A DNA stretch of 64,000 nucleotides, from the NCBI RefSeq assembly GCF_013386115.1, contig NZ_JACAOR010000005.1:124001-188000 (forward strand), in the 5' to 3' direction. Made by a program: the position numbers and the translations under genes. Every line of letters begins with the position of its first letter. Positions within the stretch are counted from its first letter, which is position 1. The stretch comes from Pseudomonas gingeri (GTDB lineage: Bacteria; Pseudomonadota; Gammaproteobacteria; Pseudomonadales; Pseudomonadaceae). Under the pieces are notes generated by a model. The model worked only from the letters and a program-made list of their open reading frames with translations. It did not search any database and had not been told where the DNA came from. Of this stretch, positions 1-64,000 are shown one piece after another.

Positions 1-468
1 CACGGACCAGCCGGCGGCGGCAATCAGGCTGACACCGATAAACCGTGGCAGCGGCATGTCGCACATACCGGCGATCATCGGCAACATCGGCCGTAGCGGG
101 CCGATAAAGCGCCCGACCAGCAGGCTGGCGATCCCGTAGCGCTGGAAATAGGATTCGGCGCCGCTCATCCACTCCGGATGCTGGCGCAGGCCCGGCAAGC
201 GCCGGATGTTCTGGTGAAAGCGCCGGCCGAGGGCGTAGGACAACCCGTCACCGAGCAAGCCGCCGAGGAACCCCAGCAGCAGGGTTTCGCCCAGGGTCAG
301 GGCGCCGCTGCCGGCCAGGACGGCAATGGCGAACAGCAGCACGGTGCCCGGCACGATGATGCCGGCAATGGCCAGGCATTCGACACAGGCAATGATGAAT
401 ACGGCCAGGCCGAGCCATTGCGGATTAGCCGTCAACCAGCCGGTGATGCTATCGAGCCATGGGCCCAT
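1..468 (-). CDS. DedA family membrane protein (3' end outside window)
   Basis: Inner-membrane protein of the DedA/SNARE-associated family, whose members act in membrane homeostasis and probably phospholipid flipping. I read it from the minus strand: ATG at 468-466 gives MGPWLDSITGWLTANPQW, and further on comes the family hallmark GRFIGPLRPMLPMIAG followed by a hydrophobic stretch. About 156 codons are visible, while family members are usually near 200, so the C-terminus runs off the window at position 1. It lies 66 bases downstream of the glycosylase gene on the same strand. The family assignment is firm; which DedA paralogue it is cannot be told from this fragment. Confidence 0.85.
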   Translation of the reverse strand, partial: MGPWLDSITGWLTANPQWLGLAVFIIACVECLAIAGIIVPGTVLLFAIAVLAGSGALTLGETLLLGFLGGLLGDGLSYALGRRFHQNIRRLPGLRQHPEWMSGAESYFQRYGIASLLVGRFIGPLRPMLPMIAGMCDMPLPRFIGVSLIAAAGWSV

Positions 469-517
469 GGAGGATTTCCTTATGCAGGCCAGACAACCGT
501 CGGCATTGCGCTTGTTA

Positions 518-540
518 CTGCAGGAGCCGGGCTCCTACAG
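518..540 (-). repeat. Hairpin / half-REP at the end of the glycosylase gene
   Basis: CTGCAGGAGCC and GGCTCCTACAG form an 11-position stem with one mismatch around a very short loop. It overlaps the stop codon of the glycosylase gene and resembles one half of the REP elements seen elsewhere. There is no clear T-run in the minus direction, so intrinsic termination is uncertain. Confidence 0.45.
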
Positions 541-1230
541 GTTTGGTGAAAGAATGTGGTAATCGCGACCTTCGACCTGTCCGCGTCGCAATGGGTTGCG
601 CGTGCAATGCGGGGCATAGGCGGCGTCGACGAAGCGGTACATCAGGTGCTCGTCCCGACCCAGGGGAATGCCCAGGCGGGTGGTCTGGATGATCTGCGCC
701 GGCCGGTTGCCGACATCCTCGACAAACAGCCGCTGCAGGTCGAAGCGCTTGGCGTCCCAGGCCGGTACCTTGAGGCCCAGGGCCTTGCACAGCAGCGTCT
801 GCCCGGCACACAGCTTCTGTGATGGCCGCGCCGCACCGTTGGCGTCGGGATTGTTGAGGAGCATCTGCGCCAGGCTGGCCGGGCCCGACAGGTCGTCGAC
901 CCAGGGATAGGCGGATTTGATCAGCACCGCGTTTCCCGGCCCATGGGCGCTGAAGTTCAGCGAGTCGCCACCCCGGGAGTAGTACATATAGATGTGTCCG
1001 CCATCCAGAAACAAAGCCTTACGCTTTTCTGTATAGCCGAGGGAGGCGTGGCTGCCTTTTTCCTCGAAGTAATAGGCTTCGGTCTCTATGATGCGCGCCG
1101 CGAGCCACAGATCGCCGACGCGATGGCGTATGACTTTTCCCAGCAGTTCGCGGGCAAGCAGTTGCGCGTCGCGGTCGAAAAAGGCATCGGGCAGGGCGTT
1201 CGGCAGGGGCGGGGGTGTCAGGTTGGACAT
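535..1230 (-). CDS. DNA-3-methyladenine glycosylase (AAG/MPG family)
   Basis: Base-excision repair enzyme that removes alkylated purines such as 3-methyladenine and hypoxanthine. The 231-residue protein matches the AAG family in length and has its landmarks: LARELLGKVI near the N-terminus, the RIIETEAYY active-site region (the Glu acts as general base), GGHIYMYYSRGGDSLNF, and the GRPAQIIQ/TRLGIPLG section towards the C-terminus. Start is ATG at 1230 with no better internal candidate. It is transcribed away from proA and towards the DedA gene. An AidB-like alkylation-response gene lies elsewhere in the window but is not linked to it. Confidence 0.9.
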   Translation of the reverse strand: MSNLTPPPLPNALPDAFFDRDAQLLARELLGKVIRHRVGDLWLAARIIETEAYYFEEKGSHASLGYTEKRKALFLDGGHIYMYYSRGGDSLNFSAHGPGNAVLIKSAYPWVDDLSGPASLAQMLLNNPDANGAARPSQKLCAGQTLLCKALGLKVPAWDAKRFDLQRLFVEDVGNRPAQIIQTTRLGIPLGRDEHLMYRFVDAAYAPHCTRNPLRRGQVEGRDYHILSPNL

Positions 1231-1408
1231 CGTTCCTGAGAGGCATTCAAGGCTGGTCGGAGGCCAATCATACCGATTTTGCCCTTAATCCAAGCTGAAT
1301 GGCGGCTATTTGTGCCCGATTTCGACCATCCGCCCGGCACCGCTGTGCGTGAGGCGGCGCGACAGCTATAATCGGCCGCTTTCCTATTTGCCAAGTCCCC
1401 CTTAGACC

Positions 1409-2680
1409 ATGACTGAGTCCGTTCTTGACTACATGACCCGCCTGGGTCGCGCAGCCCGCGAGGCTTCCCGCGTGATCGGCCGTGCCAGCACCGCGCAGAA
1501 GAATCGCGCGTTGCATGCCGCCGCCGCCGCGCTGGATGCGGCCCGCGACGAGCTGGGCGCGGCCAACGAGCTCGACCTGGCCGCTGCCCGCGCCAATGGT
1601 CTGGAGCCGGCGCTGGTCGAACGTCTGGCACTGACCCCGGCGCGGATCGACAGCATGATTATCGGCCTGCGCCAGGTGGCAAGCCTGCCGGACCCGGTCG
1701 GGGCGATCCGGGACATGAGCTACCGGCCGTCGGGTATCCAGGTCGGCAAGATGCGCGTACCGCTGGGTGTCGTGGGGATCATCTACGAGTCGCGTCCGAA
1801 CGTGACCATCGATGCCGCCAGCCTGTGCCTGAAGTCCGGCAATGCCACCATCCTGCGTGGCGGCTCCGAGGCGATCCACTCCAATCGCGCCATCGCCACC
1901 TGCATCCAGCGTGGCCTGGACGAGGCCGGCCTGCCGGCCGCCGTGGTGCAGGTGGTGGAAGTCACCGACCGTGCCGCCGTCGGCGCGCTGATCAGCATGC
2001 CCGAGTACGTCGACGTGATCGTTCCCCGCGGCGGCAAGGGCCTGATCGAGCGGGTCAGCCGTGATGCGCGGGTGCCGGTGATCAAGCACCTGGACGGCAT
2101 CTGTCACGTCTACGTCAGTGCCCATGCCGACCTGGCCAAGGCCCGTCGTATCGCCTTCAACGCCAAGACCTACCGCTATGGCATCTGCGGCGCCATGGAA
2201 ACCCTGTTGGTGGACCAGGCCGTTGCCGCCGAATTCCTCCCGGCCATGGCCGAGCAGTTCCGCGCCAAGGGTGTCGAGCTGCGGGGTTGCGAACGCACCC
2301 GGGCGATCATCGAGGCGCTGGCCGCGACGGAAGAAGACTGGAATACCGAATACCTGGCGCCGATCCTGTCGATCCGTGTCGTCGACGGGCTGGACATGGC
2401 CGTCGAGCACATCAACGGTTACGGTTCGCATCACACCGACTCGATCGTCACCGAAAACCTGGCCGAGTCCCGGCGTTTCATGGCCGAAGTCGACTCCAGC
2501 TCGGTGATGCTCAACACCCCGACCTGCTTCGCCGATGGCTTCGAGTACGGATTGGGTGCCGAGATCGGCATTTCTACTGATAAGCTGCACGCCCGCGGAC
2601 CGGTAGGTCTGGAAGGCCTGACCTGCGAGAAGTACATCGTGGTCGGCGACGGGCAGTTGCGTGGTCAGGAGTCGGTCTGA
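1409..2680 (+). CDS. proA: Gamma-glutamyl phosphate reductase
   Basis: Second step of proline synthesis: NADPH-dependent reduction of gamma-glutamyl phosphate to glutamate semialdehyde. The 423-residue protein is normal for ProA. The aldehyde-dehydrogenase-type catalytic cysteine is expected in the [10 protein letters not shown] segment (about C260). [21 protein letters not shown] and [22 protein letters not shown] are typical ProA sequence. It heads a long co-directional run; the next gene, nadD, begins essentially at its stop codon. Confidence 0.97.
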
Positions 2681-2681
2681 C

Positions 2682-3371
2682 TTGGTCGAGAAACGCCAGT
2701 CAGCCGCCGTGACCGCTCGCGAAGTTCCACCTCGGCGCATCGGTGTGCTCGGTGGAACCTTCGACCCGGTGCACATCGGCCATTTGCGCAGTGCCCTGGA
2801 AGTCGCGGAATTGATGGAGCTCGATGAGTTGCGCCTGACGCCCAGCGCCCGGCCGCCCCATCGGGATACGCCGCAGGTTTCGGCGATCGACCGTCTGGCG
2901 ATGGTCGATTGCGCGGTGGCCGGCGTCTCGCCGCTGGTGGTCGATGATCGCGAGCTGCAACGGGACAAGCCGTCCTACACTATCGACACCCTGGAACTCA
3001 TGCGGGCCGAGCTGGCCGCCGAGGACCAGTTGTTTCTGTTACTGGGCTGGGACGCGTTTTGCGGCCTGCCCACGTGGCATCGCTGGGAAGAGTTGCTCCA
3101 GCATTGCCATATCCTGGTGCTGCAACGCCCGGATGCCGACAGCGAACCGCCGGATGCCTTGCGCAACCTGCTGGCCGCGCGGTCGGTCAGCGACCCGAAG
3201 GCCCTGCCGGGGCCTGGCGGGCACATTACATTCGTCTGGCAGACACCCCTCGCGGTGTCGGCCACCCAGATCCGTCAACTGCTGGCCAGCGGTAAGTCGG
3301 TACGTTACCTGGTGCCTGACGCGGTCCTGGCCTATATCGATGCGCACGGGCTGTACCGTGCGTCGAACTGA
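2682..3371 (+). CDS. nadD: Nicotinate-nucleotide adenylyltransferase
   Basis: Transfers AMP to nicotinate mononucleotide in NAD synthesis. The nucleotidyltransferase signature [11 protein letters not shown] is present, with the C-terminal SATQIR (ISSTxIR-type) motif. The start is a judgement call. A TTG at 2682 has an AGGAG at 2667-2671, ten bases upstream, sitting in the end of proA. The same frame is open to a GTG at 2661, which would overlap proA by 20 bases but has no visible ribosome-binding site. With TTG the protein is 229 residues, with an extension of about 20 residues before the Rossmann start. Confidence 0.93.
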
Positions 3372-3441
3372 AAAGGCGCGCTTGAAAGCACGGACAATCG
3401 TGTATTGAAGCGCCCGAACATACGAGCAAAACGAGTTTTAT

Positions 3442-3936
3442 ATGACGAACAACGACGTAAACAAAGCAAAGCGCAAAGGCACCTTCAAAAGTGCTCCGCT
3501 GCCTGAGAAAGTGATCAGCGGTGAGCCCCTCAAGGGCGATGAGCTGGTCAAGATCGCCGTGGCGGCCCTGGAAGACGTCAAGGCCCAGGACATCCTGGTG
3601 ATCGACGTTCGCGAAAAGCAGAGCATCACCGACTACATGATCATCGCCACCGGTACCTCCAACCGCCAGATCGGCGCGATGCTGGACAAGGTCCGCGAAG
3701 CGGTCAAGGCCCTGGGCGTCAAGCCGCTGGGCGAAGAAGGCAAGGGCGACAGCGACTGGGTCCTGCTGGACATGGACGACGTGATCGTCCACATGATGAC
3801 CGCCAGCGCCCGTCAGTTCTACGACCTGGAGCGTCTGTGGCAGGGTGCCGAGCAGAGCCGTTCGGCCAGCGCCGCACACCACAGCCCGGAAAACACCCAT
3901 GAGCATTTCATCAAGCTCAACAAAGACCAGGAATAA
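3442..3936 (+). CDS. rsfS: Ribosome silencing factor RsfS
   Basis: Binds ribosomal protein uL14 and blocks subunit joining when nutrients are scarce. The core from about residue 38 (KIAVAALEDVKAQDILVIDV, then ITDYMIIATGTSNRQ, GDSDWVLLDMDDVIVHMM, RQFYDLERLW) is classic RsfS/Iojap. The protein is 164 residues, against about 105 in E. coli, because of a basic N-terminal extension (KAKRKGTFKSAPLPEK) and a His/Glu-rich tail. I recall both as usual in fluorescent pseudomonads. ATG start at 3442; the next gene rlmH follows after nine bases. Confidence 0.95.
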   Translation: MTNNDVNKAKRKGTFKSAPLPEKVISGEPLKGDELVKIAVAALEDVKAQDILVIDVREKQSITDYMIIATGTSNRQIGAMLDKVREAVKALGVKPLGEEGKGDSDWVLLDMDDVIVHMMTASARQFYDLERLWQGAEQSRSASAAHHSPENTHEHFIKLNKDQE

Positions 3937-3945
3937 GGTGCGGTT

Positions 3946-4413
3946 GTGCGCCTGCGCCTGATTGCTGTCGGTTCCCGCATGCCCAAGTGGGTGGAAGAAG
4001 GCTGGCATGAATATGCCAAGCGCCTGCCATCCGAACTGGCGCTGGAACTGGTGGAAATACCGCTCAATACCCGGGGCAAGAATGCCGACGTGGCGCGCTT
4101 TATCCGTCAGGAAGGCGAGGCCATGCTGGCCAAGGTCGGTCCCAACGAGCGCGTCGTCACGCTGGAAGTCCATGGCAAGCCATGGAGCACCGAGCAGTTG
4201 GCGGTCGAGCTGGATCGCTGGCGGCTGGATTCGCGCACGGTCAACTTCATGGTCGGCGGCCCCGAGGGGCTGGCGCCGGAAGTCTGCGCGCGGGCCGATC
4301 AGCGCTGGTCGCTGTCGCCGCTGACCCTGCCGCACCCGCTGGTGCGGATCCTGATCGGTGAACAGCTGTATCGCGCCTGGACCGTGCTGTCCGGGCACCC
4401 TTACCACAAATAA
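3946..4413 (+). CDS. rlmH: 23S rRNA (pseudouridine1915-N3)-methyltransferase
   Basis: SPOUT-class methyltransferase that modifies pseudouridine 1915 in helix 69 of assembled 70S ribosomes. It is 155 residues, the standard length, with [16 protein letters not shown] at the N-terminus and the SAM-binding knot [10 protein letters not shown] followed by [23 protein letters not shown] near the C-terminus. The start is GTG at 3946, nine bases after rsfS; pairing with rsfS is conserved in gammaproteobacteria. Confidence 0.97.
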
Positions 4414-4422
4414 GCCTGCCGA

Positions 4423-6309
4423 ATGACCCAGCCGATCCGCCTCAAGGACCACGAGAAAGACGCCCGTCTGGTGCGTAACCGTGTCGTGGTCGGTGCAGTC
4501 GTGGTCGTGCTGCTTATTGCGGTACTGATTGCCCGCCTGTATTTCCTGCAGGTGATCCAGTACGACTACCACTCGACCCTGTCGGAAAACAATCGCGTCC
4601 ATGTGCAGTCGATCCCGCCGCCTCGCGGCCTGATCTATGACCGCAATGGCGTAGTGGTGGCCGATAACCGGCCCAGCTTCAGCCTGAGCATGACCCGCGA
4701 GCGTTCCGGCGATTGGCAACAGGTCCTCGATGTGATCGTCGAAGTCCTGCAACTGACCCCCGAGGACCGCGTGCTCTTCGAGAAGCGCATGCGCCAGGGG
4801 CGGCGGCCGTTCGAGCCGGTGCCGATCCTGTTCGAGCTGACCGAAGAGCAGATCGCCCGGGTGGCGGTGAACCAGTTCCGCCTGCCGGGCGTCGAGGTGG
4901 TGGCGCAACTGGTTCGCCACTATCCACAGGGGGCGCATTTCGCGCATTCGGTGGGCTACATGGGGCGGATCAACGAGAAAGAGGCGAAAGTCCTCGACTC
5001 GGTGAACTACAGCGGCACCCACCATATCGGCAAGACCGGCATCGAGCGCTTCTACGAGGCGGAATTGCACGGCCAGGTCGGTTACGAGGAAGTCGAGACC
5101 AACGCCCGCGGGCGCATCCTGCGGGTGCTCAAGCGCACCGATCCGGTGCCGGGCAAGGACATTGTCCTGAGCCTGGACATCAAGCTGCAGGAAGCCGCCG
5201 AAGAAGCCCTCGGTGGCCGTCGTGGCGCGGTGGTGGCGCTGGACCCGAATACTGGCGAGGTGCTGGCGATGGTCAGCCAGCCGAGCTTCGACCCGAACCT
5301 GTTCGTCACCGGCATCAGCTTCAAGGCCTACGCCGAACTGCGCGACTCCATCGACCGTCCGCTGTTCAACCGGGTCTTGCGCGGCCTGTATCCGCCGGGT
5401 TCGACCATCAAGCCGGCGGTGGCGATTGCCGGCCTGGACAGCGGTGTGGTCAATGCCTCGACGCGGGTCTTCGACCCCGGTTACTACGAACTGCCGAACT
5501 ACGACCACAAGTATCGCAACTGGAACCGCACCGGTGACGGCTGGGTCGACCTGGACACGGCGATCATGCGTTCCAACGATACCTACTTCTATGACCTGGC
5601 CCACAAGCTGGGGATCGACCGGTTGTCGTCCTACATGAACAAGTTCGGCCTGGGCCAGAAGGTCTCCCTGGACATGTTCGAAGAGTCGCCGGGTCTGATG
5701 CCGTCGCGCGAGTGGAAGCGCACCACGCGCCGGCAGGCCTGGTTCCCCGGCGAGACGCTGATCCTCGGCATCGGCCAGGGCTACATGCAGGCGACGCCGC
5801 TGCAACTGGCCCAGGCCACAGCGCTGGTGGCGAACAAGGGCGTGTGGAACCGTCCGCACCTGGCGAAGACCATCGAAGGCCAGAAGCCGCTGGATGAGAA
5901 CCCGATGGCGGATATCGTCCTGCGCAACCCTGCCGACTGGGACAAGGTCAGCCACGGCATGCAGCAGGTGATGCACGGCGCCCGGGGGACCGCGCGCAAG
6001 GCGGCGATCGGCTCGCAGTACCTGATCGCCGGCAAGAGTGGTACGGCCCAGGTCGTGGCGATCAAGCAGGGCGAGAAGTACGATCGCTCGAAAGTCCAGG
6101 AGCGTCATCGTGACCACGCCCTGTTCGTCGGCTTTGCGCCGGCCAACAATCCGAAGATTGCCGTGGCGGTGATGGTCGAGAACGGTGAGTCCGGTTCCGG
6201 CGTCGCGGCGCCGGTGGTCCGCCAGGTGATGGACGCCTGGCTGCTGGGTCCGGATGGCCGGATCAAACCTGAATATGCAGGCACCACTACCGCGGAGGCT
6301 ACGCCTTGA
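4423..6309 (+). CDS. mrdA: Penicillin-binding protein 2 (elongation transpeptidase)
   Basis: Class B penicillin-binding protein that cross-links peptidoglycan in the elongasome together with RodA. At 628 residues it is full length: a short cytoplasmic tail, one membrane helix at about residues 23-45, a dimerisation region with GLIYDRNG, then the transpeptidase domain. The three active-site motifs are intact: STIK (Ser about 327), SND (about 384-386) and KSGT (Lys about 538). It starts nine bases after rlmH and its stop overlaps the rodA start. Confidence 0.97.
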   Translation: MTQPIRLKDHEKDARLVRNRVVVGAVVVVLLIAVLIARLYFLQVIQYDYHSTLSENNRVHVQSIPPPRGLIYDRNGVVVADNRPSFSLSMTRERSGDWQQVLDVIVEVLQLTPEDRVLFEKRMRQGRRPFEPVPILFELTEEQIARVAVNQFRLPGVEVVAQLVRHYPQGAHFAHSVGYMGRINEKEAKVLDSVNYSGTHHIGKTGIERFYEAELHGQVGYEEVETNARGRILRVLKRTDPVPGKDIVLSLDIKLQEAAEEALGGRRGAVVALDPNTGEVLAMVSQPSFDPNLFVTGISFKAYAELRDSIDRPLFNRVLRGLYPPGSTIKPAVAIAGLDSGVVNASTRVFDPGYYELPNYDHKYRNWNRTGDGWVDLDTAIMRSNDTYFYDLAHKLGIDRLSSYMNKFGLGQKVSLDMFEESPGLMPSREWKRTTRRQAWFPGETLILGIGQGYMQATPLQLAQATALVANKGVWNRPHLAKTIEGQKPLDENPMADIVLRNPADWDKVSHGMQQVMHGARGTARKAAIGSQYLIAGKSGTAQVVAIKQGEKYDRSKVQERHRDHALFVGFAPANNPKIAVAVMVENGESGSGVAAPVVRQVMDAWLLGPDGRIKPEYAGTTTAEATP

Positions 6310-7451
6310 TCGCCAATTTCGATCGCATCCTCTCCAGTGAGGATGTGATGCGCCGCCGGGCCACGTTGTTGCAGCGCATGCACATCGACGGGCCGCTGCT
6401 GGTCCTGCTGCTGACCCTGGCGGCCGGCAGCCTGTTCGTCCTCTATTCGGCCAGCGGCAAAAGCTGGGACCTGCTGATCAAGCAGGCGACTTCCTTCGGT
6501 ATCGGCCTGGTGTCGATGTTCGTCATCGCCCAGCTCGAACCGCGGTTCATGGCCCGCTGGGTGCCGCTGGCCTACGTGCTGGGGGTGATGCTGCTGGTGG
6601 TGGTGGATGTCATGGGCCACAACGCCATGGGCGCCACGCGCTGGATCAACATTCCCGGGGTGATCCGCTTCCAGCCGTCGGAATTCATGAAGATCCTGAT
6701 GCCGGCGACCATCGCCTGGTACCTGTCCAAGCGCACGTTGCCGCCGCAGCTCAAGCACGTGGGTATCAGCCTGATGCTCATCGGCGTGCCGTTTATCCTG
6801 ATCGTGCGCCAGCCCGACCTCGGCACCTCGCTGCTGGTCCTGGCCGGCGGCGCCTTCGTGCTGTTCATGGGCGGCCTGCGCTGGCGCTGGATCCTCAGCG
6901 TGCTGGCGGCGGCGGTGCCGGTGGCGGTCGGCATGTGGTTCTTCATCATGCACGACTACCAGAAGCAGCGGATCCTGACCTTCCTCGACCCGGAAAGCGA
7001 TCCGCTGGGCACCGGCTGGAACATCATCCAGTCCAAGGCCGCCATCGGTTCCGGCGGCGTGTTCGGCAAGGGCTGGCTGCTGGGCACCCAGTCGCATCTG
7101 GACTTCCTGCCGGAGAGCCACACCGACTTCATCATCGCGGTCATGGGCGAAGAGTTCGGCCTGGTGGGCATCTGCGCCCTGCTGCTGATCTACCTGCTGC
7201 TGATCGGCCGGGGGCTGGTGATCACCGCCCAGGCCCAGACCCTGTTCGGCAAGCTGCTCGCGGGCAGCCTGACCATGACATTTTTTGTTTATGTTTTCGT
7301 CAACATCGGTATGGTCAGTGGCCTGTTGCCGGTGGTGGGCGTGCCGTTGCCATTCATTAGCTATGGCGGAACTTCGCTGGTGACGCTGCTGTCAGCGTTT
7401 GGGGTTTTGATGTCGATCCATACCCACCGCAAGTGGATCGCACAGGTTTGA
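6306..7451 (+). CDS. rodA: RodA peptidoglycan glycosyltransferase (SEDS)
   Basis: SEDS-family glycosyltransferase that polymerises lipid II for lateral wall growth and works with PBP2. The 381-residue polytopic protein has the family segments GATRWINIPGVIRFQPSEFMK, RQPDLGTSLL, HLDFLPESHTDFI and, at the C-terminus, PVVGVPLPFISYGGTSL. The start is a TTG at 6306 overlapping the mrdA stop, which suggests translational coupling. An internal ATG at about 6348 (MRRRATLLQR) is the alternative. Confidence 0.95.
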   Translation: MIANFDRILSSEDVMRRRATLLQRMHIDGPLLVLLLTLAAGSLFVLYSASGKSWDLLIKQATSFGIGLVSMFVIAQLEPRFMARWVPLAYVLGVMLLVVVDVMGHNAMGATRWINIPGVIRFQPSEFMKILMPATIAWYLSKRTLPPQLKHVGISLMLIGVPFILIVRQPDLGTSLLVLAGGAFVLFMGGLRWRWILSVLAAAVPVAVGMWFFIMHDYQKQRILTFLDPESDPLGTGWNIIQSKAAIGSGGVFGKGWLLGTQSHLDFLPESHTDFIIAVMGEEFGLVGICALLLIYLLLIGRGLVITAQAQTLFGKLLAGSLTMTFFVYVFVNIGMVSGLLPVVGVPLPFISYGGTSLVTLLSAFGVLMSIHTHRKWIAQV

Positions 7452-7468
7452 TTAAGGTGAAGAATTCA

Positions 7469-8479
7469 ATGCAAGTGATGCGCGGCTGGGCGGCTCGATG
7501 CGCTCCATGGATGAGCCTTGTGGGCTGTCTGGGGGCGGCGCAGAGTGCGCTGGCCGGTGATTACGAAGGATCACCGCAAGTGGCCGAGTTCGTCGGTGAA
7601 ATGACCCGCGACTACGGTTTCGCCGGCGAACAGCTGATGGAAGTGTTCCGTCAGGCCGAGCGCAAGCAGAGCATTCTCGATGCGATTTCCCGCCCGGCCG
7701 AGCGGGTCAAGCCGTGGAAGGAATACCGGCCGATGTTCCTCACCGATGCCCGGGTTGCCCGCGGTGTCGACTTCTGGCGCCAGCATGAGGCGGCCCTGGC
7801 CCGCGCCGAGCAGGAATACGGTGTGCCGGCCCAGGTGATCGTGTCCATCATCGGCGTGGAAACCTTCTTTGGTCGCAACACCGGCAACTATCGGGTGATC
7901 GATGCCTTGTCGACCCTGGGGTTCGATTATCCGCCCCGCGCCGAGTTTTTCCGCAAGGAGCTGCGCGAGTTCCTCCTGCTGGCCCGCGAGGAACAGCTCG
8001 ATCCGCTCAGTCTCAAGGGGTCCTACGCTGGCGCCATGGGCCTGCCGCAGTTCATGCCGAGCAGTTTCCGCGCCTATGCGGTGGACTTCGACGGCACCGG
8101 CCATATCAATATCTGGACCAACGCCGACGATGCCATCGGCAGCGTTGCCAGCTACTTCAAGCGTCATGGCTGGGTGGCCGGCGAGCCGGTGGTGAGTCGC
8201 GCCGACGTGCGCGGCGATCTGGTCGACCAGGGTTTGAGCCCGGGTATCGACCCGGTGAAGACCGTTGGGGAGTTGCGGGCGCTGGGCTGGTCGAGTCATG
8301 ATGCGCTGCGCGATGATATGCCGGTCACGGCATTTCGCCTGGAAGGCGACAATGGCCCTGAATACTGGATGGGCCTGAAGAATTTTTATGCGATCACGCG
8401 CTATAACCGCAGCGTAATGTACGCCATGGCCGTGCATCAGCTGTCTGACCTGTTGGTCCAAGCACGGGGCGTCAAGTAA
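7469..8479 (+). CDS. mltB: Lytic murein transglycosylase B
   Basis: Cleaves glycan strands to 1,6-anhydro-muropeptides in the periplasm. I start it at ATG 7469, which has AAGGTGAAG upstream, rather than at the longer open frame from 7433; this gives 336 residues. The N-terminus has a signal peptide containing a possible lipobox LVGC (Cys about 20) and, further on, an ALA signal-peptidase-I-like site, so lipoprotein or soluble form is open. The SLT domain has the catalytic Glu in SIIGVETFFGRNTGNY and the motifs GSYAGAMGLPQFMPSSFR and DFDGTGHINIWTNADDAIGS. Its stop TAA shares a base with the rlpA start. Confidence 0.95.
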   Translation: MQVMRGWAARCAPWMSLVGCLGAAQSALAGDYEGSPQVAEFVGEMTRDYGFAGEQLMEVFRQAERKQSILDAISRPAERVKPWKEYRPMFLTDARVARGVDFWRQHEAALARAEQEYGVPAQVIVSIIGVETFFGRNTGNYRVIDALSTLGFDYPPRAEFFRKELREFLLLAREEQLDPLSLKGSYAGAMGLPQFMPSSFRAYAVDFDGTGHINIWTNADDAIGSVASYFKRHGWVAGEPVVSRADVRGDLVDQGLSPGIDPVKTVGELRALGWSSHDALRDDMPVTAFRLEGDNGPEYWMGLKNFYAITRYNRSVMYAMAVHQLSDLLVQARGVK

Positions 8480-9492
8480 TGCAGGCTTTGCCGATTCAAA
8501 AACCACTGAAACTGCTGGCTTACACCGCGTTGGCGGTGCTGGTGGTCAGTTGTTCGACCAGCCGCTCGCCTTACCAGTCGTCGTCTTCCAATGCCATCCG
8601 CGCCAAGCCGGGGCTGGACATCAACCGGGCCCACAAGGACGGCGCGCCGTGGTGGGACGTGGATGTGTCGCGGATTCCCGATGCCACGCCGACCCTGCAT
8701 ACCGGTGCCTACAAGGCCAACCCCTACACCGTGCTGGGCAAGACCTACTTCCCGCTGCCGGACTCGAAGAACTATGTCGCCCAGGGCACGGCCTCGTGGT
8801 ACGGCACCAAGTTCCATGGCCAGAACACCGCCAACGGCGAGGTCTACGACCTCTACGGCATGAGTGCCGCGCACAAGACCCTGCCGCTGCCCAGCTATGT
8901 GCGGGTGACCAACCTGGACAACAATCGCAGCGTGATCCTGCGGGTGAACGACCGCGGGCCGTTCTATTCGGACCGGATCATCGACCTGTCCTACGCCGCC
9001 GCCAAGAAGCTCGGCTACGCCGAGATCGGCACCGCGCGGGTCAAGGTCGAAGGTATCGATCCGCAGCAATGGTGGGCCCAGCGCGGTCGCCCGGCGCCGC
9101 TGATGCTCAATGAGCCGCAATTGGCGCAGGCGCAGGCACCGGCCCTGACCGCGTCCACCGGGACCATCGAACAATGGACTCCGCCGCCGCAACAACACGC
9201 GACCGACGTTGTCCCTGTACAGGCCGATGCAAAAAAAAACGGTTCTGTACCAGCCTCTGGCCAGTATCTCCAGGTGGGCGCCTTCGCGAACCCGGACGCT
9301 GCCGAACTGCTGCGATCGAAGCTAAGCTCGATGGTCAAGGCGCCGGTGTTCGTCAGTTCGATCGTGCGCAACCAGCAGACGCTGCATCGGGTCCGGATGG
9401 GACCGATCGGCACGCCGGATGAAGTGCAGCAGGTACAGAACAGCGTCCGCCTGGCCAATCTCGGCTCGCCAAGTCTGGTGACGTCGGAATAA
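8479..9492 (+). CDS. rlpA: RlpA septal ring lytic transglycosylase (lipoprotein)
   Basis: Outer-membrane lipoprotein that cleaves glycan strands lacking stem peptides, helping daughter-cell separation. The signal sequence ends with lipobox VVSC (Cys about 24). A double-psi beta-barrel domain follows (GTASWYGTKFHGQNTANGE, then RVNDRGPF and RIIDLSYAAAKKLG). The C-terminal about 75 residues form a SPOR domain (YLQVGAFANPDAAELL to the end) that binds denuded glycans. It is 337 residues. TAATG overlap with mltB indicates one transcript. A poly-A tract (AAAAAAAAC around 9232) lies in the linker between the two domains. Confidence 0.95.
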   Translation: MQALPIQKPLKLLAYTALAVLVVSCSTSRSPYQSSSSNAIRAKPGLDINRAHKDGAPWWDVDVSRIPDATPTLHTGAYKANPYTVLGKTYFPLPDSKNYVAQGTASWYGTKFHGQNTANGEVYDLYGMSAAHKTLPLPSYVRVTNLDNNRSVILRVNDRGPFYSDRIIDLSYAAAKKLGYAEIGTARVKVEGIDPQQWWAQRGRPAPLMLNEPQLAQAQAPALTASTGTIEQWTPPPQQHATDVVPVQADAKKNGSVPASGQYLQVGAFANPDAAELLRSKLSSMVKAPVFVSSIVRNQQTLHRVRMGPIGTPDEVQQVQNSVRLANLGSPSLVTSE

Positions 9493-9570
9493 CACAGGCA
9501 CAATTGTGGATTCGGCCGCATCCGAAGGGCCGGGTCCTGGTTGTTGGTTCGTCTGATAATAAAAGCCTCA

Positions 9571-9706
9571 AGGGCGCTTGAGAACGTAGCGAGCGAAGGC
9601 AAGACAAGGCAAAGCACGCGAGGAAGCGGAGTTTACTGCTGTAAATGAGCATTCCGAGCCTGCTTTTAACGCCGTATTACCGAGCGCAGTAGTTTTCATG
9701 CGCCCT
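9571..9706. repeat. MITE-like intergenic element with imperfect terminal inverted repeats
   Basis: The 318-base gap between rlpA and dacA holds no gene. Most of it is a 136-base unit whose ends, TCAAGGGCGCTTGAGAAC and the reverse complement of the right end, TCAGGGCGCATGAAAAC, match over about 16 positions with a one-base offset. CTGATAA occurs just outside both ends (about 9553 and 9705). The centre has a small TTTAC/GTAAA hairpin. It has the look of the non-autonomous intergenic repeats scattered in fluorescent pseudomonads. No transposase is present. Confidence 0.5.
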
Positions 9707-9810
9707 GATAAAAGGGTGGTGGAGCGAGCAACCTAACACGGGGCAGCCGTTGGCTGTCTGATTAGTTTTGTCCGCAAGGGCAAGTTTCCATTAGCGATTT
9801 CGAGAGACGG

Positions 9811-10974
9811 ATGAACATCACCACCTTTGCCAAACGTTTGTGCCTGCTTGTGCCGTTGATCATTGCGCCCGCTGCCTGGGCCGCCGATGACATGGCCTTG
9901 CCGGCTTCGCCGCAACTCGCCGCCAAAGCCTATGTGCTCATGGATGCCGCCAGCGGCAACGTGCTGGTCGAGAACAACGGCGACCAGCGCCTGCCACCGG
10001 CCAGCCTGACCAAGCTGATGACCGCCTACATCGCGACCCTGGAAATCCGTCGTGGCCAGATCGGCGAAAACGATCCGGTGACGGTCAGCGAGAACGCCTG
10101 GCGTACCGGCGGTTCGCGGATGTTCATCAAGGTCGGCTCGCAGGTCACCGTCAGCGATCTGCTGCACGGGATCATCATCCAGTCCGGCAACGACGCCAGC
10201 GTCGCGCTGTCCGAGCACATCGCCGGCAGCGAAGACGCCTTTGCCGACATGATGAACAAGACCGCTGGCGACCTGGGCATGAGCAACAGCCACTTCATGA
10301 ACCCGACCGGCCTGCCGAACCCGGAGCACTACTCGTCGGCTCACGACATGGCGCTGCTGGCCCGCGCGATCATCCGCGTCGACCCGGTGCACTACGCGAT
10401 CTACTCGCAGAAGGAATTCTTCTGGAACGGCATCAAGCAGCCGAACCGCAACCTGCTGCTGTGGCGTGACAAGACCGTCGACGGTCTGAAAACCGGTCAC
10501 ACCGAAGAAGCCGGCTACTGCATGGTGTCCTCGGCGGTCCGTGACGGTCAGCGCCTGATCGCGGTGGTGTTCGGTACCAACAGTGAATCGGCCCGTGCGG
10601 CCGAGACCCAGAAGCTGCTGACCTACGGTTTCCGCTTCTTCGAAACCCAGACCTTCTACCAGAAGGGCACCGAACTGGCCCAGGCCCCGGTCTGGAAAGG
10701 CACCACCCACCAGATCAAGGCCGGCCTGGCCGAAGACCTGACCATGACCATGCCTAAAGGCCAGCTGAAGAAGCTTGCCGCCAGCATGACCATCAACCCG
10801 AAACTGGTCGCTCCTATCGCCAAGGGTGACGTGATCGGTAAAGTGGAAGTCAAACTGGATGACAAGGTCGTTCACAGTGCCGATCTGATCGCGCTGGAAG
10901 CGGTCGAGGAAGGTGGTATCTTCCGTCGCCTGTGGGATAGCATCCGCATGTTCTTCTACGGCATGTTCAACTGA
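9811..10974 (+). CDS. dacA: D-alanyl-D-alanine carboxypeptidase (PBP5/6 type)
   Basis: Low-molecular-weight penicillin-binding protein that trims the terminal D-Ala from stem pentapeptides. It is 387 residues. The signal peptide is cleaved after about AAWA (residue 24). The catalytic motifs are SLTK (Ser65-Lys68), SGN (125-127) and KTG (227-229). The PBP5 C-terminal domain follows, with an amphipathic anchor helix (RRLWDSIRMFFYGMF) at the end. ATG at 9811. It is separated from rlpA by the MITE-like element, so it probably has its own promoter. Confidence 0.96.
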   Translation: MNITTFAKRLCLLVPLIIAPAAWAADDMALPASPQLAAKAYVLMDAASGNVLVENNGDQRLPPASLTKLMTAYIATLEIRRGQIGENDPVTVSENAWRTGGSRMFIKVGSQVTVSDLLHGIIIQSGNDASVALSEHIAGSEDAFADMMNKTAGDLGMSNSHFMNPTGLPNPEHYSSAHDMALLARAIIRVDPVHYAIYSQKEFFWNGIKQPNRNLLLWRDKTVDGLKTGHTEEAGYCMVSSAVRDGQRLIAVVFGTNSESARAAETQKLLTYGFRFFETQTFYQKGTELAQAPVWKGTTHQIKAGLAEDLTMTMPKGQLKKLAASMTINPKLVAPIAKGDVIGKVEVKLDDKVVHSADLIALEAVEEGGIFRRLWDSIRMFFYGMFN

Positions 10975-11036
10975 AGCACCTTGAACGGCGGCAGTTTGAA
11001 CACGTAGCAATTTGAACCAATAGTGTCGATTTACGT

Positions 11037-11063
11037 ACCTCGCGCCTGACCCGGGCGCGAGGT
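11037..11063 (+). promoter_or_regulatory. Perfect 10-bp GC-rich hairpin upstream of ybeD
   Basis: ACCTCGCGCC and GGCGCGAGGT pair perfectly around a seven-base loop, 36 bases before the ybeD start. No T-run follows, so it is not a standard terminator; a leader structure or mRNA end-protecting hairpin between dacA and ybeD is possible. Confidence 0.45.
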
Positions 11064-11099
11064 ATGTCCGTTGCCTGGGCTTACGAGGCCGTTATTGTC

Positions 11100-11375
11100 A
11101 TGACAGACACTGAAGTAAAAGCGCCGAAAATCGAATTCCCCGTCACCGACTATCCGGTCAAGGTGATCAGTGACACGGGTGTGGGCAACAAGGACAAGAT
11201 CGTCGAGATCGTCAGGAAACACGCGACGATCAACGACAACCGGGTGGACGAACGCCAGAGCACCAACGGCAAGTACACCACGATCCAGCTGCACATCGTG
11301 GCCACCGACCAGGACCAGCTGTACAACATCAACAGCGAGTTGCGGGCCACCGGCTTCGTACACATGGTGCTGTGA
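11100..11375 (+). CDS. ybeD: YbeD/DUF493 family protein
   Basis: Small ACT-like-fold protein of unknown biochemical role, typically encoded between dacA and lipB. It is 91 residues from ATG 11100. The conserved segments are [12 protein letters not shown] near the start, [13 protein letters not shown] in the middle and [11 protein letters not shown] at the very end. An in-frame upstream start at 11064 is open but has a poor context and would add non-conserved residues. Its TGA (11373-11375) overlaps the ATG of lipB by one base. Confidence 0.92.
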
Positions 11376-12025
11376 TGGCGGGCGTGTTGGGCTTTCGCGA
11401 GCTCGGCCAGACCCCTTACGAGCCGGTCTGGCATGCCATGCAGCGATTCACCGACGGACGCAAGTCCGCGGAATTTCCTGATGAAGTCTGGCTGGTGCAG
11501 CACCCGTCGGTCTTCACCCAGGGCCAGGCCGGCAAGGCCGAGCATCTGCTGCTGCCGGGCGATATTCCGGTGGTCAAGGTCGATCGCGGCGGCCAAGTGA
11601 CATATCATGGGCCTGGCCAACTGGTGGCCTATCTGTTGCTGGACGTTCGCCGCCTGGGTTTTGGCGTGCGCGAACTGGTCAGCCGGATGGAGCGCTGCCT
11701 GATCGAATTGCTGGCCAGCTACGGTGTGGATGCCGAAGCCAGGGCCGACGCTCCCGGGGTGTATGTCAACGGCGCGAAAATCGCCTCCCTGGGCCTGCGG
11801 ATTCGCAACGGTTGTTCCTTCCATGGCCTGGCGTTGAACGTCGACATGGACCTGGAGCCGTTTCGGCGGATTAACCCCTGCGGTTATGCTGGGCTGGCGA
11901 TGACCCAGCTGCGTGACCACACAGGACCGATTGAATTTGCCGAGGTAAGTGCCCGGCTGCGCGCGCAGCTCGTCAAACACCTCGACTATGCTGAGCAGAC
12001 GACCCTAACGGGCGGAATCGATTGA
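11375..12025 (+). CDS. lipB: Octanoyl-[ACP]:protein octanoyltransferase
   Basis: Moves octanoate from acyl carrier protein to lipoyl domains, the first step of lipoate synthesis. At 216 residues it is the usual length. It carries the signature [20 protein letters not shown], the Lys in [12 protein letters not shown] and the catalytic Cys in the [13 protein letters not shown] segment. The start is ATG 11375 in a TGATG overlap with ybeD. lipA, the next enzyme, follows after one base. Confidence 0.96.
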
Positions 12026-12026
12026 T

Positions 12027-13052
12027 ATGACTACTGCGCAAGACGCTGTGCAAACCCTGATCCCGGCGCTGGATGTTTCCGAGCGTCCGGCCCGTGCGAA
12101 AGTCGAAACCGGCGTCAAGCTGCGTGGCGCCGAGAAGGTGGCGCGGATTCCGGTGAAGATCATCCCGACCACCGAGCTGCCGAAGAAGCCGGACTGGATT
12201 CGCGTACGCATCCCGGTATCGCCGGAAGTCGACCGCATCAAGCAATTGCTGCGCAAGCACAAGCTGCACAGCGTCTGTGAAGAGGCTTCCTGCCCGAACC
12301 TGGGCGAGTGTTTCAGCGGCGGCACCGCGACCTTCATGATCATGGGCGATATCTGCACCCGTCGTTGCCCGTTCTGCGACGTCGGCCACGGTCGGCCGAA
12401 GCCCTTGGATGTCAACGAGCCGGAAAGCCTGGCCATCGCCATCGCCGACCTGCGCCTGAAGTATGTGGTCATCACCTCCGTGGACCGCGATGACCTGCGT
12501 GACGGCGGTGCCCAGCACTTCGCCGACTGCATCCGCGAGATCCGCAAGCTGTCGCCGAACGTGCAGCTCGAGACCCTGGTCCCGGACTACCGTGGACGCA
12601 TGGACATCGCGCTGGAAATCACCGCCGCCGAGCCGCCGGATGTGTTCAACCACAACCTGGAAACCGTACCGCGCCTGTACAAGGCCGCGCGTCCGGGCTC
12701 CGACTACCAGTGGTCGCTGACCCTGCTGCAACGCTTCAAGCAGATGATGCCGCACATTCCGACCAAGTCCGGCCTGATGCTCGGCCTGGGCGAGACCGAC
12801 GACGAAGTCATCGAAGTCATGAAGCGCATGCGCGAACACGACATCGACATGCTGACCCTCGGCCAGTACCTGCAACCGTCTCGCAGCCACCTGCCGGTGC
12901 AGCGTTTCGTGCACCCGGACACCTTCGCCTGGTTCGCCGAGGAAGGTTACAAGATGGGCTTCAAGAACGTTGCCTCGGGCCCGCTGGTACGTTCCTCGTA
13001 TCACGCCGACGAGCAGGCCAAGCTGGTCAAGGCAGAACTGATCGGAGCGTAA
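12027..13052 (+). CDS. lipA: Lipoyl synthase
   Basis: Radical SAM enzyme that inserts two sulfurs into protein-bound octanoyl groups. Both iron-sulfur ligating sets are visible: the auxiliary cluster [13 protein letters not shown] (CX4CX5C) and the radical SAM cluster [10 protein letters not shown] (CX3CX2C). The protein is 341 residues and ends normally with [12 protein letters not shown] near the C-terminus. It is an ordinary radical SAM reference within this window for the atypical one at 36386-37522. Confidence 0.97.
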
Positions 13053-13054
13053 CC

Positions 13055-14011
13055 TTGAACCGTCGTCGACCCGTGCAGGCTTCTTGTCAGGTCCAGAGCG
13101 CGGTGCCGGCGCTACGTCAGGGCGGGGTGATCGGTTTGATCGCCCCGGCCGGTCCGGCGGCCCTTGATCCGCTCAAGGCAAAGCAGTGGGCGCAGGCCCG
13201 TGGCTATGAGCTGCGGATATTTCCGGGTGTCTCGCAACGGGACGGTTACCTGGCCGGCAGCGATGAGGTCCGCTTGCGGGACCTGCACGATGCCTTTGCC
13301 GATCCCGAAATCGATGTGATCCTCTGCCTGCGTGGCGGCTACGGTTGCCCGCGTCTGCTGGACGCTATTGATTTCGAATTGCTCAAAAAACATCCAAAAC
13401 CCTTGGTCGGCTACAGCGACATCACCGCGCTGCATCTGGCGATCGCCCGTTATGCGGGGTTCATGACCTTTCACGGGCCGCTGTTCAATGCGGATCTGCT
13501 CGGGGACAAACTGCCGCCGACCGAATCCTCGTTATTCAACCTGCTGACCGGGCAGGTGCGCGCCGGTAGCCTGTTCGAGCATCCCGCCGCATTCCCGCTG
13601 ACCACCGTTGTTCCGGGCGCCGCCTCGGGACGTCTGCAAGGCGGCAACCTGTCGTTGATCTGCGCCACGTTGGGCACGCCCTATGAAATCGACACCCATG
13701 GCTTGATCCTGCTGATCGAGGACGTCAACGAGCCGCTGTACCGGGTTGATCGGCTGCTGACCCACCTGCGCCTGGCCGGCAAGCTGGAAGGCCTCAGGGG
13801 CGTGCTGGTGGGGGATTTCGCCGGTGTCGACCGCGATGCGCTGGCGCGCCTGCTCACGCAGGAGCTGGCACCCTTGGGGATTCCGGTGCTGGCGGGGTGG
13901 CGCAGCGGACATTGCGACCCGAACCTGACGCTGCCGTTGGGGGCTCAGGTGCGCCTGGATGCCGATGCCCGGCAGCTTGTCCTGGAGCAGGACGTGGTGC
14001 TGATCGCGTAA
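13055..14011 (+). CDS. S66-family LD-carboxypeptidase
   Basis: Cytoplasmic LD-carboxypeptidase that removes D-Ala from tetrapeptides during murein recycling. The start is inferred: TTG at 13055 (LNRRRPVQAS), with a GGAG at about 13044 and two bases after lipA. GTG codons downstream are alternatives, so the exact N-terminus is uncertain; this choice gives 318 residues. Family motifs: GGVIGLIAPAGPA, RGGYGCPRLLD, the nucleophile Ser in LVGYSDITALH, LLIEDVNEPLYRVDRLL, and the catalytic His in the GHCDPNLTLPLG segment. It adds another wall-recycling function to the block. Confidence 0.9.
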   Translation: MNRRRPVQASCQVQSAVPALRQGGVIGLIAPAGPAALDPLKAKQWAQARGYELRIFPGVSQRDGYLAGSDEVRLRDLHDAFADPEIDVILCLRGGYGCPRLLDAIDFELLKKHPKPLVGYSDITALHLAIARYAGFMTFHGPLFNADLLGDKLPPTESSLFNLLTGQVRAGSLFEHPAAFPLTTVVPGAASGRLQGGNLSLICATLGTPYEIDTHGLILLIEDVNEPLYRVDRLLTHLRLAGKLEGLRGVLVGDFAGVDRDALARLLTQELAPLGIPVLAGWRSGHCDPNLTLPLGAQVRLDADARQLVLEQDVVLIA

Positions 14012-14087
14012 GTCCGCTCGCCTGTTCAGCCGCCCGGCCCGCTCCCACGGTGTTCGAGTGGTACCGGGTATTGCGGTCCTTGCAATA

Positions 14088-14115
14088 CCTGTGGGAGGGG
14101 GGCTTGCCCCCGAAG
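14088..14115. repeat. Single REP-like element
   Basis: CTGTGGGAGGGGGGCTTGCC followed by CCCGAAGC: a half-REP of the GGGAGC..GGGCTTGCCC type in the gap between convergent genes. Confidence 0.6.
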
Positions 14116-14145
14116 CTTTTGGCGGTCTTGAGGGCCCCGGCGGAT

Positions 14146-15462
14146 CTATCGGTTGCGCAAGCTCTCCAGCAGCTTGTGGGTCGGATACCCATCCGCCGGC
14201 CAGCCCAGCGACTGCTGTGCGCTGCGGATCGCCTTGCGGGTATTGGCTCCGATGATCCCATCGGGATTGCCCGCGTCGTGGCCATTGGCGCTGAGCACCG
14301 TCTGCAATTCCATCCGCTCGCTGCGACTCAGCGGCAGGTCGTCTTTCGGCCAGCTCCCGCGAATCACGCCACCGCTGTTGAAACGCTGGGACAGCAGGCC
14401 GACGGCCAGGCCATAGGACGATGAGTTGTTGTACTTGAGAATGGCGCGGAAGTTGTCGAGCACCAGGAAACCCGGTCCACGATAGCCTGCCGGCAGCAGC
14501 AGCGAGGCCGACAGCGGCGCGGCGCCATAGGGCAGGGCGACCCCTGGAGGGAGCTGCACGCCCATCTGCAGCCACTCGCTCACCGGCTTGCGGATGGCAC
14601 CGTCCGCCAGGGCGTAGTCGAAGCCGGTCGGCAGCGTGACTTCGAATCCCCAGGGCTGGCCTTTCTGCCAGCCGGAGCTTTGCAGGTAGTTGGCGGTCGA
14701 GGCCAGGGCATCGGCGGAGTCGTTCCAGATGTCGCGGCGACCATCCCCATCGAAGTCCACGGCATAGGTGTTGTAGGTGGTCGGGATAAACTGGGTCTGG
14801 CCCATGGCTCCGGCCCAGGAGCCGAGCATCTGGCCGGGCAGGATGTCGCCGTGCTGGATGATCTGCAGCGCCGCGAGCAACTGGCTCTGGGCGAAACCGG
14901 GGCGACGGCCTTCGTAGGCCAGGGTCGCCAGCGAGCGGATCACCGACTTGTCGCCCTGGAACTGGCCGAAATTGCTTTCCATGCCCCACACTGCGACCAG
15001 GGCTTCCCGGTCGACGCCGTAACGTTGTTCGATGCTTTGCAGCAGGGCGCTGTTCTGGACCAGCAGCGACTGGCCCTTGCGCACGCGCAGCGCCGAGAGT
15101 GCGCCGTCGAGGTATTCCCATACGGGGCGGGTGAATTCCGGCTGGCTGCGATCGGCCTTGATCACGCTCATGTCCGGGGTGACGCCGGCAAAGGCGGTGT
15201 CGAAGGTGCTCGCCGTGATACCGGCGCGCAAGGCTTCGGCGCGGAAGGCGGCTTGCCAGTCATCGAAACTCTGGGCGGGCTGGATGCTCAACTCGTCGCT
15301 GGCGGGCTGTGGCGCAGGGACGGGAGCAGGGGCCGCGGGCAAGGTCTGAAGCGGCTGGGCGTCGGCGGCGGTGGGCTTTTCCGCACAGGCGACGAGCAGG
15401 ATGAAGCTGGTGGCGGCGAACAGTCGGCGCAACGGCCAACGGAGGGTGAGACTAAAGGGCAT
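14146..15462 (-). CDS. MltB-like lytic murein transglycosylase with peptidoglycan-binding domain (lipoprotein)
   Basis: Second MltB-family transglycosylase in the window. I start it at ATG 15462, which leaves a signal peptide with lipobox LVAC (Cys about 26); a GTG at 15504 is the upstream option. The 438-residue protein has the SLT domain with catalytic Glu in VWGMESNFGQFQGD, then GSWAGAMGQTQFIPTTY and DFDGDGRRDIWNDSADALAS. A C-terminal peptidoglycan-binding domain 1 (LSRSERMELQTVLSANGHDAG.. to the end) distinguishes it from MltB at 7469. It converges with the LD-carboxypeptidase gene. Confidence 0.92.
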   Translation of the reverse strand: MPFSLTLRWPLRRLFAATSFILLVACAEKPTAADAQPLQTLPAAPAPVPAPQPASDELSIQPAQSFDDWQAAFRAEALRAGITASTFDTAFAGVTPDMSVIKADRSQPEFTRPVWEYLDGALSALRVRKGQSLLVQNSALLQSIEQRYGVDREALVAVWGMESNFGQFQGDKSVIRSLATLAYEGRRPGFAQSQLLAALQIIQHGDILPGQMLGSWAGAMGQTQFIPTTYNTYAVDFDGDGRRDIWNDSADALASTANYLQSSGWQKGQPWGFEVTLPTGFDYALADGAIRKPVSEWLQMGVQLPPGVALPYGAAPLSASLLLPAGYRGPGFLVLDNFRAILKYNNSSSYGLAVGLLSQRFNSGGVIRGSWPKDDLPLSRSERMELQTVLSANGHDAGNPDGIIGANTRKAIRSAQQSLGWPADGYPTHKLLESLRNR

Positions 15463-15534
15463 GCGCGGGTCCGGAGAATGCGAATCAGGTGCTGACCTTA
15501 TCACGCCAGAGGGGTGCAGGTCGTGATGACACTT

Positions 15535-15696
15535 TTACGCGGCCAGAAAGTCAGAAGCCTCCCAGCTTTTAGACTGGAAGGCTTCGCGGCGGTAGCTGCC
15601 TTTGCCCTTGGCGGGTTGTTCCTGACGGCTGCGGAACAGTGGCTGGGCGATGATCGATTTGGCCTTGTTGGGACGGCGCCGGGACGGCTTGCTCAT
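15535..15696 (-). CDS. arfA: Alternative ribosome-rescue factor ArfA
   Basis: A 53-codon gene, ATG at 15696, TAA at 15537-15535. ArfA recruits release factor 2 to ribosomes stalled on mRNAs without a stop codon when trans-translation fails. The protein is strongly basic at the N-terminus (SKPSRRRPNKAKSIIAQPLF), and has the ArfA signature PLFRSR, then KGKGSYRREAF and SWEAS near the end. A 12-bp hairpin lies inside the last third of the gene (separate entry), a hallmark of arfA genes that are normally made as truncated non-stop messages. It lies between holA and the transglycosylase gene on the same strand. Confidence 0.9.
   Translation of the reverse strand: MSKPSRRRPNKAKSIIAQPLFRSRQEQPAKGKGSYRREAFQSKSWEASDFLAA
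15554..15585 (-). promoter_or_regulatory. Hairpin inside arfA coding sequence
   Basis: On the mRNA strand GAAGCCUUCCAG (15585 to 15574) pairs with CUGGGAGGCUUC (15565 to 15554) over 12 base pairs, with one G-U that exists only on this strand, around an eight-base loop UCUAAAAG. It spans codons of REAFQSKSWEAS. In E. coli and relatives a hairpin at this place is cut by RNase III or terminates transcription, so that ArfA is made from a non-stop mRNA and degraded while tmRNA works. Confidence 0.75.
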
Positions 15697-15788
15697 GAGG
15701 GTGCACTCTCGGGTTGGGTGAAGAGTGCGAATGATCGGGCAGATGGGGTTGCCTGTCCAGTGGGTAGGGTGATGCTCGCGGCGCGGGG

Positions 15789-16826
15789 TTATTCCGGCGG
15801 CAATGCCAGCCGTTGCCCACACATCAGCAGGCTGAGACGGCTCAGGCTGCTCCAGGGCGAACCGGCGGCCTGTCCCTTGATTTGCGCATCGACCCGCTGG
15901 GCGTCCATCAGCAGCTGGCTCCAGCGTTGCGCCGAATGCCGTTGCAGGGCCTTGCTCATCAGCGGCTTGCGTTTGTCCCAGACCGGTGGCCGGGCCTGGC
16001 TGAACGCCTTGTCCAGCGGCACGCCCTGGCTGTACTGCTGGGACAGGCTGGCGAGCAGCCGCAGTTCCCGGGCCAGGGCCCAGAGAATCACCGGCGGCTC
16101 GACCCCTTCGCCGCGCAAGCCTTCCAGCATGCGCAGGGCATGGGCCGATTCGCCATTGAGCACGGCATCGACCAGTCCGAACACGTCGAAACGGGCGCTG
16201 TCGGCCACTGCGGCCTGCACCGTTTCGACGGTGATCTGGCCGCCCTCGGCCATCAGCTTGAGCTTTTCGATTTCCTGGGCCGCCGCCAGCAGGTTGCCTT
16301 CGACCCGCGCGGCAATCAGTTCCACCGCATCCTGCTGCGCGGACAGCCCGGCTTGCGAGAGACGCTGGCGAATCCATTGCGGCAACTGGTTGGCGTCCAC
16401 CGGCCAGATCTGGATGAACTGGGTCTGCTGGCCTTCGACCAGGGCCTTGCCCCACTTGGTTTTCTGCGCGCTGCCATCGAGCTTGGGCAGGCTGATCAGC
16501 AGCAGGGTGTCCTCGGCCGGCCGGCCGCAATATTCCATCAGGGCGGCGGCACCCTTGTCGCCGGGCTTGCCCGAGGGCAGGCGCAGTTCCAGCAGACGCT
16601 TTTGCGCGAACAACGACATGCTGGCGCCGGCTTGCAGCAGCGTGCCCCAGTCGAAGTTGGCGTCGGCGCTGAACACCTGGCGTTCGTCGAAGCCTTGCTG
16701 GCGCGCGGCGGCGCGAATGGCGTCGGCGGCTTCCTGGCACAGCAACGGATCGTCGCCGCTGATGATGTAGACGGGCGCGAGGCTGCCTTGCAGGTGTTTG
16801 GCGAGTTGGGCGGGGGCGAGTTTCAT
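15789..16826 (-). CDS. holA: DNA polymerase III delta subunit
   Basis: Clamp-loader subunit that opens the beta sliding clamp. The 345-residue protein from ATG 16826 begins MKLAPAQLAKHLQGSLAPVY and includes YIISGDDPLLCQEAADAIR, the usual HolA opening, then the AAA+-like and collar regions (IAARVEGNLLAAAQEIEKL, DARFDVFGLVDAVLNG type sequence). A longer open frame to 16964 was rejected because it runs into the end of lptE. It follows lptE after 40 bases, as in other pseudomonads. Confidence 0.95.
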   Translation of the reverse strand: MKLAPAQLAKHLQGSLAPVYIISGDDPLLCQEAADAIRAAARQQGFDERQVFSADANFDWGTLLQAGASMSLFAQKRLLELRLPSGKPGDKGAAALMEYCGRPAEDTLLLISLPKLDGSAQKTKWGKALVEGQQTQFIQIWPVDANQLPQWIRQRLSQAGLSAQQDAVELIAARVEGNLLAAAQEIEKLKLMAEGGQITVETVQAAVADSARFDVFGLVDAVLNGESAHALRMLEGLRGEGVEPPVILWALARELRLLASLSQQYSQGVPLDKAFSQARPPVWDKRKPLMSKALQRHSAQRWSQLLMDAQRVDAQIKGQAAGSPWSSLSRLSLLMCGQRLALPPE

Positions 16827-16866
16827 AGGCGGATAGCGGCGGGGCGCCTGGGGCGCCCCGTCCGGC

Positions 16867-17472
16867 TTACTGCTGCGGCAGTTCCAGAGGTGATTGCTTC
16901 GGTATCGACTCTTCGTACTTGCGCGCGGCTTCCAGGGCGTCGGCATCCGCCTTGGCCTTGGCATCGGCGGTTTGCTGCAGGCCGTCGAGTTGTTCCGGGG
17001 TCAGCAGTTGCAGGCGGATGACCATCTGCTGTACCAGGTCACGACGCATTTCCTTGCGCAGCTGCTCGGCCTCGGCGTCGCCGCCGGTGATGTTGTTGCC
17101 GTCGTGCACGTAGTATTTCTGCACTTCCAGCTTGCCGCCCAGCAGTGTCAGGTCCTTGTCGCCATGGATTTCATAGGTCAGCACGGTGTTGAGTTCGTAC
17201 TCGGCGGTACGGCCCGAGCCGCTGTAGCTGGCTGCCCGCTGGGTTTCCTGTTCACTGGTCAGGATCAGCTTGTAGGGCGCACCGTTGTAGACCTTGACGC
17301 CGCTGTGCTCCAGGACCTGGGTCAACTGCTTGACCGTGTCACCGTAGGCGTTGCGGGCGCTGACCGACAGTTCCTTGATCGTCAGTTCGGTATTGCCGGT
17401 GCCGCGCAGCTGGAAGCCGCATGCGCTCAGCAGCACTGCAAGGCCCATTACCAGCAGATTGCGTTTGATCAT
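16867..17472 (-). CDS. lptE: LPS-assembly lipoprotein LptE
   Basis: Outer-membrane lipoprotein that plugs the LptD barrel and helps insert lipopolysaccharide. The start is ATG 17472 with GGGGAG ten bases upstream. MIKRNLLVMGLAVLLSACGF contains the lipobox LSAC (Cys19), followed by the family pattern GFQLRGTGN. It is 201 residues with an Ala/Lys/Asp-rich C-terminal helix. It lies between leuS and holA in the standard leuS-lptE-holA order. Confidence 0.95.
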   Translation of the reverse strand: MIKRNLLVMGLAVLLSACGFQLRGTGNTELTIKELSVSARNAYGDTVKQLTQVLEHSGVKVYNGAPYKLILTSEQETQRAASYSGSGRTAEYELNTVLTYEIHGDKDLTLLGGKLEVQKYYVHDGNNITGGDAEAEQLRKEMRRDLVQQMVIRLQLLTPEQLDGLQQTADAKAKADADALEAARKYEESIPKQSPLELPQQ

Positions 17473-17558
17473 CTTGTTGCTCCCCTTGAAACCGTGGGTC
17501 GACACTGCGACCCCGGAAGTCTTGTAAGGTGCTCGTCCGGGACGGGCACCTGGTCCAA

Positions 17559-20234
<2,676 letters not shown>

Positions 20235-20387
20235 TTACAGGAAGCGCCGTAGCATACATGACGCCGCTCTATCGAGGGAAACCCTGATTGCGCGACAAAA
20301 GCCGTTGGTCGCGGCGGCCAGCCGGTTGGCCGGGCACCGCTAAGCTCATAGAGGGGGAGTGATTCTTATCTTCAATGAGGTGAACGG

Positions 20388-20708
20388 ATGGTGGAGTCGC
20401 AGCGAAATGTAACTAATCCCGAGTTGTACGAGCGTCTGATCACGCGTCTTGGGCTTGCCCTCGACGCTGCAAGGACGGCGGTCCGCCTGCGTGACGAGCG
20501 GCCTGCCGAGCTGGAGTTACGAGGCTTGAGTCGTGCCGAGTTCGAGCTGATCAGGGCCTACCTGGACCTGAGCGGTGGCGACGTGCCCGAGTCGGCCACA
20601 GCCGTGGCGCAACAGAAGGAAGGGGTGCGTTCGGCCGAGGTTGTCTGGCTGAAGGACAGGGCGCCCAGGCTCTATTCGGCGCGCTTCAAGTCACTGCGGA
20701 TCAAGTGA
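20388..20708 (+). CDS. Hypothetical protein, unrecognised
   Basis: A 106-residue soluble, charged protein divergent from leuS. No signal peptide or membrane segment is visible. The N-terminal half is predicted helical (ERLITRLGLALDAARTAVRLRDERPAELEL), and the C-terminal end is basic (WLKDRAPRLYSARFKSLRIK). A good ribosome-binding site, GAGGTGAACGG, precedes ATG 20388, and the codon bias (GC-rich third positions) is that of the core genome, so I take it as a real gene. I do not recognise a family. Confidence 0.7.
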   Translation: MVESQRNVTNPELYERLITRLGLALDAARTAVRLRDERPAELELRGLSRAEFELIRAYLDLSGGDVPESATAVAQQKEGVRSAEVVWLKDRAPRLYSARFKSLRIK

Positions 20709-20832
20709 GGATCTGCCCGGCTGCATCCTGTTGTCTGTCGTTGACCTGGCTTGTATTCGAAAGCCATGGATCTGGAATGTTGTTGATTGATCCTGATGCA
20801 CTTAGGCTTCGAGCATCTTCTGGAGGTGCTCG

Positions 20833-21594
20833 ATGCCTGTTCGCTTCATCCTGAAACAATTACTCCTGCCGCCCGGTCTGTTATTGCTGCTGCTGGCGCT
20901 TGCCTGGTGGTTTCGTCGCCGCCGGCCACGCCTGGCGGGGCTGTGTTTCGCCCTGGGACTGGGAGGGTTCTGGCTGATCAGCCTGCCGGTGGTGGTCGAA
21001 TGGTCCGCGCGGGTGCTGGAAACCGTGCCGCCCCTGCAGCGCGATGAATGGGCGGGCCTGGCGCAGCGGGCCGATGCGATCGTGGTGCTGGGCTCGGGGC
21101 GGGAGCGGGGCGATCCGGCGTGGGGCAGCGACCAGCCCACCGGTATCGGCCTCGAGCGCCAGCGCTACGCGGCGCGCCTGGCCAAGGCCTCGGGCCTGCC
21201 GGTATTGACCAGTGGTGGTTTGCATTACGGTTCGCCACCCAGCGAGGCGGCGCTGATGGCGCAGTCGATGCTGGACGATTCCGGCGTGACCGTGCGCTGG
21301 CAGGAAGAGCGCAGCACCACCACCTGGGAAAATGCCCAGTTCAGTCATGAGCTGCTGGCGCCGCTGGGTATCCGGCGGGTGGTCGTGGTGACCCATGCGG
21401 CCCATATGCCGCGGGCGGTGTGGAGTTTTGAAAAGGCCGGCTTCAGTGTCGTGCCGGCACCGGTCGGCTTTCTCGGACGAGACAACGCCAGCCCGCTGGG
21501 CGGCTGGCTGCCGGAGTTCAAGGCGATCTGGCGCAGCGGGCAGTTGATCAATGAAGCGGTGGGGCAGGTCGGCTACCGGCTGTTTTACCGTTGA
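20833..21594 (+). CDS. YdcF/ElyC-like membrane protein (DUF218)
   Basis: 253-residue protein with two N-terminal membrane helices (about residues 8-25 and 33-55) and a DUF218 domain. Domain landmarks: DAIVVLGSGRERG, GLERQRYAARLAK, LPVLTSGG, EERSTTTWENAQFS and VVVVTHAAHMPRAVWSF. ElyC/SanA/YdcF relatives influence envelope integrity and polyprenyl-phosphate carrier use, but the reaction is not settled. GGAGG lies before ATG 20833. It converges with lnt, with a REP pair between them. Confidence 0.88.
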   Translation: MPVRFILKQLLLPPGLLLLLLALAWWFRRRRPRLAGLCFALGLGGFWLISLPVVVEWSARVLETVPPLQRDEWAGLAQRADAIVVLGSGRERGDPAWGSDQPTGIGLERQRYAARLAKASGLPVLTSGGLHYGSPPSEAALMAQSMLDDSGVTVRWQEERSTTTWENAQFSHELLAPLGIRRVVVVTHAAHMPRAVWSFEKAGFSVVPAPVGFLGRDNASPLGGWLPEFKAIWRSGQLINEAVGQVGYRLFYR

Positions 21595-21617
21595 AACCAC
21601 TCCCCGATCGCCAACCT

Positions 21618-21703
21618 TGTAGGAGCCGGCTTGCCGGCGATGAGGCCCGTGAGTCTTGCGTTGCTCTCGCGGGCGCCATCGCCGGCAAGCCGGCTCCCAC
21701 AAT
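21618..21703. repeat. REP pair (BIME/REPIN)
   Basis: Two inverted copies of the REP core, TGTAGGAGCCGGCTTGCCGG at the left and CATCGCCGGCAAGCCGGCTC at the right, flank a 35-40 base spacer between two convergent genes. Such pairs fold into a long hairpin and often protect mRNA ends. Confidence 0.9.
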
Positions 21704-21712
21704 CGGTCAGGC

Positions 21713-23236
21713 TCAGACGGTCTTGGCGATCCGGCTGGCCAGCAGCGCCCAGCCGAACAGCAGGCCGCAGAGGATGATCAGCGGCCACGAGCGCCATTGC
21801 AGGTAAGGCGTCAGGTTGTGCATCGGCACCACTTCACCGTAGAGGATGCCCCGTTCGAACTGGGGAATCTGCGCGGTGATCTGGCCGAACGGGTTGATCA
21901 GCGCGGTCACCCCGTTGTTGGTGCCGCGAATCATCCAGCGCCCGGCTTCCAGGGCGCGCATCTGCGCCATCTGCAGGTGTTGCAGCGGGCCGATCGAAGT
22001 GCCGAACCAGGTGTCGTTGCTGATGGTCAGCAGCAGGTCGCTGCGCGCCGACAGGCTGGCGGCAAACTCCGGGTACACCACTTCATAGCAGATGAACGGG
22101 GCGATCTGGTAGCCCTTGGCTTGCAGCAGCGCCTGGTCGGCCGGGCCGCGGGCGAAGTCGGACATCGGCAGGTCGAAGAAGGCGATCAGGCCGCGCAGTA
22201 CATCCTGCAGCGGCACGTATTCGCCAAACGGCACCAGCTTCTGCTTGAGGTAGATACCGTCGCCTTCGCCTACGACTGTAATGCCGTTGAAGTAGCGTTT
22301 TTCGTTATGCACGACCTGGCGGATCGGCACGCCGGTGATCAGTGCCGTATGCCGGTCGGCGGCGAAGTTGCCCATCATCGACAGGTAGCCTTCTGCGGAC
22401 TCCTTCAGTACCGGCACCGCGGTTTCCGGCCAGACCAGCAGGTCGACTCGCTTGGCCGTGAAACTCATGTCGCGGTACAAGGCCAGCTGCGCATTGAGCT
22501 GTTCGGGGTCCCACTTCATGCTTTGTTCGATATTGCCCTGGATTGCCGCCACGCTCAGCGGCTCGCCCGCCGGGCTTGTCCAGGCGTAGTGCTTGAGCGC
22601 CAGGCCGATGGCCCAGGGGCCGAGCAGCAACACCAGGCCAATGGCGATAAAGGCCTTGCGCCCGGTCTTGAACAGGCGCGGTGCGTTGTACAGCAGGGCA
22701 GCGGTGAGGGCCAGGGCAAAGGAAATCAGCCATACCCCGCCCAGCGGTGCCAGGCTCGAGAGTGGCCCGTCGAGCTGGCTGTAACCGGAGTAGAGCCAGG
22801 GAAAACCGGTGAGAAACCAGCCGCGGAAGGCCTCTTGTGCCACCCACAGGGCGGCAAAGGCCAGCGCGTCGGCCAGTGGTGCTTCATTGCGGCGAATCCA
22901 GCGTGCCCAGACCCAGGCGGGCAAGGCGAAAAACCAGGCAATGGCGGCCGTGAACAGCAGCATCAGCATGCTCGCCAACAGCACCGAGGCGCCGCCGAAG
23001 TGGTGAATGCTGTAGTAGATCCAACTGGTGCCCGCGCCGAACAGGCCGAAACCGAAGCACCAGCCGCGCCATAGCGCCTGGCGTGGCGAAAGCTCGCGCA
23101 GGCCGGCATAGAACAGACCGACCGCGAGCAGTGCCAGCGGCCAGATGTCGAACGGCGCCAGGGCCAGGGTGGTCAGTGCGCCAGCCACCACGGCCAGCAG
23201 ATTACCGGGCCAGCCGGGACGGGTTAAGCGCAGCAT
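21713..23236 (-). CDS. lnt: Apolipoprotein N-acyltransferase
   Basis: Inner-membrane enzyme that adds the third acyl chain to lipoproteins. It has 507 residues, about six membrane helices in the first 200 residues, then a periplasmic nitrilase domain. The catalytic triad is visible: Glu in LVWPETAVPV, Lys in YLKQKLVPFGEYVP and Cys in APFICYEVVYPE. It is the last gene of ybeZ-ybeY-corC-lnt; the gap to corC is eight bases. Confidence 0.96.
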   Translation of the reverse strand: MLRLTRPGWPGNLLAVVAGALTTLALAPFDIWPLALLAVGLFYAGLRELSPRQALWRGWCFGFGLFGAGTSWIYYSIHHFGGASVLLASMLMLLFTAAIAWFFALPAWVWARWIRRNEAPLADALAFAALWVAQEAFRGWFLTGFPWLYSGYSQLDGPLSSLAPLGGVWLISFALALTAALLYNAPRLFKTGRKAFIAIGLVLLLGPWAIGLALKHYAWTSPAGEPLSVAAIQGNIEQSMKWDPEQLNAQLALYRDMSFTAKRVDLLVWPETAVPVLKESAEGYLSMMGNFAADRHTALITGVPIRQVVHNEKRYFNGITVVGEGDGIYLKQKLVPFGEYVPLQDVLRGLIAFFDLPMSDFARGPADQALLQAKGYQIAPFICYEVVYPEFAASLSARSDLLLTISNDTWFGTSIGPLQHLQMAQMRALEAGRWMIRGTNNGVTALINPFGQITAQIPQFERGILYGEVVPMHNLTPYLQWRSWPLIILCGLLFGWALLASRIAKTV

Positions 23237-23244
23237 GTGGATCC

Positions 23245-24084
23245 TTAGCGGCTGATGGGAGTCAGGCGAATCAAATGAATCCGACGGCTGTCGGCATTCA
23301 GGATGCGGAAACGATACGCGCCGATTTCGGTGATTTCATTACGCTTGGGCAGATGCCCGAACGCACTCATCACCAGCCCGCCGACAGTGTCGAACTCGTC
23401 ATCGGAGAATTCGCTGTCGAAGAACTCATTGAAGTTCTCGATCGGCGTCAGCGCCTTGATCAGGAAGTCGCCGCTGGGCAATGGCTTGATGTAGCTGTCT
23501 TCCTCGACATCGTGCTCGTCTTCGATATCGCCGACGATCTGTTCCAGCACGTCCTCGATGGTCACCAGGCCCGCCACGCCGCCGTATTCGTCGATGACGA
23601 TGGCCATGTGGTTGTGGTTGGCGCGGAACTCGCGCAGCAGGACGTTCAGGCGCTTGGACTCGGGGACGAAGGTCGCCGGCCGCAGCAGGTCCTTGATGTT
23701 GAAGCCGTCGCCGTTCTCCTGGAGGATCAGCGGCAGCAGGTCCTTGGCCAGCAGGACGCCCATGACGTCGTCGTGGCTTTCACCGATCACCGGATAGCGC
23801 GAGTGCGCCGCGTCGATCACGGCAGGGAGGAATTCCCGGGGTGTCTGGGTCGCCTTGATGCTGATCATCTGCGAGCGCGGGACCATGATGTCCCGTACCT
23901 GCAGGTCGGCAACCTGGATGGCGCCCTCGACGATGGCCAGCGCTTCGCTGTCCAGCAACTTGTTCTGGTGGGCTTCGCGCAGCAGCTCCAGCAACTCCTG
24001 GCGGTTTTTCGGCTCATGGGCAAAAGCCTGGGTCAGTTTACCCAGCCAGGACTTCTGCCCGTTGCTCGATCGGTCTTCGCTCAT
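23245..24084 (-). CDS. corC: CorC/YbeX family CBS-domain protein
   Basis: 279-residue cytoplasmic protein with two CBS domains (RDIMVPRSQM.., then a second repeat around VVIDEYGG) and a C-terminal CorC/HlyC transporter-associated domain (DTVGGLVMSAFGHLP..). In E. coli YbeX is tied to magnesium/cobalt efflux and to ribosome metabolism, and it is regularly encoded between ybeY and lnt. ATG at 24084. Confidence 0.95.
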   Translation of the reverse strand: MSEDRSSNGQKSWLGKLTQAFAHEPKNRQELLELLREAHQNKLLDSEALAIVEGAIQVADLQVRDIMVPRSQMISIKATQTPREFLPAVIDAAHSRYPVIGESHDDVMGVLLAKDLLPLILQENGDGFNIKDLLRPATFVPESKRLNVLLREFRANHNHMAIVIDEYGGVAGLVTIEDVLEQIVGDIEDEHDVEEDSYIKPLPSGDFLIKALTPIENFNEFFDSEFSDDEFDTVGGLVMSAFGHLPKRNEITEIGAYRFRILNADSRRIHLIRLTPISR

Positions 24085-24118
24085 AGCGATTTACTCGTTT
24101 CCCTTGGTTGTTGAGTGA

Positions 24119-24577
24119 TCAGTTTTCGTCATCGATATACGGGTCGGGATGACCCAGTTCAGCAAGCAACTCTCGTTCCAGTGCTTCCATTTCCTCGGCT
24201 TCCTCGTCATCGATATGGTCGTAACCCAATAGATGCAGGCAGCCGTGAATGACCAGATGGGCCCAGTGGGCGTCCAGTGCCTTGCCTTGTTCGGCCGCCT
24301 CGCGGGCGACCACCGGTACGCAGATCACCAGGTCTCCCAGCAAGGGGATATCCAGCAGTTCGTCCGGCACATCGGCGGGGAAGGACAACACGTTGGTCGC
24401 GTAGTCCTTCTGTCGCCAGGTATGGTTGAGTTCGCGGCCTTCGGCTTCGTCCACCAGGCGGATGGTCAGTTCCGAGTCGGCGCTGCGCTGGCGCAGGGCC
24501 AGTTCGCACCAGGTACGGAAGTCCGCTTCGCTCGGGGCTGGCGCTTCACTGGCCAGTTGCAGGTCGAGTTCAAGCAT
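24119..24577 (-). CDS. ybeY: Endoribonuclease YbeY
   Basis: Single-strand-specific endoribonuclease needed for 16S rRNA 3' maturation and ribosome quality control. It is 152 residues from ATG 24577, and the start codon lies inside the ybeZ stop region (ATGCTTGA, eight-base overlap). The metal-binding signature [15 protein letters not shown] (H-X3-H-X5-H) is complete. The acidic tail DPYIDDEN is typical of pseudomonads. Confidence 0.96.
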
Positions 24578-25577
24578 CGCGACGGCTGTCCTTCGATGCA
24601 GACGGTTCGACCGGGCGATTCTCGAAGCGCTCGTAGGCTTCGACGATGCGCTGCACCAGCGGATGGCGGACCACGTCCTTGGGCTGGAAGTGGGTGAAGC
24701 TGATGCCCGGTACGTCTTTGAGCACTTCGATGACATGGGCCAGGCCGGACTTGGTGCCCTTGGGCAGGTCGACCTGGGTGATGTCACCGGTGATGACGGC
24801 GGTGGAGCCGAAGCCGATTCGGGTCAGGAACATCTTCATCTGTTCGACGGTGGTGTTCTGGCTTTCGTCGAGGATGATGAAGCTGTTGTTCAGCGTGCGC
24901 CCACGCATATAAGCGAGCGGGGCGATCTCGATCACCTGGCGCTCGATCAGCTTGGCCACGTATTCGAAGCCGAGCATCTCGTACAGCGCATCGTAGAGCG
25001 GGCGCAGGTACGGGTCGATCTTCTGGGCCAGGTCGCCGGGCAGGAAGCCGAGTTTTTCCCCGGCTTCGACCGCCGGGCGCACCAGCAGGATGCGTCGCAC
25101 CTGCTCGCGCTCCAGGGCGTCCACCGCGCAGGCCACGGCCAGGTAGGTCTTGCCGGTGCCCGCCGGGCCGATACCGAAGTTGATATCGTTGGCCAGGACT
25201 TCCTTGACGTAGCGCTGCTGGTTGATGCCGCGGGGACGGATCATGCCTTTCTTGGTGCGCAGGGCCACGGCGGCTTCGGCCACCGGGTTGCTGTTCAGGT
25301 CTTCGACGGCCGACTCCTGCAGGAACAGGTGCACCATGTCCGGAGACAGCTCGGTCCCCTTGGTTTCCCGGTACAGGCGGCGCAGCAGGTTTTCTGCGGA
25401 AGTGGTGAGCTTGGGTTCGCCGATCAGTTCGAACTGATTGCCGCGGTTGCGGATCTCGATCGTCAGGCGCTGTTCGATCAAGCGCAAATGCTCGTCGAAT
25501 TGCCCGCACAGATTGGCGAAGCGGCGAGCCTCGAAAGGCTCGAGAATGAAACGATGGGGTTCTATGGGTGCGTTCAA
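24570..25577 (-). CDS. ybeZ: PhoH-like ATPase YbeZ
   Basis: 335-residue PhoH-family NTPase that associates with YbeY in RNA metabolism. Walker A is [11 protein letters not shown] and Walker B lies in [11 protein letters not shown]. The N-terminal extension ([21 protein letters not shown]) is the usual RNA-binding-like region, and the family block [11 protein letters not shown] follows. The frame overlaps ybeY by eight bases, suggesting translational coupling. miaB lies 73 bases upstream on the same strand. Confidence 0.96.
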
Positions 25578-25650
25578 GGTTGTTTTTAGCCGCCCGACGG
25601 CAATGGATATGGATTCAAGGATAACGCTAGCAGCCTGGGGGTGAAAGCGC

Positions 25651-26979
25651 TCATTGCAGCATCGAGCCGCGGAGCGAATGTGGCTGGGCTGCGTCGATAT
25701 GGACGTCGACGAACTGGCCGATCAGTTGCGGATTGTCGCAGCGGAAGTTGACGATACGGTTATTCTCGGTCCGCCCCTGCAGTTCGCCGGGGTCCTTTTT
25801 CGAGTAATCGGTCACCAGGATGCGCTGGGTCGAGCCGACCATTTGTCGGCTGATCTCGAAACCCTGCTGGTTCAGGCGGTGCTGCAGGGCATTGAGGCGC
25901 TGCTTTTTCAGCTCTTCCGGGGTGTCGTCCGGCAGGTCCGCGGCAGGGGTGCCCGGACGCTGGCTGTAGACGAACGAATAGGAGAAGTCGAAGCCGACGT
26001 CTTCGATCAGCTTCATGGTCTGCTGGAAGTCCTTCTCGGTTTCGCCCGGGAAGCCGACGATAAAGTCCGAACTGATGCAGATTCCCGGCACTGCGGCCCG
26101 CAGCTTGCGCAGCTTGGACTTGTATTCCAGCGCGGTGTGGTTGCGTTTCATCGCCGCGAGAATCCGGTCCGAGCCCGATTGCACCGGCAGATGCAGGTGC
26201 TTGACCAGCTCGGGCACCTCGGCATGGGCCTGGATCAGGCTGTCGGAGAACTCCAGCGGGTGCGAGGTGGTGTAGCGGATGCGCTCGATGCCCTCGACGG
26301 CGGCGACCACCCGGATCAGTTCCGCCAGGTCGGCCAGGCGCCCGTCGTGGGTGCTGCCGCGATAGCCGTTGACGTTCTGTCCCAGCAGGGTCACTTCACG
26401 CACGCCGTTCTCGGCCAGGTGGATGATTTCGGCGATCACGTCGTCGAACGGCCGGCTGACCTCTTCACCGCGGGTGTAGGGCACCACGCAGAAGGTGCAG
26501 TACTTGCTGCAGCCTTCCATGACTGACACATAGGCACTGGGGCCATCGATGCGTGGCTCGGGCAGATGGTCGAACTTTTCGATTTCCGGGAACGAGACAT
26601 CCACCTGCGGCAGTCTGGTCAGGCGCGCGGCATCGATCATTTCCGGCAGGCGGTGCAGGGTCTGCGGGCCGAAGACCACGTCGACATAGGGCGCGCGGTC
26701 GCGGATCGCCGCGCCTTCCTGGCTGGCGACGCAGCCGCCGACGGCGATCACCATCTCCGGGTTCGCCAGTTTCAGCTCGCGCCAGCGGCCCAGCTGGGAG
26801 TAGACCCGGTCCTGGGCGCGCTCGCGGATCGAGCAGGTGTTGAGCAGGATGACGTCCGCGTCTTCGGCGCGGGCGGTAACTTCCAGGGCCTGATGTTCGC
26901 CCAGCAGATCGACCATGCGCGAGCTGTCGTACTCGTTCATCTGGCAACCGTGGGTTTCGATATAAAGCTTCTTGGCCAT
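25651..26979 (-). CDS. miaB: tRNA-2-methylthio-N6-dimethylallyladenosine synthase
   Basis: Radical SAM methylthiotransferase for A37 of tRNAs reading U-starting codons. 442 residues with all three domains: the MTTase N-terminal domain with cluster cysteines in [16 protein letters not shown] and VGGCVASQ; the radical SAM motif [13 protein letters not shown] (CX3CX2C); and a C-terminal TRAM domain ([20 protein letters not shown]). ATG at 26979. Confidence 0.97.
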
Positions 26980-27043
26980 GGGGTTTCATCAAGTGATTCA
27001 AAGAACCGCGCATTATAAGGGTCATCGCGGTCGCTTCCTAGCA

Positions 27044-27070
27044 TTGTGCGTCCGGCGGCTATGCTATAGT
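27044..27070 (+). promoter_or_regulatory. Candidate sigma-70 promoter for the DUF1820 gene
   Basis: TATAGT at 27065-27070 is a good -10; TTGTGC at 27044-27049 is a fair -35 with a short 15-base spacer. It sits in the divergent gap between miaB and the DUF1820 gene, about 42 bases before that start. Confidence 0.4.
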
Positions 27071-27111
27071 TCGCGCCCTCTTTTATATCCCCGATGTGTT
27101 GCCCGCCCACC

Positions 27112-27438
27112 ATGACCAAACGTGAAGCCCCGATCTACAAGGTGATTTTCCTCAACCAGGGCCAGGTGTTCGAAATGTACGCCAAGCAGATCTATCAGAG
27201 CGATCTGTGGGGCTTCCTGGAAGTCGAAGAGTTCGTCTTCGGCGAGCGTACGCAACTGGTGGTCGACCCGGGCGAAGAAAAACTCAAGGCCCAGTTCGAA
27301 GGCGTGGTGCGCAGTTTCGTGCCGATGCATTCGATCGTGCGGATCGACGAGGTCGAGCGCCTGGGCACGCCAAAGATCAGCGAGGCGCGGGGCATGAGCA
27401 ATGTCATGCCGTTTCCGATGCCGATGCCCGAGAAATAA
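27112..27438 (+). CDS. DUF1820 family protein
   Basis: 108-residue protein of the DUF1820 family, common next to miaB in pseudomonads and of unknown function. It opens MTKREAPIYKVIFLNQGQVF and continues YAKQIYQSDLWGFLEVEEFVF, then VDPGEEKLKAQFEGVVRSF; the last residues are Met/Pro-rich (PFPMPMPEK). ATG 27112 is preferred over an in-frame start at 27094, because conservation begins at this Met as I recall the family. Confidence 0.9.
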   Translation: MTKREAPIYKVIFLNQGQVFEMYAKQIYQSDLWGFLEVEEFVFGERTQLVVDPGEEKLKAQFEGVVRSFVPMHSIVRIDEVERLGTPKISEARGMSNVMPFPMPMPEK

Positions 27439-27465
27439 GCCATTTCCTGCACCGATATCGATATC

Positions 27466-27556
27466 TGTAGGAGCCGGCTTGCCGGCGATTGCGGTCTATC
27501 AGCCTGCATCGTTGTCGACTGACACACCGCCATCGCCAGCAAGCCGGCTCCTACAG
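27466..27556. repeat. REP pair
   Basis: TGTAGGAGCCGGCTTGCCGG and, inverted, CATCGCCAGCAAGCCGGCTC, with a spacer of about 45 bases, between the convergent DUF1820 and Sel1 genes. Confidence 0.9.
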
Positions 27557-27566
27557 GGGAATGGAT

Positions 27567-28115
27567 TCAGGGAAGCGGTGAGAAGGGCGTGCGCCCGTCA
27601 GCCGTCTGCAGTTCCAGCAGGTACTTGCGGAAAATCTGTCCCAGTACCTGGGTCGCCATCTCCAGCTCGTCCCGCGGCATCTGCGCGGCGACTTCGTCCG
27701 CGGTGTCCAGCGCGTCTTCGGCGCCATTGACCGCCGCCATCTTCAGCACGATATAAGCCTGGACATTGTTGGCCGGCACGCCTTCGCCCTTGTAGAACAT
27801 GGTGCCGAGCTGGAATTGCGCCTGGGCGTGGCCTTGCAGCGAAGCCTGTTCGAAGAGGTTCAGGGCCTTGTTGAGGTCGCGCGGCGCATTCTTGCCGTCG
27901 TAATAGAACTCGCCCAACTCGTATTGCGCCTCCGCATCACCACCCTTGGCCGCCTGTTCGCAGGCTGTCAGGGCCTCGGCGAGATCCTGCGGCTGGGTAT
28001 TGAGGGTGCAGCGACCCATCGCCGGGATCAACAACGAGTTACCGCCTGCATGTGCCAGCAGCGGCTGAAGGAGCAACAGGCAGCCCAGTGAAAGGGCGCG
28101 GCCGGTGCGGTTCAT
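27567..28115 (-). CDS. Secreted Sel1-repeat (TPR-like) protein
   Basis: 182 residues with a signal peptide (LSLGCLLLLQPLLAHAGG) and two clear Sel1-like helical repeats: GGDAEAQYELGEFYYDGKNA and the following QGHAQAQFQLGTMFYKGEGV. A partial third repeat begins at NNVQAYIVLKMAAVNG. Such repeats mediate protein-protein contacts in the periplasm. I cannot assign a specific partner. Start ATG 28115. Confidence 0.85.
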   Translation of the reverse strand: MNRTGRALSLGCLLLLQPLLAHAGGNSLLIPAMGRCTLNTQPQDLAEALTACEQAAKGGDAEAQYELGEFYYDGKNAPRDLNKALNLFEQASLQGHAQAQFQLGTMFYKGEGVPANNVQAYIVLKMAAVNGAEDALDTADEVAAQMPRDELEMATQVLGQIFRKYLLELQTADGRTPFSPLP

Positions 28116-28301
28116 GGGAATCGACGTACCTCTGAAGGGCGGGCGTACCCGGCCAGGGGATGTATATGGCGCGCATTATGAAATAAGCGGGGGCCACCTT
28201 ACAAAGTCTTTACTCGTTTTTCTGCTGCGCGGGCGTTATATCGCCTTGTTTTGCAAGTAATGGGTTAGATGACGGGAAGAAACGAAGGAAGTTTAGGTGG
28301 G

Positions 28302-28330
28302 AAAAGCGACGCCGGCTGAAACCGGCGTCG
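28302..28330 (-). terminator. Intrinsic terminator after hemL
   Basis: On the minus strand CGACGCCGG and CCGGCGTCG form a perfect nine-base-pair stem around a short loop, followed by CTTTT. It lies 22 bases after the hemL stop and would end the thiD-thiE-hemL transcript. Confidence 0.85.
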
Positions 28331-28352
28331 GATCTGTCACTTGTTTCAGGGT

Positions 28353-29636
28353 TTATTTCAGTGCGGCGAAGGCGCGTTCAGCTGCATCCAGGGTCAGTTT
28401 CAGTTCGGTTTCGCCGTGGGCGATCGAGGTGAAACCGGCTTCGAAGGCACTGGGCGCCAGGTAGACGCCGCCGTCGAGCATCAGGTGGAAGAAGCGCTTG
28501 AAGCGCTCCGCATCGCTGGCCATCACGTCGTCGAAGGTGACGATGTCGTCGGCACCGCTGAAATACAGGCCGAACATGCCACCGGCCTGGGTGGTGACGA
28601 ACGGGATACCGGCCGCGTCGGCGCGCTGTTGCAGGCCATCGAGCAGGCGCGTGGTGTAGTCGGTCAGTTCGGCATGGAAGCCCGGACGGCTGATCAGGCG
28701 CAGGGTGGTCAGGCCGGCGGCCATGGCCAGCGGGTTGCCGGACAGGGTGCCGGCCTGGTAGACCGGGCCCAGCGGCGCGATGCAGGACATGATCTCGCGC
28801 TTGCCGCCGAAGCAGCCGACGGGCATGCCGCCACCAATGATCTTGCCGAAAGTGCTCAGGTCCGGGGTCACGCCGTAATGGGCCTGGGCACCGCCGAGGG
28901 CGACGCGGAAGCCGGTCATCACTTCGTCGAAGATCAGCACCACGCCGTGCTGGTCGCACAGGCTGCGCAGGCCTTCGAGAAAGCCCGGGGCCGGCGGTAC
29001 GCAGTTCATGTTGCCGGCCACCGGCTCGACGATGATGCAGGCCACTTCCTGGCCGACTTCGCCGAGCATCTTCGCCACGGCATCGATGTCGTTGAACGGC
29101 AGTGTCAGGGTGTGTTTGGCGAAAGCCGCCGGCACGCCGGCCGAGCTCGGTACGCCCTGGGTCAGGGCGCCGGAGCCGGCCTTGACCAGCAGGCTGTCGG
29201 AGTGACCGTGGTAGCAGCCTTCGAACTTGATGATGCTGTCGCGGCCGGTAAAACCACGGGCCAGGCGGATGGCGCTCATGGTCGCCTCGGTGCCTGAGCT
29301 GACCATGCGGACCATTTCCATCGACGGTACGATCGAGCAGACCAGATCGGCCATCTCGGTTTCCATGGCGGTCGGCGCGCCGTAGGACAAGCCGTGCTCA
29401 AGCTGCCGGCGCACCGCATCCAGCACGTCCGGATGGCTGTGGCCGAGAATCATCGGGCCCCACGAGCCGACGTAGTCGACATAACGCTTGTCGTCTTCGT
29501 CGGTGACATAGGCCCCTTCGGCATGCTTGAAGAACAGCGGGGTGCCGCCGACGCTCTTGAACGCGCGAACGGGCGAGTTCACGCCACCGGGGATATGTTT
29601 CTGGGCATTGGCAAACAGCGTTTCGGAACGAGACAT
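28353..29636 (-). CDS. hemL: Glutamate-1-semialdehyde 2,1-aminomutase
   Basis: PLP enzyme forming 5-aminolevulinate in the C5 haem pathway. 427 residues from ATG 29636 ([20 protein letters not shown]). The PLP-binding lysine is expected in [27 protein letters not shown] and [12 protein letters not shown] are typical. The longer frame to 29657 adds seven residues without support. It follows thiE after 17 bases, and the grouping with thiamine genes is usual in Pseudomonas. Confidence 0.97.
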
Positions 29637-29653
29637 GGTCGGGCTCTCAAAAA

Positions 29654-30277
29654 TCATGAAGTGAAGAGGGCATTGAAGGCGCGGGCGCGGCGCGTCACTT
29701 CCTGGGCGTTGTCGGCGCCGAACAGGCCGTGGATTACCGCCAGCAGGTCGGCGCCGTGGGCGACCAGCGGCGCGGCGTTGTCCAGCGTGATACCACCGAT
29801 CACGCAGATCGGCAGGTGCAGCGCCGGGCGGGCCCGTTCGAGCAGGGCGATATCCGCTGCCGGGGCGCCGGGCTTGGTGTTCGAATTGAAGAAGCGTCCG
29901 AAGGCGACGTAGCTGGCACCTTCCCTGGCGGCCTGCTCGGCCAGCTCCAGCTGCGCGTGGCAGGTGGAGCCGATGATGGCCTTGCTGCCGAGCAAGGCGC
30001 GGGCGGGCGTCAGCGGGCCGTCGGTCTGGCCCAGGTGGACGCCCACCCCGAGGCGTGCGGCGAGTTCGGCGTCATCGTTGATGATCAGCCGGGTCTTGTA
30101 GCGCTCGCAGAGTTTCAGCAACGCCTCGGCTTCGCGCAGGCGGCGGGCGTCGTCGGCGCTCTTGTCGCGGTACTGCAGCAGGGTCACGCCACCTTCCAGC
30201 GCGGCTTCCACGTAGGACAGGAACTTGCCGGCCAGCAACTGGCTATCGGTGATGGCGTACAGGCCACGTAGTTTCAT
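29654..30277 (-). CDS. thiE: Thiamine-phosphate synthase
   Basis: Joins HMP pyrophosphate and thiazole phosphate to thiamine phosphate. 207 residues: [11 protein letters not shown] opening, [15 protein letters not shown] (pyrophosphate-binding region), [20 protein letters not shown], then [15 protein letters not shown] and VIGGITLDN. All conserved blocks of the TIM-barrel family are present. No thiamine riboswitch signature was seen upstream. Confidence 0.96.
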
Positions 30278-30349
30278 CGGTTCGGCCTCGAAGCGTTACG
30301 AACACAGGGTTTCCAGCACGGGTTTCCCGGTACTGGAAGTTGCCCGCGG

Positions 30350-31147
30350 TTACGAGCAGAAATCCAGCGGCAGACGGCGTGGCACAAATTGTCCCTGGCC
30401 CAGCTGTTCGGCGTCGCGCAGGGTGCGCCATGTGTAATTCAACGCCGATTGCACCGCGCTGACCAGGTTTTCACCGAGGGCCAGACGGCCGGCGAGGGCG
30501 CTCGCCAGGGTGCAGCCGGAGCCGTGGTAATTGCCGGGCAGGCGCTGGCACTTGAAGGTCTGGCGGGTGCCGTCGCGGCTGTACAGGCGGTTGTGGATTT
30601 CTTCTTCATCGCCGTGGCCGCCGGTGATCAGCAGGTGTTGGCAGAACGGCAGGAGTTTTTCCGCGCATTCGTCGGCGGTGCCTTCGGGCAATTCGGCCAG
30701 GATGCGCGCTTCGGGAAGGTTGGGGGTGGCGATCGTCGCCAGTGGCAGCAGCTGTTCGCGCATGGCGTAGCCGACCTCGTCCTTGCCCAGGCGGCCACCG
30801 CCGCCAGCGCGCAGGACCGGGTCGCAGACCAGCGGCAGGTGCGGGTGCGCCTTGAGCAGTTCGACCACGGTGTCGACCATTTCCAGGGACCCGAGCATGC
30901 CCAGCTTGACCGCCGCGACCGTCGAATCCTCGAATACGGCGTTGGCCTGGGCCAGTACCCACTCGCGATCGAGCACGCGGAAATCGCGGACATTGACCGT
31001 ATTCTGCACGGTCAGCGCGGTGACAGCGGGAGCTGCATGACAGCCCTGGGCGAGCAGGGCTTCGATATCTGCCTGGAGGCCGGCGCCACCACTGGGATCA
31101 TGGCCGGAGAGACAGAGGACAACGGGACGAGAGCTGTAGATATTCAT
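30350..31147 (-). CDS. thiD: Hydroxymethylpyrimidine/phosphomethylpyrimidine kinase
   Basis: Phosphorylates HMP and HMP phosphate for thiamine synthesis. 265 residues from ATG 31147. The ribokinase-fold motifs are CLSGHDPSGGAGLQADIEA at the N-terminus and YHGSGCTLASALAG near the C-terminus. The frame extends to 31249, but the family start is at MNIYSSRPVVL. First gene of thiD-thiE-hemL; divergent from the hybrid histidine kinase. Confidence 0.96.
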   Translation of the reverse strand: MNIYSSRPVVLCLSGHDPSGGAGLQADIEALLAQGCHAAPAVTALTVQNTVNVRDFRVLDREWVLAQANAVFEDSTVAAVKLGMLGSLEMVDTVVELLKAHPHLPLVCDPVLRAGGGGRLGKDEVGYAMREQLLPLATIATPNLPEARILAELPEGTADECAEKLLPFCQHLLITGGHGDEEEIHNRLYSRDGTRQTFKCQRLPGNYHGSGCTLASALAGRLALGENLVSAVQSALNYTWRTLRDAEQLGQGQFVPRRLPLDFCS

Positions 31148-31316
31148 GGTGCGCGAGCTTACCACCAAACGCCTTTTTCGGAATCTTCCGCGCAACGGGC
31201 TGTTCGATTCCTGAAGCTTTGTCCGTTGCGGCCGATAGATGCTACTCACGAATGCGATTCGATCGCTGAAAAGCCCGTTCTAGAGCCTTTGGATAAAATG
31301 TTTCAATGGTGTGCTT

Positions 31317-31332
31317 TAGCCATTATTGGCTA
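31317..31332. promoter_or_regulatory. 16-bp palindrome, possible operator before the hybrid kinase
   Basis: TAGCCATTATTGGCTA has six-base perfect arms around TTAT. It abuts a -10-like TATGCT (31331-31336), about 100 bases before the kinase start, so a regulator binding here could control that promoter. The -35 is not clear. Confidence 0.35.
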
Positions 31333-31433
31333 TGCTAGAGTGGATCCAAACGAATAACAGGTCATGCGGTTTCACGTCGTCTCAAAGGGAAGGGGGGCTC
31401 CTGACGCGACCAGACTGGCCATGCTGGGGCTGT

Positions 31434-33815
31434 ATGCGCTATTTGCTGATGATGTTGTTGAGCTGTCTGCCGCTGATGGCGAGCGCAGTCGAGTTTGATG
31501 AATCCACTCAGAGCCTGCCCCTGGGCCGGATCATGCAGGTGTTCGAGGACGTGAGCGGCCAGGCCGATATCGCGGATATCAGCGCGCCTGCCAAGGCCGG
31601 CCAGTTCCGTCGCCATGACAAGGATGCGCTCAACGCGGGCTATTCGCGATCGGCGTTCTGGCTCAAGGTCGACCTGACCTACCAACCGAAAAATCCCGAC
31701 GCACGGCGCACCTGGCTGCTGGAAATGGCCTATCCGCCGATGGACCACATCGACCTTTATCTGCCGGACGCCGGCGGCGAGTACCGCCTGGCCCAGCGTA
31801 CGGGCGATGAGTTGCCTTTCGCCAGCCGACCGATCAGGCAGAACAATTACCTGTTCGAACTCGACTTTGCCCCCGGCGAAAGCAAGACCGTCTACCTGCG
31901 GCTGCAAACCGAGGGCTCGGTCCAGGCGCCGCTGAGCCTGTGGTCGAGCCAGGCCTACCTGGAAGAGCAGCCGGTGCGCCTGTATGTGCTCGGGCTGATC
32001 TATGGCGTGCTGCTGGGGATGCTGGTCTACAACCTGTTCATCTACCTCAGCGTACGCGACACCAGCTACCTGTACTACATCTTCTATATCGCCTCGTTCG
32101 GCTTCTACCAGTTGTCGGTCAACGGTGCGGCGGTACAGTATTTCTGGCCGAACAATCCCTGGTGGGCCAACGCCGCGACCCCCTTCCTGATCGGTTCGGC
32201 GGGGTTCTTCGGTTGCCAGTTCGCCCGCAGCTTCCTGCACACGGCGGCCCACAGCCGCTGGCTGGACCGCCTGCTGTTGCTGCTGATGGCCTTCGGTGCG
32301 GTGGTCATGGCCCTGTCGCTGATGACCAGCTATGCCCTGGCCTTGCGCCTGGCGACCGCCCTGGCCCTGGCCTTCACCGTGACCATCTTCTACGCCGGGA
32401 TCAGTGCCTGGTATTGCGGCCAGCGGGTGGCGCGCTACTTCATCATCGCCTGGTCGGCGTTCCTCCTGGGCGGGCTGGTCAACACCCTGATGGTGCTCGG
32501 CTACCTGCCGAACATGTTCCTGACCATGTACGCCAGCCAGATCGGTTCGGCCCTGGAGGTCGGCCTGCTGTCCCTGGCCCTGGCCGACCGGATCAATGCC
32601 ATGCGCGAGCAGCAGGCCCAGACGTTGCTGGAGTCCGGGCAGAAGCTGGAAGTGCTGAACCAGGAATTGGCCAACAGCAACCGCCTGAAGGACGAGTTCC
32701 TGGCCACCGTCACCCACGAGCTACGCACGCCGATGAACGGTGTGATCGGCTCGCTGGAACTGATGCAGACCGTGGCGCTGGACCCCGAGCTGGAGCAGTA
32801 CCAGCAGACCGCCGCCGGTTCGGCGCGGGACATGATGCGCATGGTCAACGGCATCCTTACCCTGACCGAGTTGCAGGCCGGGCGTCTCAAGGTCTACCCG
32901 CAGACTTTCAGCCTGCGCGGGCTGCTGGAGGGATTGCAGGAGCAGTTCGCCGGCAATGTACTGAACAAGGGGCTGCACTTTGCCGTCGAGGTGGCCGACG
33001 AGTTGCCCGACAGCCTCCACGGCGACGCGACGAAGATCGCCCAATGCCTGGAATGCCTGGTGGACAACGCCATCAAGTTCACCCGTGAAGGCGGGCTGGT
33101 GCTGCGGGTGATCGGTCATTCGCCGCAGCCTGGGCAATTGACCCTGTCCTTCGCCGTGATCGACAGCGGCATCGGCTTTACCGACCTGGACGAGGCCACG
33201 CTGTACCAGCGTTTCTTCCAGCTCGACGGCTCGATGACCCGCGAATACGGCGGTCTGGGCATCGGCCTGGCGATCTGCCGGCAGTTGATCGAATTGCTCG
33301 GCGGGCGCCTGACCCATCAATCGGAACCGGGAATGGGCAGCCGTTTCCAGATCGAGGTCGATGTCGAGGTGCTGAGCCCACGCGTCAACCGGTCCGCCAC
33401 CTCGACGCCACGCAGTCCGCATGACTGCACCGTGTTGCTGGTGGACGGCAACGATATCAGCCAGCTGGTCGTGCGCGGGATGCTGCTCAAGCTCGGCTAT
33501 CGCGTGCTGACGGCCAGCAATCCGCGGGCGGCGATCGACAGGCTGCGGGCCGAGACGGTGGATGCCTTGCTGCTCGATTGTTCCGCCGACCAGGCGGGCG
33601 AGACGATTCTGTGCGGTCAGTTGCGCAGCCTGCCCGGCTGCGCGGAGTTGCCGATCCTGGCCCTGACCAGTCTGCTCAATGGCGTGGAGCGCGAGCGCTG
33701 CCTGGCCGCCGGGATTACCGACTACCTGCACAAACCGGTACGTTTCGAAGAGTTGCAAAGCCTGCTGGCGCGTCGTCTGCTGAATCAGACAGAGGGTGAA
33801 AGCGCCGATATTTAG
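31434..33815 (+). CDS. 7TMR-DISM hybrid sensor histidine kinase
   Basis: Membrane sensor that relays phosphate from a His to an internal receiver Asp. From ATG 31434 it is 793 residues; the frame is open further up to 31326. Order: signal peptide (MRYLLMMLLSCLPLMASA), extracellular 7TMR-DISM sensing domain, seven membrane helices (about residues 180-390), coiled coil (EQQAQTLLESGQKLEVLNQEL), HisKA with His about 428 in TVTHELRTPMNG, HATPase (DNAIKFTREGG, DSGIGF, GGLGIGLAIC), then a receiver domain with Asp about 715 (LLLDCS) and Lys about 767 (LHKP). No HPt domain or partner regulator is adjacent, so the output partner is unknown. Confidence 0.92.
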   Translation: MRYLLMMLLSCLPLMASAVEFDESTQSLPLGRIMQVFEDVSGQADIADISAPAKAGQFRRHDKDALNAGYSRSAFWLKVDLTYQPKNPDARRTWLLEMAYPPMDHIDLYLPDAGGEYRLAQRTGDELPFASRPIRQNNYLFELDFAPGESKTVYLRLQTEGSVQAPLSLWSSQAYLEEQPVRLYVLGLIYGVLLGMLVYNLFIYLSVRDTSYLYYIFYIASFGFYQLSVNGAAVQYFWPNNPWWANAATPFLIGSAGFFGCQFARSFLHTAAHSRWLDRLLLLLMAFGAVVMALSLMTSYALALRLATALALAFTVTIFYAGISAWYCGQRVARYFIIAWSAFLLGGLVNTLMVLGYLPNMFLTMYASQIGSALEVGLLSLALADRINAMREQQAQTLLESGQKLEVLNQELANSNRLKDEFLATVTHELRTPMNGVIGSLELMQTVALDPELEQYQQTAAGSARDMMRMVNGILTLTELQAGRLKVYPQTFSLRGLLEGLQEQFAGNVLNKGLHFAVEVADELPDSLHGDATKIAQCLECLVDNAIKFTREGGLVLRVIGHSPQPGQLTLSFAVIDSGIGFTDLDEATLYQRFFQLDGSMTREYGGLGIGLAICRQLIELLGGRLTHQSEPGMGSRFQIEVDVEVLSPRVNRSATSTPRSPHDCTVLLVDGNDISQLVVRGMLLKLGYRVLTASNPRAAIDRLRAETVDALLLDCSADQAGETILCGQLRSLPGCAELPILALTSLLNGVERERCLAAGITDYLHKPVRFEELQSLLARRLLNQTEGESADI

Positions 33816-33893
33816 GCGCATATGTCACTTTTTTCCCGGAGGTGTGCGTGATTCACTGGGGTTCCTGGCAACTTCCCATAGGAGCCCGACAGC

Positions 33894-35543
33894 ATGAACC
33901 TCCATCAGTACGCCGAAACCCACGAAGTCACCAACCAGCCGCCGTCGCTGGATGGCACCAATCTCTACCGCATCGACCTGCCGCTGCAGGAGTGGTCGCA
34001 ACGGTTCGGCGCCGGCTGGGCGCAGGCGCGCATCGACCGCTACGGTGCGCTGGCCGGCGGGCCGCTGATGGAGGCGGGGTTCCTGGCCAACCAGAACAAA
34101 CCGGTGTTCGTCAGCCATGACCGCTATGGCCATCGCCAGGACCTGGTGGAATTTCACCCGGCCTACCATGAGCTGATGCGTACCGCGATCGAGCATGGCT
34201 TGCCGTCATTGCCCTGGACCGATCCCCGGGACGGCGCCCATGTCGCCCGTGCCGCCATGACCTACCTGCACAGCCAGGCCGAAGCCGGTACCGGTTGTCC
34301 GCTGACCATGACCTTCGCCTGCGTGCCGGCGCTGAAACTGCAGGCGGATCTCGCCGGACAGTGGCTGCCGAGTATCCTCAGCACCGAGTACGATCCGCGC
34401 AATATAGGCATCGCCCACAAGCGCGGTGCCACCATTGGCATGGCGATGACCGAGAAACAGGGCGGCACCGACGTCCGCGCCAACACCACCAGGGCCTATC
34501 CGGTGGGGGCTGGTGGTCCCGGCCAGGCCTATGAACTGGTGGGCCACAAATGGTTCTGCTCGGCGCCGATGTGTGATGCCTTCCTGACCCTGGCCCAGAC
34601 CGACAAGGGCCTGACCTGCTTCCTGCTGCCCCGGCACCGTCCCGATGACAGTCGCAACCAGTTCTATATCCAGCGCCTGAAAAACAAACTGGGCAACTGC
34701 TCCAATGCTTCGAGCGAAGTGGAGTTTCGCGGCGCCCTGGCCTGGATGATCGGCGAAGAGGGACGCGGCGTGCCGACCATCATCGAGATGGTGGCGATGA
34801 CCCGCTTCGATTGCATGGTGGGTTCCAGCGCCTTGATGCGCCAGGCGCTGACCCAGGCCAGCCATCATTGCGCCCACCGCCTGGTGGGCGGGCGGGTGCT
34901 CGGCGAACAACCGTTGATGCAGAACGTGCTGGCGGATCTGGCGCTGGAGAGCGAGGCGGCCCTGGCCTTGAGCCTGCGCATGGGCCGGGCGCTGGATCGG
35001 CTGGGGGACGAGCATGAAGCCAAGTTCGCCCGGCTGGTCACGGCCGTGGGCAAATACTGGATCTGCAAGCGTGCGCCGGCGATGATCAACGAGGCGGCCG
35101 AATGCATGGGCGGTGCCGGTTATGTGGAAGACAGCATCCTGCCGCGGCTGTACCGCGAAGCACCGGTCAACTCGACCTGGGAAGGTTCGGGCAATGTGCA
35201 GTGCCTGGATGTGCTGCGGTCGCTGTCGAAAGAACCGGGCGTGCTGGAAGTGCTGTTCAGCGAGTTGGGCGACGGCCACGGCGACAAGCACCTGGCCCGG
35301 CATATCGAGCATCTGAAGCTGGCGTTTACCGACACCCATGACATCCAGTACCGCGCCCGCCAGTTGACCGAGGACATTGCCCTGGCCCTGCAGGCCAAGC
35401 TGCTGCTGGAAGCGGGCAACTCGGCGGTCAGCGACGGCTTTATCGCCAGTCGTCTGGGCACCGGCGGGCGGGTCTACGGCACTTTGCCACGTGGGGTGAA
35501 TGTCGAGGCCATCGTCGCTCGTTCGACGCCGCAGGGGTTCTGA
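33894..35543 (+). CDS. AidB-like acyl-CoA dehydrogenase family protein
   Basis: 549-residue flavoprotein of the acyl-CoA dehydrogenase superfamily, closest in pattern to AidB of the adaptive response to alkylation: the N-terminal VTNQPPSLDGTNLYRIDLPLQ is the AidB-type opening, and GMAMTEKQGGTDVRANTT and NEAAECMGGAGYVEDS follow. AidB binds FAD and DNA and is thought to protect DNA from alkylation; its physiological substrate is unsettled. AGGAG precedes ATG 33894. It is the last core gene before the AT-rich cluster. Reading it as an ordinary isovaleryl-CoA dehydrogenase is less likely given the N-terminal extension. Confidence 0.9.
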   Translation: MNLHQYAETHEVTNQPPSLDGTNLYRIDLPLQEWSQRFGAGWAQARIDRYGALAGGPLMEAGFLANQNKPVFVSHDRYGHRQDLVEFHPAYHELMRTAIEHGLPSLPWTDPRDGAHVARAAMTYLHSQAEAGTGCPLTMTFACVPALKLQADLAGQWLPSILSTEYDPRNIGIAHKRGATIGMAMTEKQGGTDVRANTTRAYPVGAGGPGQAYELVGHKWFCSAPMCDAFLTLAQTDKGLTCFLLPRHRPDDSRNQFYIQRLKNKLGNCSNASSEVEFRGALAWMIGEEGRGVPTIIEMVAMTRFDCMVGSSALMRQALTQASHHCAHRLVGGRVLGEQPLMQNVLADLALESEAALALSLRMGRALDRLGDEHEAKFARLVTAVGKYWICKRAPAMINEAAECMGGAGYVEDSILPRLYREAPVNSTWEGSGNVQCLDVLRSLSKEPGVLEVLFSELGDGHGDKHLARHIEHLKLAFTDTHDIQYRARQLTEDIALALQAKLLLEAGNSAVSDGFIASRLGTGGRVYGTLPRGVNVEAIVARSTPQGF

Positions 35544-35570
35544 TGTGGTCGGTTTGGGTAAGGTCTTGCT

Positions 35571-35663
35571 TGCAATAGCTGTGGGGCGACCGAGCATTCA
35601 CAGCTATAGCGAGTAAGCTATTGCATATTTAATTTGTTGAGTTGAAAAAGCAGGTTCGAGTCC
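35571..35663. repeat. Nested inverted repeats and tRNA T-arm-like sequence at the cluster edge
   Basis: TGCAATAGCT (35571-35580) and AGCTATTGCA (35616-35625) are a perfect 10-bp inverted repeat. Inside, ATAGCTGTG (35575-35583) pairs with CACAGCTAT (35599-35607), a mutually exclusive fold. At 35653-35663 GGTTCGAGTCC matches the consensus T-loop of a tRNA, with a poor stem and no tRNA body. This marks the right-hand edge of the AT-rich operon and may be a decayed attachment site or a terminator region between convergent genes. Confidence 0.4.
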
Positions 35664-35696
35664 GGTTGTGACAGTAGACTCAATAGAGTGCTGTAG

Positions 35697-36389
35697 TCAG
35701 CTTTTGATTGCATTGAGTATATCGCGCACCGCGCCAACAGCCTTGTCGAGCACGGCTTCCTCGCTAAGGTCGGTAGTGTCAATTTTTACACAGTTGATCA
35801 AGTGGCATCGTTCATAGCTAGACCGAACGCGATTCTGATAGGCAATGAAACTGTTAAGCCGGTTTTCGTCTCCCCCATCGTAAGCTCCACTTTCGCCAGG
35901 ACGAAAAGAAATCTTCCGTTTCGCAGCAATAACGGGATCAACATCCAGGAATATCACGGCGTCAGGCTTTCTAATCGTTGCGAATACCGCTGCAGCTTCG
36001 TCAGCTATATTTGTGTCCTTAAGTAGGAAGCGAGCAAGATATTTATAGTACCACCCGTCGATAATGCAACTTTTTCCTGCTTTCAGTAGTGGCCTGATAG
36101 CGGCATGATCCGTGGCTTGAAACCAGGCGGCTATCAGATTCAACCAGTGCCTGTCGCCTAATTGCTCCAAGGGAGCGTTATCTGGGTAATCCCAAAGTAT
36201 TTCACGCATTCGGGCCATATGGAATTCGGTGTATCCAGAGGCTACCGGAGGGCTGTTTTTATCAATAAACCTTAGACTGGGGTTACTTTCACAAATTCTG
36301 TCATAGGTCGCCCGTGCTATCGTAGATTTTCCGGCCCCATCAGTACCTTCAAATGCGATTAACACTGAACGTTCAGTTGAGAAGCTCAT
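35697..36389 (-). CDS. Thymidylate-kinase-fold nucleotide kinase (cluster gene 5)
   Basis: 230-residue P-loop kinase of the dTMP-kinase-like family. The P-loop FEGTDGAGKST (residues 13-23) and the strand PDAVIFLDVDPVIAAKRK (141-157) fit the fold. The place where dTMP kinases have a DR[YHF] motif reads IIDGWYYKYLARF (108-120), with the Arg missing, so the phosphate acceptor is probably not ordinary dTMP; a housekeeping tmk would also be expected elsewhere. Its ATG overlaps the stop of the radical SAM gene (ATGA), with AGGAGG six bases upstream, so it is translationally coupled. The acceptor is unknown; a modified nucleotide is my inference from the neighbours. Confidence 0.85.
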   Translation of the reverse strand: MSFSTERSVLIAFEGTDGAGKSTIARATYDRICESNPSLRFIDKNSPPVASGYTEFHMARMREILWDYPDNAPLEQLGDRHWLNLIAAWFQATDHAAIRPLLKAGKSCIIDGWYYKYLARFLLKDTNIADEAAAVFATIRKPDAVIFLDVDPVIAAKRKISFRPGESGAYDGGDENRLNSFIAYQNRVRSSYERCHLINCVKIDTTDLSEEAVLDKAVGAVRDILNAIKS

Positions 36390-37522
36390 GAAAAACCTCC
36401 TAAATAGGCTTCAGTATCTAAAGAATTTCTTCCGCTTCCCTCGATTAGTGGCCGGAAGCCCTCTCTTTGATATATTTCCGACATTTTCTTTCCAAGCGAT
36501 CTTAGAAAGTCTAAAGAGGGTCTTGGTTTTTTTGAGTACTGCGATCCTGCATCAGGGTGAAATACCGCGACAGCCGGAACTACTCCCATGCTCCCAAAAT
36601 ACTCGATACCCTCGATAATCGATTCTAAGGGTTCCATCCCAGCAACAAAGCCAACATACACATTGCCGCGTCCTAGGGTTTCGACTGCTGCCTCGAAGGC
36701 GGCGAAAAAACGTTCGCGTGTATAATCTTTGGATTTTCCTGGGCATACCTCGGAGAACAGCTTGGAGTTGAACACCTCTAAGCTCATGGACATGTTGTCG
36801 CCGAGACTTTTGAAACGATCAAAAAGGCGGAAATCTTTAGGGGGCATAGAGATTAAGTGGTATTCAAGATCGGTATTTTGGTTTGTGTTTTTTACCCGTT
36901 CCATTAAATCCATGTGTCTTGAGTATCCACGGTCATAATTTGGCGTGGTACCGCCATTAAACAACACCCTTTTGTATCGCCCGCTCTCTTCTCTGATCGC
37001 TAGGCTCACCGCCTCACCTGCCTGATCAGGTTTTATTCGCATTTTATGATCAGATAGATTCGTTCTGGCGGATCCTAGAGAGCAAAATTTGCACTCGCGA
37101 CCATTGTTGAAATAATAGCAGTGCCCTGGGGAAAAAATTCCGAGTGTTGAATTTCCGTAGACGGTCACATATTGCTCAAAAAGCTCCCCGCTACTCAAAT
37201 ATTGTCCGTAGGCTATAGGTCGCCTGGGAAACGTTATTTTTACGAAATTGTTTTGGTTCTTGAGTACCGGTGTTCCGTTCTCTAAGTCTATGAAGATTGT
37301 TGAGGTCGGATTGTAGTTTGCAGCTGCAATAATCTGCCCATCTAAAATTATTTCTTGAGGGGTTCGAGCGCTTGACTTCAGAATGACGCTATCACCTGTT
37401 CCGTAGGCCCATCTTTTTTCAATGGATTCAGTCTGCTCTTTGTAATACTTTAAAAAGTCGTCGGTGAAGTTTATTCCGTTACAGAGAACCTCAAGCTTTA
37501 GGTTTACAGTGTCAGTTAACAT
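36386..37522 (-). CDS. Radical-SAM-like protein with atypical CX8CX2C motif (cluster gene 4)
   Basis: 378 residues from ATG 37522, which has GAGGA eight bases upstream; the frame is open to a TTG at 37540. The cluster-binding site reads GHCYYFNNGRECKFCSLG: Cys 135, 144 and 147, i.e. CX8CX2C instead of CX3CX2C. A likely SAM-contacting strand follows, RVLFNGGTTPNYDRGY (GG-type motif at about 190), then further barrel-like segments (LEYHLISMPP, DNMSMSLEVFN, NVYVGFVAGMEPLE, GVVPAVAVFHP). The first about 120 residues are a separate domain of no recognised family. I conclude a radical SAM enzyme with moderate-to-high confidence; substrate unknown. It lies 24 bases after the phosphatase gene and overlaps the kinase gene. 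Confidence 0.8.
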   Translation of the reverse strand: MLTDTVNLKLEVLCNGINFTDDFLKYYKEQTESIEKRWAYGTGDSVILKSSARTPQEIILDGQIIAAANYNPTSTIFIDLENGTPVLKNQNNFVKITFPRRPIAYGQYLSSGELFEQYVTVYGNSTLGIFSPGHCYYFNNGRECKFCSLGSARTNLSDHKMRIKPDQAGEAVSLAIREESGRYKRVLFNGGTTPNYDRGYSRHMDLMERVKNTNQNTDLEYHLISMPPKDFRLFDRFKSLGDNMSMSLEVFNSKLFSEVCPGKSKDYTRERFFAAFEAAVETLGRGNVYVGFVAGMEPLESIIEGIEYFGSMGVVPAVAVFHPDAGSQYSKKPRPSLDFLRSLGKKMSEIYQREGFRPLIEGSGRNSLDTEAYLGGFS

Positions 37523-37546
37523 GGAAGTTTTCCTCGTCAAGTAGTC

Positions 37547-38380
37547 CTATGTGATAATGTGTATAAGCTTATGGGATGACAAAGCGATCAGTGTTCCATA
37601 GTCTGAAATAGCAGCACTTGACGGAGGAAGGGCGAATCTCGGGGCTCCAGACGCATAAAATAACGAACCGCCAGCCTCTCTCAAAATCAACTCTGCTGCT
37701 GCAATATCACAACTGCGCTCATGCCCTGGCGTGTCTATATCAATAAAAGCATCAAGAGCTCCTGCCGCAATAAGGCAGATTTCCAGTGATGAGCATGAAC
37801 AAACTCTAATCTTGTTGGATGCCCACATAAGATTTTCTATTTTTCTCTTTTTTTTACCTGTTCGAGGACGATGAAAGGCGATGCGCATATCCTCTATGCG
37901 ACTAACTTTCCGAGTGTGCAGTCTTTTTAAAATAATAGGCGACTGAATGTAAGCGCCTTCGCCTGAGGCGGCGGAATATACTAAATCTCTTGAAATGTCA
38001 TACACCCAGCCAAATGCATAGGCATCGTTATGGTAGAGTGCAACGCTGGATGTAAATGCTGGAAAGCCCAAGATTGCATTATGTGTGCCGTCTAGAGGAT
38101 CAATGAGTAGGTGAAAATCTCCAGTTTTGCCGAAATTTAGTGCTGACTCGTTGTCTTCAGAAAAGGCTGTGATGTTCAAGCCTGTACCGGCGATGCAGTC
38201 AAAGATGATACGTTGGCACTCCAAATCATAAGGGGTCATTGAATGACCCAGGTCCTGATTTTCTTTCGTATCTGGCAAGCAGGATAAGACTCCCGCCCAA
38301 TAACGACGAAGTTCTTTTCTGGCCTCATACAGGCCTTTTTCTAATTCGGCGATTTTTTCACATTTGAATAAAGGTCTCAT
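37547..38380 (-). CDS. Inositol-monophosphatase-family phosphatase (cluster gene 3)
   Basis: 277-residue metal-dependent sugar-phosphate phosphatase. Conserved ligands are in place: TPYDLECQ (Asp 52), FSEDNE (Glu 75), IDPLDGTHN (Asp 94, Asp 97) and CDIAAAELILREAGG (Asp 225). The start is ATG 38380, overlapping the preceding stop (ATGA), in preference to the open frame up to 38413. Family members hydrolyse inositol phosphate, fructose bisphosphate, PAP, or pathway intermediates such as histidinol phosphate and nucleoside phosphates; motif inspection cannot choose among these. Its position suggests it dephosphorylates a pathway intermediate. Confidence 0.9.
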   Translation of the reverse strand: MRPLFKCEKIAELEKGLYEARKELRRYWAGVLSCLPDTKENQDLGHSMTPYDLECQRIIFDCIAGTGLNITAFSEDNESALNFGKTGDFHLLIDPLDGTHNAILGFPAFTSSVALYHNDAYAFGWVYDISRDLVYSAASGEGAYIQSPIILKRLHTRKVSRIEDMRIAFHRPRTGKKKRKIENLMWASNKIRVCSCSSLEICLIAAGALDAFIDIDTPGHERSCDIAAAELILREAGGSLFYASGAPRFALPPSSAAISDYGTLIALSSHKLIHIIT

Positions 38381-39438
38381 ATGGTTTGATCCACTATAAG
38401 CTGCATGTGCCAAAGATCTCTATCTAGCCGTGAGGTGTATGCTCGGACATCGAATAGCTTGCCGGCGTAAACTGCATAATCGGCACCCATAAACGCACTA
38501 AATGATTTTGGAAATAGCGCTACTATTTTTATTTCTACTGAATATCCGTATTTTTTTCTAATGGTGTTGGCTGCTTGCCTAAGACTACCGCCGGTATAGG
38601 CCTTGTCTATAATTAGCCATGGGTCGCGGGATGAAGTTGGTGTGGGGAATATATCTTGAAACTCGATATTTTTATTGAGCAGGCTTGAGTCGTTTTGTCG
38701 ATGTATTTCTAAGAAAAATACGTTCTGGTCCCCCGTTGCAGCCATGTATCCTAGCGCCAGAGGCAGGCCTGCTGATAACAGGAAAAGTTTGTTTTTTGAT
38801 AGGTTTTCAATTTGATGCCAGATTTCGTGGTCTTCGTATATATACCTTGTGTTGAATATGCTGTTGCTTTCCAGTTGTTCATGAGATACGTATTGGCTGT
38901 AAAAAATACAGAGCCTGTTGTGAAAGTCTAAGGTGTTTGAATCGGCATTTGTGAGCAACCTGTTTTTGGCTACGCCTCTACTGGGCTTTTTTGTAGTGAT
39001 AGGGAAGAAGCTGCTTTGAACGTGGCTAAAGGCTTCACTGATTAGTGAGTTTTTTATAATTGTAAGAGCCGACTTGGAAGGGCCGGAAATGGCTATTTCA
39101 GGTGACAAACCATTCCCTTCGACTCTGCCTATTCCTCCTCGTCCTTCTATTTTTCGAGTGCTTAAATTCAGGTGCTCCCAGATTTTTACAATATCATCGC
39201 GATGCATGCCATTATAAATTGGGTCGAGGTTGCTTAGATCGCAAATCATCTCTTCGGGGTGGCGAAGTTCGAAAGAAGCTCGTTGGAGGTGGCATCCGTC
39301 TCGTATGGCATCGCGGTAAGCATAATAGTCACTCGTTTGGATTCCACTCAATGTTCTCCAGCCATGATGCTCGCTAATTATGGTTATCAGATTCGTGCGC
39401 TGATCAGGCAGGCAAGGTGAAAAGCTAGCATGACCCAT
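38377..39438 (-). CDS. Protein with C-terminal phosphoribosyltransferase-type motif (cluster gene 2)
   Basis: 353 residues from ATG 39438, which has a clean AAGGAG six bases upstream; the frame continues to an ATG at 39525 with a poor site. Residues 274-286, WLIIDKAYTGGSL, match the PRPP-binding loop of type I phosphoribosyltransferases (hydrophobic-hydrophobic-D-x-x-x-T-G-G-S/T). LLSAGLPLALGYMAATG (221-235) would be an earlier strand-loop of the same fold. The first about 200 residues, including GRGGIGRVEGNGLSPEIAISGP (99-120), match nothing I know. The role may be attaching or exchanging a ribosyl phosphate. First of the four coupled genes; 127 bases separate it from the nucleotidyltransferase gene. 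Confidence 0.7.
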   Translation of the reverse strand: MGHASFSPCLPDQRTNLITIISEHHGWRTLSGIQTSDYYAYRDAIRDGCHLQRASFELRHPEEMICDLSNLDPIYNGMHRDDIVKIWEHLNLSTRKIEGRGGIGRVEGNGLSPEIAISGPSKSALTIIKNSLISEAFSHVQSSFFPITTKKPSRGVAKNRLLTNADSNTLDFHNRLCIFYSQYVSHEQLESNSIFNTRYIYEDHEIWHQIENLSKNKLFLLSAGLPLALGYMAATGDQNVFFLEIHRQNDSSLLNKNIEFQDIFPTPTSSRDPWLIIDKAYTGGSLRQAANTIRKKYGYSVEIKIVALFPKSFSAFMGADYAVYAGKLFDVRAYTSRLDRDLWHMQLIVDQTI

Positions 39439-39565
39439 CTTTTGCTCCTTGATAGGATTTGCAATATAAAAATCATCAAAATTAATAATTAAGAGATAGG
39501 TGGATAATAGAGGTGGCGTTTGCATGCTCGCTCAGTTGGAAATGAATTAGCTACCGGAACGGTTT

Positions 39566-40624
39566 TTAGTCCCACTCTTTGAGAAGGGTCGTCAGTGATG
39601 GCGTGTCTTTTGCCGCGAAGTATTTTTTTCTGAAGTGGTACTCGCATTTCGATATTTTGTGTTGTGTCTGTTTTCGGCTATTGAATTCTTTATTCAATGC
39701 GGCAAGAGAATTTTGGGATGAGGGGTATAGTTCTGATTTTTCTAGCAATTTTTCGATGGCTAAAAAAACCAGGTCCATGTAGTCCAGTGTGTCCTGGATG
39801 TACCTACGGCATTCCTCCTCCGTGACAGCACCTCTTCGGGCTAGTGAATAGAATTTTTCCTTGATGTCGTTGAAACCATCGATTCTAAAAATATTTGAAT
39901 AAATCCACTTGTAGTGTTTGTTTGTTATTCCTGTTAAGTAGGTGAAGCTCATTGTCGTCTTTAGCATCATGTCTCTTGCAATTTCGCATCCCATCCAGAG
40001 ATTCCCCGACTGCCAGCAGCCTTGCACGTCCTGGAATGCGTAAAATACGGGGAGTTTTTCTCGATGTGCCACATAAATATGTTTCTCGATGGGGATTCTG
40101 GATTTTAACTCGCGAAATATTTCCTCGTTCTCTAATGCATGTCCTGTTAACGACCGGTGAATCACATTGTTCTCGGTATTTGATAGTACGGGCTCATATA
40201 GAAAACGTTGATCGTGAGCGACTTGTTCGTAGGTTTTTTCGATTTTTAGTATGAGAGTGTCAAGTTCGGCGAATGTTATGTAATCCGCATCAATGTGGAT
40301 GCTGGTATCACCATAGAAATTCGTTGTGTTGTGAACGCCCTCGTTGCCGGTTATGTATCGATAATTGATGTCGGTAACCAGCGCGTGCTCGTTGGGTTCT
40401 ACGTCACTTGCTTTAGGTCTTTTCTCGCATATAACAATGCAATCGATGTCGGAGTGAATTGTTCCAATGCCTTCAATGAGACTGCCTGAAATGACCAGGA
40501 TGCTTGTGCTTTCCAGGATAACCTTGTCTCGCAAATATTTTTTTGGGATAGATATCTTTCCATCTAAAATGGAAACGCTGTCTTCGGATAGGCTTGATTT
40601 TGAGGTGTTGATGAGTGCTTTCAT
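39566..40624 (-). CDS. Minimal nucleotidyltransferase-fold protein (cluster gene 1)
   Basis: 352 residues. A DNA polymerase beta-type nucleotidyltransferase core is clear: ISGSLIEGIGTIHSDIDCIVI gives Gly47-Ser48 and the metal Asp59 and Asp61, with Asp112 in TSIHIDADYITF as probable third acidic residue. All three catalytic acids look intact, so activity is likely. The C-terminal about 200 residues are helical and charged, with FYAFQDVQGCWQSGNLWMGCEI in the middle. Substrates in this superfamily range from antibiotics and sugars to proteins and tRNA, so the target is open. AAGGAAG precedes ATG 40624. Lead gene of the operon. Confidence 0.85.
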   Translation of the reverse strand: MKALINTSKSSLSEDSVSILDGKISIPKKYLRDKVILESTSILVISGSLIEGIGTIHSDIDCIVICEKRPKASDVEPNEHALVTDINYRYITGNEGVHNTTNFYGDTSIHIDADYITFAELDTLILKIEKTYEQVAHDQRFLYEPVLSNTENNVIHRSLTGHALENEEIFRELKSRIPIEKHIYVAHREKLPVFYAFQDVQGCWQSGNLWMGCEIARDMMLKTTMSFTYLTGITNKHYKWIYSNIFRIDGFNDIKEKFYSLARRGAVTEEECRRYIQDTLDYMDLVFLAIEKLLEKSELYPSSQNSLAALNKEFNSRKQTQHKISKCEYHFRKKYFAAKDTPSLTTLLKEWD

Positions 40625-40688
40625 TGTTTGAGGCTTCCTTGTGCGAATACCTACTAGAAAGTTTGGTTGATCATCGTGTTGTGGTTTA

Positions 40689-40734
40689 ACGCTAGCTCCA
40701 GAATAATTGTGTTGTCAAAATTTTTACAAAATTT
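40689..40734 (-). promoter_or_regulatory. Predicted promoter of the AT-rich operon with twin CAAAATTT sites
   Basis: On the minus strand TTGACA (40718-40713) is a perfect -35, followed after 18 bases by TAGCGT (40694-40689) as a weak -10; the transcript would have a leader of about 60 bases. Two direct copies of CAAAATTT (plus-strand 40716-40723 and 40727-40734), one helical turn apart, overlap and flank the -35 and could be a regulator site. Confidence 0.5.
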
Positions 40735-40888
40735 CAGAAGGTTCCTTAATGTATTAGGCGTAAGTTTTGAAGTTGGAGTGAATTTGTCGTTGGTTTCTGA
40801 AGGGATTTTCCTACGTGTTGTGCATTTTTTGATTTAAGAAATATGGAAAGAGAACTTCAAGGATGTTCAGGCCCAATACTGCACAGTA

Positions 40889-40919
40889 AGCGCCGGCTCG
40901 CTAGCAAGCCGGTTCTTAT
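40889..40919. repeat. Degenerate REP element
   Basis: GCGCCGGCTCGCTAGCAAGC followed by CGGTTCTTATA resembles a decayed REP core with an altered centre. Confidence 0.6.
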
Positions 40920-41183
40920 AGAGCACGCTAAATTATCGGTCTTGAAGCATTTTTAAAGGCCGATGTAGTTTCTCGTCTAGTTCTGTGCCCGACAGCGCGG
41001 CGTCGAAAGGGGAGGGGGCTCCTGGAGGTACGGCGTTTCACCCTGAAAATGCTGCTACCAGACCCGACAGTAGGGCGTCGTGCTTTGACCCAGTGCGCAG
41101 GCATAGGCTGTGGTCTGATAAGCCACTGTTTCCGTCCGACGATGTTGCAGGCAAGATGAAGGTCTGCAACATCAGAAGACAGG

Positions 41184-42656
41184 ATGCTCTCCGTGACCGA
41201 AGCTTTTATTGTCGTGCAATCCCCCGAACAGGCCGTAGACCGCCTGGCCGAACTCCATGAGCGTGCTACCTCGGCCCTGAGCCAGGCGCTCAAGCGTTAC
41301 CTCAAGGACCGCGTCGAGCCCGATGCCGAACAGCGCGCCTTGTTCCGCTACCCCGAACTGCGCCTGACCTACACCTACCAGGGCGAAGTTCCGGCGACCA
41401 CCCGCGCCTACGCCAAGGTCCAGTTGCCGGGCACCTACAGTGTCACCGTCACCCATCCGGCCGCGTTTCGTAAATACCTGCTGGAACAGCTGGTGCCACT
41501 GATGCGCGATTTCACCGTGACGGTGGAAGTCGGCGTCAGCGAACAGAACATCCCTTATCCCTACGTCGTCGAGCAGGGCGATGAACTGGCCGGTTCCGGC
41601 GTGACCGCCGCGGCCCTGGCGCGGGTCTTCCCGAGCACCGACCTGTCCGCCGCCACCGATGGCATCGCCGACGGCCTGCATGATTGGGAAAACACCTCGC
41701 CATTGCCCCTGGCCCTGTTCGACGCCGCCCGTGTCGATTTCTCCCTGCGCCGCCTGGTGCACTACACCGGCAGCGACTGGCGCCATGTGCAGCCGTGGAT
41801 CCTGCTGACCAACTACCATCGTTATGTCGACCAGTTCATCCTCCATGGCCTGGAGCAACTGCGCGACGACCCGCGCTTCGTGCGCATGGTCTTGCCGGGC
41901 AACGTGATCATCGACAAGGGCATGGACTACGCCGATGCCCAGGCCATTGCCGCCGCGGTGGTCTGGCATCGCTACCAGATGCCGGCCTATCACCTGCAGG
42001 CCAACGATGGTCATGGCGTGACCCTGGTGAATATCGGCGTCGGCCCGTCCAACGCGAAGAACATCACCGACCACCTGGCGGTGTTGCGCCCCCATTGCTG
42101 GCTGATGATCGGCCACTGCGGGGGCCTGCGCCAATCCCAGACCATCGGCGACTATGTGCTGGCCCACGCCTACATGCGGCGTGACGGGATTCTCGATCGG
42201 GTGGTACCGCCGAATATCCCGATCCCCGCCCTGGCCGAAGTGCAGATGGCCTTGCAACAGGCCGCAGCCAACGTCACCGGGGAGAAGGGCGACGATCTCA
42301 AGAAGCGCCTGCGCACCGGCACCGTGCTGACCTACGACGACCGCAACTGGGAGCTGCGCTGGGCCCAGGAACGTCCGCTGATCAACCTGTCCCGCGCGGT
42401 GGCCGTGGATATGGAAAGCGGCACCATCGCCGCCCAGGGTTATCGCCTGCGCGTGCCGTATGGCACCTTGCTTTGTGTCTCGGACAAGCCGCTGCACAGC
42501 GAAATCAAGCTGCCGGGCTCGGCGAACGCGTTCTACGAGCGTGCCGTCAGCCAGCATCTGAAGATCGGCATCGCCGCGGTGGACCTGCTGCGTACCGAAC
42601 TGCACTCGCTGCATTCGCGCAAGCTGCGCAGCTTTGACGAGCCGCCGTTCCGTTAA
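41184..42656 (+). CDS. amn: AMP nucleosidase
   Basis: Hydrolyses AMP to adenine and ribose 5-phosphate. 490 residues, with an N-terminal regulatory AMP nucleosidase domain (about 1-170) and a C-terminal nucleoside-phosphorylase-type domain with VNIGVGPSNAKNITDHLAVLRP, MIGHCGGLRQSQTIGDYVLAHAY and the substrate-binding VAVDMESGTIAAQG. Its composition is core-like (about 65% G+C by a sample line). It begins about 560 bases from the AT-rich operon, on the opposite strand. A start a few codons downstream (MLSVTEAF vs later) cannot be excluded. Confidence 0.96.
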   Translation: MLSVTEAFIVVQSPEQAVDRLAELHERATSALSQALKRYLKDRVEPDAEQRALFRYPELRLTYTYQGEVPATTRAYAKVQLPGTYSVTVTHPAAFRKYLLEQLVPLMRDFTVTVEVGVSEQNIPYPYVVEQGDELAGSGVTAAALARVFPSTDLSAATDGIADGLHDWENTSPLPLALFDAARVDFSLRRLVHYTGSDWRHVQPWILLTNYHRYVDQFILHGLEQLRDDPRFVRMVLPGNVIIDKGMDYADAQAIAAAVVWHRYQMPAYHLQANDGHGVTLVNIGVGPSNAKNITDHLAVLRPHCWLMIGHCGGLRQSQTIGDYVLAHAYMRRDGILDRVVPPNIPIPALAEVQMALQQAAANVTGEKGDDLKKRLRTGTVLTYDDRNWELRWAQERPLINLSRAVAVDMESGTIAAQGYRLRVPYGTLLCVSDKPLHSEIKLPGSANAFYERAVSQHLKIGIAAVDLLRTELHSLHSRKLRSFDEPPFR

Positions 42657-42660
42657 GGGC

Positions 42661-42686
42661 GATTCACCCCGTCGGTGGGGTGAAAT
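42661..42686 (+). terminator. Possible terminator hairpin after amn
   Basis: TTCACCCC (42663-42670) and GGGGTGAA (42677-42684) form a perfect eight-base-pair stem just after the amn stop; no strong T-run follows, so it is a weak candidate. Confidence 0.4.
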
Positions 42687-42694
42687 CCGCTTGC

Positions 42695-42777
42695 TGTGGG
42701 AGCCGGCTTGCCAGCGATGAGGCCCTGAAGCTTTGCTGAGCTGCGCAGGACGCCATCGCCGGCAAGCCGGCTCCCAC
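42695..42777. repeat. REP pair
   Basis: TGTGGGAGCCGGCTTGCCAG and the inverted CATCGCCGGCAAGCCGGCTC with a spacer of about 35-40 bases, between amn and the pseudouridine synthase. Confidence 0.9.
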
Positions 42778-42850
42778 GGAACCGCGTCTGGAAAAAAAAG
42801 CCGGTACGCCCTAGCATGACGGCTCCTGATCTGCAGATATCTCCGTCGCC

Positions 42851-43483
42851 ATGTCCCGACCACCCCGTCCCGTCGTACGCCGTTCGGCTGCGAAAAGCCC
42901 CGTTGCGCCGCGTCGGGTCGCCAAGGCGCCGCCTGTCGAACCCAAGCTGATCCTGTTCAACAAACCCTTCGATGTGCTGACCCAGTTCAGCGACGGTGAG
43001 GGGCGCGCGACCCTCAAGGATTTCATCGACGTGGCGGGTGTCTACCCGGCCGGGCGCCTGGACCGCGACAGTGAAGGCCTGCTGCTGCTGACCAATGATG
43101 GCCAGCTTCAGGCACGCATCGCCGACCCGAAGCACAAGCTGGCGAAAACCTACTGGGTGCAGGTCGAAGGTGTGCCGACGGCGGAGCAGATCGAGCGCTT
43201 GTGCAAGGGCGTCGAGCTTAACGACGGCATGACCCTGCCGGCCCAGGCCCGGGCACTGGAAACGCCGGAACTGTGGCCGCGCAACCCGCCCGTGCGCTTT
43301 CGCCAGAGCATTCCCACCAGTTGGCTGGAACTGATCATTCGTGAAGGTCGTAACCGTCAGGTGCGGCGGATGACGGCGGCGGTCGGTTTGCCGACCTTGC
43401 GCCTGGTGCGGGTGCGTATTGGAGACTGGACCCTCGAAGGACTCGATCAGGGCCAGTGGAAGGAAGTCCCGGCGAGTTTATAG
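42851..43483 (+). CDS. rluE: RsuA/RluE-family pseudouridine synthase
   Basis: Makes a pseudouridine in rRNA; the pattern fits RluE, which modifies U2457 of 23S rRNA. 210 residues with a basic Pro/Arg/Ala-rich tail (about 1-30) and no S4 domain, as in RluE. The catalytic Asp is in [28 protein letters not shown] and [13 protein letters not shown] are also family blocks. ATG 42851. The symbol is by family resemblance. Confidence 0.88.
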
Positions 43484-43687
43484 GGAACCGGACTCGATCA
43501 AGCCGATCACCACGCTCTTGATCACGAACGCGGCGATACCCAGGCCCAGCACGAAGAACAGGATAAAGGTGCCGAAGCGCCCGGCCTTGGATTTTTTCGC
43601 CAGGTCCCAGACGATGAAGCCCATGAAAATGATCAGGATGCTGACCAGGCCGGTCATCATCCACTCTTCGAAAACGGCAGGATCCAT
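43478..43687 (-). CDS. DUF2788 small membrane protein
   Basis: 69 residues, two membrane helices (about 13-30 and 43-63) joined by a basic loop [15 protein letters not shown]. This is the DUF2788 family, found in gammaproteobacteria, function unknown. The 3' end overlaps the stop of the convergent pseudouridine synthase gene by six bases. ATG 43687 is preceded by GGAGAG. Confidence 0.88.
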
Positions 43688-43787
43688 CGAATCTCTCCAG
43701 CGCGAGCGGGGTAAAAAGCCGGCCGATTATACGCCAGGGGGAACCCGGGGACATTGACCTGCGTCGGTTTGACTCAGGCCCCGTGCT

Positions 43788-44270
43788 TCAGTTGCGCAGG
43801 TGGGTCAATGGCAGTTCGGTGCTGTTGAGCACCTGGTTCAGCACAAAGCTGGAGCGCACGCTGGTCACGCCTTCGATACGGGTCAGGTGCCCCAGCAGCA
43901 GCTTCTGGTAGTGGTCCATGTCCGGCACCACGACTTTCAACTGGTAGTCGGCATCCATTCCCGTCACCAGGCTGCACTCCAGGACCTGGGGCAGGGTGCG
44001 GATCGCCGCTTCGAAGTTCTCGAAGCGTTCCGGCGTATGCCGGTCCATGCCGATCAGCACATAGGCGGTCAGGCTCAGGCCGAGCATCTTGCGGTCGAGC
44101 AGGGCGACCTGGCGCGAGATGTAGCCGTCGTCTTCCAGTTGCTTGACCCGTCGCGAGCACGGCGATGGCGACAGACCGATGCGTTCGGCCAGTTCCTGGT
44201 TGGAGATGCGGGCATCGCGCTGCAATTCCGCCAGAATGCTCAGGTCGTATCGGTCGAGTTTGCTCATCAT
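43788..44270 (-). CDS. Lrp/AsnC family transcriptional regulator
   Basis: 160 residues: an N-terminal helix-turn-helix (LDRYDLSILAELQRDARISN, then AERIGLSPSPCSRRVKQLE) and a C-terminal RAM ligand-binding domain (VLIGMDRHTPERFENFEAAI.., CSLVTGMDADYQLKVVVPD). Members sense amino acids and act as octamers. Two Met codons at the start (44270, 44267) are equivalent. The target is unknown; no dad or amino-acid gene is adjacent. An intergenic region with a strong terminator lies upstream. Confidence 0.92.
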   Translation of the reverse strand: MMSKLDRYDLSILAELQRDARISNQELAERIGLSPSPCSRRVKQLEDDGYISRQVALLDRKMLGLSLTAYVLIGMDRHTPERFENFEAAIRTLPQVLECSLVTGMDADYQLKVVVPDMDHYQKLLLGHLTRIEGVTSVRSSFVLNQVLNSTELPLTHLRN

Positions 44271-44399
44271 TCAGGCCTTTCTCATAACTATTGCGCTGAA
44301 TTATCTATCTGAAGCGAATTATTGCGCAAGTCATGTTTATCTAAGCAATGTTCGCAATCCTCTGTCGTCGCGTCAGGCCTATTCTTATCACCAGAATCA

Positions 44400-44597
44400 C
44401 TGCAACAGAATCACTGCCCGGACATAGAGTCCACAGCGGCCCGCCGAATCAGGCGCGCCGCGGCCGACAATCCTACAGGGTTGCCCCGGCCCCCGGGCTG
44501 CACACGGTCCAGAAGACGGTGTGAGGTGAGCCGGCGTCAAAAGCGCCGAGCACGGACGAAATTCTCCAAAGGGAGGCCGACGGGCCTCCCTTTTTTA
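44400..44597 (+). ncRNA. Candidate small RNA ending at a strong intrinsic terminator
   Basis: The 424-base gap between the Lrp gene and the DUF6515 gene has no protein-coding signal. It ends with an excellent plus-strand terminator (44568-44597) that no upstream plus-strand gene needs. The preceding sequence is GC-rich with several local inverted repeats (for example GCCCCGG / CCCGGGC around 44481-44500, and CCGGCG / CGCCG near 44531-44548). The 5' end and promoter could not be fixed. I cannot match it to a named pseudomonad sRNA. Confidence 0.45.
44568..44597 (+). terminator. Strong intrinsic terminator
   Basis: AAAGGGAGGCC (44568-44578) pairs with GGCCTCCCTTT (44583-44593) around a four-base loop; the run of six T starts at 44591. 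Confidence 0.92.
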
Positions 44598-44694
44598 TTG
44601 CGCGAAATAAGTTGCGCGACTGATAAAGTGTTGCAGAACCGGAATCCGCTTTCCCAGTCTTATGGGTATGCCCTGAACCGCAGTGAGGAACCGC

Positions 44695-45837
44695 ATGAAA
44701 TCGCGCATCTGGCGTTTGGCAGGTGTTGGCTTGCTCTGTATGAGTGTCGGTGCGCAAGCGCTGGCTGAAGACCGGGGTGACGATAATCAGCAACATCCAC
44801 ATCCCAACGGCGGCCAGCGGGGCCCCGAAGGACGACCTGGCGGTAACGAGGGACGTCCGGCGAACAATCAGCCACGGCCGGAAAACAATCAGCCACGTCC
44901 ACAGGCTCCGCAACCACGGCCGCAAGCGCCGGAAGTTCGCCCGCAGCCACAGGTGCGACCGGAGGTGAATCAGGTTCGTCCGGAAAACAACCCGCGTTTC
45001 GAACGCCACGAACAAAACCCCGGCGGCCAGTGGCAGGCCCGCCCGCCACAGAACGACCCGAACCAGCAGGCGCGCCCGGCACCACCACCGCCGCAGAACA
45101 ACCTGCCGATCCAGGGCCGGCCCGACACCGTGCGCCAGACCCAGGAACCGCTGCGCGGCAACTACTCGGACATTCCCCGGCGCAATGGCTATAACCCCAA
45201 TCCGGGGTGGCAGCCGGGCAACAACAACGGCCGCCCCGGCGGTAGCTTCGATCATCCCAACGATCATCGCTGGGCCGGGCGTCCGTCCGGTCATGGCAAT
45301 GGCTGGGGCCCGGGGCCGCAATATCGTCCGGGTTATGTGGTCGACCGCTTCCCCGACCGCAACTGGCGTGTGCCGTACCGTGGCCAGGACTACTTCTTCT
45401 CCGGCGGCTACTGGTACCGCCCGCAGGGGCCGCGCTATGTCGTGGTCGCGCCGCCGCGGGGGATCCGGGTCAGCTACCTGCCCGATTACGCGCGGGAAGT
45501 CTGGGTCGGCAGTTCGCTGTTTTTCCTCGCGGCGGGCGCCTACTACCTCTATCAGGAAGACACCCAGGACTACGTGGTCGTCGATCCACCCACCGCCGCG
45601 CCGCAGGTGGCTCCCGCGCCGTCGGGCAATGGTTATGACGTGGTGGCGTATCCGGCCAACGGCCAGAGCCCGCAGCAGGTGCAGCAGGACGGCGAGGACT
45701 GTTATCGCTGGGCCGTACAGCAAAGCGGTTTCGATCCGGCCAATGTCACCTATGCACCGGATCCGGCGGTGGTGCAGACCTACCGCCAGGCCCAGGGCAA
45801 CTGCCTGAGCAGTCGCGGCTACCAGGTCAATTACTGA
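44695..45837 (+). CDS. DUF6515-like secreted protein, Pro/Arg/Asn-rich
   Basis: 380 residues. Signal peptide ends at about GAQALA (residue 25). Residues 26-190 are a low-complexity Pro/Arg/Asn/Gln stretch with repeats of the RPENNQPRPQ and PRPQAP type. The C-terminal half has aromatic, glycine-rich blocks (NWRVPYRGQDYFFSGGYWYR, PPRGIRVSYLPDYAREVWVG), then a hydrophobic segment SSLFFLAAGAYYLY and the pattern DCYRWAVQQSGFDP typical of this family. Probably periplasmic or outer-membrane associated; the role is unknown. ATG 44695 with AGGA upstream is preferred to the in-frame 44683. Confidence 0.82.
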   Translation: MKSRIWRLAGVGLLCMSVGAQALAEDRGDDNQQHPHPNGGQRGPEGRPGGNEGRPANNQPRPENNQPRPQAPQPRPQAPEVRPQPQVRPEVNQVRPENNPRFERHEQNPGGQWQARPPQNDPNQQARPAPPPPQNNLPIQGRPDTVRQTQEPLRGNYSDIPRRNGYNPNPGWQPGNNNGRPGGSFDHPNDHRWAGRPSGHGNGWGPGPQYRPGYVVDRFPDRNWRVPYRGQDYFFSGGYWYRPQGPRYVVVAPPRGIRVSYLPDYAREVWVGSSLFFLAAGAYYLYQEDTQDYVVVDPPTAAPQVAPAPSGNGYDVVAYPANGQSPQQVQQDGEDCYRWAVQQSGFDPANVTYAPDPAVVQTYRQAQGNCLSSRGYQVNY

Positions 45838-46728
45838 TCAGTCGCGGCGTTTCACCACTTCCCTGGGGTCGGCGTGCACCAGCACCTCTGCCTTCGGGTA
45901 GGCGGCATGGATCGCGTCGGCCGCCTGGTCGCTGAGGCCGTGGGCCACCGACAAGGTCAACTCTCCCGGCAATTCCAGGTGCAACTGCACGAACCAGTGG
46001 TTGCCGGAAACCCGCGTGCGCAAGTCATGGGCACCGAGCACCCCCGGCACGCCCTTGGCGAGTTCGAGCATGTGCTGGCTGATCTGCGGTGACAGCTCTT
46101 CATCCATCAGCACGGCAAAGCTTTCGCGGCCGATCTGGATCGCGCTCCACAGGATATAGACCGAGATCCCCAGGCCGAACCAGGCGTCGACCTGGGCGAA
46201 GCCGAAGCTGGCCAGGACCAGGGCCAGCAGGATGCTGCCGTTGAGCATCATGTCCGAACGGTAGTGCAGCGAGTCGGCGCGCACGGCGGTGGAACCGGTT
46301 TCGCGAATGACCCGGTGCTGCAGCACCAGCAGGGCGGCGGTGAGCGCCAGTGACAGCACGATCACACCGATGCTGATCCACGGCGCGCCCACCGGTTCCG
46401 GATGCTTGATCCGCTCCACCGCCTGCACCGCGATCAACACCGCACTACCGGCAATGAACAGCGCCTGGGCCATGCCCGACAGCGACTCGGCCTTGCCGTG
46501 GCCGTAACGGTGGTCGTCGTCCGCCGGGCGCAGGGCATAGTGCACCGCCAGCAGGTTGAGGAATGACGTCACGCCATCGAGCAGCGAGTCGGTCAATCCG
46601 GCGAGCATGCTCACCGAGCCGCTCAACCACCAGGCGATGGCCTTGGTCACGATCAGGATACAGGCGACCGACACCGAGGCCCGGGTGGCCAGGCGTAACA
46701 GGCGTGCGTGTTCCGGGCTGCTGCTCAT
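45838..46728 (-). CDS. Cation diffusion facilitator (FieF-like)
   Basis: Proton-coupled divalent cation exporter (iron/zinc type), 296 residues with six membrane helices and a cytoplasmic C-terminal domain. The transport-site residues are in LTDSLLDGVTSF (D-X3-D) and LHYRSDMMLNGS (H-X3-D). The cytoplasmic domain has GVLGAHDLRTRVSGNHWFVQLHLELP and VLVHADP. ATG 46728. Its 3' end abuts the DUF6515-like gene on the opposite strand. Confidence 0.93.
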   Translation of the reverse strand: MSSSPEHARLLRLATRASVSVACILIVTKAIAWWLSGSVSMLAGLTDSLLDGVTSFLNLLAVHYALRPADDDHRYGHGKAESLSGMAQALFIAGSAVLIAVQAVERIKHPEPVGAPWISIGVIVLSLALTAALLVLQHRVIRETGSTAVRADSLHYRSDMMLNGSILLALVLASFGFAQVDAWFGLGISVYILWSAIQIGRESFAVLMDEELSPQISQHMLELAKGVPGVLGAHDLRTRVSGNHWFVQLHLELPGELTLSVAHGLSDQAADAIHAAYPKAEVLVHADPREVVKRRD

Positions 46729-46788
46729 GGGTGAGGCGATCCTTCTTCTCGGGTATCGGGGCGGTCAGGCATCAGGGGGGGGCAGGGC

Positions 46789-47208
46789 TCAGGCGGACGG
46801 CCGCAGACCGTACATGGCCAGCTGTTGCAGGCTGCCCTTGTGCTGGATCAGGCGGGGGTCGTTGAGCGGCAGGGTCTGGCCCAGCTCGGCCTGGATGATG
46901 GCCTGCAGCTTGGTGTTGTCGACCTGGCCGTCGGCGCCGATGGCTTCGTGGAGTTTCTGCGGGGCGATCTGCGCGGTGGTGCCGCCAGGCAGGTAGATGG
47001 CGCCGGTGGCGAAGTCGATGCCGAAGGCGATCAGGCCGGGCAGTACATAGAACAGGATACCGATGGCGTCGAGCCCGGCCACCAGCGGGTCGATCTTGCC
47101 TTCGATCTGGCCGCGGCGATCCGGGAAGAAAATCGAGCCACAGGCGGTCAACTGGGTCAGCAAGGTGGCGACCAGCACACCACCGATAACGCGTGAAGGA
47201 ATACGCAT
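46789..47208 (-). CDS. YceK/YidQ-family lipoprotein
   Basis: 139 residues from ATG 47208 with AGGAGATC upstream. The signal peptide MRIPSRVIGGVLVATLLTQL ends in lipobox LTAC (Cys about 23). The mature part carries the YceK/YidQ-like pattern IDPLVAGLDAIGILFYVLPGLIAFGIDFATGAIYLPG. I recall orthologues sometimes labelled as polyribonucleotide nucleotidyltransferase, which the sequence does not support. Function unknown. Confidence 0.85.
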   Translation of the reverse strand: MRIPSRVIGGVLVATLLTQLTACGSIFFPDRRGQIEGKIDPLVAGLDAIGILFYVLPGLIAFGIDFATGAIYLPGGTTAQIAPQKLHEAIGADGQVDNTKLQAIIQAELGQTLPLNDPRLIQHKGSLQQLAMYGLRPSA

Positions 47209-47317
47209 GCAAAGATCTCCTGGAGGAAAGCCGAAACTATACAAGGGTCAACGCTTGAGACCCTGATTAATGCCGTGCAGTTCGCCGTTATACTCGGCAG
47301 TCAGTTTTGGAGCCACC

Positions 47318-49849
47318 ATGATTTCCTTGCCGATTGATGAAGTTTTGCCTGCATTGCGCCAGGCCCTGGGCGAACGCCACGAAACCGTGCTCGAAGCCCC
47401 GCCCGGCGCGGGCAAGACCACCCGGGTGCCGCTGGCCCTGTTGCACGAGCCATGGCTGGCCGGGCAGACCATCCTGATGCTCGAGCCACGTCGCCTGGCG
47501 GCCCGCGCGGCGGCCGAGCGGCTGGCCAGCGAGTTGGGGGAAAAGGTCGGTGAAACCGTCGGCTATCGCATCCGCCTGGACAGCAAGGTCGGTCCGAACA
47601 CGCGGATCGAAGTGGTCACCGAAGGTATTCTCACCCGCCGGTTGCAGGACGATCCAGCGCTGGAGGGCGTCGGGCTGCTGATCTTCGATGAATTTCATGA
47701 GCGCAGCCTGGATGCCGACCTGGCGCTGGCCCTGAGCCTCAATGGTCGCGAAATGTTTCGCGATGAGCAGCCGCTGAAGATCCTGCTGATGTCCGCGACC
47801 CTGGAAGGCGAACGCCTGGCCAGCCTGCTGGACGAAGCGCCGGTGGTGCGCAGCGAGGGCCGCATGTTCCCGGTGACGACCCGCTGGGGGCGGGCCTTCC
47901 AGCCCGGCGAATTCATCGAGCCACGGGTGGTGCAGACGGTACTCGAAGCGATCGATGATGAGAGTGGCAGCCTGCTGGTGTTCCTCCCCGGGCAGGCGGA
48001 GATTCGTCGCGTCCACCAGCAACTGGAAGAATCCCTGGGCGGGCGCGCGGATATCCTCTTGTGCCCGTTGCATGGCGAGTTGGACCTGTCGGCCCAGCGT
48101 GCCGCCATCGAGCCGGCTCCGGTGGGCAAACGCAAGGTGGTGCTGGCGACCAATATCGCCGAGACCAGCCTGACCATCGATGGCGTGCGGGTGGTGATCG
48201 ACGCGGGGCTGGCGCGGGTGCCGCGTTTCGATCCGGGCAGCGGCATGACCCGCCTCGACACCCAGCGGATTTCCCGCGCCAGTGCCACCCAGCGTGCCGG
48301 CCGGGCCGGGCGCCTCGAGCCCGGTGTGTGTTATCGGCTGTGGTCCGAGGCCCAGCACGAGCAACTGGCGGCCTACGGCAGTGCCGAGATCCTCCAGGCC
48401 GACCTCGCCGGACTGGCCTTGCAACTGGCGCGCTGGGGCGTGACCCCGACCCAACTGGTCTGGCTGGATATACCACCGGCCGCTGCGTACGCCCAGGCCC
48501 AGGACCTGCTCCAGCGCCTCGGGGCGTTGACGGCCAAGCCGGGCGAAGACTGGACCCTCACCCGCCACGGGCAGGCCATGGCCGAACTGCCGGCCCACCC
48601 GCGTATCGCCCACCTGCTGCTGCGCGGGCAGGCGCTGGGCCTGGCGCACATGGCCTGCGATGTCGCCGCGCTGCTGGGCGAACGGGATATCCAGCGCGGT
48701 GGCGGCGCCGACTTGCACACCCGTCTGGCCTTGCTGGCCGGCGAGGAGCGGGTGGCGCGTGGCGGCCAGGGCGGCGTGCAGCGCGCCCGGCAGCTGGCGC
48801 GACAATACCGTGGCTATCTGCGTGGCAAGGCCAGCGAGCCGGTGGCCGATCCCGAGCATCCACGCTGGTTGGGCGCGCTGCTGGCACTGGCCTATCCGGA
48901 CCGGGTCGCCCAGCAACGCCGGGCGGGTGGCGCCGAGTATCGCCTGGCCAACGGCCGTGCGGCGCTGTTCAGCGAAACCGACAGCCTGATGAAACAGCCC
49001 TGGCTGGTGATCGCCGACCTGGGCAGTCGCCAGGGCCAGCGCGAAGAGCGGATCTACCTGGCCGCGGAATTCGATCCGGCCCTGTTCGACACGGTGCTGG
49101 CCGAACAGGTGAGCAACGTCGATCAACTGGATTGGGACGAGCGCGAGGGCGTATTGCGGGCCGAACGCCAGCGCAAGGTCGGCGAACTGGTCCTCAGTCG
49201 CGAACCCCTGACCGGCCTGGATGAGGCGGCGCGCAGCCAGGCGCTGGTCAACCTGGTGCGGCGCAAGGGCCTGGAACTGCTGCCCTGGACGCCGGAACTG
49301 CGCCAATGGCAGGCGCGGGTGGCGTTGTTGCGCCAGCTGGACCTGGCGGACAAGGGCCAGAGCGAATGGCCGGATGTCAGCGACAAGGCGTTGCTGGCGA
49401 CCCTGGAACACTGGCTGCTGCCGTACCTGGGCCGGGTTTCGCGGCTCAGCCATTTCGCCAACCTGGAGCTGGCCAATATCGTCCACAACCTGTTGCCCTG
49501 GCCGTTGCCCCAGCGTCTCGACGAGCTGGCGCCGCATCATCTGAGCGTGCCGTCGGGGTCGTCGATCCGCCTGGACTACAGCGAACAGCCGCCGATCCTG
49601 GCGGTGCGCCTGCAAGAGTTGTTCGGGCTGGCCGAGACGCCGCGGGTGGCCGGCGGCCGCCAGGTGGTGAAGCTGCATCTGTTGTCACCGGCACGGCGCC
49701 CGGTGCAGGTGACCCAGGACCTGGCGAACTTCTGGCGCAGCACCTACGCCGAAGTGAAGAAGGACCTCAAGGGCCGTTACCCCAAGCACTACTGGCCGGA
49801 CGACCCGCTGGTGGCGGAGGCGACGGCGCGGATCAAGCCGCGCAAGTAA
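47318..49849 (+). CDS. hrpB: ATP-dependent RNA helicase HrpB
   Basis: DEAH-box helicase of the HrpA/HrpB group, 843 residues from ATG 47318. Motifs in order: LEAPPGAGKTTRVPL (I), LEPRRLAARAAAERL (Ia), LIFDEFHERSLDADL (II), LLMSATLEGERL (III), ATNIAETSLTIDGV and QRAGRAGRLEPG (VI). The HA2 and HrpB C-terminal domains end with the usual FWRSTYAEVKKDLKGRYPKH. Its exact bacterial role is not settled. The frame is open up to 47270, but ATG 47318 fits the family start. Confidence 0.96.
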   Translation: MISLPIDEVLPALRQALGERHETVLEAPPGAGKTTRVPLALLHEPWLAGQTILMLEPRRLAARAAAERLASELGEKVGETVGYRIRLDSKVGPNTRIEVVTEGILTRRLQDDPALEGVGLLIFDEFHERSLDADLALALSLNGREMFRDEQPLKILLMSATLEGERLASLLDEAPVVRSEGRMFPVTTRWGRAFQPGEFIEPRVVQTVLEAIDDESGSLLVFLPGQAEIRRVHQQLEESLGGRADILLCPLHGELDLSAQRAAIEPAPVGKRKVVLATNIAETSLTIDGVRVVIDAGLARVPRFDPGSGMTRLDTQRISRASATQRAGRAGRLEPGVCYRLWSEAQHEQLAAYGSAEILQADLAGLALQLARWGVTPTQLVWLDIPPAAAYAQAQDLLQRLGALTAKPGEDWTLTRHGQAMAELPAHPRIAHLLLRGQALGLAHMACDVAALLGERDIQRGGGADLHTRLALLAGEERVARGGQGGVQRARQLARQYRGYLRGKASEPVADPEHPRWLGALLALAYPDRVAQQRRAGGAEYRLANGRAALFSETDSLMKQPWLVIADLGSRQGQREERIYLAAEFDPALFDTVLAEQVSNVDQLDWDEREGVLRAERQRKVGELVLSREPLTGLDEAARSQALVNLVRRKGLELLPWTPELRQWQARVALLRQLDLADKGQSEWPDVSDKALLATLEHWLLPYLGRVSRLSHFANLELANIVHNLLPWPLPQRLDELAPHHLSVPSGSSIRLDYSEQPPILAVRLQELFGLAETPRVAGGRQVVKLHLLSPARRPVQVTQDLANFWRSTYAEVKKDLKGRYPKHYWPDDPLVAEATARIKPRK

Positions 49850-49855
49850 GGGTCG

Positions 49856-49943
49856 TGTGGGAGCGGGCTTGCCCGCGAATGAGGCGGCGCGGTGTTTCAG
49901 GGGCTGCGCGTTATCGTTCTTCGCGGGCAAGCCCGCTCCCACA
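49856..49943. repeat. REP pair, GGGAGCGGGCTTGCCCGCGA type
   Basis: TGTGGGAGCGGGCTTGCCCG and the inverted TCGCGGGCAAGCCCGCTCCC around a spacer, between hrpB and the convergent EEP gene. This is a core variant of the more common GGAGCCGGCTTGCC type. Confidence 0.9.
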
Positions 49944-50002
49944 AGGCAGTCCGCACAAACTCCCGTCCACACAGGCCTGCACTCGCAGCGCCCCGGGGGT
50001 GT

Positions 50003-51085
50003 TTATCGCGCTGGCGGCAGCAGGAAGCGCGCAATCACCGGCAGGTGGTCGGAGATCTTCAGGGTGTCGTCCTGGCGGACCTGCGCCTCGACCCGCCTCA
50101 TCTTGGCGCTGTAGAAGAAGTAGTCCAGGGTGCGGTCCGGGCCACTGACCCCGGGATCGTTGGGGTAATGGGTCAGCCATTGCTCGCGGTCGATGCCGCT
50201 GGCTTCGCTGTTGCTCGGGATCATCGGGTACTTGTCCCACAGGACATGCAGCTCGCTGTCCGCCGAGTAGCCGCCGCGCAGCCTTGGTGGCAGGCGCAGG
50301 TACTGGCCCAGGGGTAGCAGGTTGAAATCGCCACCGATCAGCCATGGCGTGCCCTGGCCTTCGAGTTTATCCAGCAGGCGGGTGGTCGCCTGCACCTGGC
50401 GCAACTGGGTGTCGTTTTGGGCAAAGGGCGCCAGCTGGGTGTTGATCACCGCCAGTTGCCCGCCATCGCTCAGCGGCAGGTAATTGAGCAGCAGTGCCTG
50501 GCGGTGCTGGAACTGGCGCTGGATCAGGTTGGCCGGGGCCAGGGGCAGTTGCAGGCGCTCGGCATGCTCGATCTGGTAGCGGCTCAGGGTCGCCAGCTTG
50601 CGCCCGACGCTGCCGAAGATATGCCAGTCGGGCACGAAGTCGGCCTTCCAGTCGAAGGCTTGCGAGCTGCACGGGTACAGGTCGGCGACACGCTCCTGGA
50701 GCAGCTTGAGCTGGTCCTGGTAGGCGCTGGCCTTGGCGTTCTCATCGACCTCCTGCAGCAGCACGATATCCGGTTGCTCGTCGCGGATGACCCGCGACAC
50801 TTCGTCGAGGCTGAAGGCCATGTCTTCGCTGGTCGGGCGCTCGTCCTTGCCGCTGCCGTCGGCCATGTCGTACCAGAACACATAGCGCTTGCCCGCCAGG
50901 TACTGGATGTTCCAGGTCATCACCTTGAGGGCCTGGCCGGCGACCAGAACGGGCGCCTGGGCGGTACAACTGACCGGCAGCGTTTCCTTGCTGTCGGGAT
51001 GCCAGCTCAGGGTGTAGATGAAAAGGCCCAGCAGGCCGGCGACCAGGGCCATGCTCAAGAGCGTGTAACGTAATAGACGGGTCAT
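50003..51085 (-). CDS. Endonuclease/exonuclease/phosphatase-fold protein, membrane anchored
   Basis: 360 residues. An N-terminal helix (LLSMALVAGLLGLFIYTL) probably anchors it facing the periplasm. The EEP catalytic motifs are all present: VMTWNIQYL, VLLQEVDEN, GGDFNLLPLG, and ISDHLPVIARF at the end. The fold covers phosphodiesterases, phosphatases and nucleases, so the substrate is open. ATG at 51085. It converges with hrpB. Confidence 0.88.
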   Translation of the reverse strand: MTRLLRYTLLSMALVAGLLGLFIYTLSWHPDSKETLPVSCTAQAPVLVAGQALKVMTWNIQYLAGKRYVFWYDMADGSGKDERPTSEDMAFSLDEVSRVIRDEQPDIVLLQEVDENAKASAYQDQLKLLQERVADLYPCSSQAFDWKADFVPDWHIFGSVGRKLATLSRYQIEHAERLQLPLAPANLIQRQFQHRQALLLNYLPLSDGGQLAVINTQLAPFAQNDTQLRQVQATTRLLDKLEGQGTPWLIGGDFNLLPLGQYLRLPPRLRGGYSADSELHVLWDKYPMIPSNSEASGIDREQWLTHYPNDPGVSGPDRTLDYFFYSAKMRRVEAQVRQDDTLKISDHLPVIARFLLPPAR

Positions 51086-51172
51086 GGGCTCGGCTTATGA
51101 CGTTGCAATATGGAGGGAGCATAACCGACCGCCTTGTCACCGCCTAACCCTCTATTGTGAGGGATTGTCCCG

Positions 51173-51835
51173 TTAGCCCCTGTCAGATTTTTCGCTGATC
51201 AGCATGTACAGCCGGAAGAGTACGACGCTGGTGAACAGTTGCAGGAAGCTGTGGGCGCTGTCGATGACCAGTGTCAGCAGCGGATTCTGTGGCTCGGGAT
51301 AGGCACTGGCGCTCAGGCCCTTGAGCAGCCACAGCGGTCCCATGACACAGAGGATGCAGGTGAAGGTCCGCCAGAAATGCCCGCGGCTGAGGTTGAAACT
51401 CTCCTTCATCGCCCGTAGCGGTTCCCGGCCGCGCAATACCAGCTGGTATTCGGCAAAGGCCAGCACCACGGTCAGCCAGATGCCGGGAATGAAGTACAAC
51501 GACAGCCCGAGCACGATGGCCACGGTATTCACCGCCGACAGCAGCGCCATGCGCGGCCACAGGCGCAGGGACATGGCCAGCAGGTCGCGATTGAGCGGGG
51601 TTTCGCCGCGGGTCCGGGCATCGAGAAACAGGATCAGCGCCGCGGTGTACAGCGGGTACACCAGCAGTCCGGCCAGCAGGTCGTAGGCGGGCGAGGCATC
51701 GGGGCCGATGGCGTTGTCCAGCAGTTGCTGGAGGACGGCCTCGAAGATCACCAGCGGCAGGCAGAGGCGGGCGATCTGGCCCAGGTTGCGCCGGAAGAAA
51801 TACAGGGAGTCGCGCAATATGGTGAGCGGGTTCAT
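51173..51835 (-). CDS. YciC-like polytopic membrane protein
   Basis: 220 residues from ATG 51835, with five to six membrane helices. It begins MNPLTILRDSLYFFRRNLGQ and includes FIPGIWLTVVLAFAEYQLVLRGREPLRAMKES-type sequence (split over the central helix) seen in the YciC/UPF0259 family. Function unknown; possibly envelope stress-related. The upstream in-frame start at 51898 adds a non-hydrophobic extension and is disfavoured. Confidence 0.82.
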   Translation of the reverse strand: MNPLTILRDSLYFFRRNLGQIARLCLPLVIFEAVLQQLLDNAIGPDASPAYDLLAGLLVYPLYTAALILFLDARTRGETPLNRDLLAMSLRLWPRMALLSAVNTVAIVLGLSLYFIPGIWLTVVLAFAEYQLVLRGREPLRAMKESFNLSRGHFWRTFTCILCVMGPLWLLKGLSASAYPEPQNPLLTLVIDSAHSFLQLFTSVVLFRLYMLISEKSDRG

Positions 51836-52015
51836 GGGCTCGCTATCGAAGGTCAAAGCAAAGCGACACTTTAACCGATGAGGCGGGCCGACACTCAAAT
51901 GTAAACGTTACGTAAGGATCATTGAAACTTCCTGTAACAGCCCCATAACTGATGTACGCCCGGGCCGTATCGGCCAGGGCGACCGATTTCTACCCGGCAA
52001 TCTGATGAGGTCGCC

Positions 52016-52771
52016 ATGAACAGCGAAGAGCAAACCCTGATCGATGGACTGTTTTCACGGTTGCAACAAGCCGAAAAGGATTCAGCCCCGCGTGACGCCC
52101 TGGCCGAGGCGCGGATCAAGGAGCATCTGGCGCGCCAACCGGCTGCGGCGTACTACATGACTCAGTCGATCCTGGTGCAAGAGCACGCGATCAAGAGTCT
52201 CGACGAGCAGAACAAGCAACTCCAGGCCCAATTGCAGCAGGCCCAGGCCGACCTGCAACAGGCTCGCGCCCAGAGCGCCGCGCCGGCGCCGAGCAGCGGT
52301 GGTTTCCTGTCGAGCATCTTTGGCGGTGGCAGTCGCGATCCGGCACCGGCTCCGGCTCCCGGCAACTCCGGTGGCGGCTGGCGTGAGCCGGCGCGCCCGG
52401 CATTCAATGCCCCGCCACAGCAGAACTACAACCCGCAGCCCGCCTACGCCCCGCAACAGGCGGCCCCGGCTGCCCCTATCGGCAGCGGTTTCCTCGGTGG
52501 CGCGCTGAAAACCGCGGCCGGCGTTGCCGGTGGCGTGATGCTGGCCGAAGGTATCAGCAGCCTGTTCCATCACAACCAGCAGCAGCCGCAGATCATCGAG
52601 GAAATCATCGAGCCGAGCCCGATGAGCAACAACAACGGCGGCGGTTGGGGCGATGACCAGCGCATGGCCAACAACGACTCCTGGGGCAACAACGACCAGG
52701 GCGGCTTCCTCGACAGCGACTACAGCGACGACAGTTCCTCTTCTTTCTCTGACGACGATTCCTACGTCTGA
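52016..52771 (+). CDS. DUF2076 domain-containing protein
   Basis: 251 residues. The N-terminal DUF2076 domain (MNSEEQTLIDGLFSRLQQAE.., QPAAAYYMTQSILVQEHAI) runs into a Gln-rich coiled coil (LDEQNKQLQAQLQQAQADLQ). A Pro/Gly/Ala-rich linker follows, then a hydrophobic Gly-rich segment (GSGFLGGALKTAAGVAGGVM) and a Asn/Gly/Asp-rich tail ending in a run of Ser and Asp. The layout suggests a peripheral envelope or complex-forming protein. ATG 52016. Followed by a strong hairpin. Confidence 0.9.
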   Translation: MNSEEQTLIDGLFSRLQQAEKDSAPRDALAEARIKEHLARQPAAAYYMTQSILVQEHAIKSLDEQNKQLQAQLQQAQADLQQARAQSAAPAPSSGGFLSSIFGGGSRDPAPAPAPGNSGGGWREPARPAFNAPPQQNYNPQPAYAPQQAAPAAPIGSGFLGGALKTAAGVAGGVMLAEGISSLFHHNQQQPQIIEEIIEPSPMSNNNGGGWGDDQRMANNDSWGNNDQGGFLDSDYSDDSSSSFSDDDSYV

Positions 52772-52778
52772 TCTTCTC

Positions 52779-52813
52779 CAGTCCGGGGCGCCTTGGCGCT
52801 CCGGACTGCGTTT
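52779..52813 (+). terminator. Terminator-like hairpin after the DUF2076 gene
   Basis: CAGTCCGGGGCGC (52779-52791) pairs with GCGCTCCGGACTG (52796-52808) as a 13-base-pair stem with one G-U around a four-base loop, followed by CGTTT. Confidence 0.75.
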
Positions 52814-52924
52814 GCATGGCTGATTGTTCGCTGAATCTTGCCTCGGGCTGGCATACTGCGCGTCTACTCGCTTTCGAGTGTCCGTCACCCCCGCCAGTGC
52901 GCGTCTGCGCCATGAGGATTCACG

Positions 52925-53404
52925 GTGAAGAAAATCGCAGTGTTCGCCGACGTTCAGAACCTCTATTACACCGTGCGCCAGGCTTACGGTTGTCACTTCA
53001 ACTACGCCGCCCTGTGGGCTGATATCAGCCAGCGCGGGCAGATCGTCGAAGCCTATGCCTATGCGATCGACCGTGGCGACAGCAAGCAGCAGCAGTTCCA
53101 GCAGATCCTGCGCAACCTGGGTTTCACGGTGAAACTCAAGCCGTACATCCAGCGCAGCGACGGTTCGGCCAAGGGTGACTGGGACGTGGGGATCACCATC
53201 GATATCATGGATGCCGCGCCGAACGTCGACGAGGTGGTGCTGGCGTCCGGTGATGGCGATTTCGACCTGCTGCTCGAGCGCATCATCGGCAAGCATGGGG
53301 TCGAGGCGGTGGCCTATGGTGTGCCGGGGTTGACTGCCAACTCGCTGATCCGCGCGGCGAGCCGCTACGTGCCCATCGAAGGTGCACTGTTGTTGAAAAA
53401 CTGA
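52925..53404 (+). CDS. NYN-domain (LabA-like) protein
   Basis: 159-residue single-domain protein of the LabA/DUF88 NYN group, a PIN-like putative ribonuclease fold. Acidic residues expected to bind metal occur in VFADVQNLYYTV, GDWDVGITIDIMD and LASGDGDFDLLLERI. GTG start at 52925, preceded by GAGGATTCACG. Some relatives degrade or process RNA; the partner and substrate are not indicated here. Confidence 0.88.
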   Translation: MKKIAVFADVQNLYYTVRQAYGCHFNYAALWADISQRGQIVEAYAYAIDRGDSKQQQFQQILRNLGFTVKLKPYIQRSDGSAKGDWDVGITIDIMDAAPNVDEVVLASGDGDFDLLLERIIGKHGVEAVAYGVPGLTANSLIRAASRYVPIEGALLLKN

Positions 53405-53410
53405 TGGACC

Positions 53411-53462
53411 TGATCGTTCCCACGCTCCGCGTGGTAACGCAGTCCTGGACGCTCCGCGTCCA
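53411..53462. repeat. Short palindromic repeat, TGATCGTTCCCACGCTCC type
   Basis: TGATCGTTCCCACGCTCCGC then GTGG, followed by GGACGCTCCGCGTCC: two small adjacent palindromes. This family also occurs at 55126, 55864 and 58988 and is distinct from the GCCGGC REP type. Confidence 0.8.
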
Positions 53463-53532
53463 TTTCTGAAGCAACGCGTATTCCCTGTCGCGCCGGGGGA
53501 GCGATCAACGGACTATTTGAAAGGGTTGGATT

Positions 53533-54144
53533 TTGGAACGTATTGCCGTCATCGACTTTGAAACCACCGGGATCTCGCCGAGCAGTGCCTGCCGGGCGAC
53601 GGAAATCGCCGTGGTCATCCTGGAAGAGGGGCGCATCGTCGACCGTTACCAGAGCCTGATGAATGCCGGAGTGCGGGTGCCGGCCTTTATCGAACAACTG
53701 ACCGGCATCAGCAACGCCATGTTGCGCACGGCGCCCTCGGCGGAGCGGGTGATGAACGAGGTCAACGAATTCGTCGGCATCACGCCGCTGCTGGCCCACA
53801 ACGCCGCGTTCGACCAGAAGTTCTGGGACTTCGAGATGGGTCGCATCAAGCGCACGCGCCTGCAGAATTTCGCCTGCTCGCTGTTGCTGGCGCGACGCCT
53901 GATGCCGGCGGCGCCGAACCACAAGCTGGGCACCCTGACCGCCTACGCGCGGCTGCCGCATACCGGCCAGGCGCACCGGGCCATGGCCGACGCCGAGATG
54001 GCCGCGAACCTGCTGGCGCACCTGGCCGGCGAGCTGCGCGAAAAGCACGGGCTGCGCGAGCTGTCTCACGACCTGCTGTGCAAATTGCAGAAAGCACCGG
54101 CGGCGAAGGTGGGGGAGCATTTGAGGCGGTATCGGGGGGCCTGA
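53533..54144 (+). CDS. DnaQ-like DEDDh 3'-5' exonuclease
   Basis: 203 residues, TTG start at 53533. Exonuclease motifs: ExoI AVIDFETTGISPSS, ExoII LLAHNAAFDQKFW and ExoIII HRAMADAEMAANLLA, giving the DEDDh set. It lacks extra domains, so it is a stand-alone proofreading-like or RNA/DNA-trimming nuclease rather than the DnaQ subunit itself. Other starts are absent nearby in frame, and a run of GAAAGGG lies upstream. Confidence 0.9.
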   Translation: MERIAVIDFETTGISPSSACRATEIAVVILEEGRIVDRYQSLMNAGVRVPAFIEQLTGISNAMLRTAPSAERVMNEVNEFVGITPLLAHNAAFDQKFWDFEMGRIKRTRLQNFACSLLLARRLMPAAPNHKLGTLTAYARLPHTGQAHRAMADAEMAANLLAHLAGELREKHGLRELSHDLLCKLQKAPAAKVGEHLRRYRGA

Positions 54145-54549
54145 GGCAAGCCCGCCCGCCACAAGACTGTGCTCTGCTTCAGGCTCCCTGGCTGGCCGGA
54201 GCTACCTCTCAAGTAGCGCTTTTGTCCCGCATTTTTTAGGAAATGTCGTACTTCCTGTGGCGATCCGTGCTGTCTTTCCGGGATGAGCTGGCAACGCTAG
54301 CCTTTTCCGGTCATCGCCAAATCGGTGACAGGGCGTAGGAACCCTTGCAATTGACTCTTTCGATACTGAGCATCCACCATACTCGCTGGTTTTTTAGCCA
54401 GCGTGCCCCTTATGGTGGCCGTGCGCGGGCACGTTGATTCGTGGCCGAGTGTCCGAGAGAGCTCGGTTCCTACCCCGCGTACGGCTGCCACCCAAGTCCG
54501 TAGGAAGGCTTTATATGGCAGCTCCTTGAATCTCTCGGAGTATTCCAAA
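54145..54549 (+). promoter_or_regulatory. 405-base leader region with ordered stem-loops and a potential pseudoknot
   Basis: No gene. From 54374 the sequence is dense in complementary segments: CCACCATA / TATGGTGG (54374-54381, 54411-54418) enclosing CGCTGG / CCAGCG (54384-54389, 54398-54403); CGTGC / GCACG (54420-54424, 54429-54433); then TTCCTAC (54467-54473), GCTGCCA (54484-54490), GTAGGAA (54500-54506), TGGCAGC (54516-54522) in A-B-A'-B' order. A' covers a strong AGGAAGG ribosome-binding site and B' abuts ATG 54515, which opens a four-codon frame (MAAP, stop 54527-54529). It lies directly before the BRO-N gene. Confidence 0.55.
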
Positions 54550-55116
54550 ATGGGAAAAGTCATTCTCGAAAGTCTCGCTGAAACCATACAAAACCTTCTT
54601 GATAACGGTAGTGCTTATGACGTGTCAGAGCAGCTTGGTCTTGCCGTTAACGTTGCTTTCGAACCGCAAATATTTACTCGTCACCACCGCAAACTCCGCG
54701 CCTTGCTCCTGCATGACGAAGCCTGGTTCTGCGCCCGTGATATCGGGCACCTGATGGGCATCGAGTGGCATGAGCGCAAAGCGATCAAGCTTGATTCGGA
54801 TCAGCGTCGACTGCTGAGCTTGCAGGGGAATGGCGGAGCAGAAGAACACCTGATGCTCAGCGAGTCGGGTGTCTACGCCATGCTGGTCTATCACTACCTG
54901 CCGGAGAACCGGCATCTGCGCCAGTGGCTGACGCACCAGGTATTACCCATGCTGCGCGACCAGCCACAACTGGCCCTGACCCAGGCCCCGAGCCTGGGCT
55001 TGCTGGAATGGAACGGTGGTGCGCTGAGCCTGCTGCATTGGCGCAAGGAGCCCTGGATCCGCCTGCGTGATATGCCGCAGGTGGTGCCCGTCAGCGGTTG
55101 TGGCAGTGTCTGGTAA
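54550..55116 (+). CDS. BRO-N domain protein (phage antirepressor-like)
   Basis: 188 residues from ATG 54550 with CGGAG nine bases upstream. The BRO-N domain spans about residues 38-135: LLLHDEAWFCARDIGHLMGI, KLDSDQRRLL, LMLSESGVYAMLVYHYLPEN and LRQWLTHQVLPMLRD. This domain is common in phage antirepressors and binds DNA. The C-terminal part is short and Leu/Trp-rich with no KilA-C or ANT domain. No other phage gene is nearby. The frame is open to 54403, but that runs through the structured leader. Confidence 0.85.
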   Translation: MGKVILESLAETIQNLLDNGSAYDVSEQLGLAVNVAFEPQIFTRHHRKLRALLLHDEAWFCARDIGHLMGIEWHERKAIKLDSDQRRLLSLQGNGGAEEHLMLSESGVYAMLVYHYLPENRHLRQWLTHQVLPMLRDQPQLALTQAPSLGLLEWNGGALSLLHWRKEPWIRLRDMPQVVPVSGCGSVW

Positions 55117-55125
55117 GTGATTGGC

Positions 55126-55158
55126 TGATCGTTCCCATGCAGAGCGTGGGAGCGATCT
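55126..55158. repeat. Short palindromic repeat copy
   Basis: TGATCGTTCCCATGCAGAGC then GTGGGAGCGATC: inverted ends GATCG / CGATC with a CCCA..TGGG core, same family as 53411. Confidence 0.75.
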
Positions 55159-55265
55159 TCGGTGACCTGTTCAGAATGTTTCTTCAGGCGACCGACGGCC
55201 AAGTTGTTGCGTTGCTTGGTAGCGAAAATAAGACCAAAATAAAGACCTATTCAGGAGTCTTTATT

Positions 55266-55553
55266 ATGCAAAGTGTTTTGAGCAACAGGGTCGTGAGCGT
55301 CTCCGAGCTCAAGAAAAACCCCTCTGCCGTATTGAGTGAAGCAGGAGGCGAACCCGTGGCGGTACTGAACCATAATCGCGTAATGGGCTATATGGTGCCT
55401 GCTGACGTATTCGAGATGATGATGGAGCGTCTGGACGATCTGGAACTCGCGCAGTTGGCCAGAGAACGCATCGAAGCCAATGAACCCCCTGTACGTGTTT
55501 CTCTGGACGACTTGATTGCCGAAGCCCAGGCCGATATCGAACATGGGCGCTGA
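55266..55553 (+). CDS. Type II antitoxin, Phd/YefM-like
   Basis: 95 residues from ATG 55266. Opens MQSVLSNRVVSVSELKKNPS followed by LSEAGGEPVAVLNHNRVMGYMVP, the Phd/YefM DNA-binding fold pattern. The C-terminal, acidic, probably flexible part (ERIEANEPPVRVSLDDLIAE) would neutralise the toxin. It overlaps the toxin gene by 11 bases, and such pairs normally autorepress through a site at their promoter. Confidence 0.92.
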   Translation: MQSVLSNRVVSVSELKKNPSAVLSEAGGEPVAVLNHNRVMGYMVPADVFEMMMERLDDLELAQLARERIEANEPPVRVSLDDLIAEAQADIEHGR

Positions 55554-55833
55554 ATACAGTATTGAATGGGACCCAAAGGCCCTGAAGGAACTGCGCAATC
55601 TCGATGCGGTTCTTCGAGTGCAATTGCTACGCAAGCTTGAAGAGCGTCGACATGCGCCGCGTGTTTCAGGTGATGCGCTTCACGGTCTCAAGGATTGCTA
55701 CAAGATCAAGCTGCGCGGGTCAGGATATCGACTCGTCTATCGTGTCGAGGACGAGCGAATTGTTGTTGTCGTGCTGGCGATAGGCAAGCGAGAGCGTAGC
55801 GCCGTGTATGAACAGGCCAGGAAGCGTACCTGA
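55543..55833 (+). CDS. RelE/ParE-family toxin
   Basis: 96 residues from ATG 55543, inside the end of the antitoxin gene. Family pattern: YSIEWDPKALKELRNLD, LLRKLEERRHAPR, DCYKIKLRGSGYRLVYRVED and VVVLAIGKRERSAVYEQA. RelE relatives cut mRNA on the ribosome; basic and aromatic residues near the C-terminus (KRER, Y) are consistent with an active toxin. Confidence 0.92.
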   Translation: MGAEYSIEWDPKALKELRNLDAVLRVQLLRKLEERRHAPRVSGDALHGLKDCYKIKLRGSGYRLVYRVEDERIVVVVLAIGKRERSAVYEQARKRT

Positions 55834-55863
55834 CTTTTACGATATTGCTTCATCTGCGCGTCT

Positions 55864-55979
55864 TGTGACGCAGAGCGTCACGGGCTGCATGCCCACGCAG
55901 AGCGTGGGAACGATCAACTTGTGCTTGTCCCCGGCCCGTGCACGACGCGGTCCTGTAGGAGCAAGCTTGCTCGCGAGGG
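55864..55979. repeat. Short palindromic repeat copy and half-REP
   Basis: 55864-55917 holds TGTGACGCAGAGCGTCACGG and CCCACGCAGAGCGTGGGAAC ending in CGATCA (the TGATCGTTCCCACGC family, inverted). 55952-55979 is a single REP-like CTGTAGGAGCAAGCTTGCTC plus GCGAGG. Together they fill the gap between the toxin gene and the Lrp gene. Confidence 0.75.
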
Positions 55980-56016
55980 GGTGCGAAGCGCCCCCAAAAC
56001 CGGCAAACACGCACGT

Positions 56017-56490
56017 TCAGACGCAATGCAGGCTCTTCACCTTGCCATTCGTGTCCAGATGCCCCAACGGCACCCGTGGCTCGACGGCGCTCGACAGCAC
56101 GATCGAGGTCTTGCTGAAACCGAACTGGGCAATCCGGTTGATCAATTCTTCCAGCTCTCCCATCGAGCCCACCGCCGCCTGCATGATCACGCAGGGATCG
56201 CCGGTCACCCGATGGCATTCGGTGATCTGCGGGATCTGCGCCAGGTCGTCATAGACCTGTTGCCTGCCGTGCTGGTTGAGCCGCAACTCGATCACGCACT
56301 GGATCGGCAGGCCGATCTTGGCCATGTCCACCTTGGCCTGGTAGCCGGTGATCACACCGCTGCTCTCCAGCTTGGCCACCCGCTCGGCCACCGCCGGGGC
56401 GGAAAGGTTGACCTTGCGCGCCAGTTCGGCGAAGGAGGCGCGGCCGTTTTCCAGCAGGGCACCGAGGATCAAACGGTCGTACTTGTCCAT
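56017..56490 (-). CDS. Lrp/AsnC family transcriptional regulator
   Basis: 157 residues: helix-turn-helix (MDKYDRLILGALLENGRASF, AELARKVNLSAPAVAERVAK) and RAM domain (IGLPIQCVIELRLNQ.., HRVTGDPCVIMQAAVGSM). It is divergent from the DMT exporter at 56649, with a 158-base shared region. Regulator and exporter arranged this way commonly form a ligand-induced export switch for amino acids or related metabolites; that link is inference. Confidence 0.92.
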   Translation of the reverse strand: MDKYDRLILGALLENGRASFAELARKVNLSAPAVAERVAKLESSGVITGYQAKVDMAKIGLPIQCVIELRLNQHGRQQVYDDLAQIPQITECHRVTGDPCVIMQAAVGSMGELEELINRIAQFGFSKTSIVLSSAVEPRVPLGHLDTNGKVKSLHCV

Positions 56491-56648
56491 CTACAAGACC
56501 TCTGGATCGCGAGCTTTCGAAAGCACGGTTTATACCCGTGATATCCATGTTTTAGAAAGTGTACCGGCCTGATAACGCGGTTTTGTAACTTATTATTTGT
56601 CGATGGCCTTTCTAGAATAACGCTCCCTTGTCCTGCCCTGAGCCGTCC

Positions 56649-57539
56649 ATGCCTGCCCCACGCCGTTTTCCGTTACCGCTGATCGGTGCCTTCTTCGCGT
56701 TGTATTTCATCTGGGGTTCGACCTACCTGGGCATTCGTATCGGCGTGGAGTCCTGGCCGCCGCTGATGATGGGCGGCATTCGCTTCGTGATCGCCGGCAG
56801 TCTGCTGTACGCCTATCAGCGCTGGCGCGGCGTGCCGGCGCCGACCTGGCGGCAATGGAAAGCCGCGGGTGCCATCGGCGTGCTGCTGCTCAGTTTTGGC
56901 AACGGCGCGGTGACCCTGGCCGAACACACAGGCGTGGCTTCCGGTGTCGCCGCGCTGACGGTGGCCACGGTGCCGCTGTTCACCCTGCTCTGCGGCTATT
57001 TCTGGGGCGCGCGCAATACCGGCCTGGAATGGGCGGGGATTGTGCTGGGCCTGATCGGCATCGCCCTGCTGAACATGGGCTCCAACCTGCAAAGCAGTCC
57101 GTTTGGCGCTGTCCTGTTGTTGCTGGCCGCGGCGACCTGGGCCTTCGGTTCGGTGTGGAGCAAGCATCTGCCGCTGCCCCCCGGCGGCATGGCCAGTGCG
57201 GCGGAAATGCTGGTGGGTGGCGTGGTCCTGCTGCTGGCCAGCTTGGTCAGGGGCGAGCGCATGACCCAGATGCCCTCGACCGAAGGCTGGCTCGCGCTGC
57301 TCTACCTGATCGTCTTCGGCTCCATCATCGCCTTCAACGCCTACATGTACCTGTTGAAGCATGTGCGCCCGGCGGCGGCCACCAGCTATGCCTACGTCAA
57401 CCCGGCCGTGGCGGTGTTGCTGGGCATCCTGTTCGCCGACGAACACATCGGCTGGCACGAGTGCATCGCCATGGGCGTGATCATCAGCGCCGTGGTGCTG
57501 ATCGGTTTGCCGCAGTGGCGCAAGCCGAAAGAGGCCTGA
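56649..57539 (+). CDS. DMT-superfamily transporter (EamA family)
   Basis: 296 residues from ATG 56649, ten predicted helices in two EamA repeats. Family segments: FALYFIWGSTYLGIRIGVES, PPLMMGGIRFVIAGSLLYAY, and in the second half AAATSYAYVNPAVAVLLGIL followed by FADEHIGWHECIAMGVIIS. It resembles YedA. Likely exports amino acids or small metabolites. An upstream in-frame start at 56628 is less likely. Confidence 0.92.
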   Translation: MPAPRRFPLPLIGAFFALYFIWGSTYLGIRIGVESWPPLMMGGIRFVIAGSLLYAYQRWRGVPAPTWRQWKAAGAIGVLLLSFGNGAVTLAEHTGVASGVAALTVATVPLFTLLCGYFWGARNTGLEWAGIVLGLIGIALLNMGSNLQSSPFGAVLLLLAAATWAFGSVWSKHLPLPPGGMASAAEMLVGGVVLLLASLVRGERMTQMPSTEGWLALLYLIVFGSIIAFNAYMYLLKHVRPAAATSYAYVNPAVAVLLGILFADEHIGWHECIAMGVIISAVVLIGLPQWRKPKEA

Positions 57540-57596
57540 CAGGGTAAACTGCCGCGCATTGCTTCACTGCGCTGACACTTTCCCTATGGTACCTGC

Positions 57597-58937
57597 ATGA
57601 CATTCGCTACTCTCGGCCTGATCGAACCCCTGACCCGGGCCCTGGACACCCTCGGCTACAAGACGCCGACGCCGGTCCAGGCCCAGGCCATTCCCGCCGT
57701 GCTGGCCGGCCGCGACCTGATGGCCGCGGCCCAGACCGGCACCGGCAAGACCGCCGGTTTCGCCCTGCCGCTGTTGCAGTTGCTGACCATGGAAGGACCG
57801 AAGGTCGCCGCCAACTCGGTCCGCTCGCTGATCCTGGTCCCGACCCGCGAACTGGCCGAGCAGGTGCATGAAAGCGTGCGCCAGTACGCCGAGCACCTGC
57901 CGCTGAGTACCTATGCGGTGTATGGCGGGGTCAGCATCAACCCGCAGATGATGAAGCTGCGCAAGGGCGTCGACCTGCTGGTGGCCACGCCGGGGCGCCT
58001 GCTCGACCTGTTCCGCCAGAACGCGCTCAAGTTCAACCAGTTGCAGACCCTGGTGCTCGACGAAGCCGACCGTATGCTCGACCTCGGTTTCCAGGAAGAG
58101 CTGGGCAATATCTACAAGGCCCTGCCGAAAAAACGCCAGACCCTGTTGTTCTCCGCGACGTTCTCCGATGCGATCCGCCTGCTGGCCGGGCAGATGCTCA
58201 ACGATCCGCTGAGTATCGAAGTCAGCCCCCGCAACGTGGCGGCCAACACCGTCAAGCAGTGGGTGGTGACGGTCGACAAGAAGCGCAAGCCGGAACTCTT
58301 CGTGCACCTGTTGCGCAAGCACAAGTGGAAGCAGGTGCTGGTGTTCGCCAAGACCCGCAACGGTGTCGACCAGTTGGTGGAAAAACTCCAGGGCCTGAGT
58401 GTGAACGCCGACGGTATCCATGGCGACAAGCCCCAGGCAACCCGTCAACGGGCGCTGGACCGCTTCAAGGCCAGCGAGATCCAGATCCTCGTGGCCACCG
58501 ATGTCGCGGCCCGTGGCCTGGATATCGAAGACCTGCCGCTGGTGGTCAACTTCGATCTGCCGATCGTCGCCGAGGACTACATTCACCGTATCGGTCGTAC
58601 CGGCCGGGCCGGTGCCACCGGTGAGGCGATTTCCCTGGTGTGTGCCGATGAGGTGAACCTGCTGTCGGCCATCGAGACCCTGACGCGCCAGACGCTGAGC
58701 CGCCGTGAAGAACAGGATTTCGAGCCTGAGCACCGTGTGCCGGAAACCGATGCGTCCGGGCAGGTGGTCAAGAAGCCGAAGAAACCGAAAAAGCCCAAGG
58801 CTGCCGGTGGTGGTGGCAAGCGCAACCTGGGCAAGTGGGTGGACAGCGGCGAGAAACCGGAAGACGTGGCGCCACCGGTCAAGCCGGTGCGCAAGGTGCC
58901 GGTATTCAACACCGGGCCGCGTAAACGCAAGCCTTGA
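57597..58937 (+). CDS. rhlE: DEAD-box RNA helicase, RhlE type
   Basis: 446 residues. Motifs in order: Q motif region (MTFATLGLIEPLTRALDTLG, PTPVQAQAIP), AAQTGTGKTAGFALP, PTRELAEQV, GGVSINPQ, LVLDEADRMLDLGF, LLFSATFSDAIRLLA, VLVFAKTRNG, VATDVAARGLDIEDLP and YIHRIGRTGRAG. The C-terminal tail is Lys/Pro-rich (KKPKKPKKPKAAGGGGKR), probably RNA-binding. Used in RNA remodelling and cold growth. The symbol is by family. Confidence 0.92.
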   Translation: MTFATLGLIEPLTRALDTLGYKTPTPVQAQAIPAVLAGRDLMAAAQTGTGKTAGFALPLLQLLTMEGPKVAANSVRSLILVPTRELAEQVHESVRQYAEHLPLSTYAVYGGVSINPQMMKLRKGVDLLVATPGRLLDLFRQNALKFNQLQTLVLDEADRMLDLGFQEELGNIYKALPKKRQTLLFSATFSDAIRLLAGQMLNDPLSIEVSPRNVAANTVKQWVVTVDKKRKPELFVHLLRKHKWKQVLVFAKTRNGVDQLVEKLQGLSVNADGIHGDKPQATRQRALDRFKASEIQILVATDVAARGLDIEDLPLVVNFDLPIVAEDYIHRIGRTGRAGATGEAISLVCADEVNLLSAIETLTRQTLSRREEQDFEPEHRVPETDASGQVVKKPKKPKKPKAAGGGGKRNLGKWVDSGEKPEDVAPPVKPVRKVPVFNTGPRKRKP

Positions 58938-58949
58938 GGCGAGCCCCCT

Positions 58950-59100
58950 TGTGGGAGCCGGCTTGCCGGCGATTGTGATCTGAAGGTTGATCGTTCCCAC
59001 GCTCCGCGTGGGAATGCCTCCCCGGACGCTCTGCGTCCGCTGCGAATCTGTGACGCGGAGCGTCACGAGCTGCATTCCCACGTGGAGCATGGGAACGATC
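58950..59100. repeat. Half-REP plus paired TGATCGTTCCCACGC repeats
   Basis: 58950-58975 carries GTGGGAGCCGGCTTGCCGGC. 58988-59100 has TGATCGTTCCCACGCTCCGC.. at the left and the inverted ..ACGTGGAGCATGGGAACGAT at the right, with GACGCTCTGCGTC and GTGACGCGGAGCGTCAC hairpins between, i.e. a two-copy inverted arrangement after the helicase gene. Confidence 0.85.
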
Positions 59101-59117
59101 GGTGAATGGCCGCTACT

Positions 59118-60356
59118 TCAGGCCTGCCGCCGCAACCACTCCAGCATCCCTTTCCCCGCCACCCGTCCGCTGGCAAAGCAGGCGGTCAGCAGGTAGCCGC
59201 CGGTCGGCGCTTCCCAATCCAGCATCTCGCCGGCACAGAACACGCCCGGCAACGCCTTGAGCATCAACTGTTCGTCCATGGCTTCGAAAGGAACGCCGCC
59301 GGCGCTGCTGATGGCTTCATCCAGCGGGCGGGTGGCGACCAGTTTCAGCGGCAGGGCCTTGATCGCAGCGGCCAGTCGAGCGGCGTCGGCGAAGCAGGCG
59401 GCATCCGTCAGCTCACGCAGCAACGCCGCCTTGACCCCGTCGATGCCGACCTGGCTGTGCAGGTGCTTGGCCATGGAGCGTGAACCCCGCGGTTTCGACA
59501 GGGCGGCCTGGATCTGTCCCTGGGTCTTGCCCGGCAGCAGGTCGATTTCGATGATCGCCGAGCCGCTCTGGTTGATCTGCTCGCGAATCGGCGCGGACAA
59601 GGCGTAGATCAGGCTGCCCTCGATGCCGCTGGCGGTGATCACGCATTCGCCCAGGCGTGGCACGCTATGTTGCAGGCCGATGGCGACGTTTTTCAGCGGG
59701 GCTCCGGCAAATTTGTCGCGCAGCAGCTCGCTCCAGGCCTCGACTTCAAATCCACAATTGCTCGGCTGCAGCGGGGCGACGGACACGCCTTGTTGTGCCA
59801 GCAACGGCAACCAGGCGCCATCGGAGCCCAGGCGCGCCCAACTGCCACCGCCCAGGGCCAGCAGGGTGGCGTCGGCCTGGACCATGGTTTCACCGTCCGG
59901 GCTGTGGATAACCAGCTTGCCATCCTGCCAGCCCGTCCAGCGATGGCGGGTGTGGATAACTACCCCGGCATCGCGCAGGCGCTTGAGCCAGGCGCGCAGC
60001 AGCGGGGCGGCCTTCATGTCGCTGGGAAAGACCCGGCCGGAACTGCCGACAAACGTAGTTATCCCCAGGCCGTGAATCCACTCGCACAGCTCGTCGGCGC
60101 CAAAGGCCCGCAGCATCGGGGCGATCTGCGGGGCGCGCTCGGCATACCGCGAGAGAAACGCCGGGTAGGGCTCGGAATGAGTGATGTTCATGCCGCCGAC
60201 GCCGGCCAGCAGGAACTTGCGTCCCACCGACGGCATGCCGTCGTAGAGGTCGACCCGGACGCCCGCCTGGCTCAGGACTTCAGCGGCCATCAGGCCGGCG
60301 GGGCCGCCACCGATAATGGCGACGCGGGGAGAGGGGGAGGAGGCTGTACGGGTCAT
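59118..60356 (-). CDS. TIGR03862/BaiN-like flavoprotein
   Basis: 412-residue FAD protein of the HI0933-like group. The dinucleotide-binding motif VAIIGGGPAGLMAAEVLS is at the N-terminus; SVGRKFLLAGVGGMNITHSE, LALGGGSWARLGSDGAW and, at the C-terminus, GVFCAGEMLDWEAPTGGYLL are family blocks. Start chosen at ATG 60356; ATG 60389 is in frame and possible. The physiological reaction is unknown; relatives are described as NAD(P)/FAD oxidoreductases. Confidence 0.87.
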   Translation of the reverse strand: MTRTASSPSPRVAIIGGGPAGLMAAEVLSQAGVRVDLYDGMPSVGRKFLLAGVGGMNITHSEPYPAFLSRYAERAPQIAPMLRAFGADELCEWIHGLGITTFVGSSGRVFPSDMKAAPLLRAWLKRLRDAGVVIHTRHRWTGWQDGKLVIHSPDGETMVQADATLLALGGGSWARLGSDGAWLPLLAQQGVSVAPLQPSNCGFEVEAWSELLRDKFAGAPLKNVAIGLQHSVPRLGECVITASGIEGSLIYALSAPIREQINQSGSAIIEIDLLPGKTQGQIQAALSKPRGSRSMAKHLHSQVGIDGVKAALLRELTDAACFADAARLAAAIKALPLKLVATRPLDEAISSAGGVPFEAMDEQLMLKALPGVFCAGEMLDWEAPTGGYLLTACFASGRVAGKGMLEWLRRQA

Positions 60357-60401
60357 GGCGGGCTGCGAAGTGGCGTGATAGGCGGGCATTCTACGTTTTC
60401 T

Positions 60402-60524
60402 TGTGGGAGTGGGCTTGCCCACGAAGAGCGAAAGCGCGGTTGATCGCTACCATGCGTGGTAAGAATCAACACCGTGTCGTGTCATTCGCGGGCAAGCCCG
60501 CTCCCACAAAGCCCACTCCCACAG
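60402..60524. repeat. REP cluster between divergent/convergent genes
   Basis: TTGTGGGAGTGGGCTTGCCC at the left and ATTCGCGGGCAAGCCCGCTC then GCCCACTCCCACAG at the right: two REP copies facing each other plus an extra half. The nearby gap to 60663 has no further feature. Confidence 0.85.
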
Positions 60525-60663
60525 GGGAGCTGCCGGGCTCATCAGGAGGGCTGTACGAAAAACATACAGCCATCTGTAGCCCTTTCTTTATGCGGTCTGT
60601 AGCGCATTTCACTCAGGTTATCCACAGGCGGTTCCACAGGCATTGTGGGTAAGCGAGCAGGCT

Positions 60664-61584
60664 TCAGTGACAACCTGATGACGTCCAGACCCGCTGCGCA
60701 CTGTGGTGCAGGATGCCGTGGCGCCGCGCCAGGGCCTGGCGGTCCTTGCTGTAGCCGCCGCCGATCACGCCGACCACCGGGATATCCCGGCCCAGGCAAT
60801 GGCGCAGGACCCGTTCATCGCGGGCCGCCACCCCTTCGTCGGTCAGTTTCAGGTAGCCCAGGGCATCGTCCTTGTGCACATCCACTCCGGCGTCGTACAG
60901 CACCAGGTCCGGCTGGTAGAGCGGCAGCAGGTAATTCAGGGCGTCATCCACCACCTTGAGGTAGTCGGCATCGCCCATGCCCATGGGCAGGGGAATGTCC
61001 CAATCGCTGCGGGCCTTGCGCGCCGGGAAGTTTTTCTCGCAATGCAGGGAAACCGTGATGGCTTCGGGAGTGTCTTCAAGGATACGGGCAGTGCCGTCGC
61101 CCTGGTGCACGTCGCAATCGAAGATCAGCACCCTTTCGACACGCCCACTGGCCAGCAGGTAGTGGCTGATCACTGCCAGGTCGTTGAAGATGCAGAAGCC
61201 CGCCGGGTGATCGTAGTGGGCGTGGTGGGTGCCGCCGGCCAGGTGGCAGGCCAGGCCATGTTCCAGGGCCTGTTCGGCGGCCAGCAGCGAACCGCCGACC
61301 GCGCGCACGGTACGCCGGGCCAGGGCTTCGTTCCAGGGCAGGCCGAGGCGGCGCTGGTCCTCGCGGGACAGCTCGCCGGCCATGTAGCGCTCGATATAGC
61401 CGCGGTCATGGGCCAGGGCGAGGATATCCACGGGACAGATCTGCGGGCGCAGCAGCTCCGGGTCGCGGGTCAGGCCGCTGTCCACCAGGTGATCGCGCAG
61501 CAGGCGGAACTTGTCCATGGGGAAACGATGCTCCGGCGGAAACTCCGGGCTGTAGTCATCGTGGTAGATCAAAGGCAACGGCAT
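60664..61584 (-). CDS. Histone-deacetylase-family (acetylpolyamine/arginase-fold) deacetylase
   Basis: 306 residues from ATG 61584 (MPLPLIYHDDYSPEFPPEHR). Zinc deacetylase motifs: GGTHHAHYDHPAGFCIFND, VLIFDCDVHQGDGTARI, and the aspartate in LVLYDAGVDVHKDD; ends with VVGVIGGGYSKD. The bacterial class includes deacetylases of polyamines, acetoin-related and protein substrates; the substrate here is unknown. The frame is open to 62325, but that is upstream read-through in the antisense of the GNAT gene. Confidence 0.92.
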   Translation of the reverse strand: MPLPLIYHDDYSPEFPPEHRFPMDKFRLLRDHLVDSGLTRDPELLRPQICPVDILALAHDRGYIERYMAGELSREDQRRLGLPWNEALARRTVRAVGGSLLAAEQALEHGLACHLAGGTHHAHYDHPAGFCIFNDLAVISHYLLASGRVERVLIFDCDVHQGDGTARILEDTPEAITVSLHCEKNFPARKARSDWDIPLPMGMGDADYLKVVDDALNYLLPLYQPDLVLYDAGVDVHKDDALGYLKLTDEGVAARDERVLRHCLGRDIPVVGVIGGGYSKDRQALARRHGILHHSAQRVWTSSGCH

Positions 61585-61677
61585 GGCGAATTCATGTAGG
61601 AATGAGTGAAGGATCTTATCAGCGCGATACACTTGCGAGCAGGGAAACAGCTTTACAAGGAATCCTGAGGGGGATTG

Positions 61678-62247
61678 ATGGAGCCGATACTGGAACTCGA
61701 GAGCGCACGCCTGTTGCTGCGTCAGTGGCGCGATGACGACCTGCCGGAATTTGCCCGGATGTGCGCCGATCCTCAAGTGATGCGCTATTTCCCGGTCGCG
61801 CTGAGTCGCCTGGAGAGTGCCGCGCTGATCGGTCGGATCCGCGGGCATTTCGCCGAACATGGTTTTGGCCTGTGGGCCCTGGAGCGCAAGGACAATGGCG
61901 CCTTTATCGGCCTGACCGGACTGGCCCATGTCAACTTCGACGCGGCCTTCACCCCGGCGGTGGAAATGGGCTGGCGCCTGGCGCGCGAGCACTGGGGGCT
62001 GGGCTATGCCAGCGAGGCCGCGTGGACTTCCCTGCGCTGCGGTTTCGATCGCCTGGCGCTGGAAGAAGTAGTGGCCTTCACCACCGAGACCAACACCCCT
62101 TCGCAGAAGGTCATGCAGGCCATCGGCATGCACCATGACCCCCTGGGTGACTTCGAACACCCCAGGCTGGCCGCCGATCATCCCTTGCGCAAGCACGTGC
62201 TGTACCGCATCAGCCGCGACCAGTGGCTGGAAACCCTGCACGGATAA
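61678..62247 (+). CDS. GNAT acetyltransferase, RimJ/RimL type
   Basis: 189 residues from ATG 61678. Pattern of the RimJ/L-like GNAT group: LESARLLLRQWRDDDLPEFA, FGLWALERKDNGAFIGLTGL, VEMGWRLAREHWGLGYASEA (acetyl-CoA loop) and EEVVAFTTETNTPSQKVMQA. Acts on protein N-termini or small amines; the target is unknown. Divergent from the deacetylase gene with 93 bases between them. Confidence 0.9.
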   Translation: MEPILELESARLLLRQWRDDDLPEFARMCADPQVMRYFPVALSRLESAALIGRIRGHFAEHGFGLWALERKDNGAFIGLTGLAHVNFDAAFTPAVEMGWRLAREHWGLGYASEAAWTSLRCGFDRLALEEVVAFTTETNTPSQKVMQAIGMHHDPLGDFEHPRLAADHPLRKHVLYRISRDQWLETLHG

Positions 62248-62402
62248 CCCCGGGGTTGGCCGATCCGCTGCACCGCCGCTGATGGCAAACGCGGTATCAT
62301 TCAAGGCCTGTGGCGAGTTGTTCAAGGCTCGGCCATTACAAGCACGGATGGCTTGATATCGTCTTTAAGTGAACTGTATTGCCCTGTGTGAGGAGCGTTT
62401 GA

Positions 62403-63272
62403 ATGAGCCAAGTGCTGGAAGACCTGGTCGACTTGCTGACCCTGGAACCCATCGAGGAAAACCTCTTTCGCGGGCGCAGCCAGGACCTGGGGTTTCGCCA
62501 GCTGTTTGGCGGCCAGGTGCTGGGCCAGTCGCTGTCGGCGGCGAGCCAGACCGTCGAGGAAGCGCGCCATGTGCATTCGCTGCACGGCTATTTCCTGCGT
62601 CCCGGGGATGCCGGCCTGCCGGTGGTGTATTCGGTTGACCGCGTACGCGATGGCGGCAGCTTCAGTACCCGGCGGGTGACGGCGATCCAGAAGGGCCACC
62701 CGATCTTTACCTGCAGTGCCTCGTTCCAGTACGACGAAGAGGGTTTCGAGCACCAGAGCAGCATGCCGCAGGTGGTGGGGCCGGAGAACCTGCCGTCGGA
62801 GCTGGAAATCACCCAGCAACGTGCCCACCTGATCCCCGAGCACATGCGTGACAAGCTGCTGTGCCCGAAGCCGATCGAAGTGCGCCCGGTGACCGAGAAG
62901 GACCCCTACAACCCGCAGCCGTCGGACCCGGTCAAGTACGTCTGGTTCCGCGCCGACGGTGCCCTGGCCGACTCGCCGGCGCTGCACAAGTACCTGCTCG
63001 CCTATGCGTCGGACTTCGGCCTGCTGACCACCTCGCTGCTGCCCCATGGCAAGTCGGTGTGGCAGAAGGATATGCAGGTCGCCAGTCTCGACCATGCCCT
63101 GTGGTTCCACGCCGACCTGCGCGCCGACGACTGGCTGCTGTATGCGATGGACAGTCCCTGGGCCGGCAATTCCCGTGGTTTCTCCCGCGGCAGTGTGTAC
63201 AACCGCGCCGGTGTGCTGGTGGCGTCGGTGACCCAGGAAGGTCTGATCCGGCATCGCAAGGATTGGTCATGA
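62403..63272 (+). CDS. tesB: Acyl-CoA thioesterase II
   Basis: 289-residue double-hotdog thioesterase hydrolysing medium- and long-chain acyl-CoA. Family segments: GQVLGQSLSAASQTVEEARH, FLRPGDAGLPVVYSVDRVRDG, SFSTRRVTAIQKG, and catalytic Asp in VASLDHALWFHADLRADDW; near the end GNSRGFSRGSVYNRAGVLVASVTQEGLIR as two adjoining blocks. Its stop overlaps the start of the HAD gene (ATGA). Confidence 0.95.
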   Translation: MSQVLEDLVDLLTLEPIEENLFRGRSQDLGFRQLFGGQVLGQSLSAASQTVEEARHVHSLHGYFLRPGDAGLPVVYSVDRVRDGGSFSTRRVTAIQKGHPIFTCSASFQYDEEGFEHQSSMPQVVGPENLPSELEITQQRAHLIPEHMRDKLLCPKPIEVRPVTEKDPYNPQPSDPVKYVWFRADGALADSPALHKYLLAYASDFGLLTTSLLPHGKSVWQKDMQVASLDHALWFHADLRADDWLLYAMDSPWAGNSRGFSRGSVYNRAGVLVASVTQEGLIRHRKDWS

Positions 63273-63862
63273 GTCTGTCCGAGGTTCGTCACTGGGTGTT
63301 CGACATGGATGGCACCCTGACCGTTGCCGTGCATGATTTCGCCGCCATTCGCGTGGCCCTGTCGATTCCTCCGGAAGACGACATCCTGACCCACCTGGCA
63401 GCGCTGCCGGCCGATGAGGCGGCGGCCAAGCATGCCTGGTTGCTGGAGCATGAGCGGGATCTGGCCCTGGGCTCGCAAGCGGCGGTCGGTGCGGTGGAGC
63501 TGGTACGCGAGCTGGCCGGACGGGGCTATCGCCTGGGGATCCTGACGCGCAATGCCCGCGAACTGGCCCATGTGACGCTGCAGGCCATCGGTCTGGCCGA
63601 CTGCTTTGCCGAAGCCGATGTGCTGGGCCGCGATGACGCACCGCCCAAGCCGCATCCGGGTGGTTTGCTGAAACTGGCCGAGGCCTGGGACGTCGCGCCG
63701 GCCGAGATGGTGATGGTCGGCGATTACCGCTTCGACCTGGACTGCGGACGGGCGGCGGGGGCACGGACGGTGTTGGTCAACCTGCCGGATAACCCGTGGC
63801 CGGAGCTCACGGACTGGCATGCCGAGGATTGTGTGGCGTTGCGGGAGATGCTGTCGGCTTGA
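63269..63862 (+). CDS. HAD-superfamily hydrolase (phosphoglycolate-phosphatase-like)
   Basis: 197 residues from ATG 63269. Motif I WVFDMDGTLTVAVHDF, motif II LGILTRNARELAH, motif III Lys in APPKPHPGGLLKLAE, and motif IV VMVGDYRFDLDCGRAAGA. Small-molecule phosphatase of the subclass IA type; a phosphoglycolate-like substrate is possible but not shown. Translationally coupled to tesB. Confidence 0.9.
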   Translation: MSLSEVRHWVFDMDGTLTVAVHDFAAIRVALSIPPEDDILTHLAALPADEAAAKHAWLLEHERDLALGSQAAVGAVELVRELAGRGYRLGILTRNARELAHVTLQAIGLADCFAEADVLGRDDAPPKPHPGGLLKLAEAWDVAPAEMVMVGDYRFDLDCGRAAGARTVLVNLPDNPWPELTDWHAEDCVALREMLSA

Positions 63863-63863
63863 G

Positions 63864-63960
63864 GGCCGCATCGCTGGCAAGCCAGCTCCCACATAGGATC
63901 GCATTGTGGCGCCTTGCGCGATCCACCGTGGGAGCTGGCTTGTCGGGGCGCCGCATCGCG
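63864..63960. repeat. REP pair at the right end
   Basis: GCCGCATCGCTGGCAAGCCA with GCTCCCACA and the inverted GTGGGAGCTGGCTTGTCGGG after a spacer; another REP variant (AGCTGGCTTG core) following the HAD gene. Confidence 0.8.
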
Positions 63961-64000
63961 GCGAAGGGGCCGGTCCAGGCAGCACATCCCCCGCCCTTTA

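Follow-up and report, generated by a model that had tools for sequence, protein, structure and literature searches.

The window, by which we mean the whole stretch of 64,000 nucleotides of Pseudomonas gingeri DNA analysed here, contains at positions 54408-54495 of its forward strand a C4 antisense RNA (RF01695; 53.7 bits, with the Rfam 15 cut-off at 45), which lies upstream of a gene for a BRO-N protein. We consider it highly likely that this is a C4 module which has become fixed in the chromosome, is excised from its transcript and blocks translation of the BRO-N gene in trans, as in phage P1. The computed basis for this reading comprises the family match, a covarying structure, antisense and target segments (a'/a2 and b'/b2) that change together, a conserved chromosomal site and coding constraint on BRO-N; we infer transcription, processing and repression in trans, a decoy role for the upstream element and the object on which BRO-N would act. 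The first-pass annotation had recognized a structured leader here, which it could not assign to a named RNA family; the match to RF01695 contradicts this, and a likely function can now be offered for a leader that sequence reading alone had left unnamed. The features of the locus, with the pairing segments named after the phage P1 record (a', b', a1, b1, a2, b2), are as follows:

54297-54349, + strand: c4-a1b1 element, upstream and target-like (RF03163, below cut-off)
54335-54343, + strand: a1, GTAGGAACC, complementary to GGTTCCTAC at 54465-54473
54355-54362, + strand: b1, CTCTTTCG, complementary to CGAGAGAG in the b' loop, with one G-U
54374-54407, + strand: upstream stem-loop plus CCACCATA, which can pair with the C4 stem foot TATGGTGG
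54408-54495, + strand: C4 antisense RNA (RF01695, above cut-off)
54452-54460, + strand: b', loop of hairpin P3, TCCGAGAGA, exact complement of b2
54467-54473, + strand: a', linker from P3 to the 3' strand of P1, TTCCTAC, exact complement of a2
54484-54490, + strand: c', foot of stem P1, 3' strand, GCTGCCA
54500-54506, + strand: a2, target of a', GTAGGAA, 7 nt exact
54515-54529, + strand: MAAP-stop frame, probably incidental, seen in 9/93 loci
54516-54522, + strand: c2, TGGCAGC, complementary to c', a copy of the C4 stem 5' strand
54531-54539, + strand: b2, target of b', TCTCTCGGA, overlapping the Shine-Dalgarno GGAG at 54537-54540
54550-55116, + strand: BRO-N gene, 188 aa, antirepressor-like (Pfam Bro-N, PHROG)

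The upstream c4-a1b1 match scored 44.1 bits, just under its cut-off of 46.7, with e-values of 4.6e-10 (401 bases searched) and 1.9e-9 (own genome); it stands in the right place for c4-a1b1, and we describe it as target-like with no claim to formal membership of RF03163. The isrK model (RF01394) reached 29.7 bits at the locus, below its gathering score of 50. Run on phage P1 for a positive control, this library recovered the annotated C4 with 68.8 bits and the P1 a1b1 with 51 bits. The C4 score in the window is the lowest among the 21 copies of its own genome. The C4 part folds at -47.7 kcal/mol (z -4.92), with 0/200 shuffles as good, and this z-score together with the covariation reported below indicates that helices P1, P2 and P3 are present; the upstream stem-loops also fold as the first-pass annotation had claimed. 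As in P1, GGTGG stands at the predicted 5' end, and by analogy with the ends in the P1 record the mature RNA would be expected near 54414-54492. A search of the locus for a sigma-70 consensus promoter found none. Elsewhere in the window, at 44322-44591 (+), we noted a Pseudomonas sRNA P24 (RF00629, 237.8 bits).

The C4 RNA of phage P1 is described as pairing around the ribosome-binding site and so blocking translation (PMC12197685) and as being excised by RNase P (PMC5320573). The c4-icd-ant region (immI) of P1 shares with the locus in the window the order a1, b1, C4, a2, b2 and gene, the C4 fold, the identical placement of a' and b' and a downstream antirepressor. It differs in that in the window the antirepressor-like gene itself carries b2 and an intervening icd cistron is missing, no phage genes stand among the neighbours scanned with Pfam, and about twenty copies occur per genome. 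By analogy, a single transcript would span a1b1, C4, the a2-c2-b2 segment and the BRO-N gene; C4 would adopt its three-helix fold and be released by RNase P cleavage at the P1 stem foot, and the a' and b' segments of the freed RNA would pair in trans with a2 and b2 on further transcripts. Since b2 contains the BRO-N Shine-Dalgarno sequence, this pairing would block translation, and the antirepressor-like BRO-N would stay off. With their similar target sequences, a1 and b1 could act as a decoy or feedback site; we draw this idea from IsrK, which resembles a1b1 (the isrK model scores 35.1 bits on P1) and is reported to activate its own operon in trans (PMC4825925). The isrK-orf45-anrP system of Salmonella Gifsy-1 resembles the present one in having an alternatively folding leader ahead of an antirepressor-like gene (PMC4825925), and is distinguished from it by the isrK model falling short of its cut-off here; C4 goes unmentioned in the accessible text of PMC4825925.

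The complementarity between b' and b2 extends over 9 nt without a mismatch and covers the GGAG in front of the BRO-N start codon (ATG 54550). The a' segment pairs with both a2 and a1, the GTAGGAA string being present a second time, upstream, at 54335, and a stretch neighbouring b' pairs with b1 through one G-U. The exact site pair a2...b2 of the window occurs a single time in its own genome. Between a2 and b2 sits c2, which shares one base with CTCC 54522-54525, the predicted pairing partner of the GGAG (predicted unpaired probability of GGAG, 0.01-0.12). The first-pass annotation had noted that a'/a2 interleaves with c'/c2, as is indeed the case, and had read this as the hallmark of an H-type pseudoknot. 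While the A-B-A'-B' order is real, an antisense RNA followed by its target fits it equally well: the first of the two pairs is the C4 a' segment with its target a2, and the stronger b'/b2 pair had been overlooked. Likewise, ATG 54515 does start a MAAP-stop frame, but this frame shows no conservation as a part of the element, and we rejected it as a conserved regulatory peptide, given that it is restricted to the window and close relatives. The proposal of a translational switch appears likely to be right, with antisense pairing in trans as the action that has the best support; an alternative fold in cis may add a second layer.

For the analysis of covariation we used 93 C4 loci from the own genome, other Pseudomonas and the BRO-N loci, a set in which some places are repeated (duplicates such as L053 and L083 were kept) and from which L001 and L052, being the window again, were excluded. 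Across 43 copies, 97.0% of the cells in the C4 stems are paired, a value reached in 0/500 shuffles, and 16 of the 27 stem pairs are altered on both sides. The a'/a2 match is exact over at least 7 nt in 90 of the 93 loci and over 6 nt in the other 3; when a' was set against the a2 of loci with different cores, 401/7548 comparisons reached 7 nt. The b'/b2 pair is the more variable, covarying one, with an exact length of at least 7 in 67/93 loci, 6 in 16, 5 in 8 and none in 2, and among the 86 of 93 loci with an identified ATG, 82 have the end of the b2 helix 3-12 nt upstream of an ATG. In target-swap permutations, which take no account of relatedness, the observed mean was reached in 0/10000 for either a (20 distinct) or b (21 distinct) in the own genome, in 0/10000 for either a (39 distinct) or b (56 distinct) over all loci, and within the BRO-N loci alone in 0/10000 for b and 1/10000 for a. 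By this permutation measure, relatedness being ignored, antisense and target change together. Among the own C4s, the own b2 is strictly the best partner in 14/21 and the own a2 in 6/20; with a2 and b2 combined, 16 of the 21 pair best with their own targets, and the other five (L041, L042, L044, L045 and L049) pair equally well or better elsewhere. The check proposed in the first-pass annotation, a homologue search followed by a covariation test, has in this way returned copies in many Pseudomonas genomes whose paired segments change with compensation.

The c'/c2 pair raises an alternative in which the leader works in cis: an alternative or pseudoknotted fold, with c'/c2 and a'/a2 together, would set access to the ribosome-binding site with no need for a trans RNA or, in a variant of this idea, would decide whether C4 can be excised. 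When C4 was folded with its 3' flank the C4 fold won, at -59.0 against -51.8 with c'/c2 forced, a cost of 7.2 kcal/mol. With the upstream flank added (45 bases on the 5' side, 48 on the 3' side), the window's fold of lowest energy instead combines c'/c2 with a second, upstream helix, CCACCATA/TATGGTGG, which opens the foot of the C4 stem in the predicted fold. With the foot opened in this manner, C4 processing would be hindered, and the expected RNase P site may be opened by a switch acting in cis. Among 77 distinct loci folded with flanks, this combination was the lowest-energy fold in 27, the C4 foot was kept in 49 and neither was seen in 1. The c'/c2 complementarity is above shuffles in 50 of 74 distinct loci and is reached in 0/10000 permutations over all loci; P1 too shows part of a c2-like stretch in the corresponding position, with five exact pairs, which is absent from the features of its record, the c'/c2 match being better here. 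However, the permutation support for c'/c2 is weak in the own genome (291/10000) and in the BRO-N loci (134/10000), those 49 loci retain the C4 foot, and the covariation of b'/b2 is left unexplained by a cis fold. We rejected general conservation of an upstream strand that pairs with the C4 foot, as just 11/77 distinct loci exceed shuffles. Overall, a'/a2 covaries strongly and c'/c2 moderately, and the preferred fold varies with the flank supplied. A leader acting in cis without a trans RNA is in our estimate rather unlikely, and pairing of the excised C4 in trans remains the preferred reading.

The product of the gene that C4 would control matches Pfam Bro-N (4.7e-11) and the PHROG anti-repressor Ant (2.1e-14), suggesting that it is a relative of phage antirepressors, and it matches 307 phage records, every one at less than 60% identity; NCBIfam gave no family for 9 proteins, BRO-N among them. 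With a dN/dS of 0.12-0.14 against three orthologues, its coding sequence is, by this measure, under purifying selection. Its neighbours in the window include, according to Pfam, an exonuclease, a NYN protein, a DUF2076 protein, an AsnC-type regulator and an EamA transporter. Directly downstream of BRO-N, at 55266-55830 (+), we also noted a pair formed by a Phd/YefM-type antitoxin and a ParE/RelE-type toxin.

Both flanks of the window locus are common to 33 of 63 BRO-N loci, one flank to 13 and neither to 17, the locus occupying a single conserved chromosomal site in different species. A decaying prophage remnant of no present function would account for the phage-related nature of both the RNA family and the protein, and for the own-genome copies L045 and L049, which have no good b2 target. 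It is a very improbable account in view of the shared flanks, the low dN/dS of BRO-N and the compensated stems and targets. A C4 at or above the cut-off precedes BRO-N in 43 of 60 scanned BRO-N loci (L079-L081 lie outside the C4 scan and L097 offers only about 100 bases upstream). C4 is present in 28 of the 33 same-site loci, and the other 5 have none at all. The same-site C4 loci, together with the window, carry 16 distinct pairing strings, among which that of L089 at least includes an unconvincing b pair and that of L114 is nearly the same as the window's.

The P. gingeri strain D8001 (L086) offers a case in point: its flanks are 95-96% identical to those of the window, and its leader (1655-2001, against 54230-54571 in the window) is 78% identical, being nearer to that of another P. 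gingeri, L087 (83%). Relative to the window, a' and a2 are the same and b' and b2 have both changed, giving a new match of 5-6 pairs; in L087 b'/b2 comprises 7 exact pairs, or 13 counting G-U. From these comparisons the leader of L086 looks as if the switch had been exchanged through recombination. At seven BRO-N loci a weak c4-a1b1 match sits directly 5' of the gene and C4 was not found (L057 1404-1456, L066 1407-1459, L088, L095 and L100 each 1916-1968, L096 1898-1950 and L098 1829-1881); their C4 may have been lost or may be supplied from elsewhere.

The own genome contains 21 C4 and 18 a1b1 matches, two of the C4 copies (L044 and L045 on contig C2) lying about 1.1 kb apart. The genes behind these copies include those for DUF6124 and DUF3077 proteins; Pfam returned nothing at E 0.01 for 4 of 8 such proteins, and PHROG gave no match for four target proteins (three of the own genome, one of another). 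Pfam matched 10 of 20 ORFs neighbouring C4 copies and gave none for the other 10, with no phage structural or integrase families among the matches. No following gene was found for L045, and L049 looks like a decayed copy too. The first-pass suggestion of a widespread pseudomonad leader agrees well with the recovery of C4 in 184/199 Pseudomonas genomes, at least 118 of which have 10 or more copies and 69 reach 20, the ceiling of the count, these per-genome numbers being lower bounds. Outside Pseudomonas, 5 of 142 genomes of the same class had C4, in no more than 3 copies each.

C4 was earlier reported from Proteobacteria and phages, and c4-a1b1 from gamma-Proteobacteria and phages (Weinberg 2010, PMC2864571), and a large C4-like group in a single Acinetobacter baumannii genome has also been described (PMC5320573). 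These Group 1 sRNAs resemble the Pseudomonas set in their many copies per genome and variable pairing segments; their targets are given as unassigned there (PMC5320573), whereas here the adjoining gene mostly carries a matching target. No description of a Pseudomonas C4 set with linked targets was found among open-access titles and abstract openings. Chromosomal C4s might chiefly defend against incoming phages with matching C4-controlled antirepressors, the linked gene being secondary, given that C4 is reported to determine P1/P7 heteroimmunity (PMC12197685) and that the same idea was put forward for the A. baumannii RNAs (PMC5320573). We regard this as improbable, because the C4s are mostly matched to their adjoining gene, and blastn of the leader against 50,697 phage and 72,556 plasmid records gave no match, although short targets would escape such a search. 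A near phage or plasmid source of the leader was rejected on the same absence of blastn matches.

On balance we lean towards the view that in Pseudomonas an immunity RNA of phages has become a genus-wide set of insulated one-gene switches, with sRNA-Xcc1 (RF02221) as a second lineage of such devices. If this is so, many genomes would hold about twenty C4 cassettes, each with an antisense code fitting its own gene start, the switched gene would often encode a small protein lacking known relatives in phages, and the antisense codes would drift together even at one chromosomal site. C4 itself emerges from the survey as a common chromosomal element of Pseudomonas, often ahead of small uncharacterised genes, and its many natural code/target pairs allow the divergence and insulation of such pairs to be studied directly.

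At three BRO-N loci sRNA-Xcc1 stands in the place of C4 (L074 2062-2145 on the - strand, L076 1304-1387 and L077 1304-1386). It was found in 26/99 Pseudomonas genomes and not in the own genome, and a loose pattern detected a BRO-N-like motif downstream in 26 of 30 sRNA-Xcc1 loci (L117-L146). Like C4, it lies ahead of BRO-N/ant genes and shows complementarity between its loop and the Shine-Dalgarno region; unlike C4, it is described by a different covariance model, and the Rfam output gives no clan. In a set of 24 distinct copies, the match of the loop to the downstream and upstream sites of its own locus averages 7.0 nt, against 4.8 for those of others (0/10000 permutations), loop and sites changing together by this measure, and the a'/a2 of this RNA is nearly invariant and so uninformative (2314/10000). 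These comparisons suggest that sRNA-Xcc1 works like C4. It has been reported before symE in integron cassettes, with a divergent mechanism inferred in 2025 (PMC12444791), and PMC12189769 lists both RNAs, unlinked in its accessible text; reading sRNA-Xcc1 as a C4-like RNA would provide a testable role for an integron-borne RNA. sRNA-Xcc1 also stands ahead of ant in phages Aaphi23 and Rac-SA53 and ahead of a KilA-N gene in Acinetobacter phage 4316 (L147-L149), with loop-to-Shine-Dalgarno matches of 7, 6 and 6 nt and model scores of 78-86 bits.
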